Shown here: positions 1 through 64,000 of the stretch, piece after piece
How the letters are laid out: each line of letters opens with the position of its first letter
How positions within the stretch are numbered: position 1 is the stretch's first letter
Assembly (NCBI RefSeq): GCF_033723955.1
Contig: NZ_CP137555.1
Span: forward strand, 2,596,001 to 2,660,000
Reading direction: 5' to 3'
Origin: Microbulbifer pacificus
GTDB lineage: Bacteria; Pseudomonadota; Gammaproteobacteria; Pseudomonadales; Cellvibrionaceae
DNA length: 64,000 nt
The notes under the pieces: model-generated
The model's input: only the letters and a program-made list of their open reading frames with translations
What the model was told of the DNA's origin: nothing
The model's database searches: none
Program-made: the position numbers and the translations under genes

Positions 1-135
1 CGGGAACAGGTTGTCCTCATCGATCTGCGCCGCGCGCGGGGCGAGTTCCGCCTGGCAGAACTTGTAGACCATGTCCCGCAGCATATCGATGTCTTCACCG
101 AGGCCGAAGTTGAGGGTTGGGTATGGAGTATTCAT
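1..135 (-). CDS. liuA: Isovaleryl-CoA dehydrogenase, N-terminal part (partial)
   Basis: The minus strand reads from an ATG at 135 into 45 residues starting MNTPYPTLNFGLGEDIDMLR and running off the window edge. This matches the N-terminus of isovaleryl-CoA dehydrogenases, with the conserved TLNFGLGEDIDMLRD segment and the following AELAPRAAQID helix. The family is an FAD-dependent acyl-CoA dehydrogenase that oxidises isovaleryl-CoA in leucine degradation. The gene follows liuR on the same strand with a 56-bp gap, the usual gammaproteobacterial liu order. The catalytic residues lie outside the window, so the call rests on the N-terminus and the neighbour. Confidence 0.85.
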   Translation of the reverse strand, partial: MNTPYPTLNFGLGEDIDMLRDMVYKFCQAELAPRAAQIDEDNLFP

Positions 136-191
136 TGGCTGCTCCGCTTTGAATCCGTCAGGGGTACTTATTCAGGTTGATTGGGTTGGGT

Positions 192-584
192 TCAGGTCAT
201 CTGTTGTTTCAGCGCCACCTGCGTGCGGGCGGTCGCCTCGTCCAGCTGCGACAGCATCTTTTCGATATCGCGCTGCTGTTGCAGCAGCTGCTGGCGCTTG
301 GAATCGATACGCTCGAGGAGGCGGTTGAGCTGTTCGACATTGCCCTTGGCGGGGTCGTACATGTCGATGATTTCGCGGCTCTCGTCGAGGGAGAAGCCGA
401 GGCGCTTGCCGCGCAGGATCAGCTTCAGGCGCACCCGGTCCTCGGGGGAGTAGATCCGCGTCTGCCCACGCCGCTCGGGGCACAGCAGCCCCTTGTCTTC
501 ATAGAAGCGGATGGTGCGGGTGGTAATCCCGAATTCCTGGGCCAGCTCGGAGATGCTGTAGCTGTCGGCGGTGGTGTTGCTCAT
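192..584 (-). CDS. liuR: MerR-family regulator of branched-chain amino acid catabolism (LiuR-like)
   Basis: This 130-residue protein has an N-terminal MerR winged helix (about residues 8-75, with the ITTRTIRFYEDKGLL recognition region and RIYSPEDRVRLKLI) and a C-terminal dimerisation coiled coil rich in Gln and Leu (about 80-125). There is no Cys cluster for metal sensing, which fits LiuR rather than MerR, CueR or SoxR. LiuR represses liu genes in proteobacteria and is thought to respond to intermediates of the pathway. The start ATG at 584 has an AGGAAAGG ribosome-binding site. A perfect palindrome lies 33 bp upstream and liuA follows downstream, so it probably autoregulates the operon. Confidence 0.88.
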   Translation of the reverse strand: MSNTTADSYSISELAQEFGITTRTIRFYEDKGLLCPERRGQTRIYSPEDRVRLKLILRGKRLGFSLDESREIIDMYDPAKGNVEQLNRLLERIDSKRQQLLQQQRDIEKMLSQLDEATARTQVALKQQMT

Positions 585-616
585 GGGGCCTTTCCTCAGA
601 AGTGCCTGAAGGATAG

Positions 617-644
617 TTGACGTTTACGTTAACGTAAACGTCAA
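617..644. promoter_or_regulatory. Perfect 28-bp palindrome, probable LiuR operator
   Basis: Positions 617-630 and 631-644 are exact reverse complements, with the core CGTTTACGTTAACGTAAACG. The site is 33 bp upstream of liuR on the strand leading into the liu operon. MerR-family regulators bind long palindromes lying between -35 and -10, and TTGACG at one end could act as a -35. Assignment to LiuR is an inference from position and symmetry. Confidence 0.75.
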
Positions 645-837
645 TCTGGGCCAAAATGTGACCAAACTGTTCTTTGGGGTTCTGTAGGTGGGGGCCGGGA
701 CTCGGGGCCAAGACAGGGTGGGAGCTGGAATCCAAGGTGGCAAAACTTGACAGGTAACATTCCGCTGGTCAGGTACATCAGAGCCCACACCACATGTCGC
801 TGTGAGGGCTCTGATGCAGGATTGAAACGACTGCTGG

Positions 838-2922
838 TCAGTCTTCCTCAAGCGTGTTGGTTGCCAACAGCGCGATTCTCTTCAGGGCTTCATCCAGTCC
901 GGGCACAAATTCAGCTCCTTCCACGACTTGAATGCTGGAGTTGGAAAGGTCGTCCCCAATTGGCTGATAACGTCCGCCGAGGCAGTCCGCAAGAAAAGAT
1001 TCGCTTGCGGCAAAAAAAGACAGGCGGTTTTCAGGCTTCTGGAAACCATGCCCTTCATCGGGATACAGGATATAGGTCACAGGCAGATTGTTTGTCTGCA
1101 TTGCGGCTACTATCTGATCGGATTCTGCCTGCTTTACTCGTGGATCATTGGCACCCTGGCCAATCAATAAGGGCTTGGTGATCCTGTCTGCAAAATTCAG
1201 CGGTGAGCGATCTGCAAGAAGTTTTTTACCTGATTCCGTTGCCGGGTCACCGAGGGCGGTATGCAATACCTTCTTGAATCCCTCCCAATAGGGGGGCACG
1301 GAATCAAGCAGCGTTTGCAAATTTGATGGCCCGACAATGTCCACACCACAGGCAAAGGTTTCCGGTGTAAACGTCATGCCGACCAGCGTGGCGTAGCCGC
1401 CATAACTGCCGCCCATGATTGCTACCTTGTCCTTTGTGGTTATTTTGTTGTCTATAGCCCATTGCACGGCATCGAGCAGATCATTGTGCATGGCGCCGGC
1501 CCATTCACCATTGCCCGCATTCACGAATGCTTTGCCGAATCCTGTGGATGAGCGGTAATTGACTTGCAGTACAGCGTACCCGCGATTGGCGAGCCAGCGG
1601 GTCGCCGAATCATCGGCAAAATTGTCACGACTCCAGGGACCTCCGTGAACCACCAGGACCAGGGGCACGGGAGATTTAACCTTGCCTCCTAAGTCCGCCT
1701 CCACTGGCAGTGTTAGGTAAGAGACCAAATCTAGGCCATCTCTCGACGCAATGGTCTGTGGATAAATCCTGGGCAACTCAAAATCATTCAGCTCTGGTTT
1801 ACCTTCGAACAGTGTGTTCAGTTTTTGTGTACTGCGGTCGTAAACCTGATAGGCGTCTGATGCGGTGTCGCGGGAGGCGTTGATTAGCCAGTGCATTCCG
1901 TCGAGGGTTGTATCAAGGATCGTGAGGTCGCCATCGGCCTGCATTTCCAGTGCCGCGACTTCCTGCTTGATGTCTTCTGTCAGTCCCATCCACTCGTGCT
2001 TGTGATAATTGACGGAGTAGGCCATGGGTGCGTGGTTTACCGGGTTCATCACGACATTGGAGATATCCGCCTTGTCCGATTCAGCCAGCACCGTAAGTTT
2101 GCCGGATTCGAGCTCCATATGTGCAAGTGCCGCTTTGTCACGTCCGCGACTGTCCTGTAGATAAATCCCGCGATTGTCTTTGTCGAAGCCCAGGATTTGA
2201 GTAGTGAGCGCATCTTCACGGGGGATTTCGAAAAGATCGATCCATTCATTCTCCACTCGTTGCGAAACGTTGTATCCGCCCGCGGTTGTGGGCTTGAGGC
2301 CCAATCGGACCTGCAGGTTGTGATCGACAATAAATTCCGCAAAGCCGGTGTTTTCGACCAGTAAGGTTCGCTCAGCGGTTTGCAAATCGATCAAGTAGGG
2401 ATCGTGCCAGCGGGAGTCCCGGTCATTTATGCCGGCGACAATTTGCCCGGGATGATCCTGGCTTTGCGCAAGCATGGTTGCGGAAATTTCGTTGTAAGGC
2501 GTGAGGTCTGTAACTGCATCGGTACTGAGATCGATGCTGAACAGGTGCCAGTTTTCATCGCCGTGGTTATCGCGAATGAATAGCAGGTGTTTACTGTCCA
2601 GCGCCCAGAAGTGACGCCTGATTCCACGACCTTTATCGGCGGTGACGGCTTTGGCAGAACTGAAGTCACCGGCGGGTGCAACCCAGATATTCATCACGCC
2701 ATCCAGCGGCGCGAGAAAACTCATCATCTTGCCGTCGGGACTTAAACGTCCTTGCCAGCGTGTGGGGTTGCCGAACAGCAACTCCCGGTCGATCAGTGGC
2801 GCGGGCTTTTCTATTTCGTTAGCCGCATCAATATTTGCTGTAGTTTCTTCTTTTTTCGGGGCGCATGCCGCGATCATACCTGCGATTGCGAATACACCAA
2901 TAACTCTCCAGTTTCTGTCCAT
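838..2922 (-). CDS. S9-family prolyl oligopeptidase-like peptidase, lipoprotein
   Basis: This 694-residue protein starts with a lipoprotein signal peptide (IAAC, Cys20), so it is probably membrane-anchored. Residues about 45-400 form a TolB/WD40-like beta-propeller. Residues about 415-660 form the alpha/beta hydrolase domain with catalytic Ser506 (GGSYGGYA), Asp593 (GANDPRV) and His625 (DEGHGF). The family (dipeptidyl or acylaminoacyl peptidases) cleaves short peptides. The ATG at 2922 has an AAGGA ribosome-binding site. It is co-directional with hutH, whose stop is 157 bp away, so it might feed histidine-containing peptides to the hut pathway, but it may equally be an independent gene. Confidence 0.9.
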   Translation of the reverse strand: MDRNWRVIGVFAIAGMIAACAPKKEETTANIDAANEIEKPAPLIDRELLFGNPTRWQGRLSPDGKMMSFLAPLDGVMNIWVAPAGDFSSAKAVTADKGRGIRRHFWALDSKHLLFIRDNHGDENWHLFSIDLSTDAVTDLTPYNEISATMLAQSQDHPGQIVAGINDRDSRWHDPYLIDLQTAERTLLVENTGFAEFIVDHNLQVRLGLKPTTAGGYNVSQRVENEWIDLFEIPREDALTTQILGFDKDNRGIYLQDSRGRDKAALAHMELESGKLTVLAESDKADISNVVMNPVNHAPMAYSVNYHKHEWMGLTEDIKQEVAALEMQADGDLTILDTTLDGMHWLINASRDTASDAYQVYDRSTQKLNTLFEGKPELNDFELPRIYPQTIASRDGLDLVSYLTLPVEADLGGKVKSPVPLVLVVHGGPWSRDNFADDSATRWLANRGYAVLQVNYRSSTGFGKAFVNAGNGEWAGAMHNDLLDAVQWAIDNKITTKDKVAIMGGSYGGYATLVGMTFTPETFACGVDIVGPSNLQTLLDSVPPYWEGFKKVLHTALGDPATESGKKLLADRSPLNFADRITKPLLIGQGANDPRVKQAESDQIVAAMQTNNLPVTYILYPDEGHGFQKPENRLSFFAASESFLADCLGGRYQPIGDDLSNSSIQVVEGAEFVPGLDEALKRIALLATNTLEED

Positions 2923-3034
2923 GGCCAGATTCCTTCGGTATACGGGGGTTAATGGGGTACATCAGTGCAACAACGCAGCGAGCATTACACAGGAACAACG
3001 GGTAGGGCAATTTGCCGGGGAGGGATGAGGAGGA

Positions 3035-3058
3035 GCACAGCGGCGGGCGCCGCTGTGC
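3035..3058. terminator. GC-rich hairpin downstream of hutH
   Basis: An 11-bp perfect stem (GCACAGCGGCG paired with CGCCGCTGTGC) with a 2-base spacer starts 22 bp after the hutH stop on the minus strand. There is no T tract, so it may be a Rho-dependent stop or an mRNA 3'-end stabiliser rather than a simple intrinsic terminator. Confidence 0.5.
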
Positions 3059-3079
3059 AGAGGGGCGTGAGAAAACGGA

Positions 3080-4630
3080 TTACTGATTGCTTGGTAGCAT
3101 TTCAGTCGCCAGATACTCACGGTAGTAAGCACTGGCCAGCAGCTGCTTGGCTTCCTCGATATCCGGCGCGAAGTAGCGGTCCTTGTCGTAGAAAGGTACA
3201 CGTTCGCGCAGGGCGGCCTTGGCGCTTTCCAGTTTCTCGGTGGTCTTCAGCGGTGCGCGGAAGTCCAGGCCCTGGCAGGCGGCCAGCAGTTCCACCGCGA
3301 GGATGCCGCAGGTGTTGTCGGCCATGTCGCGCAGGCGGCGGCCGGCGAAGGTGGCCATGGACACGTGGTCTTCCTGGTTGGCGGAAGTGGGCAGGGAGTC
3401 GACGCTCGCCGGGTGCGCGAAGGTCTTGTTTTCGCTGGCCAGTGCCGCGGAGGTGACCTGCGCGATCATGAAGCCGGAGTTAACCCCACCGTTGTCCACC
3501 AGGAACGGCGGCAGGCCGGACAGGTTGGAGTCGATCAGCAGGGCCATGCGGCGCTCGGACAGGGAGCCGATTTCCGCAATCGCCAGCGCCAGGTTATCCG
3601 CCACCATGGCCACCGGTTCTGCGTGGAAGTTGCCACCGGAAATGATGTCGGAGTTTTCCGGGTTCTCTTCATCGGTGAACACCAGCGGGTTATCGGAAAC
3701 ACCGTTGGCTTCCGCCAGCAGTACCTCGGCGGCGAAGCGGATCTGCTGCAGGCACGCGCCCATGACCTGGGGCTGACAGCGCAGGCTGTAGGGGTCCTGC
3801 ACCTTGGCGCAGTCCACGTGGGAGTCGCCGATCTCGCTGCCTTCACCCAGCAGGTCGCGGTAGCTCGCGGCCACATCGCGCTGGGCCTTCTGGCCGCGCA
3901 CCAGGTGAATGCGATCGTCGAACGGACGGCGCGAGCCCTTGGCGGCTTCCAGGGTCAGGGAGCCGGTTACCACGGCGCCGGCGAACAGGTCTTCTGCGGA
4001 GAACATACCCTGCAGGGCGAAGGCGGTGGACGCCTGGGTGCCGTTCAGCAGTGCCAGACCTTCCTTCGGTGCCAGCACCATCGGGCGCATTTCCGCAAAG
4101 CGCAGGCCTTCGGAAGCCGGCTTGCGCTCGCCGTTGATAAAGCATTCGCCCTCACCCAGCAGCACCACGCTCATGTGGGCCAGCGGCGCCAGGTCGCCGG
4201 AGGCGCCCACGGAACCTTTTTCCGGAATGGCTGGGTAAACGCCGGCATTCACCAGTTTGATCAGCGCCTCGATCACCGCCGGGCGCACGCCGGAGTAGCC
4301 GCGCGCGAGGGAATTGATCTTCAGCACCATCAGCAGGCGCACAGTGTCTTCAGTCATGAAGTTGCCGGTACCGGCAGCGTGGGACAGCACGATGGCGCGC
4401 TGCAGGGTTTCCAGGTCTTTCTTTTCGATGCGGGTGTTGGCCAGCAGACCGAAACCGGTGTTGATGCCGTACACGGTGCGGCCCTGCTCCAGCACCAGCG
4501 CCACGGTTTTGGCGGAGGCTTCAATGGCCGGGTAGGCGTCTTTGGCCAGGCTCAGTTGCACCGGCTCACGGGCAACGCGACGCAGTTGTTCCAGACTCAG
4601 TTGGCCGGGGTTGATTTCCAGTTTGTACAT
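3080..4630 (-). CDS. hutH: Histidine ammonia-lyase
   Basis: HutH deaminates L-histidine to trans-urocanate, the first step of histidine degradation. The 516-residue length is normal for bacterial HutH. The [14 protein letters not shown] motif holds the Ala143-Ser144-Gly145 triad that cyclises into the MIO electrophile. The substrate-site segments YGINTGFG (54-61) and [11 protein letters not shown] are intact. It lies downstream of hutU on the same strand, separated by 139 bp that hold a two-hairpin repeat, and is the last hut gene of the hutC-hutU-hutH arm. Confidence 0.98.
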
Positions 4631-4663
4631 AACTCTTGCTACCGCAAATATTTGTTCATTGTC

Positions 4664-4752
4664 GTCATACCGGCGCAGGCCGGTATCCAGTGTTTGGGTG
4701 CGCTGCTTTCTGCTGGCACCGCAGCTGGATCCCGGATCAAGTCCGGGATGAC
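4664..4752. repeat. Two-hairpin extragenic repeat, copy 1 (hutH/hutU gap)
   Basis: Two hairpins face each other. One has the stem ATACCGGC/GCCGGTAT (about 4668-4687) and the other ATCCCGGA/TCCGGGAT (about 4729-4749). The unit begins GTCATAC and ends GGATGAC, so the whole element is an inverted repeat. Three more copies of the same design occur at 6678, 49811 and 51300. This is the layout of a bacterial interspersed mosaic element. Confidence 0.85.
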
Positions 4753-4769
4753 GGTTTAAAAATGTTGGA

Positions 4770-6443
4770 TCAGTCTTTCAGCATCGGCAGGTCTAGCCCC
4801 TGCTCGCGCGCGCAGTTCTTGGCGATGTCGTAACCCGCATCCGCGTGGCGCATGACGCCGGTGGCCGGGTCGTTCCACAGTACGCGGCCAACGCGTTTGG
4901 CTGCGGCTTCGGTACCGTCACACACGATCACTACACCGGAGTGCTGGGAGAAGCCCATGCCCACGCCGCCGCCGTGGTGCAGGCTCACCCAGGTGGCGCC
5001 GGAGGCGGTATTCAAAAGGGCGTTCAGCAGCGGCCAGTCGGACACTGCATCGCTGCCGTCCATCATGGATTCGGTTTCGCGGTTGGGGCTGGCAACAGAA
5101 CCGGAGTCGAGGTGGTCGCGACCGATGACAACTGGCGCTTCCAGTTCGCCATTCGCAACCATCTCGTTGAACGCCAGTGCCAAGCGCGCGCGGTCTTTCA
5201 GACCGACCCAGCAGATACGCGCGGGCAGGCCCTGGAACTGGATGCGCTCGCGCGCCATGTCCAGCCAGTTGTGCAGCTGCGGATTGTCCGGGATCAGCTC
5301 TTTCACCTTGGCGTCGGTCTTGTAGATGTCTTCCGGGTTGCCAGACAGTGCCGCCCAGCGGAACGGGCCGATGCCTTCGCAGAACAGCGGGCGGATGTAG
5401 GCCGGTACGAAGCCGGGGAAGTCGAACGCGTTCTCCACGCCCACTTCGAATGCCATCTGGCGGATGTTGTTGCCGTAGTCGAGGGTGGCAGCGCCGCGCT
5501 CTTGCAGGGCGAGCATGGCCTGCACCTGGATGCCCATGGATTTTTTGGCTTCGCGCACCACCAGCGCTTCGTCCTGCTTACGCATTTCGGCGGCTTGGGC
5601 CATGGTCCAGCCTTTCGGCAGGTAGCCGTTCAGCGGGTCGTGGGCGGAGGTCTGGTCGGTGACGCAGTCCGGCAGGATGCCGCGCTCGACAATTTCCGGG
5701 AATACGTCGGCGGCGTTGCCGAGCAGGCCGACGGAAATGGCTTCGCCGTTTTCCATGGCTTCGTTGATCATCGCCAGCGCTTCGTCGAGGCTGGTGGCTT
5801 TCTTGTCCACGTAGCCGGTGCGCAGGCGGAAGTCGATACGGGTTTCGTCGCACTCGACGGCGATCATGCAGAAGCCGGCCATGGTGGCGGCCAGAGGCTG
5901 GGCGCCGCCCATGCCGCCGAGGCCGCCGGTGAGTACCCATTTGCCCTTGGCTTCACCGTCGAAGTGTTTGCGCGCAACCGCGGCGAAGGTTTCGTAGGTG
6001 CCCTGGACGATGCCCTGGGAGCCGATGTAGATCCAGGAGCCGGCGGTCATCTGGCCGTACATGGCCAGGCCTTTTTTATCCAGCTCGTTGAAGTGCTCCC
6101 AGTTGGCCCAGTGGGGAACCAGGTTGGAGTTGGCGATAAGGACGCGCGGCGCGTCGGCGTGGGTTTTGAAGACGCCGACGGGTTTGCCGGACTGCACCAG
6201 CAGGGTTTCGTCGTCCTCCAAGCGCTTCAGTACTTCAACGATTTTGTCGTAGCACTCCCAGTCGCGCGCGGCGCGGCCGATACCGCCGTAAACAACCAGA
6301 TCTTCCGGACGCTCGGCGACATCGGGGTGGAGATTGTTCATCAGCATGCGCAGGGGCGCTTCGGTGAGCCAGCTTTTGGCGTTCAGCTGGGTGCCGGTGG
6401 GGGGAATGATTTTGCGGCTGGGGTCGTGGCGCTTGTCGGTCAT
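4770..6443 (-). CDS. hutU: Urocanate hydratase
   Basis: HutU converts urocanate to 4-imidazolone-5-propionate using tightly bound NAD+ as electrophile. The 557-residue length is typical. The [13 protein letters not shown] dinucleotide-binding loop lies near residue 170, and the active-site Cys is Cys411 in [10 protein letters not shown]. The C-terminal [15 protein letters not shown] segment is also conserved. The gene lies between hutC and hutH on the minus strand. Its 5' flank contains a 112-bp structured repeat and a two-hairpin repeat, so expression from the promoter upstream of hutC would have to read through both. Confidence 0.98.
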
Positions 6444-6528
6444 GGTTGCCTCGTCTTTTTTCCAAATTCTTGAGTGGAATTTAGTTTTGTGGGCTTTTGG
6501 CCCGGAGTTTTAAATCTGGTTTTGTTGC

Positions 6529-6640
6529 GGCGGCTTGTCGGGTTCGGGGTTTCAGGACCGCTGCGAGTACATCCATGTACGCTTCGGCGCCGCCATCCAT
6601 GGCGACGACGATCCTGAAACCCCAAACCCGACAAGCCGCC
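6529..6640. repeat. Long hairpin with two internal CATCC hairpins, structured repeat copy 1
   Basis: The arms 6529-6557 and 6612-6640 pair at 28 of 29 positions. The 54-base interior forms two smaller hairpins, GTACAT-CC-ATGTAC and CGCCAT-CC-ATGGCG, giving a cloverleaf-like fold. The core aligns with the reverse complement of the element at 56091-56195, while the outer arms do not. It lies in the hutC-hutU gap. Confidence 0.85.
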
Positions 6641-6677
6641 TTCAATTCGAATTTCTGTACTTCGATTCTCGTTTCTC

Positions 6678-6753
6678 GTCATCCCGGACTTGATCCGGGA
6701 TCCAGTGGTCGGGCGGAGTTCCGACGCTGGATACCGGCTTTCGCCGGTATGAC
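6678..6753. repeat. Two-hairpin extragenic repeat, copy 2 (hutU/hutC gap)
   Basis: It has the same design as the copy at 4664-4752 with the hairpins in the opposite order: first ATCCCGGA.../TCCGGGAT, then ATACCGGC.../GCCGGTAT. It is bounded by GTCATCC and GTATGAC. It ends 9 bp before the hutC stop codon on the minus strand. Confidence 0.85.
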
Positions 6754-6761
6754 GCTGGGAA

Positions 6762-7490
6762 TTAAAACCTCAGCTGTGCGCCCAATCGGTATCGGTTCCC
6801 GGGGTGTACCAGTCGCGCAAAGCTGACTGTGCCGGCACTGCTTTTGGTGCGTCGCCAAATCTGCAGGCAAGCGGTACCCGGTTTGATCTCCAAGGCTTTG
6901 CCGACCACTTCGTCCGCGCCAATCGCCTCTACGGTGGTGTCCACTTCGGTCAGTGGCGCCACGCGGGTGAGGTATTCGTTGGGGGTGGCGGCGCTGAAGT
7001 CCTGCTGCAGGTATTCCGGCACCAGTGTCGGGCTGGTATAGCGTTCCTCGAACTGGATCGGCAGGTTGTTGTCCAGGTGCACGATGATGGAGTGGTACAC
7101 CGCGGCGCCTTCGGCGAGGCCGAGGGCGACGGCCACTTCGGTGTGGGCGACGGTCTGTTCCAGTTTGAGGATACGGGCGGCGTAGCTGTGGCCGCGGGCG
7201 GCGACTTCGTCGGCGATGTTGCGCACTTCCAGCAGGGAACCGGCGGGTACCGGTTCGGCGACAAAGGTGCCGAGGCCCTGGGAGCGGACGAGGACGCCTT
7301 CGTCGGTGAGCTCGGACAGGGCGCGGCGGGCGGTCATGCGGCTGACGCTGAAGTCCTGGGACAGCTGGTTCTCGGACGGCACACGGAAATGCGCGGGCCA
7401 CTGGCCGCTTTCGATCTGCGCGCGGATATGCGCCTTGATCGCGGCGTAGCGGGGCTGGCTGCTTTCTGTGGCTGTCGCCTGACTGCTCAT
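6762..7490 (-). CDS. hutC: HutC, GntR-family repressor of histidine utilisation
   Basis: HutC represses hut genes and is released by urocanate. From the chosen start, residues about 13-80 form a GntR winged helix (RVPSENQLSQDFSVSRMTARRALSELTDEGVLVRSQGLGTFV region) and residues about 95-235 an UTRA ligand-binding domain. The frame is open to 7571, but that would translate through the operator at 7542-7555. The ATG at 7490 puts MSSQATATESSQPRYAAIKAHI at the N-terminus, the usual HutC length of about 240 residues. It heads the hutC-hutU-hutH arm and is divergent from hutI. Confidence 0.93.
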   Translation of the reverse strand: MSSQATATESSQPRYAAIKAHIRAQIESGQWPAHFRVPSENQLSQDFSVSRMTARRALSELTDEGVLVRSQGLGTFVAEPVPAGSLLEVRNIADEVAARGHSYAARILKLEQTVAHTEVAVALGLAEGAAVYHSIIVHLDNNLPIQFEERYTSPTLVPEYLQQDFSAATPNEYLTRVAPLTEVDTTVEAIGADEVVGKALEIKPGTACLQIWRRTKSSAGTVSFARLVHPGNRYRLGAQLRF

Positions 7491-7541
7491 ACTTGTATGG
7501 TCTTCGCCTGCTCGGGTAAAGTGCCTACCCAGTTGTACATT

Positions 7542-7555
7542 CTTGTATATACAAG
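7542..7555. promoter_or_regulatory. HutC operator in the hutC-hutI divergent region
   Basis: CTTGTATATACAAG is a perfect 14-bp palindrome matching the TTGTATATACAA-type box known for HutC in pseudomonads and enterobacteria. A second half-site, ACTTGTAT, lies at 7491-7498 and a related TTGTAC at 7533-7538. The position between hutC (start 7490) and hutI (start 7672) would allow control of both arms. Confidence 0.88.
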
Positions 7556-7671
7556 TTTGTTGATGGCGCAACTATGGATTCAGACCTGACCGCTGTCAAT
7601 AGGGGGTCAATAGGCGCCAAAACCGACAACTCGGGCTATCGTTAGAATTAACGCCAACTCAGTGAGCGAAC

Positions 7672-8901
7672 ATGACTGAACGCTGTGATCTGCTGATTAC
7701 CAATGTCCACGCGGCCACCATGGACCCGTCCCTGCCGGGTGCCTACGGGGCAATTGAAGACGCCGCGGTGGCGGTGACCGGCAATAAGATTGTGTGGATT
7801 GGTCCGCGCCGCGAGCTGCCCGAGAGCACCGCCGATCAGATCATCGACGGCGAGGGGCAGTGGCTGACCCCGGGGCTGATCGATTGTCACACCCACCTGG
7901 TGTATGGCGGCCACCGCGCCGGCGAGTTCGCCCGCCGTCTCGGCGGCGAGAGCTATGAAGAGGTCGCCCGTGCCGGTGGCGGCATCCTGTCGACGGTGCG
8001 CGCAACGCGCGCGGCCAGTGCCGCGGACCTCTACCGCAAGGCCGAGCCGCGCCTGAAGGCACTGATGCACGAGGGTGTCACCACCATCGAAATCAAATCC
8101 GGCTACGGCCTCGATCTCGACACCGAGCTCAAGCAGCTGCGCGTTGCCCGCCGCCTCGCCCAGCATTACCCGGTGAATATCCTCACCACCTGCCTCGCTG
8201 CCCACGCGCTGCCGCCGGAGTACGACGGCCGCGCGGACGACTACATCACCCTGGTGTGTGAGGAAATCCTGCCCGCTGTGGCCAAGGAGCAGCTGGCGGA
8301 TGCGGTGGACATGTTCTGTGAAAACATCGCGTTTTCCGTCGAGCAGTGCCAGCGTGTTATCGACGCTGCGCATCATCTCGACCTGCCGGTAAAGGTTCAC
8401 GCCGAGCAGCTCGCCAGCACCGGCGCCACCCGTATGGCGGCGAAGGCCGGTGCCCTGTCGGTGGACCATATCGAATACATCACCGATGAAGATGTCGCCG
8501 CCATGGCCGAGAGCGGTACCGCCGCGGTGCTGCTGCCCGGCGCCTTCTACACGCTGAAAGAAACGCGCATGCCGCCAATCGAAAAATTGCGCGCTGCCGG
8601 TGTGCCCATGGCCATTTCCACCGACCTCAATCCCGGTACCTGCCCACTGGGTTCGCTGCGGTTGATGATGAACATGAGTTGCAACCTGTTCGGCCTGACG
8701 CCGGCGGAGGCTCTCGCCGGTGTCACCCGCGCCGCCGCCCGCGCCCTCGGTGTCTGCTGCTCCCGCGGCGTGCTGCGGGCCGGCCTGCGCGCGGACATGG
8801 TGCTGTGGCCGATGGAAAGCCCGGACCAGCTCGCGTATGAATTGGGTGCATTGCAACCTGCGGAAATATTTTTTGGGGGACGCCATGTTACAGCTGGCTG
8901 A
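7672..8901 (+). CDS. hutI: Imidazolonepropionase
   Basis: HutI hydrolyses 4-imidazolone-5-propionate to N-formimino-L-glutamate, the third step of histidine degradation. The protein has 409 residues in the amidohydrolase superfamily. The metal ligands His73 and His75 are in DCHTHLVYGG; further ligands are expected from KVHAEQL and the Asp of STDLNPG. It starts at the ATG at 7672 and overlaps hutG by 17 bp, which indicates translational coupling. It is transcribed away from hutC across the HutC operator. Confidence 0.97.
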   Translation: MTERCDLLITNVHAATMDPSLPGAYGAIEDAAVAVTGNKIVWIGPRRELPESTADQIIDGEGQWLTPGLIDCHTHLVYGGHRAGEFARRLGGESYEEVARAGGGILSTVRATRAASAADLYRKAEPRLKALMHEGVTTIEIKSGYGLDLDTELKQLRVARRLAQHYPVNILTTCLAAHALPPEYDGRADDYITLVCEEILPAVAKEQLADAVDMFCENIAFSVEQCQRVIDAAHHLDLPVKVHAEQLASTGATRMAAKAGALSVDHIEYITDEDVAAMAESGTAAVLLPGAFYTLKETRMPPIEKLRAAGVPMAISTDLNPGTCPLGSLRLMMNMSCNLFGLTPAEALAGVTRAAARALGVCCSRGVLRAGLRADMVLWPMESPDQLAYELGALQPAEIFFGGRHVTAG

Positions 8902-9838
8902 TATGCGCCTGTGGAGCGGTCGGGTCGACAGTGAAGACGGCAAGGCCGGGCGCCGCTGGCACCAGGACATAGTGCCGCTGCACCTCGATAGCCCGCCGGG
9001 CTTCGCCATTCTGGGCTTTGCCAGTGACGAGGGCGTGCGCCGCAACAAGGGGCGCGTCGGCGCCGCCAAGGGCCCGCGTATCCTGCGCCTGGCGCTGGCC
9101 AATCTGCCCAAGACGTTCGGTGCACCGCTGTATGACGCCGGCAATGTGCGGGTGGAGAAAGAGGACCTGGAATCTGCCCAGGCCATGCTCGGCGCCCGCA
9201 TCACCGAGCTGATGAGTTCCGGCCACTTCCCCATGGTATTGGGTGGCGGCCACGAGATCGCCTTTGGCAGTTATCAGGGTATCGCGCGCTGGATGCGTGA
9301 GCAGCACCGGGACAGTACCCTGGGCATCATCAACTTCGATGCCCACCTGGATATCCGCCTGCCGGCGCCCAAGGGTTCTTCCGGCACGCCGTTTTACCAG
9401 ATCGCCGAGCAGTGCGACGTGAATGGTCGTCCCTTCCACTACCTGTGCGTGGGCGCCGCCGCTACCGCCAACACCCCGGCGCTGTATCACCGCGCCGAGG
9501 AGCTGGGGGTGCAAGTGATCTCCGACCGCGAAATCGTGCCCTGGCGCCTGGAACTGGTGCAGAAGCAGATCGAGGACTTTATCGACCGGGTGGATTTCGT
9601 CTATCTCACCATCGATCTGGATGTGTTCCCGGCGGCGGTCATGCCGGCGGTAAGCGCACCGGCGGGTCGCGGCGTCGCGTTCGAGCTGTTCGAGCCGCTG
9701 CTGGATACGGTGCTGGAGTCGAAAAAGGTGTGCCTGGCGGATATCGCCGAGTTCAACCCCTACTTCGATATCGAGGACCACGCCGCGCGCACTGCGGCGC
9801 GGGTGATCTTCCAGATCGCCAACGGCATCAAGGGCTGA
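8885..9838 (+). CDS. hutG: Formimidoylglutamase
   Basis: HutG is a binuclear manganese ureohydrolase that splits N-formimino-L-glutamate to glutamate and formamide. From the ATG at 8885 it has 317 residues. The Mn ligands are His123 (GGGHE), Asp152/His154/Asp156 (NFDAHLD) and Asp244/Asp246 (TIDLDVF). An in-frame extension back to 8720 runs entirely inside hutI and is not needed. A GGGGG ribosome-binding site lies before 8885. With hutH, hutU and hutI it completes the four-step pathway; no hutF or hutG2 deacylase route is seen. Confidence 0.95.
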   Translation: MLQLADMRLWSGRVDSEDGKAGRRWHQDIVPLHLDSPPGFAILGFASDEGVRRNKGRVGAAKGPRILRLALANLPKTFGAPLYDAGNVRVEKEDLESAQAMLGARITELMSSGHFPMVLGGGHEIAFGSYQGIARWMREQHRDSTLGIINFDAHLDIRLPAPKGSSGTPFYQIAEQCDVNGRPFHYLCVGAAATANTPALYHRAEELGVQVISDREIVPWRLELVQKQIEDFIDRVDFVYLTIDLDVFPAAVMPAVSAPAGRGVAFELFEPLLDTVLESKKVCLADIAEFNPYFDIEDHAARTAARVIFQIANGIKG

Positions 9839-10203
9839 CCGCACTCGCCAACTGGCGCCCCGTCTCGGGCGCCACCCACCCTTTTCCAAACCCCTCCTGA
9901 ATTCGCCATCGGCGGTTGGTATTGCCCGCCAATTGGTACGCCCGTCCAGAAAGTGTGACGCGCGTCGCAATTTATTGCGGTTCACTGCGAAAAAACCGCA
10001 ATAAAGTCGACACTTGCAACAAATATGTGGAATAAATTTTGCCGGTGCATAGTGGCGCCGCAATCATTGTGCTAATTTCCGGCCGCAGAACTCTGAGAAT
10101 AATCCCGGGGTAGGGATTGCAGGGCAGTAGGTCGGTGAAACGTATCCGGCACCCTATAGCTGTGTATTTCGACAGAGCAATAAAAAACTTTTAGGGGATA
10201 TTT
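9839..10203. other. Intergenic region between hutG and a TonB receptor gene
   Basis: This 365-bp stretch has no convincing gene. It contains a 12-bp perfect inverted repeat (TTTATTGCGGTT at 9971-9982 and AACCGCAATAAA at 9994-10005, 11-base loop) with no T tract. The receptor start at 10204 is preceded by TTTTAGGGGATATTT, a usable ribosome-binding site. No clear hutG terminator is visible, so readthrough into the receptor is possible. Confidence 0.6.
9971..10005. promoter_or_regulatory. Inverted repeat upstream of the TonB receptor
   Basis: TTTATTGCGGTT and AACCGCAATAAA are exact 12-bp reverse complements separated by 11 bases, starting 133 bp after hutG and ending about 200 bp before the receptor. 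The lack of a T tract argues against an intrinsic terminator. An operator or an RNA hairpin are both possible. Confidence 0.45.
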
Positions 10204-12693
10204 ATGAGCAAGTTCCAACTGAACGGGCGGCGTCCCATTGCGCTCGCGGTAGCTTTTGCCGCAGGTGCGGTGGTACCGGCTTTTGCCAATGCCGTCGAAA
10301 TGGATGAAATCATCGTTACCGCGCAGAAGCGCGAGCAGAACGCGCTGGAAGTACCGGTAACCGTAGACACCTTCTCCACCGCCGATATGGAAAACACCAA
10401 TGCGCTGAAACTCAGCGACATGGCGGACTATATCCCCGGTTTTGAAGCCGGCTCCGGCGTCACCCAGTCTGCGCTGAGCATTCGTGGCGTCAGCAGCTCC
10501 AACATCAGCGCCGGTGGCGACCCGTCTGTTGCCGTTTTCTATGACGACGCCTACGTGCCGGCGCCGGCCACTTCCATGTCCTTCTCCGACATGCAGCGTG
10601 TGGAAGTATTGAAGGGCCCGCAGGGTACCCTGTTCGGACGCAACGCCGCGGCCGGTACCGTCAACCTGGTACCGAATCCGCCACAGCAGGATTTCGAGGC
10701 CTTCGTATCCACCCGCGTTGGCAACTACGGTCTGACCCAGCTTGAAGGTATGGTCAATGCCCCGCTGGCGGACAACTTCTTCGTGCGCGGCAACCTGATG
10801 AGCTTCCAGCGCGACGGCTTTGTGGAAAACGTATTCCCGGGTGGCGATGACGCCGGCGCGGAAGACATCGTTACCGGTCGTGTTGCCGCCCTGTGGCAGA
10901 TCACCGACAAGACCGCCGCCCAGCTGTCTTACGACTGGGACGAAGTGGACAACGCTGCGCGCCAGGCCATCGGTGTCAGCGAATACGCCTACAGCACCAA
11001 TCCGTTTGACCGCAAGGTGGAAAACGACGTGGTAAACGGCGGCGAGACCCGCTCCATGTCCTCCGTCAACGCCAAGCTGACTCACGCGTTCGACGACGCC
11101 TGGAGCATGAAGTGGGTGTCCAACTTCCGTCAGTGGGAAACCACCAACCGTGAGGAAGAAGACGGCACCGCGGATATCACCCGCTACCTGGACACCAACA
11201 ACGTGTTCGATTCCGATATCAGCTACCACGAGCTGCAGGTGAACTTCAGCGGCGACCGCCTGAAAGCGGTTATGGGTGCCAACTACTCCCACGAGAACAT
11301 CTACCAGCGCACCGATGTGACCGCTTCCGCCGAGTCCATCACCCGTCTGGTGACCACCGACATCGTCAATAACCAGGACCTGCGCGATATGATCGCTTAC
11401 GGTGCCGCCATGGAAGCGGGCGGTATGCCGGGCGATGGCGGTGTGGGTGACGCGGCCGCAGCTTACGCGCTGGGCGCGCTGGATACCGTCGACCACCTGT
11501 GGGAAGAGGGTGACTGGAACACCTTCACCACGCTGGTTGGCCTGGGCCAGGTACCGCAGGCAGACGCCTATTACGACGCGATCGCTGCCCAGCTGGGTAC
11601 CGGCATGCTGTTCGGCCCGCAGGAGTTCGCCGGCAAATACTGGACCGAGTCCGTGGAAAACACCGGTGACTTCACCAACTACGGTGTCTACGCCGATTTT
11701 GACTACGAGCTGAGCGAAAACTTCAGCGTGCTCGCCGGCCTGCGCTACAGCACTGACGAGAAGTCCTTCACCTGGGAGACCCCCGGAACCAGCTTCCGCG
11801 ATATGCGCGACGGTGTGGAAGAAGTGATTTTCTCTGCTGCGGACGCCTACAACGTGGGCGAGGGTGTGCGCCGCGCCTCTGACAAGTGGAGTGCCACCAC
11901 CGGTCGTGTCGTGGGCCAGTACCACTTCACCGACGACGCCATGGCGTACCTGTCCTACTCCACCGGCTACAAGTCCGGCGGTTTCGACTCCCTCAACCTG
12001 CTGACCGCGGACAACCCGATCGAGCCGGAAGAGGTGGACAACATCGAGCTGGGCATCAAGGGTGATCTGCTGGAAAACCTGCGCGTGCAGCTGAGCTACT
12101 TCGACATGACCGTCGACAACCGCCAGCGCAGCGTCGAGAGCAAGCGTCCGGAATCCGCCAACGCGCTGCCGACCGTGATCAACGGCGACCAGCAGTTCAA
12201 CGGCGTGGAAGTCACCGTCGACTGGATGGCAACCGAGTCCATGCGCTTCGGCCTCGTGACCACCGTGCGCGATGCGGATTCCAAGTGGGAGCCCTACTAC
12301 GATGCACAGGGTGAACTGCAGTCCGAGCGCCAGAAGTCTTCCGTAGACACCGCCTACACCGTCACCTTCGACTGGGCGCCGGCAGTCTCCGTGGGCGACC
12401 TGAACCTGCACCTGGACTACATCTTCGCCGAGAACAGCGACCAGCTTGAGCCGGGCTTCGTTGCCAGCTTCAGCGACATCGAGGGCGTAGGTGCGGACGA
12501 CAAGCGTCTGAACGGCCGTATGGTGTGGATGAGTGGCGGTGGCCAGTACGAGCTGGCGCTGTGGGGCCGCAACCTGCTGGACAACGAGCGCACAGGTATC
12601 CCCAGCGGTCGTACCATGTCGGTGTTCGGTACCCCCTACACCTCCGTGTCCGAGCCGCGCACCTACGGTGCCGAGGTTCGCTACAACTTCTAA
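10204..12693 (+). CDS. TonB-dependent outer-membrane receptor
   Basis: This 829-residue protein has a signal peptide ending near AFANA-VE (about residue 30), a TonB box region (DEIIVTAQKRE), a plug domain to about residue 160 (LSIRGVSSSNISAGGDPSVAVFYDD and RVEVLKGPQGTLFGRNAAAGTVNLV) and a 22-strand type barrel ending in VRYNF, with the terminal Phe typical of outer-membrane proteins. It imports an unknown substrate using TonB energy. It lies downstream of hutG with no obvious terminator between, so uptake of histidine-derived or peptide substrates is possible but unproven. The sequence type is shared by siderophore and sugar receptors. Confidence 0.92.
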   Translation: MSKFQLNGRRPIALAVAFAAGAVVPAFANAVEMDEIIVTAQKREQNALEVPVTVDTFSTADMENTNALKLSDMADYIPGFEAGSGVTQSALSIRGVSSSNISAGGDPSVAVFYDDAYVPAPATSMSFSDMQRVEVLKGPQGTLFGRNAAAGTVNLVPNPPQQDFEAFVSTRVGNYGLTQLEGMVNAPLADNFFVRGNLMSFQRDGFVENVFPGGDDAGAEDIVTGRVAALWQITDKTAAQLSYDWDEVDNAARQAIGVSEYAYSTNPFDRKVENDVVNGGETRSMSSVNAKLTHAFDDAWSMKWVSNFRQWETTNREEEDGTADITRYLDTNNVFDSDISYHELQVNFSGDRLKAVMGANYSHENIYQRTDVTASAESITRLVTTDIVNNQDLRDMIAYGAAMEAGGMPGDGGVGDAAAAYALGALDTVDHLWEEGDWNTFTTLVGLGQVPQADAYYDAIAAQLGTGMLFGPQEFAGKYWTESVENTGDFTNYGVYADFDYELSENFSVLAGLRYSTDEKSFTWETPGTSFRDMRDGVEEVIFSAADAYNVGEGVRRASDKWSATTGRVVGQYHFTDDAMAYLSYSTGYKSGGFDSLNLLTADNPIEPEEVDNIELGIKGDLLENLRVQLSYFDMTVDNRQRSVESKRPESANALPTVINGDQQFNGVEVTVDWMATESMRFGLVTTVRDADSKWEPYYDAQGELQSERQKSSVDTAYTVTFDWAPAVSVGDLNLHLDYIFAENSDQLEPGFVASFSDIEGVGADDKRLNGRMVWMSGGGQYELALWGRNLLDNERTGIPSGRTMSVFGTPYTSVSEPRTYGAEVRYNF

Positions 12694-12746
12694 GGGGTTT
12701 CATTACCCAGGGGTTGCGGGTCCAGCCCGCGACCCGGAAGTGCGAA

Positions 12747-12777
12747 AAAGCCGCCCGCTATGCGGGCGGCTTTTTTT
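12747..12777. terminator. Bidirectional intrinsic terminator
   Basis: A 12-bp stem (AAAGCCGCCCGC paired with GCGGGCGGCTTT, loop TAT) is followed by a T run on the plus strand and flanked by an A run on the other side. It ends the TonB receptor transcript and also serves the convergent Nudix gene. Confidence 0.93.
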
Positions 12778-12787
12778 GTGCTCGTGC

Positions 12788-13372
12788 TCAGCGCTCCGGT
12801 ACCTCGGGCTCGCTGTGGGTGGGCTCCGGCGGCTGTTGCCGCGGCGGGCGCCGCGCCTCCAGATAGCGCTCGATATACGGCTTGTGGGTGTAGATCACAT
12901 CTTCCGGCAGCCGGTGCAGGTCGAAGAAGCGGTAACCGTAGATTTCGCCGTCGCGGATCGCAATGTGCTGTTCCTTGAGACGCCCGCGGATGGCGATATT
13001 GATGATCCCCGAGCGCGGCACCTTGTTGACTTCCAGCACCTCGAAATCGTCGATCTTGATGTTGAGTTCCTCGCGCAGCTCCCGCCGCGCCGACTCCTCG
13101 AACGACTCGTTGCGCTCCACCCAGCCACCGGGCAGGGCCCACTTGTCCTGGTAGGTATGGCGCACCAGCAGCAACTGGTTGTTGCGTTCCACGAAATACA
13201 CCATCCCCACCACAAACTTGTCGGTGAGCGCATAGGAGATATTCCAGCGGATCTTCGGCGGCAGCTTGCGGTAGAGCTCGTACTTGAGCCCGGGAAAAGC
13301 CAAAAACGCCCCCGTCACCAGCAGGCCCACTGCCAGCAGCACGAAAATGGTTCTTTTCAGGAGTGATCGCAT
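12788..13372 (-). CDS. Membrane-anchored Nudix hydrolase
   Basis: The protein has 194 residues. Residues about 7-28 are a hydrophobic segment (TIFVLLAVGLLVTGAFLAF), probably one N-terminal transmembrane helix. The Nudix domain follows, with its box at 83-105 (G-x5-E-x7-REL-R-EEL-N-I). The consensus REUxEExGU has Gly where this protein has Asn104; the catalytic Glu residues Glu98, Glu101 and Glu102 are kept. The C-terminus is Pro-rich. The substrate cannot be told from sequence; Nudix enzymes hydrolyse nucleoside diphosphates linked to another moiety. The gene stands alone, divergent from the beta-lactamase gene. Confidence 0.88.
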   Translation of the reverse strand: MRSLLKRTIFVLLAVGLLVTGAFLAFPGLKYELYRKLPPKIRWNISYALTDKFVVGMVYFVERNNQLLLVRHTYQDKWALPGGWVERNESFEESARRELREELNIKIDDFEVLEVNKVPRSGIINIAIRGRLKEQHIAIRDGEIYGYRFFDLHRLPEDVIYTHKPYIERYLEARRPPRQQPPEPTHSEPEVPER

Positions 13373-13625
13373 GTTCCCGGGGCGGCTTCTTTCATGGCAA
13401 TAACAGGTAGAGTGTATCCGACAGGTATCGGGGCTTTCGAGTTCTGTTTGGGAGGCGGATTTTTACCGGTACCGTTGCAGACCCGACATTTGTTCGGGCT
13501 ATAGTGCTCTAAGCGCCCGCTTACCCGCTCAAGGGTCAGACAGCAATAATAATCCGCGGTTTCGCCAGTCCGGGTGTGTGATACATCCACCGCGCGATAC
13601 CGCTGCCCAGCAAAGGAATGACTTA

Positions 13626-14900
13626 ATGGCGTCAAAAACCTCGCGAATCACCCCGCCCCGAGGCGTTCTGCGTAATAGGTGCCGATTACTGGCTGGCCTG
13701 CTGATGGCCGTTGTCGCCACTTCTGTCACGGCGCAATCCCCGGCGTTGGTGGGCGAGGCTGCACCGGTCAAATCGACGCCTGCGGTGATCGAGCCGGCGC
13801 AGCTGGAAACCATTGTGGTAACAGCGATCCAGCCGCTGGTGGAGAAATATCAGGTGCCGGGCGTGGCGCTCGCGCTCACCATCGACGGCGAACCCTACTT
13901 TTTCAATATCGGCGACACGGCAATGGAGGGCGGGGCGCCGGTGACCGAGCGCACCCTGTTTGAAATCGGCTCGGTGAGCAAAACCTTCACCGCCACCCTC
14001 GCGGCCTATGCGGAAGTTAAGGGGGCGCTGGATTTTCGCAAGCCCGTGAGCGCCTACCTGCCAGCATTGCGCGGCAGCGCCATGGATTCCATCGCCGTGC
14101 TCAACCTCGCCACGCATACCGCCGGACATTTCCCTCTGCAGGTCCCGGCGGATGTGCGCAGCGACGAGCAGTTGCTGGATTACTTCCGCAACTGGCAGCC
14201 GCAATATACACCCGGCAGCAAGCGTACCTATTCCAACCCCGGTAGTGGCCTGCTGGGGCTGGTGGCCGCGCGCAGCCTGCACCAGCCCTTTGCCAGCGCA
14301 ATGGAGGAGCATATTTTCCGCGGGCTGGGGCTGTCGGATACCTACATCCGGGTACCCGCCGAAAAAATGGCGGGCTACGCCGAGGGCCACAACAGCAAAC
14401 ATCAGCCAGTGCGTCTCGATATGGGGCTGTTGGGTGAAGAGGCCTATGGCGTGCGATCGAGCGCCGCCGACTTGACCCGCTATCTGGCGGCGCAGATGCA
14501 GCTGGTGAAGGTGAGCGGGGATCTGGAAAAAGCGCTTGCACAAACCCGCCGCGGTTATTTCGAAACCGACCACTATGTGCAGGATATGGTATGGGAACAG
14601 TACCCTCTGCCGGTAAAGGCGTCGCGGTTGCTCGCGGGTAATGCCCGGGACATGATCGGCGACCAACCGGTGGTTGCGATCTCTCCCGCGCTGGCCGTGC
14701 AGAAAAATGTACTGATCAACAAGACCGGCTCCACGGGCGGTTTCTCCACTTACGTGGCGTTTATCCCGGAAAAGCATTTTGGCTTTGTGCTGCTCGCCAA
14801 TAAATATTTTCCCAACGAGGAGCGGGTGGAGGTGATGTACAAGATTCTGGAATCGCTCATGCCTGACGTCACTGCGGCGGAAACTGATGCAAAGCAGTAA
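13626..14900 (+). CDS. Class C (AmpC-type) beta-lactamase
   Basis: From the ATG at 13626 (ribosome-binding site AAAGGA) this 424-residue protein has an N-terminal signal peptide ending near VTAQ. The class C motifs are all present: the nucleophile Ser116 in SVSK (Lys119), Tyr202-Ser203-Asn204 in place of YAN, and Lys366-Thr-Gly368. The segment EEAYGVRSSAADLTRYL is also typical of AmpC. It is somewhat longer than the usual 360-390 residues because of a longer N-terminal leader. It should act in the periplasm on beta-lactams. No ampR is next to it. A D-alanyl-D-alanine carboxypeptidase-like role is a weaker alternative. Confidence 0.9.
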   Translation: MASKTSRITPPRGVLRNRCRLLAGLLMAVVATSVTAQSPALVGEAAPVKSTPAVIEPAQLETIVVTAIQPLVEKYQVPGVALALTIDGEPYFFNIGDTAMEGGAPVTERTLFEIGSVSKTFTATLAAYAEVKGALDFRKPVSAYLPALRGSAMDSIAVLNLATHTAGHFPLQVPADVRSDEQLLDYFRNWQPQYTPGSKRTYSNPGSGLLGLVAARSLHQPFASAMEEHIFRGLGLSDTYIRVPAEKMAGYAEGHNSKHQPVRLDMGLLGEEAYGVRSSAADLTRYLAAQMQLVKVSGDLEKALAQTRRGYFETDHYVQDMVWEQYPLPVKASRLLAGNARDMIGDQPVVAISPALAVQKNVLINKTGSTGGFSTYVAFIPEKHFGFVLLANKYFPNEERVEVMYKILESLMPDVTAAETDAKQ

Positions 14901-15007
14901 GCTCCGCAGAGTTTCTTACCGGGGTTGGTGATACCGGCAGATTTTTGGCATGCTGCGTGCATTCAGTAATGCGTTTATTGGTGTACGTGGTACCGGGGAA
15001 AATTCGA

Positions 15008-15781
15008 ATGCAGGAAGTAACAGCAAAGATTATGCCGCGGGATGACCGCCAGTTTATTGGCAAAGTGCACTCGGAAGTCGACAAAAGAACCGGCGTGCGC
15101 CTGGTTACCTGTGAATTTGATGCGGCCGGCTATCAGCCGGAGCTGTATGCAGAGCTGGGTATCGCCATGCCTGAAGCCATCGTGGGTTCGGTGCCCAAGC
15201 GTCAGGCGGAATTTCTCGCGGGCCGATATGCCGCGGCGCTGGCGTTGCAACATCTCGCCCCGGTGCGCAATCAGGATGTACAGGTTGGCATTGGTGAACA
15301 GCGCAACCCGCTGTGGCCGAGCGGTGTGGTCGGCTCCATATCCCACGTAGGCAGTGTGGCGGTGTGTGCGGTAAGCCGCCGTATGGACAAGGATTACCTG
15401 GGGATTGATGTGGAAGTGTTGATTCCCACCCGGGTCTGCCGCGAGATAGCAGCGATTGTGGCCACCAGGCAGGAGAGGGAACTGCTCAGCGTCGAGGGTC
15501 TGTCCGAGAGGGTGGCGCTCACCCTGATCTTTTCCGCCAAAGAGAGCCTGTTCAAGGCACTTTATCCGAGCGTGCGCGATTATTTCGGTTTCGAGGTTGC
15601 CGAGGCGGTTGAGCTAAGACTTGCGGACCATACGCTGGTGTTGCGCCTGGTCGAGCGCTTCGCCAACAAACACAATTTGCCGCGGGATTACCAATGCCAG
15701 TTCACCCTGGGGGAGCACTGGATCCAGTCGGTCACCTGCGGGCAATTTCCGCATCGAGCGAACCTGAAGGCGATCGACTGA
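15008..15781 (+). CDS. 4'-phosphopantetheinyl transferase (EntD/Sfp-like)
   Basis: The enzyme moves 4'-phosphopantetheine from CoA to a carrier-protein serine, activating fatty acid, polyketide or nonribosomal peptide synthases. From the ATG at 15008 (upstream GGGGA) it has 257 residues. The three family motifs are present: VGSISHVG, LGIDVE with Asp134 and Glu136 (Mg ligands), and FSAKESLFKALYP with Lys178, Glu179 and Lys183. The GSISH motif and overall length point to the EntD subgroup. No NRPS, PKS or siderophore gene is visible here, so its carrier protein is elsewhere. A TTG start at 14945 is less likely. Confidence 0.9.
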   Translation: MQEVTAKIMPRDDRQFIGKVHSEVDKRTGVRLVTCEFDAAGYQPELYAELGIAMPEAIVGSVPKRQAEFLAGRYAAALALQHLAPVRNQDVQVGIGEQRNPLWPSGVVGSISHVGSVAVCAVSRRMDKDYLGIDVEVLIPTRVCREIAAIVATRQERELLSVEGLSERVALTLIFSAKESLFKALYPSVRDYFGFEVAEAVELRLADHTLVLRLVERFANKHNLPRDYQCQFTLGEHWIQSVTCGQFPHRANLKAID

Positions 15782-15807
15782 CCCAATCCCATGGGTTTTT
15801 GAATTGC

Positions 15808-16221
15808 CTATCCCAGTTTTACCAGCAACTCCACTGCCTTGCTTAGCTGGGTTTCACTCAATCCCGAAGTCAGCTCTTCGGCGATGTGCGTGAAACTCAC
15901 ACTGGCATCCTGGTAGAGCGACTTTCCGGTTTTCGACAACCTGACCAGGCTCTGCCTGGCATCGCGCGGGTTCTGCACCTTTTCCACCACACCGTTTTTC
16001 TCCATGGGCAGCAGCAGGCGGGTGACGCCGGATGCGCTCATACCGAGATATTCCGCGAGTTCTATTCTGGAAACCTCCTGTGGGCACTGGCACAGGTAGT
16101 CCATGACCAGATATTCGGTCAGGCTGATGCCGTGGACGCTTAAACGGTTGCCGGCCTTGCGGGCCAGTTTGGCGGAGAGAATGGCGTTCTGGATGATAAA
16201 CGCTGAGCTGGTATTAGGCAT
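15808..16221 (-). CDS. MarR-family transcriptional regulator
   Basis: This 137-residue protein is a typical MarR winged helix: a recognition helix in RIELAEYLGMSASGVTRLLLPMEKNGVVEKV (about 52-82) and a wing with DARQSLVRLSKTGKSLY (about 86-102). The N- and C-terminal helices form the dimer interface. No redox Cys pair is seen near the N-terminus. It stands alone between the convergent phosphopantetheinyl transferase gene and the co-directional M64 peptidase gene, which lies upstream of it. Its ligand and targets are unknown. Confidence 0.88.
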   Translation of the reverse strand: MPNTSSAFIIQNAILSAKLARKAGNRLSVHGISLTEYLVMDYLCQCPQEVSRIELAEYLGMSASGVTRLLLPMEKNGVVEKVQNPRDARQSLVRLSKTGKSLYQDASVSFTHIAEELTSGLSETQLSKAVELLVKLG

Positions 16222-16297
16222 GACAGTTATGCTGCATTAATAGTTGATCAAGCAAGTATATGTGCGGCATTTGTTCTGTCAAGGATAGTGTTGCCGC

Positions 16298-17629
16298 CTA
16301 TTTTCCGACATCGCTTCCGGCAGTTGCTTCGATCACTTCGCGGATGCCATTGGCACACACGGGGCAAAACTGGTTGTCGCCGCCGTCGCGCAGCATCAGG
16401 CAGTTAAGTGTCGGCCGGTAGTACTGGGTGGGGCTGTAATTGGCTCCCTGAAAGGCACCGACTTCGTTGATGTAAGGCTCTTCCAGCAGCCAGCTCTGGT
16501 CTCCTTTCAGGGTATCGAGATAGCGCTGTTTCTGCCACGGCGTTGGCAGGGGCGTTGATGCTTTGATCAAGTGCGCCCACTTGAGATTCTTTTTATCCAG
16601 CAGTGCGGTGATATTGGGCTCGTGGGGTTCCACCACTTTTTCCGCGTCCGCGTAGCCGGGGGTTGCGTGGAAGTATTCGTCTGCGAGACCGGCGAGATGG
16701 TGGCCGAGTTCGTGTACCAGCAGGAAGCGCATGCGCGGCTCGAACACCGGAACCACGGTGTAAGCGCGATAGATGCCACTGGCACTGTAGGTGCTGGAAT
16801 TGGTCAGGATCACGATATTGTCGTAGGGCACCTGCATGGCAGCGTTGCGCAGGCGATGGTCTTCCATGGTCAGCGCGTAGCGGGCCATCCCCAGTGCATT
16901 GGGGTTGACCTTCAGCGCGGTGTCGCCACCGAGCGTGGCTTCGCTTGAGGGAAGGAACAGGGCGCGCACATTGAATTTTTCCCGCAGGCTTGCGTATGGC
17001 TCGACGCCAAACAGCGTCTCACTCGCCTGCTGCGCGGCATCAAAAAATTTTTCCCGTTCTTTTTCGGTAAAGCCTTCAGCAATAAACAATAGATCCAGGT
17101 GGCTTTCCGGCGCGCCGTGAATTTCAAGATCCCGCGCGATCGTCGGCAGTTCAGATAGCGCAGTAACGGGTTTGGTATTTGCGTCGATGGAGGTCTGCCA
17201 GACGCGCTCGAAAGGCTGCCCCTCCTGATCCAGCTTTCTGCGCGAAATTATCAGAGTGGAATCATTTGCCGGGGCCGGAAAGCGCACCGATTCCTGGAAA
17301 GTCTTGCGGCTGCTGGTGGCCTCCACGCCGTGGGACCAGTCGGAATACACCGAGCTGTAGCTGTAGGAGAACCAGGGTTTCGCTGCGCCGATTTCAAACA
17401 GTTCGACCTTGTAGTCGCCCCGTTCCAGGCCATCTTGTGTGGGCCCACTCCAGCGCTGGGGTTCCTCCAGCAACTGCTCGATTGCAAAGGTTTCCGCGGC
17501 TGCGTTGCCGCCCTCATGCATGAAGTCCAGCCGCCATATGGGCGCGGGCGTAGGTGCCGGCGAACCGGCCGCAACCGGCAGGGCGATCAGGGCCGATAAG
17601 GTGAGAAGCAGCAGATGCAGGTTGCGCAT
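16298..17629 (-). CDS. M64-family (IgA peptidase-like) zinc metallopeptidase, secreted
   Basis: The chosen ATG at 17629 begins a clean signal peptide (MRNLHLLLLTLSALIALPVAAG); a GTG at 17659 would only add eleven residues before it. The protein has 443 residues. An N-terminal beta domain (about 25-160) precedes the catalytic domain, which has the zinc motif His306-Glu307-x-x-His310 and the metzincin-like Asp317 in HELGHHLAGLADEY. The C-terminal NCLMLRDGGDNQFCPVCANGI segment is typical of M64. The family includes IgA-cleaving enzymes of host-associated bacteria; in a marine organism the substrate is probably some other extracellular protein. It is divergent from the DUF3857 gene. Confidence 0.9.
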   Translation of the reverse strand: MRNLHLLLLTLSALIALPVAAGSPAPTPAPIWRLDFMHEGGNAAAETFAIEQLLEEPQRWSGPTQDGLERGDYKVELFEIGAAKPWFSYSYSSVYSDWSHGVEATSSRKTFQESVRFPAPANDSTLIISRRKLDQEGQPFERVWQTSIDANTKPVTALSELPTIARDLEIHGAPESHLDLLFIAEGFTEKEREKFFDAAQQASETLFGVEPYASLREKFNVRALFLPSSEATLGGDTALKVNPNALGMARYALTMEDHRLRNAAMQVPYDNIVILTNSSTYSASGIYRAYTVVPVFEPRMRFLLVHELGHHLAGLADEYFHATPGYADAEKVVEPHEPNITALLDKKNLKWAHLIKASTPLPTPWQKQRYLDTLKGDQSWLLEEPYINEVGAFQGANYSPTQYYRPTLNCLMLRDGGDNQFCPVCANGIREVIEATAGSDVGK

Positions 17630-17809
17630 GAGGGCACCAATACAAAATAAACCGGCCACACGTTAACGGCCGCGGCGCGCGACGGCAACCAGTGCAGCAT
17701 TGCCGGACGTGGTACTCCCCCCATGCAGCCTATATGATGGACCGCAGGCGACAGCGCTCAATGTGCGGTCGCCTGCAGTTCATCTATTGCCTGTATGCAG
17801 TGAAAAATA

Positions 17810-19900
17810 ATGAAGCAGATACTCCGGTCACGCCGCGTTACACCCACCCTGTGGTCATTCTTCGCTCTTTTGGTCGTTTCGTCGGTGCAGGCAGCGCCCT
17901 CAACTTCAGCGATAAAGCAGTCATCAGCCTCGATACAGCCCGCAGCCACGGCGGAATACCGGGTAGCGCCGCGCCCCGAGTGGGTACAGCCGCTGGAAAT
18001 GCCAGAGGGCAGGGACCATGGCCAGGCACTGGCGGACGACGGTCTGCGCAATCTGCTGCTGGATACCCAGATCAACCTCACCGGTGACAAGAAAGAGCGT
18101 TTTTTCCGCATTGCGATGCAGCCGTTACGCCAGCAGGGTTTGCAGCAGATCTCCAGTATCAGCCTCGGTTTCTCTCCCGCTTACGAAGAACTGGTCATTC
18201 ACGATGTGACCGTGGTGCGCGATGGCCAGCGCAGTGACCGGCTGGCAACCGCGGATATCAAACTGTTCCAGCGGGAAGAGGAACTGGAGCAGGATATGTA
18301 CGCGGAGCACTGGACCGCGATGCTGCTGCTGAAGGATCTGCGCATCGGCGATATCGTCGAGTACAGCTACTCGGTGCGCGGCAGCAACCCGGTGCTGGGT
18401 GACAAAAATTTTGGCCGCGAATTGCTGGCCTGGGGCGTGCCCATAGAACACATGTACATCGGCCTGCTGACTCCGAAGGACCAGCCGCTGTACCTGCGCG
18501 CGAGCGACGGGACTACCGATATCCGCAAGCGCAATGAGGGCAGCCTCACCCGCTACTCGGTGGATATCCGCAACAGTGCGGCGCTGCGCCAGGAAGACGG
18601 CGTGCCCGAGTGGCTCACCCCCTATCCCTATCTCGAATACACCCAGTACGCCGACTGGCAACAGGTAAACGGCTGGGCGAACACCCTGTACGGCGCTGCT
18701 GCCGATCCGGTACCGGCGGAATTCGACCGCTGGCTGCAGGGCCTGCATGGCAGCCCCGCGCACAAGGCCGCGGCGGCAACCCAGTGGATTCAGGAACACA
18801 TCCGCTATTTTGGCATCGAGCATGGAGTGAATTCCCACCTGCCTTCATCGCCGCTGGAAACCTACGACCGGCGCTTCGGTGACTGCAAGGACAAAACCGT
18901 GCTGCTGATCGCCGCACTGCGCAAGCTGGGCATCGATGCGTATCCCGCGCTGGTGTCTTCGGTGGAAAATCTGGAGCTGGACACGCGCCTGCCGTCCCCG
19001 GGACATTTCGACCACGTGATTACCACCTTCCTGCTCGACGGCAAGCGCTACTGGGTGGATCCCACGGCCACCAGCCAGAACGGTGAGCTGGAGGGTATGT
19101 CGTTGCCGGACTTTAACTGGGGGCTGGTGGTGAATGGCGAAAGTGAAAAGCTCACCAGAATTGAACCCGTAGTGCCAGCACAATTGAGCGGGCGCGTCAG
19201 TGTGGAGGAAACCTTGACGCTGGACGACAATCGCCAGTCGGCGGTGTTTGAGGTGGTCAGCCACTACGTCGGTTGGAGTGCCGAAGACATGCGTGCATAT
19301 GCGGGCTACCGCGATGTGGATACCATCACCAATGATTTCCTGCAGTTTTACGCGCGCTACTTCCCCGGTATTGAAATGCTGGAACCGGTGGCCATCAGCG
19401 AAGTCGAGGGGCGCAACGAATTGCGCGTGCGGGAAAAATATCGCCTGCGCAACCTGGGTGAAAAAAGTGGTGGCCAGAACCTGCTTAAGCTTGCCGCTGC
19501 CAGCGTGGTGACAAACATCTCCCTGCCGAAAACCCGCCAGCGTGAATATCCTTTCCGCCTGCCGGGGCAGCTACAGGTGGACGAGCGCTTTACTGTGATT
19601 GCGAAAAACAGTGGCGACCTGCGTTGGTTGAACGGGCAGAGCGCCGAGAACATTACCAATCCGTGGTTTGAATTTTCCCGCGATGTAGAGAAAAGCCCGA
19701 AAAAACTTACGGTGAATTACCGCTACCAGTCGCTGGATAAGTCGGTAGCGCCGGAGCACTTCGGCGAATACCTGCAGGCCATCGACCGGCTCGACTCCGG
19801 CCTGACCTATTCCGTATGGCTGGCGCCGGCATCGGTGACGCCGAACGAGCGGCGCGACCGCGCGCGCAATCTCGCGCGAGACCTGCTCGAGCGCAAATAA
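17810..19900 (+). CDS. Secreted DUF3857 / transglutaminase-like protein
   Basis: The 696-residue protein has a signal peptide ending near SSVQAA (residue 29), a DUF3857 domain (about 75-260) and a transglutaminase-like cysteine-protease fold (about 310-425). The triad is visible as Cys359 (RRFGDCKDKT), His402 (GHFDHVI) and Asp417 (YWVDPTA). A C-terminal beta-rich domain follows. Proteins of this kind are periplasmic; their reaction is mostly unproven, with peptide cleavage or crosslinking suggested by the fold. The Sel1-repeat lipoprotein gene starts 46 bp downstream on the same strand, so the two are probably cotranscribed and may act together. Confidence 0.9.
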   Translation: MKQILRSRRVTPTLWSFFALLVVSSVQAAPSTSAIKQSSASIQPAATAEYRVAPRPEWVQPLEMPEGRDHGQALADDGLRNLLLDTQINLTGDKKERFFRIAMQPLRQQGLQQISSISLGFSPAYEELVIHDVTVVRDGQRSDRLATADIKLFQREEELEQDMYAEHWTAMLLLKDLRIGDIVEYSYSVRGSNPVLGDKNFGRELLAWGVPIEHMYIGLLTPKDQPLYLRASDGTTDIRKRNEGSLTRYSVDIRNSAALRQEDGVPEWLTPYPYLEYTQYADWQQVNGWANTLYGAAADPVPAEFDRWLQGLHGSPAHKAAAATQWIQEHIRYFGIEHGVNSHLPSSPLETYDRRFGDCKDKTVLLIAALRKLGIDAYPALVSSVENLELDTRLPSPGHFDHVITTFLLDGKRYWVDPTATSQNGELEGMSLPDFNWGLVVNGESEKLTRIEPVVPAQLSGRVSVEETLTLDDNRQSAVFEVVSHYVGWSAEDMRAYAGYRDVDTITNDFLQFYARYFPGIEMLEPVAISEVEGRNELRVREKYRLRNLGEKSGGQNLLKLAAASVVTNISLPKTRQREYPFRLPGQLQVDERFTVIAKNSGDLRWLNGQSAENITNPWFEFSRDVEKSPKKLTVNYRYQSLDKSVAPEHFGEYLQAIDRLDSGLTYSVWLAPASVTPNERRDRARNLARDLLERK

Positions 19901-19946
19901 GGCGCGCAAGTCAGACTCGGATAAAAATAGGCGGGTGGGAATAAAT

Positions 19947-21746
19947 ATGGTTAAGTTCAAAAAATACTGGCAGTGCGCGGGGACGGCTTCACTGCTGGTT
20001 GCACTGCTGAGCGGTTGTGCCGCACCGGTTGCTGTGGACGACGGCGCAACAGATTCCGGCGTGCGACGTGCGCAGGCATCACCTGTGCCGTCCGCTGAGG
20101 ATCAGTTTTCCCTGGAAAATTATGCCGAAGCGGACGCGCAACTCGCAGCACTCGCGCAGAAAATCCGCCTGGATCCTGACTCGGTGCCGTACACGGATTT
20201 CTGGTCTGCCTACCTGCATAGCTCTCACCTGATCACCGCGGTGGATACCCGTGAGGCATTCCAGCAGGAGATGGCACAGCTCGCCGCCGACGACAGTGAT
20301 TGTTCCGCGATGGACTGGGAGCTGTGGAGTGCGCGCAATTTCTTTGAGCTGGAACCGCACCTGGCGGCCGAAGAGTGTTACCAGTATCTCGGCGATACCG
20401 AACTGGCACGCCAGCATGAAAACGCCGTGCAATATATTCTGCGTGGTGTTTTGGGTAGTGGCGATGGCAAGGGTATCGATACCGCCTACGAAATCGCGTT
20501 ACTGGATCACGCGGATGAAATTCTCTACCTCGCCGGCTACCAGGTGCGCGACTCGGTATTGCAGCCGGTGGCAGGTGGCGTGGGACTGATGTATGTCGTG
20601 ACCGCGGAAGATCCGGAAACCGGCGTGCAGAGGGAGGTATTTTTCGAGAACGAGCGCGCAATCAATATCCTGCTAGGCGCCACCTATCCCTTTGCCGGTG
20701 TTGGTGGCAATTATGTCGCGCAGGTGCTGCGCCCGCTGGCGGAGGGCGGTACCCCCTCGGCTCAGGTGGGCCTCGGACGCATGCTGGAAGACCGAGGTGA
20801 GCTGGAGCAGGCAGCACAGCTGTTTCTGAATGCCACCAGTGCCGGCAGCGAAACCGGGGAATTCCGCCTCGGTGTACTGGCACTGTCCGGCAAGCTGGCT
20901 TCGCTGTCGCGGGAGGACGGGGTGGACTTCCTGATGTCCGCGGCGGAGAAGGGGAATGCCAATGCCATGATCGGGCTCGCGTTTGCCTATCGCCAGGGGC
21001 TCGGGGTGGAGCCGAGCGAGGAGTTGTTCGAGCAGTTTATGGCGGCGGCAGATCGGCGCCTCGAACCCGGCAGGGCGTGGATGCTGTTATCCACTTACTT
21101 TTTTGCCGAGCGCTGGGACGTTTCCCTGCAGCAGGGTATTCAGTTTGTACGCCGCGCCGCAGAGGAAGGGTTCCTGCCGGCACAACTGGTGGTATTGCAA
21201 GCGGACCTGAATCGGGAGTGGCAGAGCGCGGATCTGGAAACTCTGTTGCCACGCCTGCAACCGATTGCGGAAGCGGGAGATACCGCCGCGCAGGTCGCCT
21301 ATGCAAGACGGGTGTTATCCGCGCCTTTACCACAGCCCGCGGAGCGCATTGCGCTGGCCAACGACTTCTTCGACGCTGCGCTTGCGGTGCACTCGGATGC
21401 CGCCCATGCCCTTGAGGGCGACCTGAAGTGGGCCGAGCGCGATTTCCACGGCGCAGAGCAGGCTTACTGGCAGGCAATGTCGGATACTGCGGGCCAGCTG
21501 GGCATGGCAAAACTGCACCAGCAGCAGCGCCTGCCCGGTGCCGATGCCGAGATGGCGGTGCTCTGGTACATGATGTGTGCCACTGCCGCCGATAGCGAGT
21601 GCCTTTACCAGCTGGGGAAATTGTTTCTGAATGGCGATGGCGTGGAGCGCAATCCCGAGCTCGCGCGTACCGCGTTTACCGAGGCGGCGCAGAAGGGGCA
21701 CCGGCAGGCAATGTTGGAGTTGGAAAAAGGAAAATCGCGACAGTAA
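19947..21746 (+). CDS. Sel1/TPR-repeat lipoprotein
   Basis: From the ATG at 19947 (GGGTGGG ribosome-binding site) the 599-residue protein begins with a lipoprotein signal peptide ending LLSGC (Cys24). The rest is alpha-helical, with Sel1-like units such as AQVGLGRMLEDRGELEQAAQLFLNATSAGSETGEFRLGVLALSG, NANAMIGLAFAYRQGLGVEPSEELFEQFMAAA and CLYQLGKLFLNGDGVERNPELARTAFTEAAQKG. Such repeats usually scaffold protein contacts at the envelope. It sits just downstream of the transglutaminase-like gene and could recruit or regulate that protein. No enzymatic motif is visible. Confidence 0.88.
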   Translation: MVKFKKYWQCAGTASLLVALLSGCAAPVAVDDGATDSGVRRAQASPVPSAEDQFSLENYAEADAQLAALAQKIRLDPDSVPYTDFWSAYLHSSHLITAVDTREAFQQEMAQLAADDSDCSAMDWELWSARNFFELEPHLAAEECYQYLGDTELARQHENAVQYILRGVLGSGDGKGIDTAYEIALLDHADEILYLAGYQVRDSVLQPVAGGVGLMYVVTAEDPETGVQREVFFENERAINILLGATYPFAGVGGNYVAQVLRPLAEGGTPSAQVGLGRMLEDRGELEQAAQLFLNATSAGSETGEFRLGVLALSGKLASLSREDGVDFLMSAAEKGNANAMIGLAFAYRQGLGVEPSEELFEQFMAAADRRLEPGRAWMLLSTYFFAERWDVSLQQGIQFVRRAAEEGFLPAQLVVLQADLNREWQSADLETLLPRLQPIAEAGDTAAQVAYARRVLSAPLPQPAERIALANDFFDAALAVHSDAAHALEGDLKWAERDFHGAEQAYWQAMSDTAGQLGMAKLHQQQRLPGADAEMAVLWYMMCATAADSECLYQLGKLFLNGDGVERNPELARTAFTEAAQKGHRQAMLELEKGKSRQ

Positions 21747-21932
21747 TCGTGTTTCGCAATTAACTTGGGAAATTTGGACTATCGTCTGTAGACGAGTGTA
21801 CGTCAGATGTGTGGAAGTCCGCGCAAGGCGGCGTTTCATTGCACATTTGACCAATAAATAACCTTTGTATAGGGTTGCGCCTTCATATACCTCTGTACAA
21901 GGTTTTTTCCAATTTTGCCCGAGGCTCGACGC

Positions 21933-22664
21933 ATGGTTTCCAGTAGTGGAACTGAACAGAAGACTTCTGACCGCAGTGAGCATAAAGCCGCGGGTAACAA
22001 GAAGGCCGAGAAGCGCGAAATCGCCAAGGGCAAAATACTGCATGCCACCTTGGACCTGATCGCGGATGAGGGGCTGGCTTCCCTGTCCCACCGCAATATT
22101 GCCAAGGCCGCCGGCGTACAGCTGGCGATGACTACCTATTATTTCGGTACCCTGGAAAACCTGATCGAATCCGCGTTCGATTTACACGTTGAACGCGTGC
22201 AGCCATGGCGCGACGAAATCGAGCAGCGGGCGGACGATTGTTATCGGCAGTTTGCGTTGACCTCTGGAGGTGGCGAAACACCTGTCGAGGATATGGACGC
22301 CTATGTCGAGGCGTTGACGGCGCTAGTGGTCGAAATCATTTTCGAAGAAGCCACAGAAAAAAAGAAAATGATCTCCGCTGAATGTCAGTTTGTATTCGCG
22401 CAATACTTGCCGGATGCGCTGGACAAAAAAGTTCGTGCGCTGGATGAATCCCTGTGGGATATCGCCGAGAAAAGTTGCCGCCGACTCGGCAGCTCTTCAC
22501 CGCGGGTCGATGGCCAACTGTTGCTGTTCACCATGCGCGAACTGCAGCTGATCTCGGTGAGAAGCCGGTTTCCCCCGGATCTGGAAATGATGACATCCTG
22601 TGTCGGTCGATTACTGCGTGGTTTTCAATTGCAGGACGTGCCGGCAGTGGCTGCCGATACTTAA
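21933..22664 (+). CDS. TetR-family transcriptional regulator
   Basis: From the ATG at 21933 (GAGG upstream) it has 243 residues. The N-terminal 30 residues are polar and probably disordered. The HTH lies at about residues 33-75 (ILHATLDLIADEGLASLSHRNIAKAAGVQLAMTTYYFGTLENLIESAF), followed by an all-helical ligand domain. It is co-directional with the alcohol dehydrogenase and thioesterase genes 107 bp downstream. A near-palindrome (AACCTTTGTA at 21860-21869 and TACAAGGTT at 21896-21904) in its upstream region could be its operator. The ligand is unknown; a lipid-derived molecule would suit the neighbours. Confidence 0.88.
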   Translation: MVSSSGTEQKTSDRSEHKAAGNKKAEKREIAKGKILHATLDLIADEGLASLSHRNIAKAAGVQLAMTTYYFGTLENLIESAFDLHVERVQPWRDEIEQRADDCYRQFALTSGGGETPVEDMDAYVEALTALVVEIIFEEATEKKKMISAECQFVFAQYLPDALDKKVRALDESLWDIAEKSCRRLGSSSPRVDGQLLLFTMRELQLISVRSRFPPDLEMMTSCVGRLLRGFQLQDVPAVAADT

Positions 22665-22677
22665 TATTGATCCTAGC

Positions 22678-22737
22678 GCCGGTGGCAAACGTCATTACCC
22701 GAAATCTGAGGTAATGGCAAAGTTACCCCCCACCGGC
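22678..22737. other. Nested hairpin between the TetR and dehydrogenase genes
   Basis: GCCGGTGG (22678-22685) pairs with CCACCGGC (22730-22737), and inside it CATTACC (22693-22699) pairs with GGTAATG (22710-22716). The outer stem is followed only by TTT. It may be a leaky terminator or attenuator between the regulator and the two enzyme genes. Confidence 0.5.
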
Positions 22738-22771
22738 TTTCAATGGTCCCCAGTCAGTGCACGGGGGCCAT

Positions 22772-23935
22772 ATGCAAGATTTCTCCTTCACCACCACCAA
22801 AACCATTGCCTGTGCCGCGGGTGCCGCGGCACAGCTGGCAGAGTACTGTCGCGCTACCGGCGCCAGCCGGATTATGCTGGTGACCGATACCGGAATCCTC
22901 AACGCCGGGTTGCTGGACAACGTACTGCCGGGATTTGACGGCCTGGATCTGCGCCTGGGTATTTTCGACCGGGTGGAAGCGGACCCCAAAAGTGCCACAG
23001 TGGAGGCGGCGGTGCAGGCAGCGCGGGGCCTAGGGGCGGAAATGATTGTCGGCTTCGGGGGTGGCAGCTCCATGGATGTGGCCAAGGTGATGGCGGTGCT
23101 GGGGCACCCGGATTGCCGACAGTCCCTCGATGAACTCTACGGTGTGGACAATGTACGTGGCCCGCGCCTGCCACTGTTGCAAGTGCCCACTACCGCCGGC
23201 ACCGGCTCGGAAGTAACACCTATCGCCATCGTCACCACCGGCAAAACCACCAAGGCCGGTATCGTCTCACCTCTGTTGCAACCGGACACCGCATTGCTGG
23301 ACCCGCTGCTCACCCTCGGCCTGCCACCGGCGGTGACCGCCGCCACCGGTATTGACGCCATGGTACACGCGATCGAGGCCTACACCTCCGCCCACAAAAA
23401 GAACCCGGTGTCCGACATGCTGGCGCGTGAGGCGCTGCGCCTTCTCGCCGGCAATATCGCCACCGCTACCCACAACGGCGCTGACCTCGAGGCCCGCTCT
23501 AATATGCTGCTGGGGGCGCTCTATGCGGGGCAGGCCTTCGCCAATGCGCCGGTGGCCGCGGTGCACGCGCTCGCCTATCCCCTCGGTGGGCACTTCCATA
23601 TACCCCACGGGCTCAGTAACTCGCTGGTGCTGCCGCAGGTGTTGCGATTCAATGCTCCGGTGGCTGCGCCGCTGTATGCCGAACTGGCGCCGCTTATCAT
23701 GGGCGGTGACTGCGGCGGTGGTAGCCCACAACAGCTGACCGAACAACTGATTTGCTGGCTGGAATCTCTGATCGCCGAGCTGCGGCTGCCGAACCGGCTG
23801 CGGGACTGCGGGGTAACCGAAGACAGTCTGCCGCGATTGGCCGCCGATGCGATGGAACAGCAGCGCCTGCTGGTGAACAATCCGCGTGCCGTGAGCGCGG
23901 CAGATGCACTGGCAATTTACCGCGCAGCCTACTGA
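22772..23935 (+). CDS. Iron-containing (group III) alcohol dehydrogenase
   Basis: The NAD(P)-dependent enzyme interconverts an alcohol and an aldehyde or ketone. From the ATG at 22772 (GGGGG ribosome-binding site) it has 387 residues, normal for the family. The nucleotide-binding GGGSSMDVAK motif is at about 96-105. The metal ligands Asp195, His199, His265 and His279 lie in GIDAMVHAIEAYTS and HALAYPLGGHFHIPHG, matching the FucO/AdhB positions. The substrate is not determinable. It is followed 22 bp later by a thioesterase gene and preceded by a TetR gene, suggesting a small regulated aldehyde or acyl-CoA metabolic cassette. Confidence 0.93.
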   Translation: MQDFSFTTTKTIACAAGAAAQLAEYCRATGASRIMLVTDTGILNAGLLDNVLPGFDGLDLRLGIFDRVEADPKSATVEAAVQAARGLGAEMIVGFGGGSSMDVAKVMAVLGHPDCRQSLDELYGVDNVRGPRLPLLQVPTTAGTGSEVTPIAIVTTGKTTKAGIVSPLLQPDTALLDPLLTLGLPPAVTAATGIDAMVHAIEAYTSAHKKNPVSDMLAREALRLLAGNIATATHNGADLEARSNMLLGALYAGQAFANAPVAAVHALAYPLGGHFHIPHGLSNSLVLPQVLRFNAPVAAPLYAELAPLIMGGDCGGGSPQQLTEQLICWLESLIAELRLPNRLRDCGVTEDSLPRLAADAMEQQRLLVNNPRAVSAADALAIYRAAY

Positions 23936-23957
23936 AAAACGGGAAACAATAAAATTC

Positions 23958-24404
23958 ATGCAGCAACAAGCAACTCCTTCCAATGACCACTTCAGTCGCG
24001 GCCACTACCGGGTTTTCTACCCCATTACCACTCGCTGGCACGACAACGATATCTACGGCCATGTGAACAACGTGACCTATTACAGCTACTTCGACAGCGC
24101 GGTGAACCGCTACCTGATCGAGGAGGGTGGACTGGATATTCACAACGCCGATGTGGTCGGGTTTGTGGTCAACTCCAGCTGCGACTACCGCGCGCCGCTA
24201 GCCTACCCCGAAGCGCTGGAAGCGGGTATTTGCGTGGAAAAACTGGGTAACAGCTCGGTGATCTATCGCGTGGGAATTTTTCGTGCGGGTGCGGAGCGGG
24301 CGGCGGCCAGCGGCAGTTTTACCCATGTGTTTGTGGAAAGAGCGCAGAATCGATCCGTTCCCATTCCCGCGATAATTCGCAAGGCGCTTGCGGCCATCGC
24401 CTAG
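23958..24404 (+). CDS. Hot-dog fold acyl-CoA thioesterase (4HBT family)
   Basis: From the ATG at 23958 the protein has 148 residues, the size of a single hot-dog domain. The motif TRWHDNDIYGHVNNVTYYSYFD (about 25-46) has the Asp29/Asp31 and GHVNN pattern of the 4-hydroxybenzoyl-CoA thioesterase/FadM group, which hydrolyses acyl-CoA thioesters. It follows the alcohol dehydrogenase gene by 22 bp, so the two are almost certainly cotranscribed. The acyl chain is unknown. Confidence 0.9.
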   Translation: MQQQATPSNDHFSRGHYRVFYPITTRWHDNDIYGHVNNVTYYSYFDSAVNRYLIEEGGLDIHNADVVGFVVNSSCDYRAPLAYPEALEAGICVEKLGNSSVIYRVGIFRAGAERAAASGSFTHVFVERAQNRSVPIPAIIRKALAAIA

Positions 24405-24427
24405 GATTTTGCAACGAGGCAGATGGG

Positions 24428-24468
24428 AAAAAGACGCTGCCCCGGTACCGTATCCTGTGTGGGCAGCG
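24428..24468 (-). terminator. Probable terminator of the alkaline phosphatase gene
   Basis: On the minus strand, CGCTGCCC (from 24468) pairs with GGGCAGCG (to 24435) around an 18-base loop and is followed by TTTTT (24432-24428). It lies about 55 bp beyond the phosphatase stop. The long loop lowers certainty. Confidence 0.5.
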
Positions 24469-24522
24469 CAAAAAACGACGATCAGAGAGAACTGTTGTGG
24501 TGCCTGCTTGGGGGTTGAGTTG

Positions 24523-25869
24523 TTAGTGGGTGAGTATACCGTCCATTAGTTGAAGTATTTTTTTACTGATCGCGGTGTTGTCCTGAAAGCCGCGGAACAG
24601 TTCACTACCGTGGCCATAGGCAAATACCTGCACATCCACGGCGTCGTGACCGCGGGTCGTCCAACCGGTATTTGAATAGCGGCTGCTTATTCGCACCACG
24701 GCATCATAGGTGGCTTCGGAGCTTGCCTGGCTCTCCTTCAGCGCGAGCAGCTCCTGCGCCTGTAGTGGGTAGCCAAAATTTTCCTGCCAGCTTTTTCCCG
24801 GATCAGCATCCGATTGCAAATCGCGGCTGAATTCGGCCAGGCTCTTTCGCTGTTGCGCGATGACCTCGGTGCGCCATAGATATTCCTTGTCGGCTGCCAG
24901 ACTCAGGCCACCGGTGGAGTGATCGGCGGTGAGCACCAGCAGAGTATCCGGGTTTTCCTGGATAAATTTTTCCACGATCTCAATACTGCGCGCGAAGTCA
25001 TCCATCTCGCGCATGGCGCAGGCAATGTCGTTGGCGTGACCGCACCAGTCGATCTGGCTGCCTTCGATCATCAGGAAAAAGCCGGCCTTGCCACTGTGCT
25101 TTTTCAGCAGCGCGAGAGCCGCGCCGGTCATGTGGGAAAGACGCTGCGGCGTGTCGCTGTCGATTGCGCGCGCCAATCCTTTATCGGCAAACACACCGAT
25201 GGCCGGAATCCCGGTGATGTTTTCCAGCTGGCTCAGCTCGGTTGCACTCTGGTAACCGAGATTGCGGAATTCCTGCAGGATGTCGCGATCACGGCGCTGG
25301 AAATACTGCTGGCCGCCACCCAGCATCAGGTCGACGGTGGGGCGATTGTTGATTTTGATATCGATGAAATCGTTGGCAATTGCATCCTTGTTGCCGCGGG
25401 AATTGTTGTGGGCGACGAAGCTCGCCGGGGTGGCGTGGTTCAGTTCTGAGGTCACCACGATTGCGGTGTTTTTCCCGAGCCGCTTGGCGTGTTTCAGCAG
25501 CGACTGCAGCGGCTTTTGCTCGGTATCGACACCGATGGCACCGTTAAATGACTTTATTCCGGTAGCGAGTGCGGTGGCCGAGGCGGCGGAGTCGGTGACG
25601 TAGGTGTCGTCGTCGGGATAGGTGCTGGCGGTGCCTACCAGCAGGCGGTCAAATACCGTGGGGTCGACTTCCTTGGTTTCGGGGTTGTCGACGAAATAGC
25701 GGTAACCGCTGGTGTAGGCGGGGCCCATGCCATCGCCGATCATGAAAATAATATTGCGCGGCTGGGGCTGGGATTGCGCCTCGGTTCGGGTATGGGATTG
25801 CTGTTCGGTTTTACTACAGCCAGCCTGTGCTGTGAGACACAGCAGCAGCAGCAGAGAAAGTCTTTTCAC
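24523..25869 (-). CDS. Alkaline phosphatase (PhoA family), lipoprotein
   Basis: The protein hydrolyses phosphomonoesters. I start it at the GTG at 25869, which has an ideal TTGGAG ribosome-binding site; a TTG at 25881 is in frame. This gives 448 residues with a lipobox QAGC (Cys18). Catalytic motifs are GDGMG (metal Asp46), VTDSAASATALATG (nucleophile Ser94 after Asp93), IEGSQIDWCGHAND, TADHSTGG and the late AYGHG. It lies 67 bp downstream of a TonB receptor gene on the same strand and is probably cotranscribed with it. No clear Pho box was seen upstream of the pair. Confidence 0.92.
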   Translation of the reverse strand: MKRLSLLLLLCLTAQAGCSKTEQQSHTRTEAQSQPQPRNIIFMIGDGMGPAYTSGYRYFVDNPETKEVDPTVFDRLLVGTASTYPDDDTYVTDSAASATALATGIKSFNGAIGVDTEQKPLQSLLKHAKRLGKNTAIVVTSELNHATPASFVAHNNSRGNKDAIANDFIDIKINNRPTVDLMLGGGQQYFQRRDRDILQEFRNLGYQSATELSQLENITGIPAIGVFADKGLARAIDSDTPQRLSHMTGAALALLKKHSGKAGFFLMIEGSQIDWCGHANDIACAMREMDDFARSIEIVEKFIQENPDTLLVLTADHSTGGLSLAADKEYLWRTEVIAQQRKSLAEFSRDLQSDADPGKSWQENFGYPLQAQELLALKESQASSEATYDAVVRISSRYSNTGWTTRGHDAVDVQVFAYGHGSELFRGFQDNTAISKKILQLMDGILTH

Positions 25870-25936
25870 GGAGTACTCCAAAAAAGCGGTGGCCGGAATG
25901 AAGGGCGGGGCGGGATCGCCGCCCCGTCCAACCCGG

Positions 25937-28678
25937 TTACAGGTTGTGCTTGTAACGCAGGTACATGGTGCGACCGATCACGTCGTACCCCAGCCAGTCG
26001 GCGTGATACGGGAAGTCATTGCGATAGGTGTTGTACTGTTGGAACAGCGGCGGCATTTCGTCGGTCAGGTTGTTTACACCCACCGTCACACGCCCCTCCC
26101 ACGGGAACTCGTAACTGGCGTTGAGGTTGACCGTTTTGTACGCATCCAGGGTGTCGTAGGCCTGCTCCTCGGTGCCGTCGGGGTACTCGAAATAGTCGTA
26201 GCCCTTGGCACTGCCGGTGTAGAAGTAGGTCAGGTTCACCGCGAGGTTGTCTCTGCGCCAGCCGATGCTGCTGTTGGCTTTCAGCTTCGGTGTGTAGAAC
26301 AGCTTGGTGGCATCTTCCACTTCACCGCCCACATACTCCTGGTACAGTTTTTCCGCCACGTAGGAGGTTTCTACGGAGAACCTGAGCTCACCCAGGTCGC
26401 CGAGTTCGAAGTCCTTGCTGAACTTGGCATCGACACCGCGGGTGGATTCGAACGCGGCGTTGATCGGGCCCTTGCGGATACACAGCAGGTTTTCCACACC
26501 GTCATCGACGATGTTGATAAAGCCGAGTCCGTTGAACTGGCTACAACTGCTGTAGCTGCCGGTCATGTTGTAGTTCGGGTCCTCGATGATTTCGCGGTTG
26601 CTGACACTGCGCACCGCACCGCGCAGTTCGATTTCCCACACGTCGAGGGTCATCTCGATATCGTCGGTGGGGGTCCACACCAGGCCCAGGTTCCAGTAAT
26701 CCCCTTTCTCCTCTTCCAGATCCATGTTGCCGGCGGAGTAGGCGTCGTAGGCATCCTCGATCACCTCACCGGTGGGCAGCACCAGGTTCTCGGCGCCGAA
26801 GCCGAGGGTGTCGCCGGCGTACAGGCGGTGCATGTCCGGGGCGCGGAAGCTCTTGCCCCAGCTGCCGCGGATTAGCATGTCCTCGTAGGGGTGGTACATC
26901 AGGCCGATCTGCGGAGTGTAGGCACCCCCCACACTGGAGTCGTCGTTGTAGTGGTCATAGCGCGCGGCGGTAGACAGTTCCAGGGATTGTCCGCCTGCGG
27001 TGTTGAGCAGTGGGATCGCCAGCTCCACCGCCAGCGCACTGCGGGTGCGATCGCCGCCGCCGTTGGTGCCGCCCTGACCGAGCAGGCCACCGCTTACGGT
27101 ATCTTCGTCCTGCTTGTCCTCGTAGCTCTCGCTGGCCCACTCCACGGAAGTGGCAAACGCGATGGGGCCGGCGAAGCCTTCCATCAGGTCGCCGGACAGG
27201 GTGGCCTGGAACTGGTTGATGGTTGCTTCCGAGTCGGTGACCGACACATCCATGATGCGCGCAGCCTGCTCGTCGGTGAGCTGGTCCATCGGATACCACT
27301 TGTCGGAGGTATCGTTGGGATCGAAGGTGATCATCTCCAGCACAGCGGCACCGTTGACCATGTGGATCTTTTCACGGTCGTAAAGGTTGAGGCCAGAGGA
27401 CCAGGACACGTCCAGGTCGTAATCGTTGAACAGGGTGCCGGAAGCGCCGGCGGTGAGCGCGTACTTCTGTACCGTCGAGTAGTACATGCGTTCACCGGGA
27501 AAGTCGACGAAACGGCGGCGCACCTGGAAGCGGTGATAATCGTCCATGCCCTCGGTGGTGTAGGCGAGGCGGCCGCTGTCGGCATCCATGTAAATGTCTT
27601 CGGCGATGCTCTTGTCGGTCTTGAAGCGGTCGGAAGTCTTGTAGGAGCTCTGCAGGGTGCCGAACAGGCTCCAGTCTTCGTTCAGTTCGTATTCGGTGTT
27701 CACTACCAGGTTGATGCGCTCGTCCGCGGGCATCACGCCCTCGGTGGCGTCGCTGTCGTAATAGCAGCGGTAGGATTGCTCCGGCAAAAATACGGCGCCG
27801 TCGCCAAGCACCTGGTTACACCCCTCTTCGGTGGCGTAGACCCGTGAATCCGGGTTGAACACGCGGTCGTAGTCGCGCAGGTAGAGCGCGGAGCTGGACG
27901 GGCTATCCAGATGGTCGGGACCATTGCCCCACATCGTTTCACCGTCTTCATTGGTGTAGTAGCGCGGGGAATAGAGGAAGTCGCGATCCCGGTTCAGCAG
28001 GGATTCGATCTTCTTGTACTCCAGCATCACCATGGTGCTGGTTTTTTCCGTGGCAAAGCCCTGGGTGAAGGCGAAGTCGGTCTGCTCGAACCCGCCCTGC
28101 TGCGGTGCGGTGTAGCGGGCATCGATCTCGGTGCCCTCGTAACCTTTCTTGAGGATGATGTTCACCACCCCGCCGATGGCGTCGGAGCCGTAGATGGCCG
28201 AGGCACCGCCGGTCAGGATCTCGATGCGCTCTACCGCACTGGCGGGGATGTCGGAAACGTCGGTGAAGTTGGTGGAGCCGCCGTAGGCGGTGGGGAAGGA
28301 AGCCTGGCGGCGGCCGTTGATCAGCACCAGGGTGCGGTTCACACCCATACCGCGCAGGTTTACCGAGCTGGCGCTCTCCACATATGAGCCGTCGCCGGTG
28401 AAGTTGACCCCCGAATTGGCGGTAGAGGTCTGCAGCACATCGGTGATGGTGGTGAGGCCGCTCGCCTCGATATCCACCGCAGATATCACCTGTACCGGTG
28501 CCACCCCTTCCAGGTCGATGCGCTTGATGCGTGAACCGGTGACCTCGATCCGCTCGATGATCTGGTCGTCGGTGGCAGGTGTGGTGTCTGCCGTTTGTGC
28601 GCTGGCGGCGCCAGCCAGCGTCCCGAGGGCACCGCTGGCGGTGAGCCCTATGGCAAGTGCGAGTTTGTTCGCTTTCAA
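25937..28678 (-). CDS. TonB-dependent outer-membrane receptor
   Basis: A TTG at 28678 with a GGAGGG ribosome-binding site seven bases before it is the best start. It gives 913 residues beginning MKANKLALAIGLTASGALGTL and a signal peptide ending near AGAASAQ. The plug domain carries IERIEVTGSRIKRIDLEGVAPVQVISAVDI and YGSDAIGGVVNIILKKG, and the barrel ends near MYLRYKHNL. Receptors with this VTGSRI start are large and often carry organic substrates rather than siderophores. It precedes the alkaline phosphatase gene and is divergent from a ToxR-type regulator gene, suggesting uptake linked to phosphate-ester breakdown; that link is inferred. Confidence 0.9.
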   Translation of the reverse strand: MKANKLALAIGLTASGALGTLAGAASAQTADTTPATDDQIIERIEVTGSRIKRIDLEGVAPVQVISAVDIEASGLTTITDVLQTSTANSGVNFTGDGSYVESASSVNLRGMGVNRTLVLINGRRQASFPTAYGGSTNFTDVSDIPASAVERIEILTGGASAIYGSDAIGGVVNIILKKGYEGTEIDARYTAPQQGGFEQTDFAFTQGFATEKTSTMVMLEYKKIESLLNRDRDFLYSPRYYTNEDGETMWGNGPDHLDSPSSSALYLRDYDRVFNPDSRVYATEEGCNQVLGDGAVFLPEQSYRCYYDSDATEGVMPADERINLVVNTEYELNEDWSLFGTLQSSYKTSDRFKTDKSIAEDIYMDADSGRLAYTTEGMDDYHRFQVRRRFVDFPGERMYYSTVQKYALTAGASGTLFNDYDLDVSWSSGLNLYDREKIHMVNGAAVLEMITFDPNDTSDKWYPMDQLTDEQAARIMDVSVTDSEATINQFQATLSGDLMEGFAGPIAFATSVEWASESYEDKQDEDTVSGGLLGQGGTNGGGDRTRSALAVELAIPLLNTAGGQSLELSTAARYDHYNDDSSVGGAYTPQIGLMYHPYEDMLIRGSWGKSFRAPDMHRLYAGDTLGFGAENLVLPTGEVIEDAYDAYSAGNMDLEEEKGDYWNLGLVWTPTDDIEMTLDVWEIELRGAVRSVSNREIIEDPNYNMTGSYSSCSQFNGLGFINIVDDGVENLLCIRKGPINAAFESTRGVDAKFSKDFELGDLGELRFSVETSYVAEKLYQEYVGGEVEDATKLFYTPKLKANSSIGWRRDNLAVNLTYFYTGSAKGYDYFEYPDGTEEQAYDTLDAYKTVNLNASYEFPWEGRVTVGVNNLTDEMPPLFQQYNTYRNDFPYHADWLGYDVIGRTMYLRYKHNL

Positions 28679-28996
28679 GTTACATCCCTCCGAAGCTTGT
28701 CGTGTGGTTATTATCTGTCCGCTGCCACCGCTCACCTGGGCCGGGGAACTCCCCGAGCGCGGGACGGCGGTGATGCTGGAACTTCTTTTTATGGGATGGC
28801 GGGTTACACGAATAGAGAGTGGGTGTCCGGAAGACTCTGCTGAATCTCTTTTAATATCTTTTTTAAGAAAATCAGTGGGTTACAGGTTGCCGTATATCGG
28901 TTCGCGGTTTTCTGTACAGGGGCGTCAGGTATAATTTCCAGTCAGCCAACACGGGGTTAAGCGGGGAAAAACGGTGAGCCTGGGGAGAGTCAGCCG
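28679..28996. promoter_or_regulatory. Divergent promoter region, TonB receptor / ToxR-type regulator
   Basis: This 318-bp gap has no gene. A consensus -10 TATAAT lies at 28930-28935, about 60 bp before the regulator start, with only a weak -35. The receptor side has the GGAGGG ribosome-binding site near 28690. An AT-rich patch at about 28845-28875 may be a regulator-binding region. Confidence 0.5.
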
Positions 28997-31111
28997 GTGA
29001 ATAATGTGCCGGAATACCAACTCGGCGGCGTCCGGGTAAATCTCAAAGCGCAGAGCGTCTGCCATGGCGAGCAGCGACTGGAGCTTTCGCAGAAAAAGTA
29101 TTTCGATGTGCTCCAGTGCCTGCTGGAGCAGTACCCCAATTGGGTCACCCGCGAGCAGCTGATCGAGCTGGTTTGGGCTGGCAATCACTACGTGGGCGAC
29201 AAGGCGATCAACAATGCCATCTGGCATATTCGCAAGTCGCTGGCGGAAATCGACCCCGATACCCAGTACATCGTCACCAAGCGCGGCCACGGCTATCGCT
29301 TGGCGGTGGAGCCGGTATTGGTTGCCGTAAATCCCGAGCCGGAACCTGCAGTGAAGGCTGGTCGCATTCTTCCCAAAGGCTGGTGGGGACTGGGAACCGG
29401 GCTGGCACTCGCTGCGCTTATTGCCTGGCTGGGGGTGTTGCACCTGGCGCCGGAGCCTCCGCCGCAGTTGCTGCCCCCAGAGCGCCTGACCAATTATCCC
29501 GGCAGTGAGTTTACTCCCGCGGTCGATCCCGGCGGCCAGTGGCTGGCTTTCACCTGGGCGCGTCCAAACCGGGATACCGATCTGTACATCCGCGCGCTGA
29601 GCGGCGAGGGGGAACCCAGGCAGCTCACCTTCAGCGCGCAGAGCGAGCACAGCCCGGAGTGGGCTCCGGACGGCAAGGGGCTTTACTACGTCGAGCGGGA
29701 CAGCGCCGGGCCCAGCTGCCGGGTCAACTATCTGGAACTGGCGACTCTGGCGCGCAGGACCATCAGCAATTGTGTGTTTGAGCTGAACACCCACCTCGCC
29801 ATCCACCCCTCCGGTTCGCCACTGGCGGTCAACCGGGTGGAACCGGGCATCTTCAACAGCGGTATCTACCTGATTGACCTCGAGGATCCTTCGCTTCCCG
29901 CACGGCGTCTGTCCTGTGGTGACGGGTGCAAATACGAAGATCGGGACATGGCCTTCTCCAGTGATGGCGCCCTGTTGGCATTCACCCGCAGGTCGGACCT
30001 GCTGTCGGAAAATATATATCTGCGCGACCTGCGCTCTGGCAGTGAGCGCCAGCTCACCCGCAATGAGAGCGATATCAAGAGTTTCAGCTGGGATCGCAGC
30101 GGTCGGCGCATCGTCTACACCAGCAAAGTGGCGGGCAAACGCCGGGTACGTTTGGTAGACCTCGAACACGCCGGCATCCGGGATCTCGACCTGCCCGGGG
30201 CCAGCAGCCTGAGTCGGGTGCCTGGCAGTGACCGTTTTGTTTACAGCGCAGGGAATACTGGCAAGTTCATCAGCTATCTGGATCTCGGGGGCGATCTGCG
30301 CGCGGCGATGCCACTGCTGCACGCCAACTTCAACCAACGCAGCGCGCACTACTCGCCGGTGCATCGCAAGCTGGTCTACTGCGCCAACGAGTCCGGGGCG
30401 ATGGAGCTGTGGGTCAGCAATCTGGACGGCAGCGAGCGCGAGCAACTGACCAGTCTCGGAGGCGAAGTGGTGACGCCGCGCTGGTCCCATCGCGGCGATC
30501 GCATCGTATTTACCGCTTCCGACAACGCCGAAGACGGAAACCAGTTGCTGGTCATTGACTTCACCACCCGCGAAATCCGCAAGGTGACACCCGAGCATCA
30601 CAATTACAGCCACCCGACCTGGTCGCCAGACGATCGCTTCCTGTTCGCCTCGGTATCCGACGGCGGTGAATACTATGCGCACCGTTTTGATCTGGCCGCG
30701 GGCGCGGACGAGAAACTCGGTGACATGCCGGTACTGAAACTGCTGCCCATGGGCGATAACCGGGTGCTGTTTACCGCCGGGGCCGAGGGCGGGTTGTGGC
30801 AGGCCGGGCTCAATGCATCGGCAACCGAGTGGCAAAATCCGCGGCAGTTGCTGCCGCCAGCGACCTTCGCCTCCCTGTACAACTGGGATGTGCATGGAGA
30901 TAACGTCTATTTCCAGCGCAATGCCGGCGGACAGAGTCAGGTAATGAAGCTGGATCTCGCGAGCGGTGCCACGACGGCGCTGGCACTGGTGCCGCGCGGT
31001 TCCCTGGACCGTCTTAGTGACTTCAGTTATGTGCCCGAGCGGGACTGGTTGCTGTTCACCCAGCGCGAAGCCTATCAGTCCGATATCTACCAGTTTGAAC
31101 TGCGGGATTGA
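28997..31111 (+). CDS. ToxR/CadC-type membrane regulator with beta-propeller sensor domain
   Basis: The GTG start at 28997 follows GGGGAGAG. The 704-residue protein has an OmpR-type winged helix at about residues 5-105 (VTREQLIELVWAGNHYVGDKAINNAIWHIRKSL, RGHGYRL), a single transmembrane helix at about 130-150 and a periplasmic TolB/PD40 beta-propeller (about 165-700) with repeated blades such as SPEWAPDGKGLYYVE, SFSWDRSGRRIVYT, TPRWSHRGDRIVFT and HPTWSPDDRFLFAS. It should bind DNA from the membrane and sense an external cue. Its divergent neighbours, the receptor and the phosphatase, are the likely targets. Confidence 0.9.
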   Translation: MNNVPEYQLGGVRVNLKAQSVCHGEQRLELSQKKYFDVLQCLLEQYPNWVTREQLIELVWAGNHYVGDKAINNAIWHIRKSLAEIDPDTQYIVTKRGHGYRLAVEPVLVAVNPEPEPAVKAGRILPKGWWGLGTGLALAALIAWLGVLHLAPEPPPQLLPPERLTNYPGSEFTPAVDPGGQWLAFTWARPNRDTDLYIRALSGEGEPRQLTFSAQSEHSPEWAPDGKGLYYVERDSAGPSCRVNYLELATLARRTISNCVFELNTHLAIHPSGSPLAVNRVEPGIFNSGIYLIDLEDPSLPARRLSCGDGCKYEDRDMAFSSDGALLAFTRRSDLLSENIYLRDLRSGSERQLTRNESDIKSFSWDRSGRRIVYTSKVAGKRRVRLVDLEHAGIRDLDLPGASSLSRVPGSDRFVYSAGNTGKFISYLDLGGDLRAAMPLLHANFNQRSAHYSPVHRKLVYCANESGAMELWVSNLDGSEREQLTSLGGEVVTPRWSHRGDRIVFTASDNAEDGNQLLVIDFTTREIRKVTPEHHNYSHPTWSPDDRFLFASVSDGGEYYAHRFDLAAGADEKLGDMPVLKLLPMGDNRVLFTAGAEGGLWQAGLNASATEWQNPRQLLPPATFASLYNWDVHGDNVYFQRNAGGQSQVMKLDLASGATTALALVPRGSLDRLSDFSYVPERDWLLFTQREAYQSDIYQFELRD

Positions 31112-31176
31112 AGTTTCAGCAGACCACGAATCGCATGCTCGGCTAGAATCACTGCGGTCAAAGCGGAGGTCTGGTT

Positions 31177-31986
31177 ATGCCAGAGTCGAATTCAACACCG
31201 GAAATTCTGTTTGTATCCCACGGTGGCGGGCCGTTGCCGCTGCTCGGCGATCCCGGGCATGGGGAAATGGTAGATTACCTGCAGAACATTTCCCGTCGCC
31301 TGCGTCGTCCGTCGGCGATTCTGGTGGTAAGCGCACACTGGGAAGAGCGTGTGCCCACCATCACCTCCGGCGCCAATCCTTCTCTGATCTACGATTATTA
31401 TGGTTTCCCGCAGGAGTCCTACAGTATCCAGTATCCGTGTCCCGGTGACCCGGGGCTGGCACAGGACGTTCACGCATCGTTGACGCGGGCGGGTATCACT
31501 TCTGCAATGGATGAAAGCCGCGGCTTTGATCACGGCCTGTTCGTGCCGCTGAAACTCCTTTTTCCACAGGCGGACATTCCCTGCATCCAGCTGTCCCTGA
31601 ACAGTAACCTGGACGCCGCGCAACACTTGGCCATTGGCGTGGCGTTGCGAGGGGTGGTGCAGGAAAACCTGCTGGTGATCGGTTCCGGTTTTTCCTTCCA
31701 CAACATGCGCGCATTTTTTGCCCCTGAAACGGCGGAATCCAAAAGGCTAAATGAATCGTTTGAGCAGTGGCTGCACGAGACCTGCACCAGTGCGGCAATG
31801 AGTGAAGCCGAGCGCACGCAGAGATTTGTCGATTGGGAGAACGCAGCGGGTGCGCGCTTTTGTCATCCGCGCGAAGAGCACCTGCTGCCACTGCACGTGT
31901 GTTACGGGTTGGCGAGCAGGCCGAGCACGGAAGCGTTTACCCTAAACATTCTCAACAAGCGCGCGAGCATGTATCTCTGGCAATAA
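31177..31986 (+). CDS. Class III extradiol dioxygenase-like protein (DODA/YgiD family)
   Basis: The 269-residue protein belongs to the LigB-type family that includes plant DOPA 4,5-dioxygenase and bacterial YgiD. Four His at metal and active-site positions are visible: His15 (VSHGGGP), His54 (VSAHWEE), His119 (GFDHG) and His175 (SFHNM). The enzyme would open a catechol ring using a nonheme metal. A GCGGAGG ribosome-binding site precedes the ATG, and a TAGAAT -10-like hexamer lies about 30 bp upstream. No aromatic degradation genes are next to it, so the substrate is unknown. Confidence 0.9.
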   Translation: MPESNSTPEILFVSHGGGPLPLLGDPGHGEMVDYLQNISRRLRRPSAILVVSAHWEERVPTITSGANPSLIYDYYGFPQESYSIQYPCPGDPGLAQDVHASLTRAGITSAMDESRGFDHGLFVPLKLLFPQADIPCIQLSLNSNLDAAQHLAIGVALRGVVQENLLVIGSGFSFHNMRAFFAPETAESKRLNESFEQWLHETCTSAAMSEAERTQRFVDWENAAGARFCHPREEHLLPLHVCYGLASRPSTEAFTLNILNKRASMYLWQ

Positions 31987-32007
31987 ACAAGCTGACTCGA
32001 AGTCTAC

Positions 32008-32421
32008 TCAATGCGCGCCGCCCGATACGGTGCTAAGTAGAAGGCACCACATACTTAACACCGCCAGGAAGTTAATCGTAAACACGACGCCACGCAGGCG
32101 GATGTTCGTGGTGAAGATTTGCACCGCGCTGTGGATAACTCTTCCGGCAATAAATATCCATGCTAATAAAACAAACGCCGGCTGATACAGCGCAGGTGCG
32201 GCAATCACCACAAGGCAGGCCGCATAAAAGAACAGCGGCCATTCAAACTGGTTAGAAAGATTGGCGCTGACTTTTGGCTCGATCGATTGCCACGGATTCG
32301 AGCCATCTTCCTTTTTCCCGATATTCCAAATTTTGGGTGCTCGCATCAGTGTTAGTACGGCATACAGCAAGGCTGTCCACGCCACATGCGCCGCCATCGG
32401 GATTAAAAGTTCATTGCTCAT
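32008..32421 (-). CDS. MAPEG-family membrane protein
   Basis: The 137-residue protein has four predicted transmembrane segments (about 8-26, 62-80, 82-100 and 112-132) and the family pattern with VSANLSNQFEWPLFFYAACL in the first loop and helix 2. MAPEG proteins include microsomal glutathione transferases and leukotriene synthases; bacterial members are mostly uncharacterised. It is 66 bp downstream of a DCC-family gene on the same strand and may be cotranscribed with it. Confidence 0.85.
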   Translation of the reverse strand: MSNELLIPMAAHVAWTALLYAVLTLMRAPKIWNIGKKEDGSNPWQSIEPKVSANLSNQFEWPLFFYAACLVVIAAPALYQPAFVLLAWIFIAGRVIHSAVQIFTTNIRLRGVVFTINFLAVLSMWCLLLSTVSGGAH

Positions 32422-32487
32422 AGGGTTGTAACCGAATGCGCCGATAAAGTGGCCGGGTTGAAAATTTTTCGACCAGAACCTGATCCA

Positions 32488-32919
32488 TTACTTATCGTCT
32501 CCATGTATAAATCTCGATTCATTGTCGGGACCGGGTAACAGACAGTGGTCGTATTTACCAAAAAACCGGTAGCGATTTAACGCAATCCGGTCGTATAGCC
32601 AGTCCCTGAGTTTCCGGGGAACCACTGCGAAAACAGCAAATGTCGGCCATGGGAGTGGCAGGGCGCGCAGGATTCCGAGCAGTGCCGTTGATTTTGTGTA
32701 TAACCGCTCACCATTGATATATACCATGGTTTCGAAGGTGTCCGTAGGCAGGCCGTAGTACACGAGTATTGCCTGCCCCTCTCTGGATTGCACCGTGGCC
32801 AGTTTAAAGATTCTGTTCCTGTCGAACCTGATAAGGAATCTCGCCCACGCCGAGCAGAGCTTGCAGACGCCGTCAAACAAAACCACTTTGTCGTTTTTAT
32901 GAATGTATGGGGCGGGCAT
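32488..32919 (-). CDS. DCC-family thiol protein (DUF393)
   Basis: The 143-residue protein carries the signature DGVCKLC at residues 16-22, a Cys pair in a thioredoxin-like context that defines the DCC family (DUF393). The FKLATVQSREGQAILVYYGL segment and the YLYDRIALNRYRFFG-like C-terminus also fit the family. The biochemical role is unknown; a disulfide reductase-like activity has been proposed from the motif. It heads a probable two-gene unit with the MAPEG gene. Confidence 0.88.
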   Translation of the reverse strand: MPAPYIHKNDKVVLFDGVCKLCSAWARFLIRFDRNRIFKLATVQSREGQAILVYYGLPTDTFETMVYINGERLYTKSTALLGILRALPLPWPTFAVFAVVPRKLRDWLYDRIALNRYRFFGKYDHCLLPGPDNESRFIHGDDK

Positions 32920-33045
32920 TCAGGCGTGCCTTTCAGTTTGTGCTCATGATAGGGGCCGGAATTGAATTGTACGCGCGGCACGGAAAAATTGAGTAAGCTT
33001 GCGCAATTACCCCCAAAGTCCTGATGTATTGCCCGAGGCCGAGTT

Positions 33046-33717
33046 TTGCGCCCCTACAGTCCACCTACCGAACCCTATCTGGATGTCGTCTACAGCGATG
33101 CTTTTCTGCTGGTGCTGGACAAGCCCAGCGGCCTGCTCACCGTACCCGGCCGCGATCCCGCCCACAAGGACTGTCTCGCCAGTCGCGCGCAGGCGGAATA
33201 CCCGGACGCCCTGATCGTGCATCGCCTAGATATGGATACCTCGGGGTTGGTGGCGATGGCCCGTGGGGCCGAGGTGCACCGCCAGTTGAGCGCACTGTTC
33301 CAGAATCGCCAGGTGGAGAAGAGTTATCTGGCGCGCGTGTGGGGTGAGCCGCAAGGGGACAGTGGCGAGGTGGATCTGCCCCTGATCTGCGACTGGCCGA
33401 ACCGGCCCAAGCAGATGGTGGATTTCGAGCACGGTAAGCCGTCGCTCACCCGCTGGCAGAAACTCGACAGCGATGGCCAATCGAGCCTGCTACAACTGAC
33501 GCCGGTTACCGGAAGATCTCATCAGTTGCGCGTGCACATGCAGGCGCTCGGCCACCCGATTCTCGGCGATCCTTTTTATGCCCATGCGGAGGCACTTGCG
33601 GCGGCACCGCGGTTGCTGCTGCATGCGCAGGAACTTGGCTTTGAACATCCCGTATTGGGAAAATCTATGTGCTTCCTGTGCAACCCGGGAGCGGAGTTTC
33701 AATTTGGGGGACGGTGA
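33046..33717 (+). CDS. RluA-family pseudouridine synthase
   Basis: The enzyme converts uridine to pseudouridine in rRNA or tRNA. The 223-residue protein starts at the TTG at 33046, after GAGG; an in-frame stop lies at 33022-33024 and no ATG fits. The catalytic Asp62 lies in HRLDMDTSG. The C-terminal motif LLQLTPVTGRSHQLRVHMQALGHPILGDPFY is typical. There is no S4 domain, which fits RluA itself (23S rRNA position 746 and tRNA position 32) better than RluC or RluD. The exact target is inferred. Confidence 0.9.
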   Translation: MRPYSPPTEPYLDVVYSDAFLLVLDKPSGLLTVPGRDPAHKDCLASRAQAEYPDALIVHRLDMDTSGLVAMARGAEVHRQLSALFQNRQVEKSYLARVWGEPQGDSGEVDLPLICDWPNRPKQMVDFEHGKPSLTRWQKLDSDGQSSLLQLTPVTGRSHQLRVHMQALGHPILGDPFYAHAEALAAAPRLLLHAQELGFEHPVLGKSMCFLCNPGAEFQFGGR

Positions 33718-34168
33718 TCGGGAAGGTAGTGGCAGAGGTGACTGATCCCGACTGAAAAGCTCCTTTGGATTCACTGGGGAAATCTACCGAGGTTGGCCTG
33801 CTTCGCAGGTTGTGCTGCGTTGGTGTTTTATTATTGAGTCTTCGGGGCTGGGCGGGTGTGCTTGGCGGAAGGGCGCAATTTGGTCGCACAGGACACAACT
33901 ATCGATGTCAGTTTGTGCATGTTCAGCATTTACATCGGTGAAGAAGTCTGTGCGAAAATTTAATGTGCGAATGGTGTGGCCTGAAGAGAAATAAGAATTG
34001 TCGTCGGTCATGCCGCCAGAAATTTCTGGTGGAAAATTTCTGAATAGAGATTGTTTCATTTTTCATTTTATTTATTTCTGTTGGTCTATATTGGAACGGA
34101 TGTGCTAAGGCCGTGGCGAAGTATGCGGTGCCACGGAAGAATAAAACGTCCTAAATAAGGATATTTAA
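33718..34168. other. AT-rich intergenic region
   Basis: This 451-bp stretch has clearly lower GC than its surroundings. I find no convincing gene in it: an open frame on the minus strand at 33784-34059 has no ribosome-binding site and no recognisable motif. The end nearest 34169 holds the TAAGGATATTTAA ribosome-binding region of the next gene. It may be a small acquired or decayed segment. Confidence 0.5.
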
Positions 34169-34720
34169 ATGAAAAAAGCAATCTTAGCGGTACTTTTGTT
34201 TTTTGGGGTGATCGCAACAGCATCGGCAAATGATGCGCTAATTGCCGAGCGTCTGAAAGAATATTGGGCGGCGTATTCATCAACGGACTTTGTGAAGGCT
34301 GCCGAATTTATCCTTCCTGCGGATCTAAATGATTTGAAAAGCGAATTGCTGCCGGTATTTTTGGCTGCTAATGAGAGCCAGGATGTGGAGGTTAGGCAAA
34401 TGGCACAATATTTTTTTGCTGATATTCCCCCAGGGAAATATACCTCAATGACTTCATCGGATGTCTTTTCTGCAATGAATACGCTCATGGCAGGCCTTTC
34501 ACCCGATATGTTTTCGCTGTTGCAGGGGGCTGAATTGGAGGTGGTTAGTACCTCAAAAAACGCTGATGGATCTGTTGCTGTAAATGTTGCGATTAAAGTA
34601 GCGGGAGACTTCGCGGAAGATGTCATGTATCTCCGTCAGGAAAATGGCGAATGGTTCATGCGCGTCAATGAAAAGCCCAGCGTTACCGCAAATGGCTTTC
34701 GTCAACTGTTTGGGCAATAA
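34169..34720 (+). CDS. Small secreted protein of unknown function
   Basis: I do not recognise a family. The 183-residue protein has a standard signal peptide (MKKAILAVLLFFGVIATASA, cleaved before ND), so it is probably periplasmic. The mature part begins with a helical segment (ALIAERLKEYWAAYSSTDFVKAAEFILPADLNDLKSELLPVF) and ends with alternating beta strands (ELEVVSTSKNADGSVAVNVAIKVAG, DVMYLRQENGEWFMRVNEKP). This is the layout of NTF2-like or DUF-type proteins that combine a helical start with a curved sheet. Codon use is more AT-rich than its neighbours, suggesting transfer. It ends before a hairpin at 34795. Confidence 0.8.
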   Translation: MKKAILAVLLFFGVIATASANDALIAERLKEYWAAYSSTDFVKAAEFILPADLNDLKSELLPVFLAANESQDVEVRQMAQYFFADIPPGKYTSMTSSDVFSAMNTLMAGLSPDMFSLLQGAELEVVSTSKNADGSVAVNVAIKVAGDFAEDVMYLRQENGEWFMRVNEKPSVTANGFRQLFGQ

Positions 34721-34794
34721 GCGAATTCCGTCCGCCTCAGTGGGGGGCATAACAGCTGCTTTTACTGGCTACAGTTAACAATTTAAATCGTGTG

Positions 34795-34820
34795 ACAAGG
34801 GCGACCAGAGTCGCCCTTGT
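34795..34820. terminator. Hairpin between convergent genes
   Basis: ACAAGGGCGAC (34795-34805) and GTCGCCCTTGT (34810-34820) form a perfect 11-bp stem with a CAGA loop. It lies between the secreted-protein gene and the convergent histidine decarboxylase gene. The T content after it is low on both strands, so the termination strength is uncertain. Confidence 0.6.
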
Positions 34821-34863
34821 TGATGAATAAATTTCTTGTAATTTTTCTGCTATTCAACCGGCC

Positions 34864-35991
34864 TTACTGGGGAACGTTCTCCGGCGTTGCCAGCATATCC
34901 TCCACCAACTCATCGATCTGGGCACGGGTGACATTCGGCATGCAGATCACGTGGCTCTGGCCGTTGGCGGTGGCGAGCTGCCATTTCTGCTTCACCGACT
35001 CAGCTACCTGTGGGAAAACCACGGTAATGGCATTGGGATTGCGCCAGGCGCTGATGCCGGCATTGCGCATACGGGTTTCGGCATAGCTGGCAGTATCCAG
35101 GGAGTGCTGGACGCGTGCCGCCAGTCCCTCCACACCCTGTGAGCGAATGGTGTGCCACAGCACCAGTGGGGTGAAACCATTGCGGGAGCCGGTGATGGTG
35201 GTGTCCAGGTTGCCGATATAGGAGATGGAGCGCGCAATGCGATCCACATTGCACTTGCGCGCCAGCACGATACCGCAGGGAATCGGCGAGCCGAAAAACT
35301 TGTGGCCGCTGATGGAAATACTGTCGGCGCCATCGGCAAAGTCGAACGCCGGGCGCGGCTCCATGAACGGCGCCATGCCGCCGCACAGCGCCGCGTCACT
35401 GTGGACGTAGCGTTGGCTGAAAGCCAGCTCGTCGAGGATGTGGTTGATCGTGTTCAGGTCGTCGCGGGCCTCGGTCATGGTGGTGCCGATATTGGCGAAG
35501 ATGATCGGCGGAATATCCCGGCGCGCGCGCAGGGTTTCGCGCAGATCGTTGTAATCCATTTCGCCGTTTTTTTGCGAGCGGATCATGATGTGCCGCATGC
35601 CGAGAAAATGCAGGTTTTTCGCCACGCTGTAGTGAGTGTCCTGGGAGTAGTACACGATACCCTTGGGCAGCAATTCGCGGGCGAGGTACAGGCCATACAG
35701 GTTGCCTTCGGTACCACCGTTGGTGACGTAGCCCCACCAGTCATTTTTCGGCGCGCGCAGCAGTTCGGCAAAAAAGGTAATGACTTCCCGCTCGAAACTG
35801 CGGCTGTCTACCCGCCAGGTGGAATCGCCGAAGGGATCGCCGAGGTTGTTGAGCGGATATCGCAGGAATTCCACCAGATCCTCGAATTCGAAATCCTTGG
35901 ATACCGGGTAACCGAGATACGACTGGGTATTTAAGCGGGTGCTTTCCAGAAATGCCTGCAGGCGGGCGCGATCGGAAGTGGAGAGTGCCAT
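34864..35991 (-). CDS. hdc: PLP-dependent histidine decarboxylase
   Basis: The enzyme removes the carboxyl group of histidine to give histamine. The 375-residue length matches the short bacterial group II histidine decarboxylases (about 378 residues in Morganella and Acinetobacter) rather than longer glutamate or aromatic decarboxylases. The PLP Lys is Lys231 in SISGHKFFGSPIPCG, the stacking His is His120 (DTHYSVAKNLHFLGM), and the phosphate-binding TNGGTEGNLYG and DAALCGG segments are intact. No siderophore genes are adjacent, although histamine is a building block of acinetobactin-type siderophores. A related serine decarboxylase activity is possible. Confidence 0.85.
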   Translation of the reverse strand: MALSTSDRARLQAFLESTRLNTQSYLGYPVSKDFEFEDLVEFLRYPLNNLGDPFGDSTWRVDSRSFEREVITFFAELLRAPKNDWWGYVTNGGTEGNLYGLYLARELLPKGIVYYSQDTHYSVAKNLHFLGMRHIMIRSQKNGEMDYNDLRETLRARRDIPPIIFANIGTTMTEARDDLNTINHILDELAFSQRYVHSDAALCGGMAPFMEPRPAFDFADGADSISISGHKFFGSPIPCGIVLARKCNVDRIARSISYIGNLDTTITGSRNGFTPLVLWHTIRSQGVEGLAARVQHSLDTASYAETRMRNAGISAWRNPNAITVVFPQVAESVKQKWQLATANGQSHVICMPNVTRAQIDELVEDMLATPENVPQ

Positions 35992-36039
35992 TTTGAATAA
36001 ACCGTTTTTTTTATAGGAATAGTTTTGCGGCCTTGAATG

Positions 36040-36063
36040 AAAAAAGGCGGTCCGAAGACCGCC
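36040..36063 (-). terminator. Intrinsic terminator of tex
   Basis: On the minus strand, GGCGGTC-TTCG-GACCGCC is followed by six T residues. The UUCG tetraloop and short GC stem make a classic strong terminator. It lies 20 bp past the tex stop codon. Confidence 0.9.
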
Positions 36064-36082
36064 CTTTTGCTTGCGCGGCCGG

Positions 36083-38428
36083 TTATTTTTTGCCTTTCAT
36101 CGCTGCGGCCAGCAGGTCACCCATGCTGCCGCGGCCGCCGTTGCCGGCGGGCTGCTGGCGGCTCTTGTTGTTGTGACGCTGCGCCTGGCGGCTCTCGCGG
36201 TGATCGCCTTTCTGCACACCGCCACTGCCCTGTTCGCCGGGCTCGTCAGACATGCGCATGGACAGACCGATACGCTTGCGTGCCACGTCCACTTCCATCA
36301 CTTTCACCTTGACGATATCGCCGGCCTTGACCACCTCGTGCGGGTCCTTGACGAATCGTTCGGACAGCGCGGAGATGTGTACCAGACCGTCCTGGTGCAC
36401 ACCGATATCCACAAACGCGCCGAAGTTGGTGACGTTGGTTACGGTTCCTTCGAGCACCATGCCCGGGCGCAGGTCTTTGATCTCTTCCACGCCGTCTTCG
36501 AACTTGGCGGTGCGGAATTCCGGACGCGGGTCGCGACCGGGCTTTTCCAGTTCCGCGATGATGTCTTTCACCGTGGGCAGGCCGAATTTCTCGTCGGTGT
36601 AGTCCGCCGGATTCAGCTTGCGCAGGAACGCGGAGTCGCCGATCAGGCTGTTGATCTCGCGGCCGTTTTTCTCGGCGATGCGCTTCACCACGATGTAGGA
36701 TTCGGGGTGCACGCCGGATTTATCCAGCGGGTTTTCGCCGTTGTTGATACGCAGGAAGCCGGCGGCCTGTTCGAACGCCTTGGGCCCGAGGCGCGGCACT
36801 TCTTTCAGCTGGTCGCGGCTCCTGAACGCTCCGTTCTGGTCGCGGTAGGTCACGATGTTAGCGGCGATGGAGGCGGTGAGGCCGGACACCCGCGCCAGCA
36901 GCGGTGCGGAGGCGGAGTTCAGCTCGGCACCGACGCCGTTCACACAGTCTTCCACCACCGCGTCCAGGGAGCGCGCCAGCTGGGACTGGGATACATCGTG
37001 CTGGTACTGGCCGACACCGATGGATTTGGGGTCGATCTTCACCAGTTCGGCGAGCGGATCTTGTAAACGGCGCGCGATGGAGATGGCGCCGCGAATGGTC
37101 ACGTCCAGATCCGGGAATTCCTTGGCGGCGAATTCGGAAGCGGAGTACACGGAGGCGCCGGCCTCGTTGACCATCACTTTCTGTGCGGTCAGCTTGTACT
37201 GCTTGATGGTGTCGCCGACAAACTTGTCGGTCTCGCGGCTTGCGGTGCCGTTGCCGATGGCGATCAGACCCACATCGTATTTGTTGCAGAAGGCAGCGAT
37301 GATCGCCGCGGATTCCTGAATGCGATTCTGCGGCGGCGTCGGGTAGATCGCTGTGTGGTCCAGCACCTTGCCGGTAGCGTCCACCACCGCAACTTTCACC
37401 CCGGTGCGCAGGCCCGGGTCGAGGCCGATGGTCGCCTTCTGACCGGCGGGCGCCGCCAGCAGCAGGTCTTTCAGGTTGCGGGAGAACACCTTGATGGCTT
37501 CCTCTTCCGCCATTTCACGCAGCTGGCCCAGCAGGTCGGTTTCCAGGCTGGTGAGCAGCTTGATACGCCAGGTCCAGCGCACCACCTCACCAAGCCACTT
37601 GTCAGCGGCGCGGCCCTGGTCCTCGATCTCCACATGGCGGGCAATCATCACTTCACACGGGTGGGCCTGGCTCGGGGTGCGCTCTTCGTCACCCTCGAGG
37701 CCCAGATTGATGGCGAGGATGCCTTCATTGCGGCCGCGGAAGATCGCCAGCGCGCGGTGGCTCGGTACCTTGGCGAAGGGTTCTGCGTATTCGAAGTAGT
37801 CGCGGAACTTGGCGCCTTCCTCCTCCTTGCCGTCCAACAGCTTGGATCTGACCAGACCGTCGCGGCTCAGGAAGTCGCGCAGCTTGCCCAGCAGCTCGGC
37901 GTCTTCGGCGAAGCGCTCCATCAGGATGAACTTGGCACCGTCCAGCGCGCTCTTGATGTCTTTGACGTGCAGGGCGGCATCTTCGTTGTCGCTGTTGAGA
38001 TACTTCTGCGCTTCCTCTTCCGGGTTCAGGGTCGGATCGCTGAACAGCGCATCGGCCAGTGGCTCGAGGCCGGCTTCGATGGCGATCTGGCCCTTGGTGC
38101 GGCGCTTGGGCTTGTAAGGCAGGTAGAGGTCTTCGAGGCGGTTCTTGGTGTCGGCGGCGTTGATCTGCGCGGCGAGCTCGGGGGTCAGCTTGCCCTGCTC
38201 GTCGATGCTTTTCAGGATCGCGGCGCGGCGATCTTCCATTTCGCGCAGGTAGCGCAGGCGCTCTTCCAGGGTGCGCAGCTGGGTGTCGTCCAGCTCGCCG
38301 GTCACTTCCTTACGGTAGCGGGAGATGAAGGGCACGGTGGCACCCTCGTCCAGCAGTCCCACGGCGGCGGCCACCTGTTGTGGACGCACGTTGAGTTCTT
38401 CGGCGATACGGGCGTTGATATCCAACAT
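36083..38428 (-). CDS. tex: Tex, RNA-binding transcription accessory protein
   Basis: The 781-residue protein has the full Tex architecture: an N-terminal helical Tex domain (to about 190), a YqgF-like RNase H fold (about 325-450, [17 protein letters not shown]), two helix-hairpin-helix units (about 490-560) and a C-terminal S1 RNA-binding domain (about 650-720, [32 protein letters not shown]), then a Gly/Arg/Gln-rich tail. Tex is a conserved nucleic-acid-binding protein influencing transcription and RNA stability. It is a single gene with its own terminator, divergent from the RND efflux genes. Confidence 0.97.
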
Positions 38429-38750
38429 CTTGTTATTTACATCCTCGGAGTTTCACGGTTCGACGGCAGCGCCGGGCCCGGTCGCAAATACGGGCGCGCA
38501 ATTGAGCTTTGGCAGCGATAGCGGATGGACGATGAGAGTCCAACTGCGGGTGCTGGCCGGAAAATTCGGCGGCCATTATGGGCCAAGCGGGAGCGCTGAC
38601 CAACATTGACAGGCGTGGAAATTGCGCCGCAAAAATTGCTCACGGTGTCCGTTTGCGGTCAATCGCATTCTGCTGCGACGGCCTGCACCCGAGGACAGTT
38701 CCAATGTCGCACAACACCTGTAGAATGCCCGGCTAGTTAAATTTTGATCA
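38429..38750. promoter_or_regulatory. Divergent region between tex and RND efflux genes
   Basis: This 322-bp gap has no gene. A TAGAAT -10-like hexamer lies at 38721-38726, 24 bp upstream of the adaptor start, with a weak -35 (TTCCAA). A TTGACA hexamer is present at 38606-38611 without a convincing partner -10. No regulator-type palindrome was seen. Confidence 0.4.
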
Positions 38751-40031
38751 ATGGACGCGTCTGTGAATCCAACGAAGAAAAGCACAAGCAAAAACAAAGT
38801 TTTAGGGATCGTTGTTTTAGCAGGTATCGCTGCGGTAGCCGCAGTGATATTGATGGCTCCGAAACCTGAGGAAAAAGTTGCCGAGACGGCGGTTCCGCCG
38901 GTGGCGGACATCCTCTTTGCAAATCCCGGCCGCCACACCCTGCTGGTGCCCAGCCAGGGCTCGGTGCACGCGCGCCACGAGATTGAAGTGGTGGCCCGTG
39001 TGGGTGGTGTGATTGAAAGCGTGAGCGGATCTTTCGTGCCCGGTGGCTTCTTCCAGCAGGGCGATTCCCTGCTGCAGATTGAGGCGGCGGACTACCGTCA
39101 CCAGCTGACCCGCGCTGAATCCCAGGTGGCCGCCGCCGCGGCGTCCCTAGCCCAGGAGCAGGGGGTGTCAAAGCAGGCCAAGCGCGAGTGGCGCGATCTG
39201 GGCACTACCGCTGCCAATGACCTGTTCCTGCGCAAGCCGCAATTGGCGGCGGCGGAAGCCGCGCTGGCCGCGGCCAAGGCGGACCGCGACCAGGCCAAGC
39301 TGGACCTGGAGCGCACCGGGGTGAAGGCACCGTTTGCCGGCCGCGTGGTGGAAACCCTGGTGGATATCGGCCAGTTTGTCTCCCCTGGCACCAAGCTCGC
39401 GCGTATTCACAGCACCGGCGTTGCGGAAGTGCGCCTGCCGCTGACCGACCACCAGCTGTCCCTGCTGGAGCTGCCGCTGGGTCGCGCCATTGAGAATGGC
39501 CCGGCGGTGCGCATGACCGCCAACCTCGCCGGCGAGCCGCGCGAGTGGCGCGGACAGATCGTGCGCACCGAGGCCGCGATCGATCCCAACAGTCGTTTCG
39601 TCTACGCCGTGGCCCAGGTGCAGAACCCCTACCAGGGCGACGCGCCGCTGATCAACGGCCTGTTTGTGGAAGCGCAGGTTGCCGGCAAGACCTATGACGA
39701 CATCACCCTGCTGCCGCGCCAGGCGCTGCACGAGGGCAGCCATGTCCTGGTGCTGAACGAGGAAAACCAGCTGGGCTTCAGAAGCGTGGAGCTGCTGCAG
39801 GCGGTGGGTGATCAGGTGTGGCTGCGCGGTGAAATCGCTACCGGCGACAAGATTGTGGTTTCGAGCCTCGGCTATTCCCGCGAGGGCATGGTGCTGACGC
39901 CCAACCCACTGAATGAAAAGCCCACCTCCAGCCTGATACTGGGTAATGAAGCGCCTGTGGATAACGACGCTGAAGAATCCGCCGAGGAAGCTTCCGGCAG
40001 CACCACCGTATCCGCACAGGGAGCGCACTGA
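38751..40031 (+). CDS. RND efflux periplasmic adaptor (membrane fusion protein)
   Basis: The 426-residue HlyD/AcrA-like protein has an N-terminal membrane anchor (about 17-36, VLGIVVLAGIAAVAAVILMA), a lipoyl domain (GGVIESVSGSFVPGGFFQQGDSLLQIE and APFAGRVVETLVDIGQFVSPGTKLA) split by a coiled-coil hairpin (about 115-190), and beta-barrel domains. It links an inner-membrane RND pump to an outer-membrane channel. The RND gene starts 2 bp after its stop, so they form one operon. No outer-membrane factor gene follows, so a shared TolC-like protein is likely. Confidence 0.93.
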   Translation: MDASVNPTKKSTSKNKVLGIVVLAGIAAVAAVILMAPKPEEKVAETAVPPVADILFANPGRHTLLVPSQGSVHARHEIEVVARVGGVIESVSGSFVPGGFFQQGDSLLQIEAADYRHQLTRAESQVAAAAASLAQEQGVSKQAKREWRDLGTTAANDLFLRKPQLAAAEAALAAAKADRDQAKLDLERTGVKAPFAGRVVETLVDIGQFVSPGTKLARIHSTGVAEVRLPLTDHQLSLLELPLGRAIENGPAVRMTANLAGEPREWRGQIVRTEAAIDPNSRFVYAVAQVQNPYQGDAPLINGLFVEAQVAGKTYDDITLLPRQALHEGSHVLVLNEENQLGFRSVELLQAVGDQVWLRGEIATGDKIVVSSLGYSREGMVLTPNPLNEKPTSSLILGNEAPVDNDAEESAEEASGSTTVSAQGAH

Positions 40032-40033
40032 TC

Positions 40034-43000
40034 ATGGATGGCATCATCGGATGGTTCGTCCGCAACAGTAAAGCTGCCAACCTGCTGATGTTCATGATCA
40101 TCATCGGCGGGATTTTCGGCATGATGCATATCGGCCGCGAGGTATTCCCGGCCATCAACCCCGGCGTGGTCAAGATCGATATCAGCTACCCCGGTGCCGG
40201 CCCCGCGGAAGTGGAGCAGCAGGTCACCCAGCGGGTGGAGCAGGCGATTGCCGAAGTGAAGGGCATCAAGGAGATCAACTCCTGGTCCGCCCGCAGCCAC
40301 AGCACCGTGCGTATCCAGGCGGTGGACGGTTACGACGAGCTGCGCCTGCTAAATGACATCAAGGTGCAGGTGGACTCCATCAACACCTTCCCCGCGGATA
40401 TCGAGCGCCCGGTAATCGCGCTGGAAGAGTGGGAACAGCAGATGATGATGATCGCCATCGGCGGTCCCGTCTCCCCGCGCCAGTTGAAAGAGACTGCGCT
40501 GGATCTGCGCGACAAGATGATGCTGCTGCCCGGCGTGCGCCGTGTGGATGTGTGGGGCGAGCGCGCCGATGAGGTTTCCATCGAAGTCTCCGAAGTGGAC
40601 CTGCGCCGCTACAACCTGTCGTTCGACGATGTGGCCAGCGCCGTGCGTCGCTCCTCACTGGATCTGCCCGCCGGTCGCGTGCGCTCCGACCGCGGCGACA
40701 TCCAGGTGCAGACCCGCGGTCAGGCCTACACCGCGGAAGACTTTGCGCGCATTCCGGTACTGAGTCGCGCCGACGGCACCCAGTTGCTGTTGCGCGACGT
40801 GGCCACCATCAACGACGGCTTCGAGGAAGAGGGTTCCGTCATCCGCTTCAACGGCAAGCCGGCGATGAACCTGCGGGTGATGCAGGGGGAGCCGCTGGAC
40901 GTGGTGGCCACCGCCGAGGCGATCCGCGAATTCATGAAGGAGACCCGCGAGACCCTGCCCCCGGGCATGGAATTCGAAACCTGGTTCGACTTCTCCGACG
41001 CCTACGAAAGCCGCATGAGCATGCTGTTCTGGAACGCGGTCACCGGCTTGTTGCTGGTGTTCGTGTTGCTGATGCTGTTCCTGCGCCCGGCACTGGCGGT
41101 GTGGGTGACCATCGGTATTTTCACTGCATTTATGGGCGCCTTCTGGCTGCTGCCGGTCACCGGCATCACCCTGAACATGCTGTCGCTGTTCGCGTTCCTG
41201 ATGATTCTCGGGATCGTGGTGGACGACGCCATTATCGTCGGTGAGGCGGTGCACGCCGCCCACGACCGCGGTGAGGTGGGCCTCAAGGCGGCGGAAGCGG
41301 GCGTGAAGAATATTTCCGCACCGGTGATTTTCGCCGTGGTTTCCACCATGGTGTTCTTCGTGCCGATGCTGTTCCTGCCCGGCTACACCTCGCAGATGAT
41401 GATGTCACTGCCGGTGGTGGTGCTGCTGAGCCTGAGCTTCTCGCTGATCGAGTCCCTGCTGATCCTGCCGGCGCACCTTGTGGGCCTGAAACCGGAAAAA
41501 CCGGCTACCTCCGGGTTCGGTAAAAAGATGCAGGAAGTGCGCGGCAAGTTCGCGGCGGGCATGAAGGCCGCGGGTGACAAGTATTACCTGCCGCTGCTGG
41601 AAAAAACCCTGACCAACAGCCGCGCCACGGTAATGGTCTTTTTCATGGCGCTGATCCTGTCGTTCGCGCTGTTTGCGGGTGGCTATATCGGCAAGGCGTT
41701 CTCGCCGGAAGTGCCGTCCGACCTGCTGGAACTCCGCACCACCATGGCCCAGGGCGAGTCGTTTGCCGAGTCCAAGCGCGTGCTGGAACAGTTCGAGCGC
41801 GCGGGCGAGCAGTTGGCGAAAGACCCGGAAATGCTGGCGCTGAACGGTGGCAAGGAGTTCGTACAGAACACCATGGCGTTCTTGTGGCGCGGCAATGTGT
41901 TGGTATTGCTGCAGCTGACCGACGGTGAAGAGCGGGATGTGACCTCCGAACAGCTGGCGCTCAAGTGGCGTGAATACGTGGGCAAGTTGCCCGCCAGCGT
42001 GGAAGAGATGAATATCCAGCACACCATCAACGATGGTGGCAAGGGTATGTCACTGAACCTCAGCACCGCCTCCGGCAATATGGACGAGATGCGCCGCGCG
42101 GCCGACGAGGTGAAAAAGGCCCTGAACAGCTTCTCCGGTGTCTACGATGTGCGTGACAACCTGATCGCTGCACGTCAGGACATCGAGATCCAGTTGAAGC
42201 CCCATGCCACCAATATGGGGATCGGCCTCGCCGACGTCGCCAAGCAGGTACGCCAGGGCTTCTACGGTGAAGAGGTCCAGCGCATTCCCCGCGGCCGCGA
42301 GGACGTGCGCGTAATGGTGCGCTACCCGCAGGAAGAGCGCACCAGTGAAGACCAGATCGACCGTATCCGCGTCCGTACCAACGACGGTGAAATCCCGTTC
42401 AGTGCGGTGGCCGAAGCGGTCTACGTTCCGGGTTACACCACCATTCGCCGCAATGACCGCGAGCGTACGGTGCAGGTCACCGCGGAACTGATCCCCGGTA
42501 CTTCTCCGGCGAACGAGATCCTCAAGGAGCTGCGTGACAAGAACCTGAAGAAATGGGAGAGCCAGTTCCCCGGCTTCAGCCTGAAGACCGCCGGTGAGAT
42601 GCAGGAAGAAGAGGAATTCGGCACCTCGATCGTGGCGTTCTTCTTCCTGTCGATCTTCGCGATTTACGGACTGCTGGCGATTGCCTTCCGCTCCTACTCG
42701 CAGCCGCTGCTGATCCTCACCGCGGTGCCGTTCGGCTTCTTCGGTGCGATCCTGGGCCACCTGCTGATGGGCTATAACATCAGCATCATGTCCATGCTCG
42801 GCTTCCTCGCCGCCGCCGGCGTGGTGGTGAACGACAACCTGGTACTGATGGATCGCATCAACCAGCTGCGTGCCGAGGGTATGGCGGTGATGGATGCGGT
42901 GGTGCAGGCGGGGCGCGACCGCTTTCGCCCGATCATCCTTACCTCGTTGACCACCTTCGTGGGCTTGTTGCCGATCATGTTCGAGCGCTCGATCCAGGCG

Positions 43001-43168
43001 CAGTTCCTGATCCCGATGGTGGTGAGCCTGGCGTTCGGCGTTCTCTGTGCGACCTTCGTCACCCTGCTGCTGGTGCCGAACCTGTACAAGGTCATCGAGA
43101 CCATCCGCATCAAGGTCAAAGGCGACAAGATTGCCGATGAACTGCCAGTGAGTTTCGAGAAAGTCTGA
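40034..43168 (+). CDS. RND-family efflux transporter
   Basis: The 1044-residue inner-membrane proton antiporter has two six-helix halves with large periplasmic loops. The first half includes GIVVDDAIIVGEAVH, with the paired Asp residues used for proton transfer in helix 4; the second half has AAAGVVVNDNLVLMDRINQLR. The first 30 residues (NSKAANLLMFMIIIGGIFGMM) form helix 1. The HAE-type sequence suits hydrophobic or amphiphilic substrates, but which ones cannot be told. It follows its adaptor directly. Confidence 0.95.
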   Translation: MDGIIGWFVRNSKAANLLMFMIIIGGIFGMMHIGREVFPAINPGVVKIDISYPGAGPAEVEQQVTQRVEQAIAEVKGIKEINSWSARSHSTVRIQAVDGYDELRLLNDIKVQVDSINTFPADIERPVIALEEWEQQMMMIAIGGPVSPRQLKETALDLRDKMMLLPGVRRVDVWGERADEVSIEVSEVDLRRYNLSFDDVASAVRRSSLDLPAGRVRSDRGDIQVQTRGQAYTAEDFARIPVLSRADGTQLLLRDVATINDGFEEEGSVIRFNGKPAMNLRVMQGEPLDVVATAEAIREFMKETRETLPPGMEFETWFDFSDAYESRMSMLFWNAVTGLLLVFVLLMLFLRPALAVWVTIGIFTAFMGAFWLLPVTGITLNMLSLFAFLMILGIVVDDAIIVGEAVHAAHDRGEVGLKAAEAGVKNISAPVIFAVVSTMVFFVPMLFLPGYTSQMMMSLPVVVLLSLSFSLIESLLILPAHLVGLKPEKPATSGFGKKMQEVRGKFAAGMKAAGDKYYLPLLEKTLTNSRATVMVFFMALILSFALFAGGYIGKAFSPEVPSDLLELRTTMAQGESFAESKRVLEQFERAGEQLAKDPEMLALNGGKEFVQNTMAFLWRGNVLVLLQLTDGEERDVTSEQLALKWREYVGKLPASVEEMNIQHTINDGGKGMSLNLSTASGNMDEMRRAADEVKKALNSFSGVYDVRDNLIAARQDIEIQLKPHATNMGIGLADVAKQVRQGFYGEEVQRIPRGREDVRVMVRYPQEERTSEDQIDRIRVRTNDGEIPFSAVAEAVYVPGYTTIRRNDRERTVQVTAELIPGTSPANEILKELRDKNLKKWESQFPGFSLKTAGEMQEEEEFGTSIVAFFFLSIFAIYGLLAIAFRSYSQPLLILTAVPFGFFGAILGHLLMGYNISIMSMLGFLAAAGVVVNDNLVLMDRINQLRAEGMAVMDAVVQAGRDRFRPIILTSLTTFVGLLPIMFERSIQAQFLIPMVVSLAFGVLCATFVTLLLVPNLYKVIETIRIKVKGDKIADELPVSFEKV

Positions 43169-43177
43169 GGAAATTGC

Positions 43178-43214
43178 GGAGCACAGTGGCGGCCATTTGG
43201 TGGCCCTGTGCTCC
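43178..43214 (+). other. Hairpin at the end of the RND operon
   Basis: GGAGCACAG (43178-43186) pairs with CTGTGCTCC (43206-43214), and GGCCA (43191-43195) pairs with TGGCC (43201-43205) inside it. The structure starts 9 bp after the RND stop and has no T tract. It may protect the mRNA 3' end or be a Rho-independent terminator lacking the U tail. Confidence 0.55.
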
Positions 43215-43349
43215 ACAACCTCATCGGCAATCGTTCCGCACAGGGTCACCGAACGCCCTTCGCTTTCACTCTTGTCGATACCGCCTACAACTTCTTCCCC
43301 GCCTGTATTACCCTTCACGCAATTCTTTTCCGCGAATCAGGAAATTTCC

Positions 43350-44090
43350 TTGCGTATTCCCCGTATCTATTCCGCCGAGCCGTTGGCGGGTAAATCCGAA
43401 ATTCAGCTGGATGAAGCGGCCTCCCGCCATCTGGTTAAAGTCCTGCGTCTTGGCCCCGGCCGCCCTTTGATCCTGTTTGACGGCGAGGGTGGTGAATACG
43501 AGGCGGAGCTGCTGGATGCGGGTAAAAAGGCGCTGGTGAAAATCGGTGCCCACTCCGAGGACGACCGCCAGTCGCCACTCGCCATTACCCTCGCCATCGG
43601 CATCTCCCGCGGCGACCGCTTCGACTGGGTGATCCAGAAGGCCACCGAGCTGGGGGTGACCGCTATCCAGCCCCTGTTTACCGAGCGCTGTGAAGTTAAG
43701 CTCAGCGGCGAGCGCCTGGAGAAAAAGCTCAGCCAGTGGCAACAGATCGCCATCAGCGCCTGCGAACAGAGTGCGCGCAATCGCGTGCCGGAAATCCTGT
43801 CGCCACAGAAATTCATCCAGTATCTGGATCAGTCCAAGGACGCCGCCGCGTTGAAGCTCGTGCTGCACCACCGCACCGATTCCACCCTGGTGGAACTGGA
43901 ACAGCAGGCGGGCCGGCCAGACGCCGCGCTATTATTGGTGGGCCCCGAGGGCGGGCTCTCCGCGGAAGAAATCGAACTGGCGCTGCGGCAGGGATTCCAC
44001 CCGCTGCGTTTGGGACCGCGGGTATTACGTACGGAAACTGCACCGGTAGCCGCGCTATCGGTGCTGCAATTTCAATGGGGCGATTTTTAA
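43350..44090 (+). CDS. rsmE: 16S rRNA m3U1498 methyltransferase
   Basis: RsmE methylates U1498 of 16S rRNA using SAM. The TTG at 43350 with AGGA upstream gives MRIPRIYSAEPL and 246 residues, the normal size and N-terminus; the open frame extends further upstream to 43197 without conserved content. An N-terminal PUA-like domain (about 1-70) precedes the SPOUT knot with LLVGPEGGLSAEEIELA and LGPRVLRTETAPVAAL. A small membrane-protein gene follows after 12 bp. Confidence 0.95.
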   Translation: MRIPRIYSAEPLAGKSEIQLDEAASRHLVKVLRLGPGRPLILFDGEGGEYEAELLDAGKKALVKIGAHSEDDRQSPLAITLAIGISRGDRFDWVIQKATELGVTAIQPLFTERCEVKLSGERLEKKLSQWQQIAISACEQSARNRVPEILSPQKFIQYLDQSKDAAALKLVLHHRTDSTLVELEQQAGRPDAALLLVGPEGGLSAEEIELALRQGFHPLRLGPRVLRTETAPVAALSVLQFQWGDF

Positions 44091-44102
44091 TCGGAGCACA
44101 CT

Positions 44103-44465
44103 ATGAAAGCACTTGTCTGGCTGATCGGCGCCGCCATCACCGTGATGTCGATTCTCATCATTCTCAAACCGCAGATCGCCCGCGATATCGGCGAGCGTAT
44201 GAATCCGCAGCTGTTTTACTTTGCCGCCTGGGCGCGGATCGTGATCGGTATGATTTTTCTGGCAATTTCAGATACCCGCAGCTGGGGTACCCTGTTCAAT
44301 GTGCTGGGGATTCTCCTGATCGTGGTGGGTGCCTTTGCCCTGCAATCCGGTTACGAGCGCACGCGAGAGTTTGTATTGGGTATCGTCCACGGCAACGAAA
44401 ATTTGGTGCGTGTGGCCGGCGCCGTTGGTGTGTTGATCGGTTTGTTGCTGATCTCCGCCAGCTGA
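44103..44465 (+). CDS. Small four-helix membrane protein of unknown function
   Basis: I do not recognise a named family. The 120-residue protein has four hydrophobic segments (about 3-21, 42-58, 64-82 and 100-118), with Arg and Lys in the intervening loops. It lies 12 bp after rsmE and 22 bp before the HAD gene, so it is probably cotranscribed with both. Confidence 0.8.
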   Translation: MKALVWLIGAAITVMSILIILKPQIARDIGERMNPQLFYFAAWARIVIGMIFLAISDTRSWGTLFNVLGILLIVVGAFALQSGYERTREFVLGIVHGNENLVRVAGAVGVLIGLLLISAS

Positions 44466-44487
44466 CAGAAAAAAATCGGAATATTCG

Positions 44488-45147
44488 ATGTTGAATCCCT
44501 ATTCAAATACCCGGCTGGTGATTTTCGACTGCGATGGCGTACTGGTGGACAGTGAATCCATCGTCTGCCGGGTGCTGGCCGAGGAAATGACAAAACTCGG
44601 CATGCCGGCGACCGCCGAGGAGTTGGATGAACAGTTCAGCGGCCGGCCGTCACAGGATTGCATTCGCGATATTGAAATCCGCTATGGTGGCCCACTGCCA
44701 ACATCCTATTTCAATGCCACCGAGAGCCGTATCCGCGAGGCCTTCCACAGCGAGCTGGAAGCGGTGACGGGTATTTACGAGGTGCTGGAGAAATTAAAGG
44801 CTACCGATCTGCAAACCTGCGTGGCCTCCTCCGGGCCGCATGCAAAAATGCAGATCACCCTGAATAAAACCGGGTTGTGGGATTATTTCGCCGGGCGCAT
44901 CTTTAGCGCCGACGATGTGGGGCGCGGCAAGCCGTGGCCCGACCTGTTCCTGCACAGCGCACTCCAGTTCGGCATCGCGCCCGAGCACTGCCTGGTGGTG
45001 GAAGATTCCATCGCCGGGGTAAAGGCCGCGGTGGCTGCCGGCATGCCGGTGATCGGCTACAGTCACAACGGCGCGCGCGCGCGGCAGCTGGAAGCCGAAG
45101 GTGCGCGGGTCATCAATGATATGCAGTTGTTGGTGGATTATTTCTAG
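44488..45147 (+). CDS. HAD-superfamily phosphatase, beta-phosphoglucomutase-like
   Basis: The 219-residue protein has the HAD motifs FDCDGVLVDSE (motif I, nucleophile Asp in the first position of DCD), a Ser in CVASSGPHAK (motif II), the Lys of GRGKPWPDLFLH (motif III) and VVEDSIAGVKAA (motif IV). The helical cap domain (about 20-85) places it in subfamily IA. Relatives act on sugar phosphates such as beta-glucose-1-phosphate or 2-deoxyglucose-6-phosphate. It ends the rsmE unit. Confidence 0.9.
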   Translation: MLNPYSNTRLVIFDCDGVLVDSESIVCRVLAEEMTKLGMPATAEELDEQFSGRPSQDCIRDIEIRYGGPLPTSYFNATESRIREAFHSELEAVTGIYEVLEKLKATDLQTCVASSGPHAKMQITLNKTGLWDYFAGRIFSADDVGRGKPWPDLFLHSALQFGIAPEHCLVVEDSIAGVKAAVAAGMPVIGYSHNGARARQLEAEGARVINDMQLLVDYF

Positions 45148-45175
45148 GGAATCGCTGGAAAACGTAGCGATTCCC
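45147..45175. terminator. Hairpin overlapping the HAD gene stop codon
   Basis: GGGAATCGCT (45147-45156) and AGCGATTCCC (45166-45175) form a perfect 10-bp stem with a 9-base loop, starting at the last base of the HAD stop codon. No T tract follows. It lies between two convergent genes and may stop both. Confidence 0.55.
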
Positions 45176-45181
45176 CAGGCG

Positions 45182-45934
45182 TTACTGGGTCAGTCGCACC
45201 AGCACCGAAGCGCTGCGCCGCGTGTTCTTGTCGTCGACAAACGTGCGGGTGTAGCGCAGTTCATAAATACCCTGGGACAGCAGCTCGTCTACCAGCCCCG
45301 GCGGTAACTCCACGGTTTCCTTCAGTGGCTTGCCCACCTCCGCCATCACCGGCTGTGAAACCTCGTACACAACCTGGTCGCCAACTACGAACTGGCCCGC
45401 GACCGAATAGGCATTGATCTCGCCGACATCGCTGTTGAGGTTCCAGGCCATCATCAGCTTCCGGGATTTGCCACTGGCCGTCTGGATTGCGGGTGAGGCC
45501 TCTACCTGCACCAGGCGGCCACCGGCGTCGATATCGAACAGGATATGGTTGGACAGGCTGCCGGCGGCACCGGCAAACACCCGGCGATAGCCGACCCGCC
45601 GCACACCCTTGGCGTACCAGCTGCGCGCCTGCACAGGTGAGATCTGCACCAGTTCGGTTATTTCCCCCCGGTCTCCGCTAAACTCGAGAATTTGGTCCAC
45701 CACCGCCAGTTCCTGATTATTGTCGAGGTTCACGAACACGCCTCGCGGCGAGGCTGCACCGCCTTTGCTCGCCACCCGCCAAGTCACCTTTTCCTGATAC
45801 CCCGCGCTGGCGTCCAGCCAGGCATCGCCTGGGTCGACAGTGACAATCTGCTGGGCCTGAATTACCGCTGTGCTGACAAAGACGGCTAGTCCTATTGCGG
45901 TGGCACCAAGCGTAGTAACGATGTTCTTGTTCAT
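45182..45934 (-). CDS. Secreted protein of unknown function
   Basis: I do not recognise a family. The 250-residue protein has a signal peptide ending near VIQAQ (residue 28). The mature part is beta-rich, with two similar halves: YQEKVTWRVASKGGAASPRGVFVNL / RVGYRRVFAG and VVYEVSQPVMAEVGKPLKETVELPPGLVDELLSQGIYELRYTRTF. The recurring pattern of a beta-strand pair ending with an Arg-Tyr-Arg-type strand suggests a repeated immunoglobulin-like or cadherin-like fold. It stands alone, convergent with the HAD gene. Confidence 0.75.
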   Translation of the reverse strand: MNKNIVTTLGATAIGLAVFVSTAVIQAQQIVTVDPGDAWLDASAGYQEKVTWRVASKGGAASPRGVFVNLDNNQELAVVDQILEFSGDRGEITELVQISPVQARSWYAKGVRRVGYRRVFAGAAGSLSNHILFDIDAGGRLVQVEASPAIQTASGKSRKLMMAWNLNSDVGEINAYSVAGQFVVGDQVVYEVSQPVMAEVGKPLKETVELPPGLVDELLSQGIYELRYTRTFVDDKNTRRSASVLVRLTQ

Positions 45935-46175
45935 GGCGATCTCCCGTGGAGCCCGTGGAGATAGCCCCGCGCAGACGGGGCGTAGTGTTGCAAGAGTAAG
46001 GTGCAGCGGATCTTGTCAGAAATAGGCTGACGGGCACTTTGGCACTCCTTGCATTGGTCTTTTCTTCTGGCTCCTTTGGTGCGGGTAACCAGCACGCAAG
46101 TTTCTACGGAACGACAGCGCCTGATCCTACAATCCGCCGGACGCCTGCCATCTGAACTAAAGAGGAGCCGGCCCC

Positions 46176-46811
46176 ATGCCCGATATCCGGCAGCGCCCCC
46201 GCTGGGCGCCGATACTGGTGGTTATTCCCGCCCTGCTGCTCTGCGGCTGTCCCGATCCGACCCGGAAATACACCCTTGATCCGCGCGATTTGGTGAGCAA
46301 TGGGCTCGGCGAAAAAATCGCGCGCGAGTCCGAGCCATTTGGCGATGATATGGTGCGCTACCTGATGGGGCAGAAGCGCAGGGACGGTGCACTGTTCGTA
46401 TTGAATGTGGATTTCGAGCCCGGCGGCTTTGCGCCGAAGATGGATACCCTCGGCGATATCGAGGCGCTGCTGGTGATCATGCGGGATTTCCCCGCGCTGA
46501 AAATCGTGATTGAGGGCCACACGGACAACGCCGGTGATCAGGACAAAAACCGCAAACTGTCGGAGTGGCGCGCCAGCTGGGTGCGGCAGTTCTTACTGGA
46601 GCGCGGCATCAGCGCCGAGCGGGTGGAGGCCGCGGGGCTGGGCGATTCCGATCCGGTTGCGGACAACAGCACGCCGAAAGGGCGGGAGCAGAATCGCCGG
46701 TTGGTGGTGCGGGTAGTGGACTACGCCGGCAAGCCAATCAATGTGCACCTGGATCGCAATAAATTGAACCGTGATAAAGCGAAACCGGAGAGATTGAACA
46801 AGGAAAACTGA
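46176..46811 (+). CDS. OmpA-family peptidoglycan-binding lipoprotein
   Basis: The 211-residue protein has a lipoprotein signal peptide ending LLCGC (Cys25) and a C-terminal OmpA domain (about 65-190) with the peptidoglycan-binding pattern IEGHTDNAGDQDKNRKLSEWRASWVRQFLLERG and GREQNRRLVVRV. The AGGAG ribosome-binding site is 12 bp before the ATG. It probably tethers the outer membrane to the wall, like Pal, but it is not next to tol genes. A positively charged tail (NRDKAKPERLNK) follows the domain. Confidence 0.88.
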   Translation: MPDIRQRPRWAPILVVIPALLLCGCPDPTRKYTLDPRDLVSNGLGEKIARESEPFGDDMVRYLMGQKRRDGALFVLNVDFEPGGFAPKMDTLGDIEALLVIMRDFPALKIVIEGHTDNAGDQDKNRKLSEWRASWVRQFLLERGISAERVEAAGLGDSDPVADNSTPKGREQNRRLVVRVVDYAGKPINVHLDRNKLNRDKAKPERLNKEN

Positions 46812-46833
46812 CCTGCTTTGCGCTCAGTTTTCC
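46802..46833 (+). terminator. Weak hairpin at the end of the OmpA-like gene
   Basis: GGAAAACTGA (46802-46811) pairs with TCAGTTTTCC (46824-46833) around a 12-base loop. The left arm includes the stop codon. There is no T tract directly after it. The region is convergent with the OPT gene. Confidence 0.45.
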
Positions 46834-46849
46834 GTGCAAGCTTTCCCTC

Positions 46850-48844
46850 TCAGCTTTTTTTGGCCAGGTACCAGAAGCACAGTGCAAACCCGGCCAACCC
46901 GAGCCACGAAGACAGGGCGATGTCGCCGAGATACGGCACCTTGCCCGGTGCACTCACCGCGAGCACCGCGACAATCACGCCCATCAACGCCTCGCCGGTG
47001 ATCAGGCCCGAAGCCAACAGCAGGCCATTACCCTCCGCCTCAGGGGTGCCGCGACGTTTCTGTTGCCAGTGTGCCAGCAGCCCACCGAGGAAAATCGGAA
47101 TCGACAGCCCCAGTGGCAGATACACGCCCACCGCGACCGCGAGTACCGGAAAGCGGAACTCGGCACCGCGCCGCTTCTGGTATTGATCCAGCAGGATCAG
47201 CACCACCGCGAGAGCGAAACCGATAAAGATGTAATTCCACTCGATTCCCGCACCGAAAATGCCGGTGGACAGGTCGCGCATCAGGCTCGCCTGGGGCGCA
47301 GACAGCGGCGTCGCTTCGGGGTTGAGCGGGCTCACACGGCCAATACCGTAACCCTGGTCGAGTATCGACAGCACAAACGGAATCGCGCCGGCCGCCGCGA
47401 GCACACCGATAATCTGGAATACCTGCTGCCGCCAGGGGGTGGCACCGAGTATGTGTCCACACTTCAGGTCCTGCATATTGTCGCCGGCGATAGCGGCGGC
47501 AGAGCAAATCATGCCCGCGAGATACATCACCGCGATCGGGCCGAGCTTGGCGGCCATGCCCTCGTTGCCCATCAGCTGCAGCAGGATCAGTGCGGAGACA
47601 ATAACGGTGGCAATGGTGACGCCGCTGATCGGGTTGTTGCTGGAGCCCACCAGGCCCGCCATGTAACCGGCCACCGAGGCGAACACAAAACCCAGCACCA
47701 GCATCAGGCCGGACATGATCGCGGCGATCCAGTAGCGCTCGGGGTATCCGTCCAGCGCGTACAGAAAAATAAAATACAGCGGCACCGCGGAAATGAGTAT
47801 CAGCAGGCCCACATAGGGAATCGGCATATCCTGCTCGGTGCGAAGCGGCACCTCCCCGGCTCTGGACTGGCGGTGGGCATTCAGGGATGCCTTGACGCCG
47901 TCCACCAGCGGTTTGGCCAGGGTAATCAGCGACCATACCCCGCCCACCATCATCGCGCCGACACCGATGCGCCGGCACTGCTGCCAGGAGGTACCGGCGA
48001 GATTTTCCCAGTCCTCAGCGCTCCAGCTTGTCATATCACCGCTGACACCGGCGAGTTGCATCAGCTCGTCGCCGTTGATCAGCCAGTTTAGGGGTACCCC
48101 GATCAGCGTCCCGATAACACCGCCGATAAACACCAGTGCGGCCACGTTCAGGCCGACGATATAGCCCACACCGAGCAGGGCGGGACTGAGGGTAATATCG
48201 CCGGTGAATAGCCATTTGCCACCGAGCCAGCTCTTGGTGGTGGCGACACTGCCGGCCAGCAGGCCTATACCGGATTCCAACAGCTTGATCAGGCCGCCGA
48301 GCCCGGCAGCCGCGAGCAATACGCGAAAGCCACGCTTGGCCTCGGCGCTGGGGTGGTACTCCGGGTGGTCCTTGTCGGTAATAACGCCTCCGGTTTTAAG
48401 CACCTGCGAGGTGGCCACGCCCTCGGGAAACGCCAGATCCGTCTCCACAATCAGCGCCCGTCGCAGCGGGATGGTAAACGCGACCCCGAGTACCCCGCCG
48501 AGAATCCCGATCATGGTCATGGTGCCCCAGTGATAACCGCTCCAGGCCCCCATCATCACCAGTGCCGGTAGCGTGAAGATGATCCCCGCGGCCAGGGATT
48601 CGCCGGCGGAGGCAGAGGTCTGCACCATATTGTTTTCGAGAATGGTGGAGCGGCGGAACAGACGCAGCAGCCCCATGGAGGTGGCGGCGGCGGGAATGGA
48701 GGCGGAGACGGTGAGACCGACCAGCAGGCCGATATAGGCATTGGCGGCGGCGAGCACCGCCGACAGTATGGCGCCGAGGATCAGCGCCTTGATGGTGATT
48801 TCACTGATCACCTGGTCGGCGGGTACGAGGGGACGATCGGCCAT
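46850..48844 (-). CDS. OPT-family oligopeptide transporter
   Basis: From the ATG at 48844 (AGGGAG ribosome-binding site) the protein has 664 residues and about 14-16 hydrophobic helices. The N-terminal segment LGAILSAVLAAANAYIGLLVGLTVSASIPAA and the GVATSQVLKTGG region are typical of bacterial OPT proteins, secondary carriers of short peptides or metal complexes. Upstream in-frame extension to 48907 overlaps the metF terminator. It is a single gene and its substrate is unknown. Confidence 0.9.
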   Translation of the reverse strand: MADRPLVPADQVISEITIKALILGAILSAVLAAANAYIGLLVGLTVSASIPAAATSMGLLRLFRRSTILENNMVQTSASAGESLAAGIIFTLPALVMMGAWSGYHWGTMTMIGILGGVLGVAFTIPLRRALIVETDLAFPEGVATSQVLKTGGVITDKDHPEYHPSAEAKRGFRVLLAAAGLGGLIKLLESGIGLLAGSVATTKSWLGGKWLFTGDITLSPALLGVGYIVGLNVAALVFIGGVIGTLIGVPLNWLINGDELMQLAGVSGDMTSWSAEDWENLAGTSWQQCRRIGVGAMMVGGVWSLITLAKPLVDGVKASLNAHRQSRAGEVPLRTEQDMPIPYVGLLILISAVPLYFIFLYALDGYPERYWIAAIMSGLMLVLGFVFASVAGYMAGLVGSSNNPISGVTIATVIVSALILLQLMGNEGMAAKLGPIAVMYLAGMICSAAAIAGDNMQDLKCGHILGATPWRQQVFQIIGVLAAAGAIPFVLSILDQGYGIGRVSPLNPEATPLSAPQASLMRDLSTGIFGAGIEWNYIFIGFALAVVLILLDQYQKRRGAEFRFPVLAVAVGVYLPLGLSIPIFLGGLLAHWQQKRRGTPEAEGNGLLLASGLITGEALMGVIVAVLAVSAPGKVPYLGDIALSSWLGLAGFALCFWYLAKKS

Positions 48845-48895
48845 GGACAACTCCCTGTCGGTGAGTTTTAAAATTATTTCCCCTTTAGATAGCAA

Positions 48896-48920
48896 AAAAA
48901 GGGGCAAATTGCCCCTTTTT
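48896..48920 (-). terminator. Intrinsic terminator of the metK-ahcY-metF operon
   Basis: AAAAAGGGGC (48896-48905) pairs with GCCCCTTTTT (48911-48920) around AAATT, and on the minus strand it ends in a T run. It lies 21 bp beyond the metF stop. Confidence 0.9.
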
Positions 48921-48941
48921 TATTGGATTTGTGTGGCCAGA

Positions 48942-49784
48942 TCAGGCTGCGCTTTCCTGGAATCCCAGTGCGCGCAGGATGTCCGCGCTCGGCGCCACCT
49001 GGTTCATGGTGTAGAAGTGCAGCCCCGGTGCGCCGCCTTCCAGCAGGGTTTCACACAGGTCGGTGACGATTTCCAGGCCGAGTTTTTTCACGTCTTCCGG
49101 ATCGCGGTAGCTCTCCATGCGGTACTTCAGCCAGCGCGGAATTTCCGCCCCGCAATTGCGGGAGAAGCGCGCGAGGTTGGTGAAGTTGGTGATCGGCATG
49201 ATGCCCGGGTAAATCGGCGCGTCGATGCCGGCCTTTTCGCACTGGTCGACGAAATAGAAATAGGCGTCCGGGTTGTAGAAGTACTGGGTCAGCGCGCTGT
49301 TGGCACCGGCCTCGAACTTGCCTTTCAGGAAACGGATGTCGGCATCGTAGCTGTCTGCTTCCGGGTGAATTTCCGGATAGGCCGCCACCTCCAGATGGAA
49401 CTGATCGCCGGTGTGGCGACGGATAAACGCCACCAGTTCGTTGGCGTACACCAGCTGTGCGACCGAGCCCATACCGGAAGGCATATCGCCGCGCAGCGCC
49501 ACGATGCGGTCCACACCGGATTCCTTGTAGCGTTCCAGCAGGCCGAGTACGGTTTCCTCATTGTCGCCACCAAAGGACAGGTGCGGTGCAATGGAGACAC
49601 CATCCCGGCGCAGGTTGCAGACAATGTTTGCGGTGGTGTCGCGGGTGGTGCCGCCGGCACCGTAGGTCACTGAGAAAAACGCCGGGGTAAACGCCTGCAG
49701 TTCTTCGCGGGTCTTGTACAGTTTGTCCCGGCCCTCTTCGGTCTTGGGCGGGAAAAACTCAAAACTGATTCTTAAATCGCTCAT
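48942..49784 (-). CDS. metF: Methylenetetrahydrofolate reductase
   Basis: MetF reduces 5,10-methylene-THF to 5-methyl-THF with an FAD cofactor, supplying methyl groups for methionine synthesis. The 280-residue length and the motifs FEFFPPKTEEG, FFSVTYGAGGTTRDTT, RGDMP, ALTQYFYN and PIYPGIMPITNF are typical. It is the last gene of the minus-strand unit, 102 bp after ahcY, with a two-hairpin repeat in the gap and a strong terminator after it. This puts methyl-group supply together with SAM synthesis and SAH recycling. Confidence 0.97.
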   Translation of the reverse strand: MSDLRISFEFFPPKTEEGRDKLYKTREELQAFTPAFFSVTYGAGGTTRDTTANIVCNLRRDGVSIAPHLSFGGDNEETVLGLLERYKESGVDRIVALRGDMPSGMGSVAQLVYANELVAFIRRHTGDQFHLEVAAYPEIHPEADSYDADIRFLKGKFEAGANSALTQYFYNPDAYFYFVDQCEKAGIDAPIYPGIMPITNFTNLARFSRNCGAEIPRWLKYRMESYRDPEDVKKLGLEIVTDLCETLLEGGAPGLHFYTMNQVAPSADILRALGFQESAA

Positions 49785-49810
49785 TATTCAGTTCCATTCC
49801 CTCGGGCTTC

Positions 49811-49872
49811 CTGGATCCCGGATCAAGTCCGGGATGACGGTGGGCGTCATGCCGGCGCAGGCCGGCATCCAG
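49811..49872. repeat. Two-hairpin extragenic repeat, copy 3 (ahcY/metF gap)
   Basis: It has ATCCCGGA/TCCGGGAT and a variant second hairpin, ATGCCGGC/GCCGGCAT, bounded by CTGGATCC and GCATCCAG. In the second hairpin both arms changed together (ATACC to ATGCC, GGTAT to GGCAT), so the pairing is preserved. Confidence 0.85.
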
Positions 49873-49886
49873 CAAACAAGGGTCAA

Positions 49887-51272
<1,386 letters not shown>

Positions 51273-51299
51273 GTCCTGAATCTCTGAATATTTATTCTC

Positions 51300-51363
51300 G
51301 TCAGACCGGCGCAGGCCGGTATCCAGTTTCGTGGCAGCTGGATACCGGCCTGCGCCGGTATGA
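51300..51363. repeat. Two-hairpin extragenic repeat, copy 4 (metK/ahcY gap)
   Basis: Two ACCGGC-GCAG-GCCGGT-type hairpins in opposite orientation are bounded by GTCAGACC and GGTATGAC. Both halves are of the ATACCGGC type here, unlike copies 1-3, which have one hairpin of each type. It fills the gap between metK and ahcY. Confidence 0.85.
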
Positions 51364-51386
51364 CGCTAGTGTGTAAGTGGGTGAAA

Positions 51387-52607
51387 TTACAATCCGGCCT
51401 GCGCGCGCAGGGTTTCCGCCTTGTCGGTTTTTTCCCACGGGAAGGCGGTGAAGGTCTCGGTCTGCTCGTGACCGTTGCTGTCGATCCACTTGTAGGTGTG
51501 CTCGAACGGCTCGCGACCGAAGTGGCCGTAGGCAGCGGTAAGCTGGTACATCGGGTGCAGCAGGTCCAGTACCTTGGAGATGGCGTAGGGGCGCAGGTCG
51601 AAATTCTCGCGCACCAGCTCAATCAGTTTCTCGTCACTCACCTTGCCGGTGCCGAAGGTGTTGATGGCAACGGACGTCGGCTCGGCGACACCGATGGCGT
51701 AGGACACCTGGATTTCACAGCGCTTGGCGAGACCGGCAGCGACGATGTTCTTCGCCACATAACGGCCGGCATAGGCCGCGGAGCGGTCCACTTTGGACGG
51801 GTCCTTGCCGGAGAAGGCGCCGCCGCCGTGACGGGCGGAACCGCCGTAGGTGTCGACAATGATCTTGCGTCCAGTCAGGCCGCAGTCACCCACGGGGCCA
51901 CCGATCACGAATTTGCCGGTGGGGTTGATGTGGAACTTGGTGTTGGCGTGCAGCAGCTCTGCTGGCAGCACGTGGTGCACGATCAGTTCCATTACCGCTT
52001 CGCGCAGGTCTTCCTGGGAAACTTCCGGGCTGTGCTGGGTGGACAGTACTACCGCATCGATTGCGCAGGGCTTGCCGTCTTCGTCGTAGCGGAAGGTCAC
52101 TTGGCTTTTCGCATCCGGGCGCAGCCACGGCAGCAGACCGGACTTGCGCGCTTCCGCCTGACGCTCTACCAGACGGTGGGCGTAGTAGATCGGAGACGGC
52201 ATGAAGGTGGGGGTTTCGTCGGTAGCGTAGCCGAACATCAGGCCCTGGTCGCCGGCACCCTGGTCTTCCGGCTTCACGCGGTCGACGCCCTGGGCGATAT
52301 CCACGGACTGTTTGCCGATCACATTCAGCACACCACAGGTTTCACCGTCGTAGCCGACGTCGGAGGAGGTGTAGCCGATATCGGTGATGACCTTGCGCAC
52401 CAGGTCTTCGAGGTCGACCCAGGCGGAAGTGGAAATTTCGCCGGCGATGACGGCGATGCCGGTTTTCACCAGGGTTTCACAGGCAACGCGGGCGTTCTTG
52501 TCGCGCGCCAGCAGTGCGTCCAGTACTGCATCGGAAATCTGGTCGGCGATTTTGTCCGGATGGCCTTCGGAAACGGATTCCGAGGTAAAGATGCTGTATT
52601 CACTCAT
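51387..52607 (-). CDS. metK: S-adenosylmethionine synthetase
   Basis: MetK makes SAM from methionine and ATP. The 406-residue protein has the motifs [24 protein letters not shown] (N-terminal ATP site), [12 protein letters not shown] (methionine/adenine loop) and [19 protein letters not shown] (phosphate binding). The start has an AAGGAG ribosome-binding site. It follows the ArsR-methyltransferase gene by 139 bp and precedes ahcY by 114 bp, all minus strand. Its first 10-15 residues and its C-terminus are normal. Confidence 0.98.
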
Positions 52608-52746
52608 TGTGAGTTTCTCCTTGTCCGCTGCTGGCGGTTTACGAAATTTTGATCTCAGCGTTCCGTCGTTTTAGTTAGGGAGCACTGGATCTGATTTTGG
52701 TTGTGTGAAGCCTGATGCTGAAAACGACGCACCAGAGCTACAAAGC

Positions 52747-53712
52747 TCAGGATTTAACAAATTCCTGGATCTGAATCTGAAATCCGTTGCGCAAAGCACT
52801 GTGAACACTGCGACCTTTCTGCAGTCCCGCGTCGGATGCCCATTCCACCAACTGCTGGGGCGCAAACCCGAGCCACAGGTCGCCACATGCGTCTCGCGCC
52901 CAGTCCTGTTCATGGTCGTGCAGTTCGGTAATCAACAGCTGACCGCCGACTTTCAGGGACCTCTGCAAATCCTGAAGAATCTGCGCCGGCTCCGGGGTGT
53001 GGTGTAAAACCATGTTCACCACAATGCAGTCCGCGCTCTCCGGCCGGGAAGCCGCCGCGCGGGTGTCGTCGCACACAAACTCGATATTCTGCAGACCCTT
53101 TTCGTCCGCAAACGCCTGTGCCCGCTCCAGCATCGTCTTCGACAGATCCAGTGCCGTCACCGTGCCGAACCGGTTCGCCAGCTCTTCCAGAAACTCGCCC
53201 TCACCCGGGCCGACCTCCAGGGCGTGACGTCCGGGTTTCAGCAGCTGTGCTACCTGTGGGCCGTACACGCTATAACTGGCGATCAACTCCTGCTGCTCGC
53301 GGAAGCGGTTGCCGTAGTCCGCAAAGAAACGACGCGACGCCTCCGCGCGCTCTGCGGCGATCTGCGCCACGGTTTCCGCACGGGCCTCCGGCATTGGCAG
53401 CAGGTCGAGGCCGGCGAACAATTGTTGTAGCAGATCACTGCTCGCGGTGCGGCGATAAAACAGGTTATTGCCCTCGCGGCGCTTGCTCACCAGCCCCGCT
53501 TGCGCAAGAACCTTCAAATGGTGCGAGAGCGCGGGCTGGCGCAGGTCGAAGATGCGGCACAGTTCCAGCACGCTGTAGGAGTCCTGGGCCAGCAGGCGCA
53601 GGATCTCCAGGCGCAGCGGGTCGCCGGCGGCCTTGAGGGTCGCCGCCAGTTGCGGAATGTCATCGCTGGCGTTGGTTTCGGTGCACGCAGGGGCACTGTT
53701 GGAGTCAAGCAT
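52747..53712 (-). CDS. ArsR-family regulator fused to a SAM-dependent methyltransferase domain (SahR-like)
   Basis: The 321-residue protein has an ArsR winged helix at about residues 15-100 (LAATLKAAGDPLRLEILRLLAQDSYSVLELCRIFDLRQPALSHHLKVLAQAGLVSKRREGNNLFYR) and a class I methyltransferase fold at about 150-310 (HALEVGPGEGEFLEELANRF, VTALDLSKTML, NMVLHHTPEPAQIL). No Cys pair for metal sensing is seen in the helix. Its position directly upstream of metK-ahcY-metF suggests it senses SAM or SAH through the methyltransferase fold and controls the cycle, as known SahR regulators of the ArsR family do. A tandem palindrome lies in its promoter. Enzymatic activity is possible but not needed for this role. 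Confidence 0.85.
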   Translation of the reverse strand: MLDSNSAPACTETNASDDIPQLAATLKAAGDPLRLEILRLLAQDSYSVLELCRIFDLRQPALSHHLKVLAQAGLVSKRREGNNLFYRRTASSDLLQQLFAGLDLLPMPEARAETVAQIAAERAEASRRFFADYGNRFREQQELIASYSVYGPQVAQLLKPGRHALEVGPGEGEFLEELANRFGTVTALDLSKTMLERAQAFADEKGLQNIEFVCDDTRAAASRPESADCIVVNMVLHHTPEPAQILQDLQRSLKVGGQLLITELHDHEQDWARDACGDLWLGFAPQQLVEWASDAGLQKGRSVHSALRNGFQIQIQEFVKS

Positions 53713-53743
53713 GCGGGGGAGTCTAGCAGCGTCCCGAAACTAC

Positions 53744-53783
53744 ATCAAAGTTTTTTGATTTAGGTGTATCGAAAAACTTTGAT
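53744..53783. promoter_or_regulatory. Tandem operator-like inverted repeat upstream of the ArsR fusion gene and tkt
   Basis: ATCAAAGTTTTTTGAT (53744-53759) and ATCGAAAAACTTTGAT (53768-53783) are reverse complements with one mismatch, and each is itself close to ATCAAAnnnnTTTGAT. ArsR-family operators are imperfect palindromes of about this size. The element begins 32 bp upstream of the ArsR gene start and lies in the divergent gap to tkt. Only a half-site (ATCAAA) is visible in front of metK. Confidence 0.7.
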
Positions 53784-54034
53784 AAAGCATGGACAAACCA
53801 CGGGTTCGCCAATAGATGGCCCTTTGCTAGGAAATTGTTGCTGCCAGGAGCGGGGAATTGCCCCCGCAGCCTTTGCGCCGGCGGGGTGATTACGGGAAAA
53901 TACGCCCCCCGTTTCACCACCGGCACCTTAACGCCATCGGCGCCGGAGGCGGCAGCGGGTCGCGGCAACTGGCCGTCAGAGCCGGGCTCGCAGCACATCT
54001 GATGAACCGAAAGATCCCAAACCGAGAGATCCCT

Positions 54035-56035
54035 ATGTCTTCTACTCCGTCTCGCACAGAAAAGGCTAACGCCATCCGCGCCCTCGCCATGGACGCGGTC
54101 CAGAAAGCCAATAGTGGCCACCCCGGCGCGCCAATGGGCATGGCCGACATTGCCGAAGTGCTGTGGAACGACTACCTGAAACACAATCCGGCCAACCCCG
54201 AGTGGGCGGACCGCGACCGCTTCGTGCTGTCCAATGGCCACGGTTCCATGCTGCTGTACTCCCTGCTGCACCTGACAGGCTACGACCTGTCCATCCACGA
54301 GCTGCAGAACTTCCGCCAGCTGCACTCCAAAACCCCGGGCCACCCCGAGTACGGCTACGCCCCGGGTGTGGAAACCACCACCGGCCCGCTGGGTCAGGGC
54401 ATCACCAATGCGGTGGGCATGGCGCTGGCCGAGAAAGTCATGGCCGCTCAGTTCAACCGCGAAGGTTACGAGCTGGTGGACCACCACACCTACTGCTTCC
54501 TGGGTGATGGCTGCCTGATGGAAGGCATCTCCCACGAAGCCTGCTCCCTGGCTGGCACCCTGGGCCTCGGCAAGCTGATTGCCTTCTACGACGACAATGG
54601 CATCTCCATCGACGGTGAAGTGGAAGGCTGGTTCACCGACGACACCCCGAAGCGTTTCGAATCCTACGGCTGGCACGTGATCCGGGGCGTGGACGGCCAC
54701 GATCCGCAGGCAATCAAGGCCGCGATCGAAGAAGCCCGCGCAGAAACCGCCAAGCCCACCATCATCTGCTGCAAGACCGTGATCGGCTTCGGCTCCCCCA
54801 ACAAGCAGGGCCGCGAAGAATGTCACGGCGCACCGCTGGGTGCCGAAGAAATCGCGCTGGTACGCGAGACTCTGGGCTGGAAATACGCACCGTTCGAGAT
54901 TCCGGACGAACTGTATGTCGCTTGGGACGCACGCGGCAAGGGCGAAGCGCAGGAAGAAGAGTGGAACGACATCTTCGAGGATTACAAAGAGACTTACCCG
55001 GAGCTGGCGGAAGAGTTTGTGCGCCGCATGAAGGGCGAACTGCCGGCAGACTTCCTCGCCAAGGCCGACGAGTACATCAAAAAGTGCCAGGCCGACGCCG
55101 AGAAAATCGCCTCCCGTAAGGCCAGCCAGAATGCGCTGAATGCCTTCGGCCCACTGCTGCCGGAATTCCTCGGCGGCTCCGCCGACCTGGCCGGTTCCAA
55201 CCTCACCATCTGGTCCGGCTCCAAAGGCGTCAGCGCAGACGATGCCAGCGGCAACTACGTCTACTACGGCGTACGCGAATTCGGTATGAGCGCGATCATG
55301 AACGGTATCGCCCTGCACGGTGGCCTGGTACCCTACGGCGCGACCTTCCTGATGTTCATGGAGTACGCCCGCAACGCCGTGCGCATGGCCGCACTGATGA
55401 AACAACGCGTCATCTTCGTGTACACCCACGACTCCATTGGCCTCGGCGAAGACGGCCCGACCCACCAGCCGGTTGAGCAGCTCACCGCCCTGCGCGTGAC
55501 CCCCAACCTGCACACCTGGCGCCCCTGCGACGCCACCGAATCCGCAGTGAGCTGGAAAATGGCAGTGGCCCGCAAAAACGGTCCCAGCGCCCTCATCTTC
55601 AGCCGTCAGGGCCTCGCCCCGCAGGCGCGCACCGATGAGCAGCTGGCAGCCATCGAGAAGGGCGGCTACATCCTGCGCGACTGCGACGGCACCCCGGAAG
55701 CGATCATCATCGCCACCGGCTCCGAGGTAGAACTCGCCACCGCCGCCGCCGACAAACTTGCCGGCCGCAAAGTGCGCGTTGTTTCCATGCCCTGTGCAGA
55801 GGCCTTCTCAGCCCAGAGCGCCGACTACCGCGAATCCGTACTGCCGTCCTCCGTACGCGCCCGCGTTGCGGTAGAAGCCGGTCACAAGGACTACTGGTAC
55901 AAGTTCGTAGGCTTCGACGGCGCCATCGTCGGCATGGACACCTTCGGTGAATCCGCACCGGCCGGTGACCTGATGAAGCACTTCGGCATCACCACCGATA
56001 AAGTTGTGGAAGCGGTTGAAGGACTGCTGAAGTAA
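54035..56035 (+). CDS. tkt: Transketolase
   Basis: Transketolase moves two-carbon units between sugar phosphates in the pentose phosphate pathway using thiamine diphosphate. From the ATG at 54035 it has 666 residues. The frame is open upstream to 53858, but that part is low-complexity and not conserved. Motifs are [56 protein letters not shown], the ThDP motif [13 protein letters not shown] ending DDNGISID, and [19 protein letters not shown]. It is divergent from the ArsR gene and 219 bp before epd. Confidence 0.97.
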
Positions 56036-56090
56036 CAAACGATGACTGCTGACACTTCTCATACGTAGTGCGGCAGTCAGAATTGCAGGG

Positions 56091-56195
56091 CAGGTGCGGG
56101 GCAAGGGTTTTCGGAAGCGTCGCAAACAGGATGTTTGCGCCGCAGCGCCCAGGGATGGGTTTACAGCGGTTCCGAATACCCTTGCGCCGTGCCTG
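56091..56195. repeat. Long hairpin with internal GGATG hairpins, structured repeat copy 2
   Basis: The arms 56091-56115 and 56171-56195 pair at 21 of 25 positions. The interior holds CGCAAAC-AGGAT-GTTTGCG (56121-56139) and a CCCA-GGGA-TGGG hairpin near 56149-56160. Read as its reverse complement, the core aligns with the element at 6529-6640 (CCGCTG, two CATCC loops, CGGCGC, GCGACG in the same order), while the outer arms and most stem bases differ. It lies in the tkt-epd gap. Confidence 0.8.
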
Positions 56196-56254
56196 ACCGC
56201 CACCGCACTGGAACAGAGCTAAACCGAGGGCGGTGGAATTAGCCCGAGGAATGC

Positions 56255-57271
56255 ATGTCCACTCCAATAAGACTCGCCATCAACGGCTACGGCCGCATAG
56301 GACGAAGTGTCCTTCGAGCCCTCTACGAATCCAACCTGCGTGACCAGCTGCAGATCGTTGCCATCAACGAACTGGCCGACTGCGCCACCATCGCCCACCT
56401 CACCAAATACGACACCGTCCACGGCCGTTTCCACGGTGATGTGAGCGTGCACAACGACACCCTGCACATCAACGGCGACCCTATCGCCGTCACCCACCAC
56501 AGCGAACTGGAAGACCTCGACTGGTGCAATCCGCAGGTGGACGTCGTCCTCGAATGCACCGGCAGCTTCAGCGAGCGCGAACGCGCCGAACTGCACCTAA
56601 AAGCCGGAGCCAAAAAGGTCATCTTCTCCCAGCCCGCCAGCCGCGACGTCGATGCCACCATCGTCTACGGCGTCAACGACACCGCGCTCACAGGTAGCGA
56701 GACCATCATCTCCGCCGCTTCCTGCACCACCAACTGTAGCATTCCCGTCATTGCGGCCCTCGAGAGCGCGTTCGGCATCGAAGCCGGCGTCATCACCACC
56801 ATCCACTCGGCGATGAACGACCAGCCGGTAAATGACGCCTACCACCACACCGACCTGCGCAAAACCCGCTCTGCGCTGAACTCCATCATCCCGGTAGACA
56901 CCGGCCTCGCCCGTGGCATCGAGCGTATCCTTCCCGACATGGCGGGCAAATTCGAAGCCCAGGCCATGCGCGTGCCCACCATCAACGTCTCTGCCATCGA
57001 TCTGTCGGTGCAGCTGAAAAAGTCCGTCACCCAGGCCGAAGTCAATTCAGTACTCAGAACTGCTGCCGAAACCCGATTTTCCGGCGTGCTCGGTTACAGC
57101 GAAGAGCCTCTGGCTTCCTGTGACTACAACCACGATCCGCGCTCCGGTGTGGTCGACGCCGGTCAGACCCGGGTTGCCGGCGGCAAAATGGTGAAGGTGC
57201 TGATCTGGTTTGATAATGAATGGGGCTTTGCCAATCGCATGCTGGACGTGGCGAGAAAGATGCAGGTGTGA
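56255..57271 (+). CDS. epd: Erythrose-4-phosphate dehydrogenase
   Basis: Epd oxidises D-erythrose 4-phosphate to 4-phosphoerythronate, the first step of pyridoxal phosphate synthesis in this group. The 338-residue GAPDH-fold protein has [15 protein letters not shown], catalytic Cys157 in [10 protein letters not shown] and His184 in [10 protein letters not shown]. The tkt-epd order is typical of gammaproteobacteria and supports Epd over GapA, as do the [23 protein letters not shown] segment and the N-terminal INEL. Unlike common operons, pgk and fba do not follow; a serine hydrolase gene does. Confidence 0.9.
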
Positions 57272-57367
57272 ATGCGCCTTCTGTAAAGGCAGAAATTTCA
57301 GGGTAGAAATTTTTTGAATCGGACTTCAGACTGGTTCGACAAAGCACGACTCTGAGTTCTGCCTCTC

Positions 57368-58519
57368 ATGAATATAAAATCCAAAGCCAGACTCGCTGCA
57401 TTGCTTATTGCCTGTGTTTGCAGCACTTATAGTTTTCCCTCTGAATCTCCAGCTCCGGTTGCGCCGCCTGCAATGACCGATGACTGGTTGGCGACGCCTG
57501 CGGCCGAGGTACCACTGTCCGGCGAGCTGATGGGCAAGATGGATGGTGCCATCCGCAACGGGGACTTCGGCAACATCACCAGCGTGGTGGTGGCGTATCG
57601 CGGTCGCATTGCATTCGAGCGCTATTTTGCCGGAGATGCCGGCACGCTGCGCAATACGCGTTCGGCGACCAAGACCGTGACGAGTATCCTTGTCGGCCTG
57701 GCGCTGGCGGCGGGTGAACTCCCGGACTTGAACGCCAGGGTTTTGCCGTTACTACCCCAGAAACCGCATCTGTATCAGGAACCGCGCAAAAACGAGATCA
57801 CGTTCGCCGATTTGATGACCATGAGCTCGGTGCTCGAGTGCGACGACTGGAATTCATTTTCCAGCGGCAACGAGGAGCGCATGTATCTGCGCGAGGACTG
57901 GCTGCAGTTTGCGCTGGACTTGCCCATCCGCGGTACGCCCCCCTGGGAAACACCGCCGGCACAGCGCCCCTATGGCCGCGCCTTCAGTTATTGCACCGCC
58001 GGGGTATACATGCTCGGGCGGGCGCTGGCAGGCGCCGTGCGCATGCCGCTTGAAGAGTTTGCCGCGAAAAACCTGTTCGCGCCGCTGGGTATTGAGCAAT
58101 ATCGCTGGCAACACTCCCCCACTGGTCAAATCCAAACCGGTGGTGGCCTGGAACTGCGCAGCCGTGACCTGTTAAAGCTGGCCCAACTCTATGCGAATGG
58201 TGGTGAATGGGGTGGGCGGCGCCTTCTGCCGAGTAGCTGGGTGCAGGCCTCGATTGAGCCTCGGGTGCAATTCGAAGGATCGGATGGCCGCAGCTTCGAG
58301 TATGGTTATTTGTGGTGGTTGCAGTCGTTTGCAGTCAATGGAAAGCGGGTGGCCACTTACCATATGGCCGGTGCCGGTGGGAATATTGTATTGGTGGCAC
58401 CGGCGCTGGATCTGGCGGCAGTAATCACCAGTGAAAATTTCCGTCGCAGCGATGCGCACGCACTGACGCGAGCACTGCTCAGTGATCACATACTGCCGGC
58501 GGTTAATTTGTTGGAATAG
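57368..58519 (+). CDS. Secreted serine hydrolase of the beta-lactamase/CubicO family
   Basis: The 383-residue protein has a hydrophobic N-terminus (LAALLIACVCSTYSFPS) likely to be a signal peptide or lipid anchor, and a beta-lactamase fold with the nucleophile Ser99 in SATK (Lys102). The second motif is Tyr208-Cys-Thr instead of YxN, and the usual KTG is replaced by His332-Met-Ala-Gly. Those changes fit EstB-like esterases or peptidases more than beta-lactamases. The GYLWWLQSFAVNGKRV segment is typical of CubicO proteins. It follows epd without an obvious link to it. Confidence 0.85.
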   Translation: MNIKSKARLAALLIACVCSTYSFPSESPAPVAPPAMTDDWLATPAAEVPLSGELMGKMDGAIRNGDFGNITSVVVAYRGRIAFERYFAGDAGTLRNTRSATKTVTSILVGLALAAGELPDLNARVLPLLPQKPHLYQEPRKNEITFADLMTMSSVLECDDWNSFSSGNEERMYLREDWLQFALDLPIRGTPPWETPPAQRPYGRAFSYCTAGVYMLGRALAGAVRMPLEEFAAKNLFAPLGIEQYRWQHSPTGQIQTGGGLELRSRDLLKLAQLYANGGEWGGRRLLPSSWVQASIEPRVQFEGSDGRSFEYGYLWWLQSFAVNGKRVATYHMAGAGGNIVLVAPALDLAAVITSENFRRSDAHALTRALLSDHILPAVNLLE

Positions 58520-58874
58520 TGAAACCGAAAAATATCCAACCTTAAAAGCCCGGAATAATTCGGGCATGCTGCCGCAGCCGAATTTTATAAGCAGCCTGAC
58601 TTTGGCATTGCCTACTTCACTCGTGCCTGATGACGCGTTACCCGAGCTGAACACTATAGTTCAGCGCACCTCAGCCCCCTCCCATATATGCCTTTCGTGC
58701 CACTCCAGCTATTTGGCGTATAAATCAGTTCAATCGCCGCAATCTCACACAAATTATTCTTGCATCGCCTTCTGCAATGAATAATTCTTGTTTGGTCGAT
58801 TGTCTTGGAATATTTTATTTCATCGGTGGTTGAGTCCCGCTGCCTGCAAAACAATAATCAATAAGGAGAGGTTG
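58520..58874. other. Intergenic region before the third TonB receptor
   Basis: This 355-bp gap has no convincing gene. A small hairpin (GCCCGGA/TTCGGGC, near 58548-58565) with wobble pairs lies just after the serine hydrolase gene. The end nearest the receptor is AT-rich (about 58780-58830), probably the promoter, and has the strong AAGGAGAGG ribosome-binding site before the ATG at 58875. Confidence 0.5.
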
Positions 58875-61475
58875 ATGAACCGACTGCAACGAGCCATACG
58901 TCTGGCCAATATTTCGCTGTTTACCTTTGGAGCCATGGTTGCCCTTCCAGCTGCTGCACAAGACGAGAGCAGCAAAGAGTCACAACGGTTGGAGGAAGTG
59001 GAGGTCACCGGTTATCGGGGATCGGTGAAGAAAAGTCTGGATATCAAGCGCAATGCCGATGTGATGATGGACGCCATCTCGGCAGAGGACGTTGGCAAGT
59101 TTCCAGATCAGACCGTTGCCGACGCGCTGCAACGCGTGGCCGGTGTATCGGTGGAAAAATCCGAAGGTGAGGCGGACCGCGTAAGTATCCGCGGCACGCC
59201 ACCTCATCTCAATATGACCCTGTTCAACGGCCAGCATGTGGCCACTGCGCTGGCGTCCGCGGATGTGGCGAGCCCACCAAGCCGCAGCTTCAACTACTCC
59301 CTGTTGCCTTCAGAGCTGATCAACACCCTGGAAGTACACAAGTCGCCACAAGCGAAAATTGAAGAGGGCTCGATCGGCGGCACGGTAATTGTGAAGACCC
59401 GCAGCCCTCTGTCCACTGCCAGTAATTACACGGCGCTGTCGGTAAAGGATATTTATCAGGAATCCAGTGGTGAGCACAGCCCGGCCATCTCCGGATTCTA
59501 CTCCTGGAAAAACGAGGGCAATGACTTCGGCGTGAACATGTCGTATGTCAGCCGCGATAACCGTATCCAGCGGGATACCAGTGGGGTTGGTTACCGCGGT
59601 TTTATGGCGGGTGCAGACGGTAGCTATCTGCCGGACAACGTTCGCGCAACGCGCTACAACTCTGACAAGGACCTGCGCACTGCCACCCTGGCGCTGGAGT
59701 GGCAGGCGAATGACAGCCTGAACCTGCAGCTCAACAACCTGGTATCCAAAGTGGATCAGCTCAACCAGTTCATTAGTAACGGCGCCTGGAACTCAGGTGC
59801 TGCGGCGGGCTTCACCAATGTGCAACTGGCGGGGGACACTATCGTCGCGGCCGACGTGCCTGAAACTGCCGGCACCGGCACCTGGGCGGAAGAGAGCTTG
59901 TACAGCACCAACTACCATGAGGGTGGTTACGAGACTCGCGCACATGATCTGAAGGTGGAATTCACCGGTGAAGGTTACACGCTGGCCGGCCACCTGGGGC
60001 ACACTGCAGCCGAGGGCGATATTGTCGACGACCAGGTGGAGTTTGAAGCAAGCGCCAATACCTCGTTCGAAATTATCGGTACTCCATCCTACACACTGGA
60101 TGCAGCGCTGACGCCTGCGGACTACTCGCGTATCTACACACACCGCAATATCTTTGCCAACAGCGAAGACGAGACTTATGCCCAGTTGGATCTGAACCTG
60201 GAACTCCAGAATGACTGGATAAGTTCTGTGGATGTCGGGGTTAAACACCGCGACCACATGAAAAAGTCGGACTTCTGGAAAGAACAGTGGATCGGCAGTG
60301 CTACTCTCGATCAGTTCACCAGCGGCAATTCCGCCGATGACTTCATGGGCAACAGTGGATCTCCGGACGGGCTCTGGGACTTCGATGCGGCGGCCTGGAA
60401 ACAGTGGACTGTTGACAACCCGGCACTGCGTGCGAACTACCGCCCGGACTACAGTTTCGAGATGGAAGAGAAGGTGACCAGCACCTACGTTCAGGCCAAT
60501 TTGGATCACGGTCAGCTGCACGGTAACGTCGGCGTGCGCTACGCCAGTACCGATGCGACCAGTCGCGGTTTCCAGATGGTCAAGGTGGTGTCCTGGAACC
60601 CGGATACCTGGACGTTGGAACCCGGCCGGGTGGATAACGATTACAGCAGCGTATTGCCGAGTCTGAACCTGGCTTACGACCTGCAGGACGACATGATTCT
60701 GCGCTTTGCTGCCGCCAAGGTGATCTCACGTCCCGACTACGACAACCTGGCCATGCGTCGTGCCTATGCAAAAAGCGCCTGGGCAGGCGCGGGCTACGAT
60801 GGCCTTGGGGCAGGTGGCAACCCGGAGCTCGAGCCGTATCGCGCCAACCAGTACGATGTTTCCGCCGAGTATTACTTCACCGACTCGTCGATCGTTTCCC
60901 TGGCATTGTTTTACAAGGATATCGAGTCCTATATCGATACCACTCAGTCGGCTGAGCAGCTTCCGGATGAGAATGGTGTGATTGGTTTGTACAACATCAC
61001 CATCCCGGTGAACGGCATCGGCGGTCGCAACCAGGGTGTCGAGCTGACGCTTCAGCACGACCTGGGCAATGGTTTCGGTGTACTGGCCAACTACACCTAC
61101 TCGGATGCGGACATGTTGGAAACCGCAGAGGAAAAGGCGGCAGGCATCGAAAAGCAACTGCCGGCCAACTCCAGTGATACTTACAACGCGACCGCCTATT
61201 ACGAGGACCACGGCCTGTCGGCGCGACTGGCTTATAACTACCGTTCGCGCTACTACACGGGCACTAACCGCAATGGCCTGGACAAGTATGCCGACGGCTA
61301 CGGTCAGGTGGATGCGAATATCTCCTATCAGCTCACCGACAATGTGTCACTGGTTCTGCAGATGTTGAATCTCACCGACAGCGAGCAAACGAGCTTTTGG
61401 GATTCCAGCGAACGGGTTGGTGATATCCACCAGTACGGCCGTCGCTTCTTTGCCGGAATCAACGCAAAGTTCTGA
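58875..61475 (+). CDS. TonB-dependent receptor, carbohydrate-associated type
   Basis: From the ATG at 58875 the protein has 866 residues, a signal peptide ending near LPAAAQ (residue 29) and a C-terminal Phe (INAKF). The N-terminal segment LEEVEVTGYRGSVKKSLDIKRNADVMMDAISAEDVGKFPDQTVADALQRVAGVSVEKSEGEADRVSIRG is the hallmark of the large subfamily that includes maltodextrin and other oligosaccharide receptors of Caulobacter, Xanthomonas and marine gammaproteobacteria. No glycoside hydrolase or regulator is adjacent, so its sugar is not inferable here. A strong terminator follows. Confidence 0.92.
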   Translation: MNRLQRAIRLANISLFTFGAMVALPAAAQDESSKESQRLEEVEVTGYRGSVKKSLDIKRNADVMMDAISAEDVGKFPDQTVADALQRVAGVSVEKSEGEADRVSIRGTPPHLNMTLFNGQHVATALASADVASPPSRSFNYSLLPSELINTLEVHKSPQAKIEEGSIGGTVIVKTRSPLSTASNYTALSVKDIYQESSGEHSPAISGFYSWKNEGNDFGVNMSYVSRDNRIQRDTSGVGYRGFMAGADGSYLPDNVRATRYNSDKDLRTATLALEWQANDSLNLQLNNLVSKVDQLNQFISNGAWNSGAAAGFTNVQLAGDTIVAADVPETAGTGTWAEESLYSTNYHEGGYETRAHDLKVEFTGEGYTLAGHLGHTAAEGDIVDDQVEFEASANTSFEIIGTPSYTLDAALTPADYSRIYTHRNIFANSEDETYAQLDLNLELQNDWISSVDVGVKHRDHMKKSDFWKEQWIGSATLDQFTSGNSADDFMGNSGSPDGLWDFDAAAWKQWTVDNPALRANYRPDYSFEMEEKVTSTYVQANLDHGQLHGNVGVRYASTDATSRGFQMVKVVSWNPDTWTLEPGRVDNDYSSVLPSLNLAYDLQDDMILRFAAAKVISRPDYDNLAMRRAYAKSAWAGAGYDGLGAGGNPELEPYRANQYDVSAEYYFTDSSIVSLALFYKDIESYIDTTQSAEQLPDENGVIGLYNITIPVNGIGGRNQGVELTLQHDLGNGFGVLANYTYSDADMLETAEEKAAGIEKQLPANSSDTYNATAYYEDHGLSARLAYNYRSRYYTGTNRNGLDKYADGYGQVDANISYQLTDNVSLVLQMLNLTDSEQTSFWDSSERVGDIHQYGRRFFAGINAKF

Positions 61476-61508
61476 CGAAAAAATTGCATTTCTCCTTTGG
61501 TCGTTTTG

Positions 61509-61541
61509 GGGCCGGTACCGAAAGGATACCGGCCCTTTTTT
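61509..61541 (+). terminator. Intrinsic terminator of the third TonB receptor gene
   Basis: GGGCCGGTA (61509-61517) pairs with TACCGGCCC (61527-61535) around a 9-base loop and is followed by TTTTTTAT. Confidence 0.93.
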
Positions 61542-61680
61542 ATACCGTTTATAGGCTACGACGCATGCCTGCATTGCAGTGCAGGGTATTGGTGCGAGCG
61601 CAGTATCGATGCTATTCACTGGACCCAAGCGCCGCTGCGTGCAGTAGAATGCCATTTCAATAATAAATGCGGGAACTATC

Positions 61681-62232
61681 ATGCGCTTTTTGAAAATATC
61701 AATTCACTGCCTGAAAGGTGCGCTCATGGCATGCCTGCTGCAACCAGCCCTGGCCTCGGCAGAATTCGCCACCGGCCCGGTGGTGGAGAACTTTGGCGCG
61801 GTGGCCGATGTTGTGCAATCGGTGCCGCTCACCGGTAAAGAACGTTTCAAGGTTGTATTTGACGCAGCGGAGCAGGGCGAAGAGGGAAAGCGCAATCGCA
61901 AGTTCGAGAGCCTCGCCCGCTTCCTCAATATGCAGGCGCGCGCGGGCGTGAAACCGGAACAGATCGAGCTGGCGCTGGTGGTCCACGGCGGTGCGGGCTT
62001 TGATGTAGTAAACAGCGCCGCTTTCCAGAAAAAGTTCCAGCGCGATAATCCCAACGCTGAATTGCTGGCGGCGTTACAGAAACACAAGGTGCGCGTCATT
62101 CTTTGCGGCCAATCCGCCGCGTTTAACGGAATCGAGAATGATGACTTGTTGCCCGGCGTAGAGATGGCCCTGTCCGCCATGACGGCCCACGCCCTGTTGC
62201 AGCAACAGGGCTATACGCTTAATCCTTGGTGA
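61681..62232 (+). CDS. DsrE-like secreted protein
   Basis: The 183-residue protein has an N-terminal signal (GALMACLLQPALASAEF) and a DsrE/DsrF-type domain (about 55-180): VVFDAAEQGEEGKRNRKFESLARFLNMQARAGVKPEQIELALVVHGGAG, then VILCGQSA, where Cys142 is at the position used for sulfur handling in some family members. Most periplasmic relatives are uncharacterised. It starts 140 bp past the receptor terminator and is followed 30 bp later by the DTW-domain gene, so those two may be cotranscribed. Confidence 0.85.
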   Translation: MRFLKISIHCLKGALMACLLQPALASAEFATGPVVENFGAVADVVQSVPLTGKERFKVVFDAAEQGEEGKRNRKFESLARFLNMQARAGVKPEQIELALVVHGGAGFDVVNSAAFQKKFQRDNPNAELLAALQKHKVRVILCGQSAAFNGIENDDLLPGVEMALSAMTAHALLQQQGYTLNPW

Positions 62233-62262
62233 GAACCGGTAAACCGATAGAAAACTCCAGGT

Positions 62263-62748
62263 ATGCAGATCATACTCCTGACTCACGAACGCGAACTGGA
62301 GCGTCCGAGTAACACCGGCAAGCTGGTACTGTCCGCCGTAGCCGGTGAGGGAGTAGGTGTGGAGCGGGTGATCTGGCGGCGCGCAGAACCGGATAAAGCA
62401 TTGCTGGCGACGCTGGATGATCCCGCGATGGGGCTGCTGTATCCCGATACCGAAGTGGCGGGTGAAGCGGCCGGTAACATGAGCATCGAAACCTGCGAGC
62501 GGTTTATCCTGCTCGACGCCACCTGGCAGGAGGCGCGCAAGATGTTCAATCGCAGCCCCTATCTCCACCTTGTGCGCAGAGTGAACCTGGTGCCAGCGCG
62601 GGATTCCCGCTTTCGCCTGCGGCGCAACCAGAAGTCGGCGGGGCTGTGTACCGTGGAATGTGTGGTGGAAATCCTGCGCTGCAAAGGTCACCTTGAACTT
62701 GCCGCTCTGCTGGAGGAGGAATTTGAGCGCTTCAATAGCGCAAATTAA
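62263..62748 (+). CDS. DTW-domain tRNA aminocarboxypropyltransferase-like protein
   Basis: DTW-domain proteins such as TapT (YfiP) transfer an aminocarboxypropyl group from SAM to uridine 47 of tRNA, giving acp3U. The 161-residue protein has the family core FILLDATWQEARKMFN (about 81-96) and FRLRRNQKSAGLCTVECVVEILR (about 117-139). It is shorter than YfiP (about 230) and starts directly at MQIILLTHERELERPSNTGKL, without the N-terminal Cys cluster often found. The reaction is therefore probable but not certain. Confidence 0.85.
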   Translation: MQIILLTHERELERPSNTGKLVLSAVAGEGVGVERVIWRRAEPDKALLATLDDPAMGLLYPDTEVAGEAAGNMSIETCERFILLDATWQEARKMFNRSPYLHLVRRVNLVPARDSRFRLRRNQKSAGLCTVECVVEILRCKGHLELAALLEEEFERFNSAN

Positions 62749-62867
62749 AAAGCTGGCGATTAACGAAGAAGTAATTTTCCCGGATTGGCCCTGTCTGATT
62801 TTGGGGTGAAAAAGTGTACTTTTGCAGAGTTAACGGTTGAAATTATTGCCTGGATAAGGAGCTGGAG

Positions 62868-63383
62868 ATGAAAAAACTATTCTGTTGGCTGGCGCTGTTG
62901 TTTGTCGCATGCCCTGCCGTGGCGATTGAGGTTGGCGAACCTGCACCGGAGTTTTCCCTGCAGGCATCCGATGGCAAGACTTATACCCTGTCTGACTTCA
63001 AAGACAAGCAGGCGGTGGTGATCGCCTGGTATCCGAAAGCGTTTACCAAGGGCTGTACCATCGAGTGCAAATCCCTAGCGGAAAATGGCCACCTGATTCG
63101 CGAGTACGATGTCACCTACTTCATGGCTAGCACCGATGAAGTGGAAGACAACAAAAAATTCGCCGATGAATACAAGGCAGATTTCCCGCTGCTGAGCGAT
63201 CCAACCGGTGCTGTTGCCGAGGCCTACGACGTGAAAATGCCAGTGCTGAATATGGCCAAACGGGTTACCTTCTATATCGGCAAGGACGGGAATATCCTGA
63301 AAGTTGACCGCGATATCAAACCCGCTACCAGTGCCGAGGATATGGCGCGCACGTTGGGCGAGCTGGGTGTGGCAAAAAAATAA
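62868..63383 (+). CDS. Periplasmic peroxiredoxin (Bcp/AhpC-TSA family)
   Basis: The 171-residue thiol peroxidase has a signal peptide ending near CPAVA (residue 19). The peroxidatic Cys63 lies in YPKAFTKGCTIEC, with Cys67 four residues later in the position of the resolving Cys of atypical 2-Cys Bcp proteins. The PKAFTKGC pattern follows PxxxTxxC. It would remove peroxides in the periplasm; which electron donor it uses is unknown. The start has a GGAGCTGGAG ribosome-binding site. It stands alone, convergent with the next gene. Confidence 0.92.
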   Translation: MKKLFCWLALLFVACPAVAIEVGEPAPEFSLQASDGKTYTLSDFKDKQAVVIAWYPKAFTKGCTIECKSLAENGHLIREYDVTYFMASTDEVEDNKKFADEYKADFPLLSDPTGAVAEAYDVKMPVLNMAKRVTFYIGKDGNILKVDRDIKPATSAEDMARTLGELGVAKK

Positions 63384-63390
63384 ATTAAAA

Positions 63391-63413
63391 AAGGCCGCAA
63401 ATAGCGGCCGAAC
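63391..63413 (-). terminator. Terminator of the YggN-like gene
   Basis: On the minus strand, GGCCGC-TATTT-GCGGCC is followed by six T residues. It lies about 55 bp beyond the stop of the minus-strand gene at 63465 and just after the convergent peroxiredoxin gene. Confidence 0.85.
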
Positions 63414-63434
63414 ACTTGGGGGTTTTACATAAAT

Positions 63435-63464
63435 TTTGTGCGGGCCGGGGCAGGCCCGCACAAA
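63435..63464. other. GC-rich hairpin between convergent genes
   Basis: The arms 63435-63446 and 63453-63464 (core TGTGCGGGCC/GGCCCGCACA, GGGGCA loop) form a 12-bp stem directly next to the stop of the minus-strand gene. It lacks a clean T tract on either side. Together with the hairpin at 63391-63413 it makes a double stop between convergent genes. Confidence 0.6.
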
Positions 63465-64000
63465 TTATTTCATGGTGATCAATTCCATGCCCTGCAGTGC
63501 AGGAATGGCCTGATGTAATTTTACTTCCAGTTCGTCCAGCGCTTGCAGCTGCAGACACAGCGCATCGGCACGAGCCTCCAGTCTTTCCGCTTTCTTTTCC
63601 ACCTCGGCCTCGGCCGCTTCTGCCGCAGCCTCCGCGTCCCGTTCGATACTGGCGCCACCGGTAAACACTGCTTTCATGGCATGCCAGGCGATATTGCCGG
63701 CAGACTTTGCCGCGAGTTTTTCAATCTGCGGTTCCAGTTCCCTTTCAAACGTTTCGCCAAAGACGTCGTCAACCCACGGGCTGCCGAAAGTGTACACATC
63801 GCCCTGCTTTTTGGTCTGTGCCAGCAGTTTTTCTCGCAGTGCTTCGGAAGACTGCAGAAACTCCTGGGTATCGGCACTGTCCGGGCCGGCGAGCACCGCA
63901 AGCGCAATACCGACACCGTTCATCGCGATATCCATCGCCTCCACGGCAATTTCGGATACCTGACGTCCGGCGGTGTGCAACCCCTGCTGATAGGACTGCA
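63465..64000 (-). CDS. DUF2884 (YggN-like) protein, C-terminal part (partial)
   Basis: The minus-strand frame stays open to the window edge, so the N-terminus is missing; the visible part is about 178 residues. The C-terminus, ALCLQLQALDELEVKLHQAIPALQGMELITMK, closely resembles the end of E. coli YggN (LDDMAEQEQELHQKIPNLKDYQVFTI as I recall it). A stretch rich in Ala and Glu (about two thirds along, DAEAAAEAAEAEVEKKAERLEARAD) is probably a coiled coil. YggN is a small periplasmic protein of unknown function. Confidence 0.75.
   Translation of the reverse strand, partial: QSYQQGLHTAGRQVSEIAVEAMDIAMNGVGIALAVLAGPDSADTQEFLQSSEALREKLLAQTKKQGDVYTFGSPWVDDVFGETFERELEPQIEKLAAKSAGNIAWHAMKAVFTGGASIERDAEAAAEAAEAEVEKKAERLEARADALCLQLQALDELEVKLHQAIPALQGMELITMK

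Follow-up and report, generated by a model that had tools for sequence, protein, structure and literature searches.

What is the long palindrome that lies between hutC and hutU in the marine bacterium Microbulbifer pacificus, and what keeps its stems paired? The window, by which we mean the whole 64-kb stretch of DNA that was analysed, contains two copies of this element, each of about 125 nt. Copy 1 sits in the hutC-hutU gap and copy 2 in the gap between the transketolase gene (tkt) and an erythrose-4-phosphate or glyceraldehyde-3-phosphate dehydrogenase gene (Table 1). The product of the latter scores 511.4 bits with TIGR01532, below the cut-off of 530.55, and 369.6 bits with TIGR01534, above the cut-off of 367.2. 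The original prediction had described copy 1 as two hairpins enclosed by outer arms paired at 28 of 29 positions and had proposed that copy 2, read on the other strand, has its core elements in the same order. Each of these points held. Of the 29 outer pairs, 28 are Watson-Crick, and the one exception reads as A-C on the plus strand and as a G·U wobble on the minus. The two inner hairpins exist, and copy 2 is arranged as proposed. Over 6529-6560 and 6609-6640, the arms of copy 1 are 94% complementary.

Table 1. Features of the two element copies and their neighbouring genes in the window
Feature	Position	Strand	Remarks
hutU	4770..6443	minus	Downstream of copy 1, on the GGA strand of copy 1; TIGR01228 976.9 bits (cut-off 375)
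Copy 1, whole element (covariance model R1 match)	6519..6653	minus (GGA strand)	141.8 bits; genome coordinates 2602519-2602653
Copy 1 outer arm, GGA-strand 3' side	6529..6557	minus	
Copy 1 hairpin H1, loop ATGGAT	6560..6582	minus	GGA is the complement of 6572-6574; from sequence and model structure
Copy 1 hairpin H2, loop ATGGAT	6584..6611	minus	GGA is the complement of 6596-6598; from sequence and model structure
Copy 1 outer arm, GGA-strand 5' side	6612..6640	minus	
hutC (start codon approximate)	6762..7571	minus	Upstream of copy 1, same strand; TIGR02018 290.5 bits (cut-off 220)
Transketolase gene, tkt (start codon approximate)	53858..56035	plus	Upstream of copy 2; TIGR00232 1007 bits (cut-off 682.25)
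Copy 2, whole element (covariance model R1 match)	56075..56208	plus (GGA strand)	129.8 bits; genome coordinates 2652075-2652208
Copy 2 outer arm, 5' side	56088..56115	plus	
Copy 2 hairpin H2, loop AGGAT	56117..56143	plus	GGA at 56129-56131
Copy 2 hairpin H1, loop AGGGAT	56145..56167	plus	GGA at 56153-56155
Copy 2 outer arm, 3' side	56171..56198	plus	
Erythrose-4-phosphate or glyceraldehyde-3-phosphate dehydrogenase gene	56255..57271	plus	Downstream of copy 2

The idea of a dispersed, structured family lying between genes also stood, although the strand on which copy 1 had been read proved the less telling of the two, as the opposite strand folds better and displays GGA in its loops. Predicted folding energies were -86.3 kcal/mol for this GGA strand of copy 1 versus -75.8 kcal/mol for the other strand, and -68.7 versus -59.9 kcal/mol for copy 2, an advantage of 9-10 kcal/mol in both. 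On either strand, copy 1 folded better than 200 of 200 shuffled sequences (z of -9.8 and -10.4). Between copy 1 and hutC, at 6660-6760, are two more palindromes (CGTCATCCCGG...CCGGGAT and TACCGGC...GCCGGTATGACG) that resemble CGTC-tagged REPs; similar palindromes occupy the tkt gap elsewhere in Microbulbifer (L277, L279, L280, L282-L284, L289, and L290).

Both window copies match the core pattern with 0 mismatches, and the window taken alone is unremarkable, in that 10 of 100 shuffles contained at least two pattern matches with up to three mismatches. The 4.19-Mb host genome gave a clearer picture. A genome-wide search with the pattern of the first hairpin returned 42 places, versus 0 for a reversed control, and 41 of these align as copies; the other (locus L002) did not align and was dropped. 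A covariance model, R1, was built from 40 of the 41, excluding one with a 28-nt insert. At E ≤0.1, with E-values that are approximate owing to a short calibration, it returned 138 rows, of which 32 were the same places on the opposite strand, leaving 106 copies. Compensated double changes were seen in 28 of the 45 model pairs, so pairing is indeed kept across sequence change, as had been claimed. The further step of taking kept pairing as the mark of selection on structure did not follow by itself, because template switching can yield the same pattern, as described in passages of PMC8794818.

On the GGA strand, the covariance model gives the order 5' arm, hairpin H2, hairpin H1, a short conserved junction, and 3' arm, so that a long stem of ~28 bp clamps two hairpins with A-N-GGA-N loops. 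Judged by eye, there are four core types: A, with a GGCAAC/GTTGCC-like H2; B, with CGCGAG AGGGAC CTCGCG; C, with GCGGCC NGGAN GGCCGC; and D, which has a different 3' junction and occurs with A, B, and C hairpins. Throughout the 106 host copies the GGA loops are constant while the stems, and at times the closing pair, vary. Closing pairs were CG in 184, GC in 21, and TG in 1 of 206 hairpins, a count that for 17 copies takes in a third and partly spurious hairpin. At least two GGA-loop hairpins were found in 90 copies (17 of which count the third, partly spurious one), one in 9, and none in 7, and two such hairpins arose in 18 of 2,120 mononucleotide shuffles. Among the 16 copies with fewer than two are cases of point changes, loop-to-loop deletions (e.g., 1451149), and inserts (2128204, 2884111, and 2565516). 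The H2 loop lies outside the search pattern that found the 41 copies, and its GGA is kept in 40 of them, the remaining copy having an insert there. Spacing between the two GGA motifs is also nearly constant, at 24 nt in 63 and 23 nt in 8 of the 73 two-hairpin copies.

The A-N-GGA-N loop corresponds to a published CsrA/RsmA-type site, according to the relevant passages of PMC4333381. Variation in the loop letters falls mainly at positions that are free in the CsrA consensus, and G prevails as the second letter (in 121 of the 181 host-genome loops that have six letters), which gives a host consensus of ANGGAN. Because the first letter of the loop is not fixed, we discarded the possibility of GNRA tetraloops.

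The arms carry a polarity of their own. Among the 41 pattern-found copies, which were obtained without any arm model, mismatches read on the GGA strand were G·U rather than A·C by 22:4. This was counted over positions 0-28, leaving out positions 20 and 21, where most copies have this wobble (29 and 33 of 41). For 104 of the 106 copies (2 with poor arms and two fixed positions left out) the tally was 88:25, a figure that leans towards the result because the added copies came from a GGA-strand model. By setting relative to the neighbouring genes, the ratios were 29:6 for sense, 24:3 for convergent, 29:9 for antisense, and 6:7 for the 4 divergent copies. This asymmetry therefore points to a single strand with fixed polarity, either RNA or DNA, and not to transcription from a neighbouring gene.

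When the GGA strand is read, a weakly conserved TACGAAGYAC-like box stands some 20-25 nt ahead of the 5' arm (at least 8 of 10 letters in 48 of 106 copies versus 90 of 2,120 shuffles; behind the 3' arm, in addition or in its stead, in 17 of 106), and it may be an end of the element. Separately, two copies (2128204-2128389 and 2884111-2884296) have an insert of ~80 nt inside H1 that contains GTTAGGC...GCCTAAC and brings to mind an integron attC site.

The original prediction knew of no named family for this element. One that comes near does exist, TwoAYGGAY (RF01731, clan CL00106), although its score falls below threshold. Rfam at gathering scores gave 0 matches in the 64-kb window, and RF01731 surfaced only in a looser scan, aligning end to end with copy 1 (6522-6647, minus strand) at 42.5 bits (E ~5e-6) versus a gathering cut-off of 43. 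It did not match copy 2. Ten places in the host genome were listed at E ≤0.1, none above the cut-off of 43, and 0 of 20 loci from relatives (20 of 59 loci) exceeded it. Cross-detection in the other direction succeeded: of 12 canonical TwoAYGGAY loci, R1 recovers 3 where RF01731 places them and on the same strand (57-75 bits); one further locus (L350) was matched at another place and 8 had no match. Like our element, TwoAYGGAY sets two GGA-loop hairpins on a longer outer stem on the same strand. Some genomes in the class hold several copies of it, among them inverted neighbours: of 274 genomes in a class sample, 17 had a match (13 above the cut-off), with up to at least 9 per genome, and the inverted neighbours were in G218 and G328. 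The ATGGAT of the two loops in copy 1 fits AYGGAY, whereas the second loop letter genome-wide is mostly G, and the H1 stem is shorter than in the RF01731 model. We place the element as TwoAYGGAY-like, a putative divergent branch of the same kind; it is not a formal member, because no host copy passes the cut-off.

The listing of TwoAYGGAY among candidate RNAs dates from 2010, and the entry in Weinberg 2010 rates it a probable RNA that is probably not cis-regulatory, whereas the Rfam type line for RF01731 reads Cis-reg. Gardner and Eldai (2014), in the part of PMC4333381 concerned, proposed it as CsrA-binding from two CsrA motif matches. In the open-access literature covered, under limited terms and including portions of PMC2864571, PMC11661157, and PMC11701678, we found no description of TwoAYGGAY or of CsrA-site hairpins as a dispersed repeat; nor did we find an experimental test of the CsrA proposal in the open-access portion searched. 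Sections of PMC4333381 and PMC4383904 describe the sponge RNAs CsrB, RsmY, and RsmZ, which likewise present paired GGA hairpin loops to CsrA. These are each one gene with several loops, whereas here there are many dispersed units with two loops each. In the host genome, the best RsmZ (RF00166) match reached 23 bits versus a cut-off of 44, with no row at the place of the element, CsrB (RF00018) had no match, and neither CsrB nor RsmZ was among the looser Rfam matches of copies 1 and 2. We discounted the weak matches of both copies to miRNA families, since any long hairpin can give such matches by chance.

The genome-wide placement was established with our own unpublished codon-usage gene finder, which replaced a longest-ORF orientation that was too noisy. 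The 106 copies comprise 38 sense to both neighbours, 33 antisense, 31 convergent, and 4 divergent, and there is thus no sense-strand bias in tandem gaps (38 versus 33). Gaps of at least 60 bp with the element (n = 88) were tandem in 62 cases, convergent in 22, and divergent in 4, versus 112, 17, and 53 of the 182 without it, the latter being gaps in the window and in the very regions that supplied the former rather than in the entire genome. Divergent gaps are thus avoided (4/88 versus 53/182; Fisher P 9e-7). Forty copies form 20 close pairs (<600 bp), all inverted, with 5' ends facing in 16 and the opposite way in 4. For 62 of the 66 single copies (the 4 divergent ones excluded), the median distance between the model match and a stop codon is 32.5 bp. 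REP-like repeats show this same placement behind stop codons and in inverted pairs, with divergent gaps avoided. Both loops are kept in 30 of 33 antisense and 33 of 38 sense copies. Because antisense copies keep their loops and wobble asymmetry equally, transcription from the neighbouring gene does not account for the conservation, and a plain mRNA-regulator reading is accordingly weakened.

Further copies in relatives had been anticipated, and R1 matched 39 of 58 genomes, host included, among them 35 of 37 in the genus. In the class sample the figure was 49 of 274 genomes (host included), in 44 of 222 genera. The 66 distinct copies outside the genus have GGA in 65 H2 and 65 H1 loops, found as they were with a model that favours GGA loops, and their stems differ widely. 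Different species also showed different states at the same site. Across 13 Microbulbifer records (out of 80 hutC-hutU loci returned), 7 hutC-hutU gaps hold the element in the same orientation, one of them cut by a contig end (L168), 1 holds a related copy reversed (L177), and 5 hold none. Of 30 tkt gaps, 12 have the complete element, always in the same orientation; a contig end cuts the copy in 1 more (G025), another has arms without a core (G026), and 16 have no element, several of these holding other palindromes. Both GGA loops are kept in 11 of the 12 complete orthologous copies, the exception being G059, in which H1 has AGA. Orthologous copies can differ in core type, which means that modules have been exchanged between copies or re-inserted. 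In two genomes (G001 and G019; L274 and L276), two GTAGGAGCCTGCTTGCAGGCG-like repeats, inverted with respect to each other, occupy the tkt gap instead.

The presumed binding partner is widely present: csrA was found in all 19 genomes searched, host included, and host CsrA carries L4 and R44, residues with a role in RNA binding. A loss of csrA in G007 is not claimed, because its partial match runs into a stretch of N. Among 13 Microbulbifer genomes, 5 (G002, G003, G005, G008, and G009) gave 5-19 csrA matches each, some of them fragments, and the other 8 one each; R1 element matches numbered 1 to 5 in four of these five and 54 in G005.

Our preferred reading starts from the fold, the copy number, the constancy of loops on changing stems, the strand asymmetry, the near-constant spacing, the placement after stop codons, and the retention at orthologous sites, all of which are computational findings. 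We consider the element to be a REP/MITE-like dispersed intergenic repeat of TwoAYGGAY type and give about even odds to the view that its GGA strand, where transcribed, is bound by a CsrA dimer. The GGA strand would then act as a folded single strand, in which the ~28-bp stem clamps a junction with two hairpins, and the hairpins would present two ANGGAN-type loops 24 nt apart. Transcription would presumably place this strand in a 3' untranslated or intercistronic stretch, where one CsrA dimer could bind both loops of a copy; each such transcript would be a small CsrA-binding and partly CsrA-titrating site, and the long stem might shield the RNA end. The geometry of the CsrA dimer enters here as general background, as does the CsrA consensus wherever it goes beyond the passages of PMC4333381, PMC4383904, and PMC9788540. 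Two observations speak against a simple role as an mRNA regulator: the copies show no strand bias, and antisense ones are maintained just as well.

Those same two observations are better explained if the element is a nonautonomous mobile DNA, the GGA strand being the folded single-stranded DNA on which a mobilising enzyme acts and the loops and stems its marks, without a host function. We hold this tentatively as a real possibility. Its 106 copies fit, as do the 20 close pairs, every one of them inverted and 16 having their 5' ends facing, and its avoidance of divergent gaps; G-T wobbles are tolerated in DNA too. REP/BIME palindromes often stand in inverted pairs as well. Like the present element, REP/BIME systems with RAYT transposases, including GTAG- and CGTC-tagged REPs, are high-copy intergenic palindromes behind genes, as portions of PMC3733652 describe. 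They measure 20-40 bp, whereas the present element is ~125 nt and three-way, with conserved GGA loops. They also have a Y1 transposase, and the Y1/REP-type transposase link that had been suggested was not borne out: PF01797 had no match above its cut-off in the host genome, and the element was absent from all 5 Y1-gene loci examined, so no candidate enzyme emerges from that family. A 245-aa Y1-transposase-like protein (1919395-1919679; L258:2524-3261) scores 22.3 bits versus a cut-off of 23 and has, by eye, apparently lost its HUH motif; there is no element within L258, and congeners carry similar Y1-like proteins of 250-280 aa. Nor was there a signal of target-site duplication, as 23 of 106 copies shared at least 7 flank bases versus 20% of 2,000 mismatched pairs. 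Copies that persist at the same site across species with their loops intact also speak against mobility, which gives no reason for loop letters that match the known CsrA preference.

It is unlikely, in our judgement, that the element is a passive palindrome, REP/BIME-like, that does nothing but stabilise mRNA 3' ends and owes its covariation to template switching. Position speaks for this, given the median of 32.5 bp to a stop codon, as does the tkt site, which holds other palindromes in other species and, in G026 (L273), a coreless version in which the two arms form one perfect hairpin. Over all species pairs, which are not independent, two-sided arm differences exceed one-sided ones (409 versus 212 for tkt; 91 versus 57 for hut), and template switching is known to make such changes (part of PMC8794818). 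Among the closest pairs, however, one-sided changes are commoner, with 12 versus 6 two-sided in the five closest differing tkt pairs and 10 versus 7 in the four closest hut pairs, so stepwise compensation under selection fits better than the template switching set out in that part of PMC8794818 alone. A passive palindrome also leaves unexplained both the constant GGA loops on changing stems and the strand asymmetry.

Returning to CsrA binding, the copies together would spread ~200 CsrA-type loops over one chromosome. That these form a distributed sponge, with the repeat load helping to set the free CsrA pool, strikes us as doubtful; if true, such a sponge would replace or compete with dedicated Csr RNAs in many Gammaproteobacteria. 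A dispersed repeat with a conserved RNA-like fold has a likeness, by description only, in bcr1 of Bacillus cereus. With the TwoAYGGAY type now seen in a hundred dispersed copies whose loops are kept while the stems vary, the CsrA proposal can be put to a direct test. This also raises the question of how a mobile-looking repeat acquired the sites of a regulator, and the equal upkeep of its antisense copies is a real puzzle.
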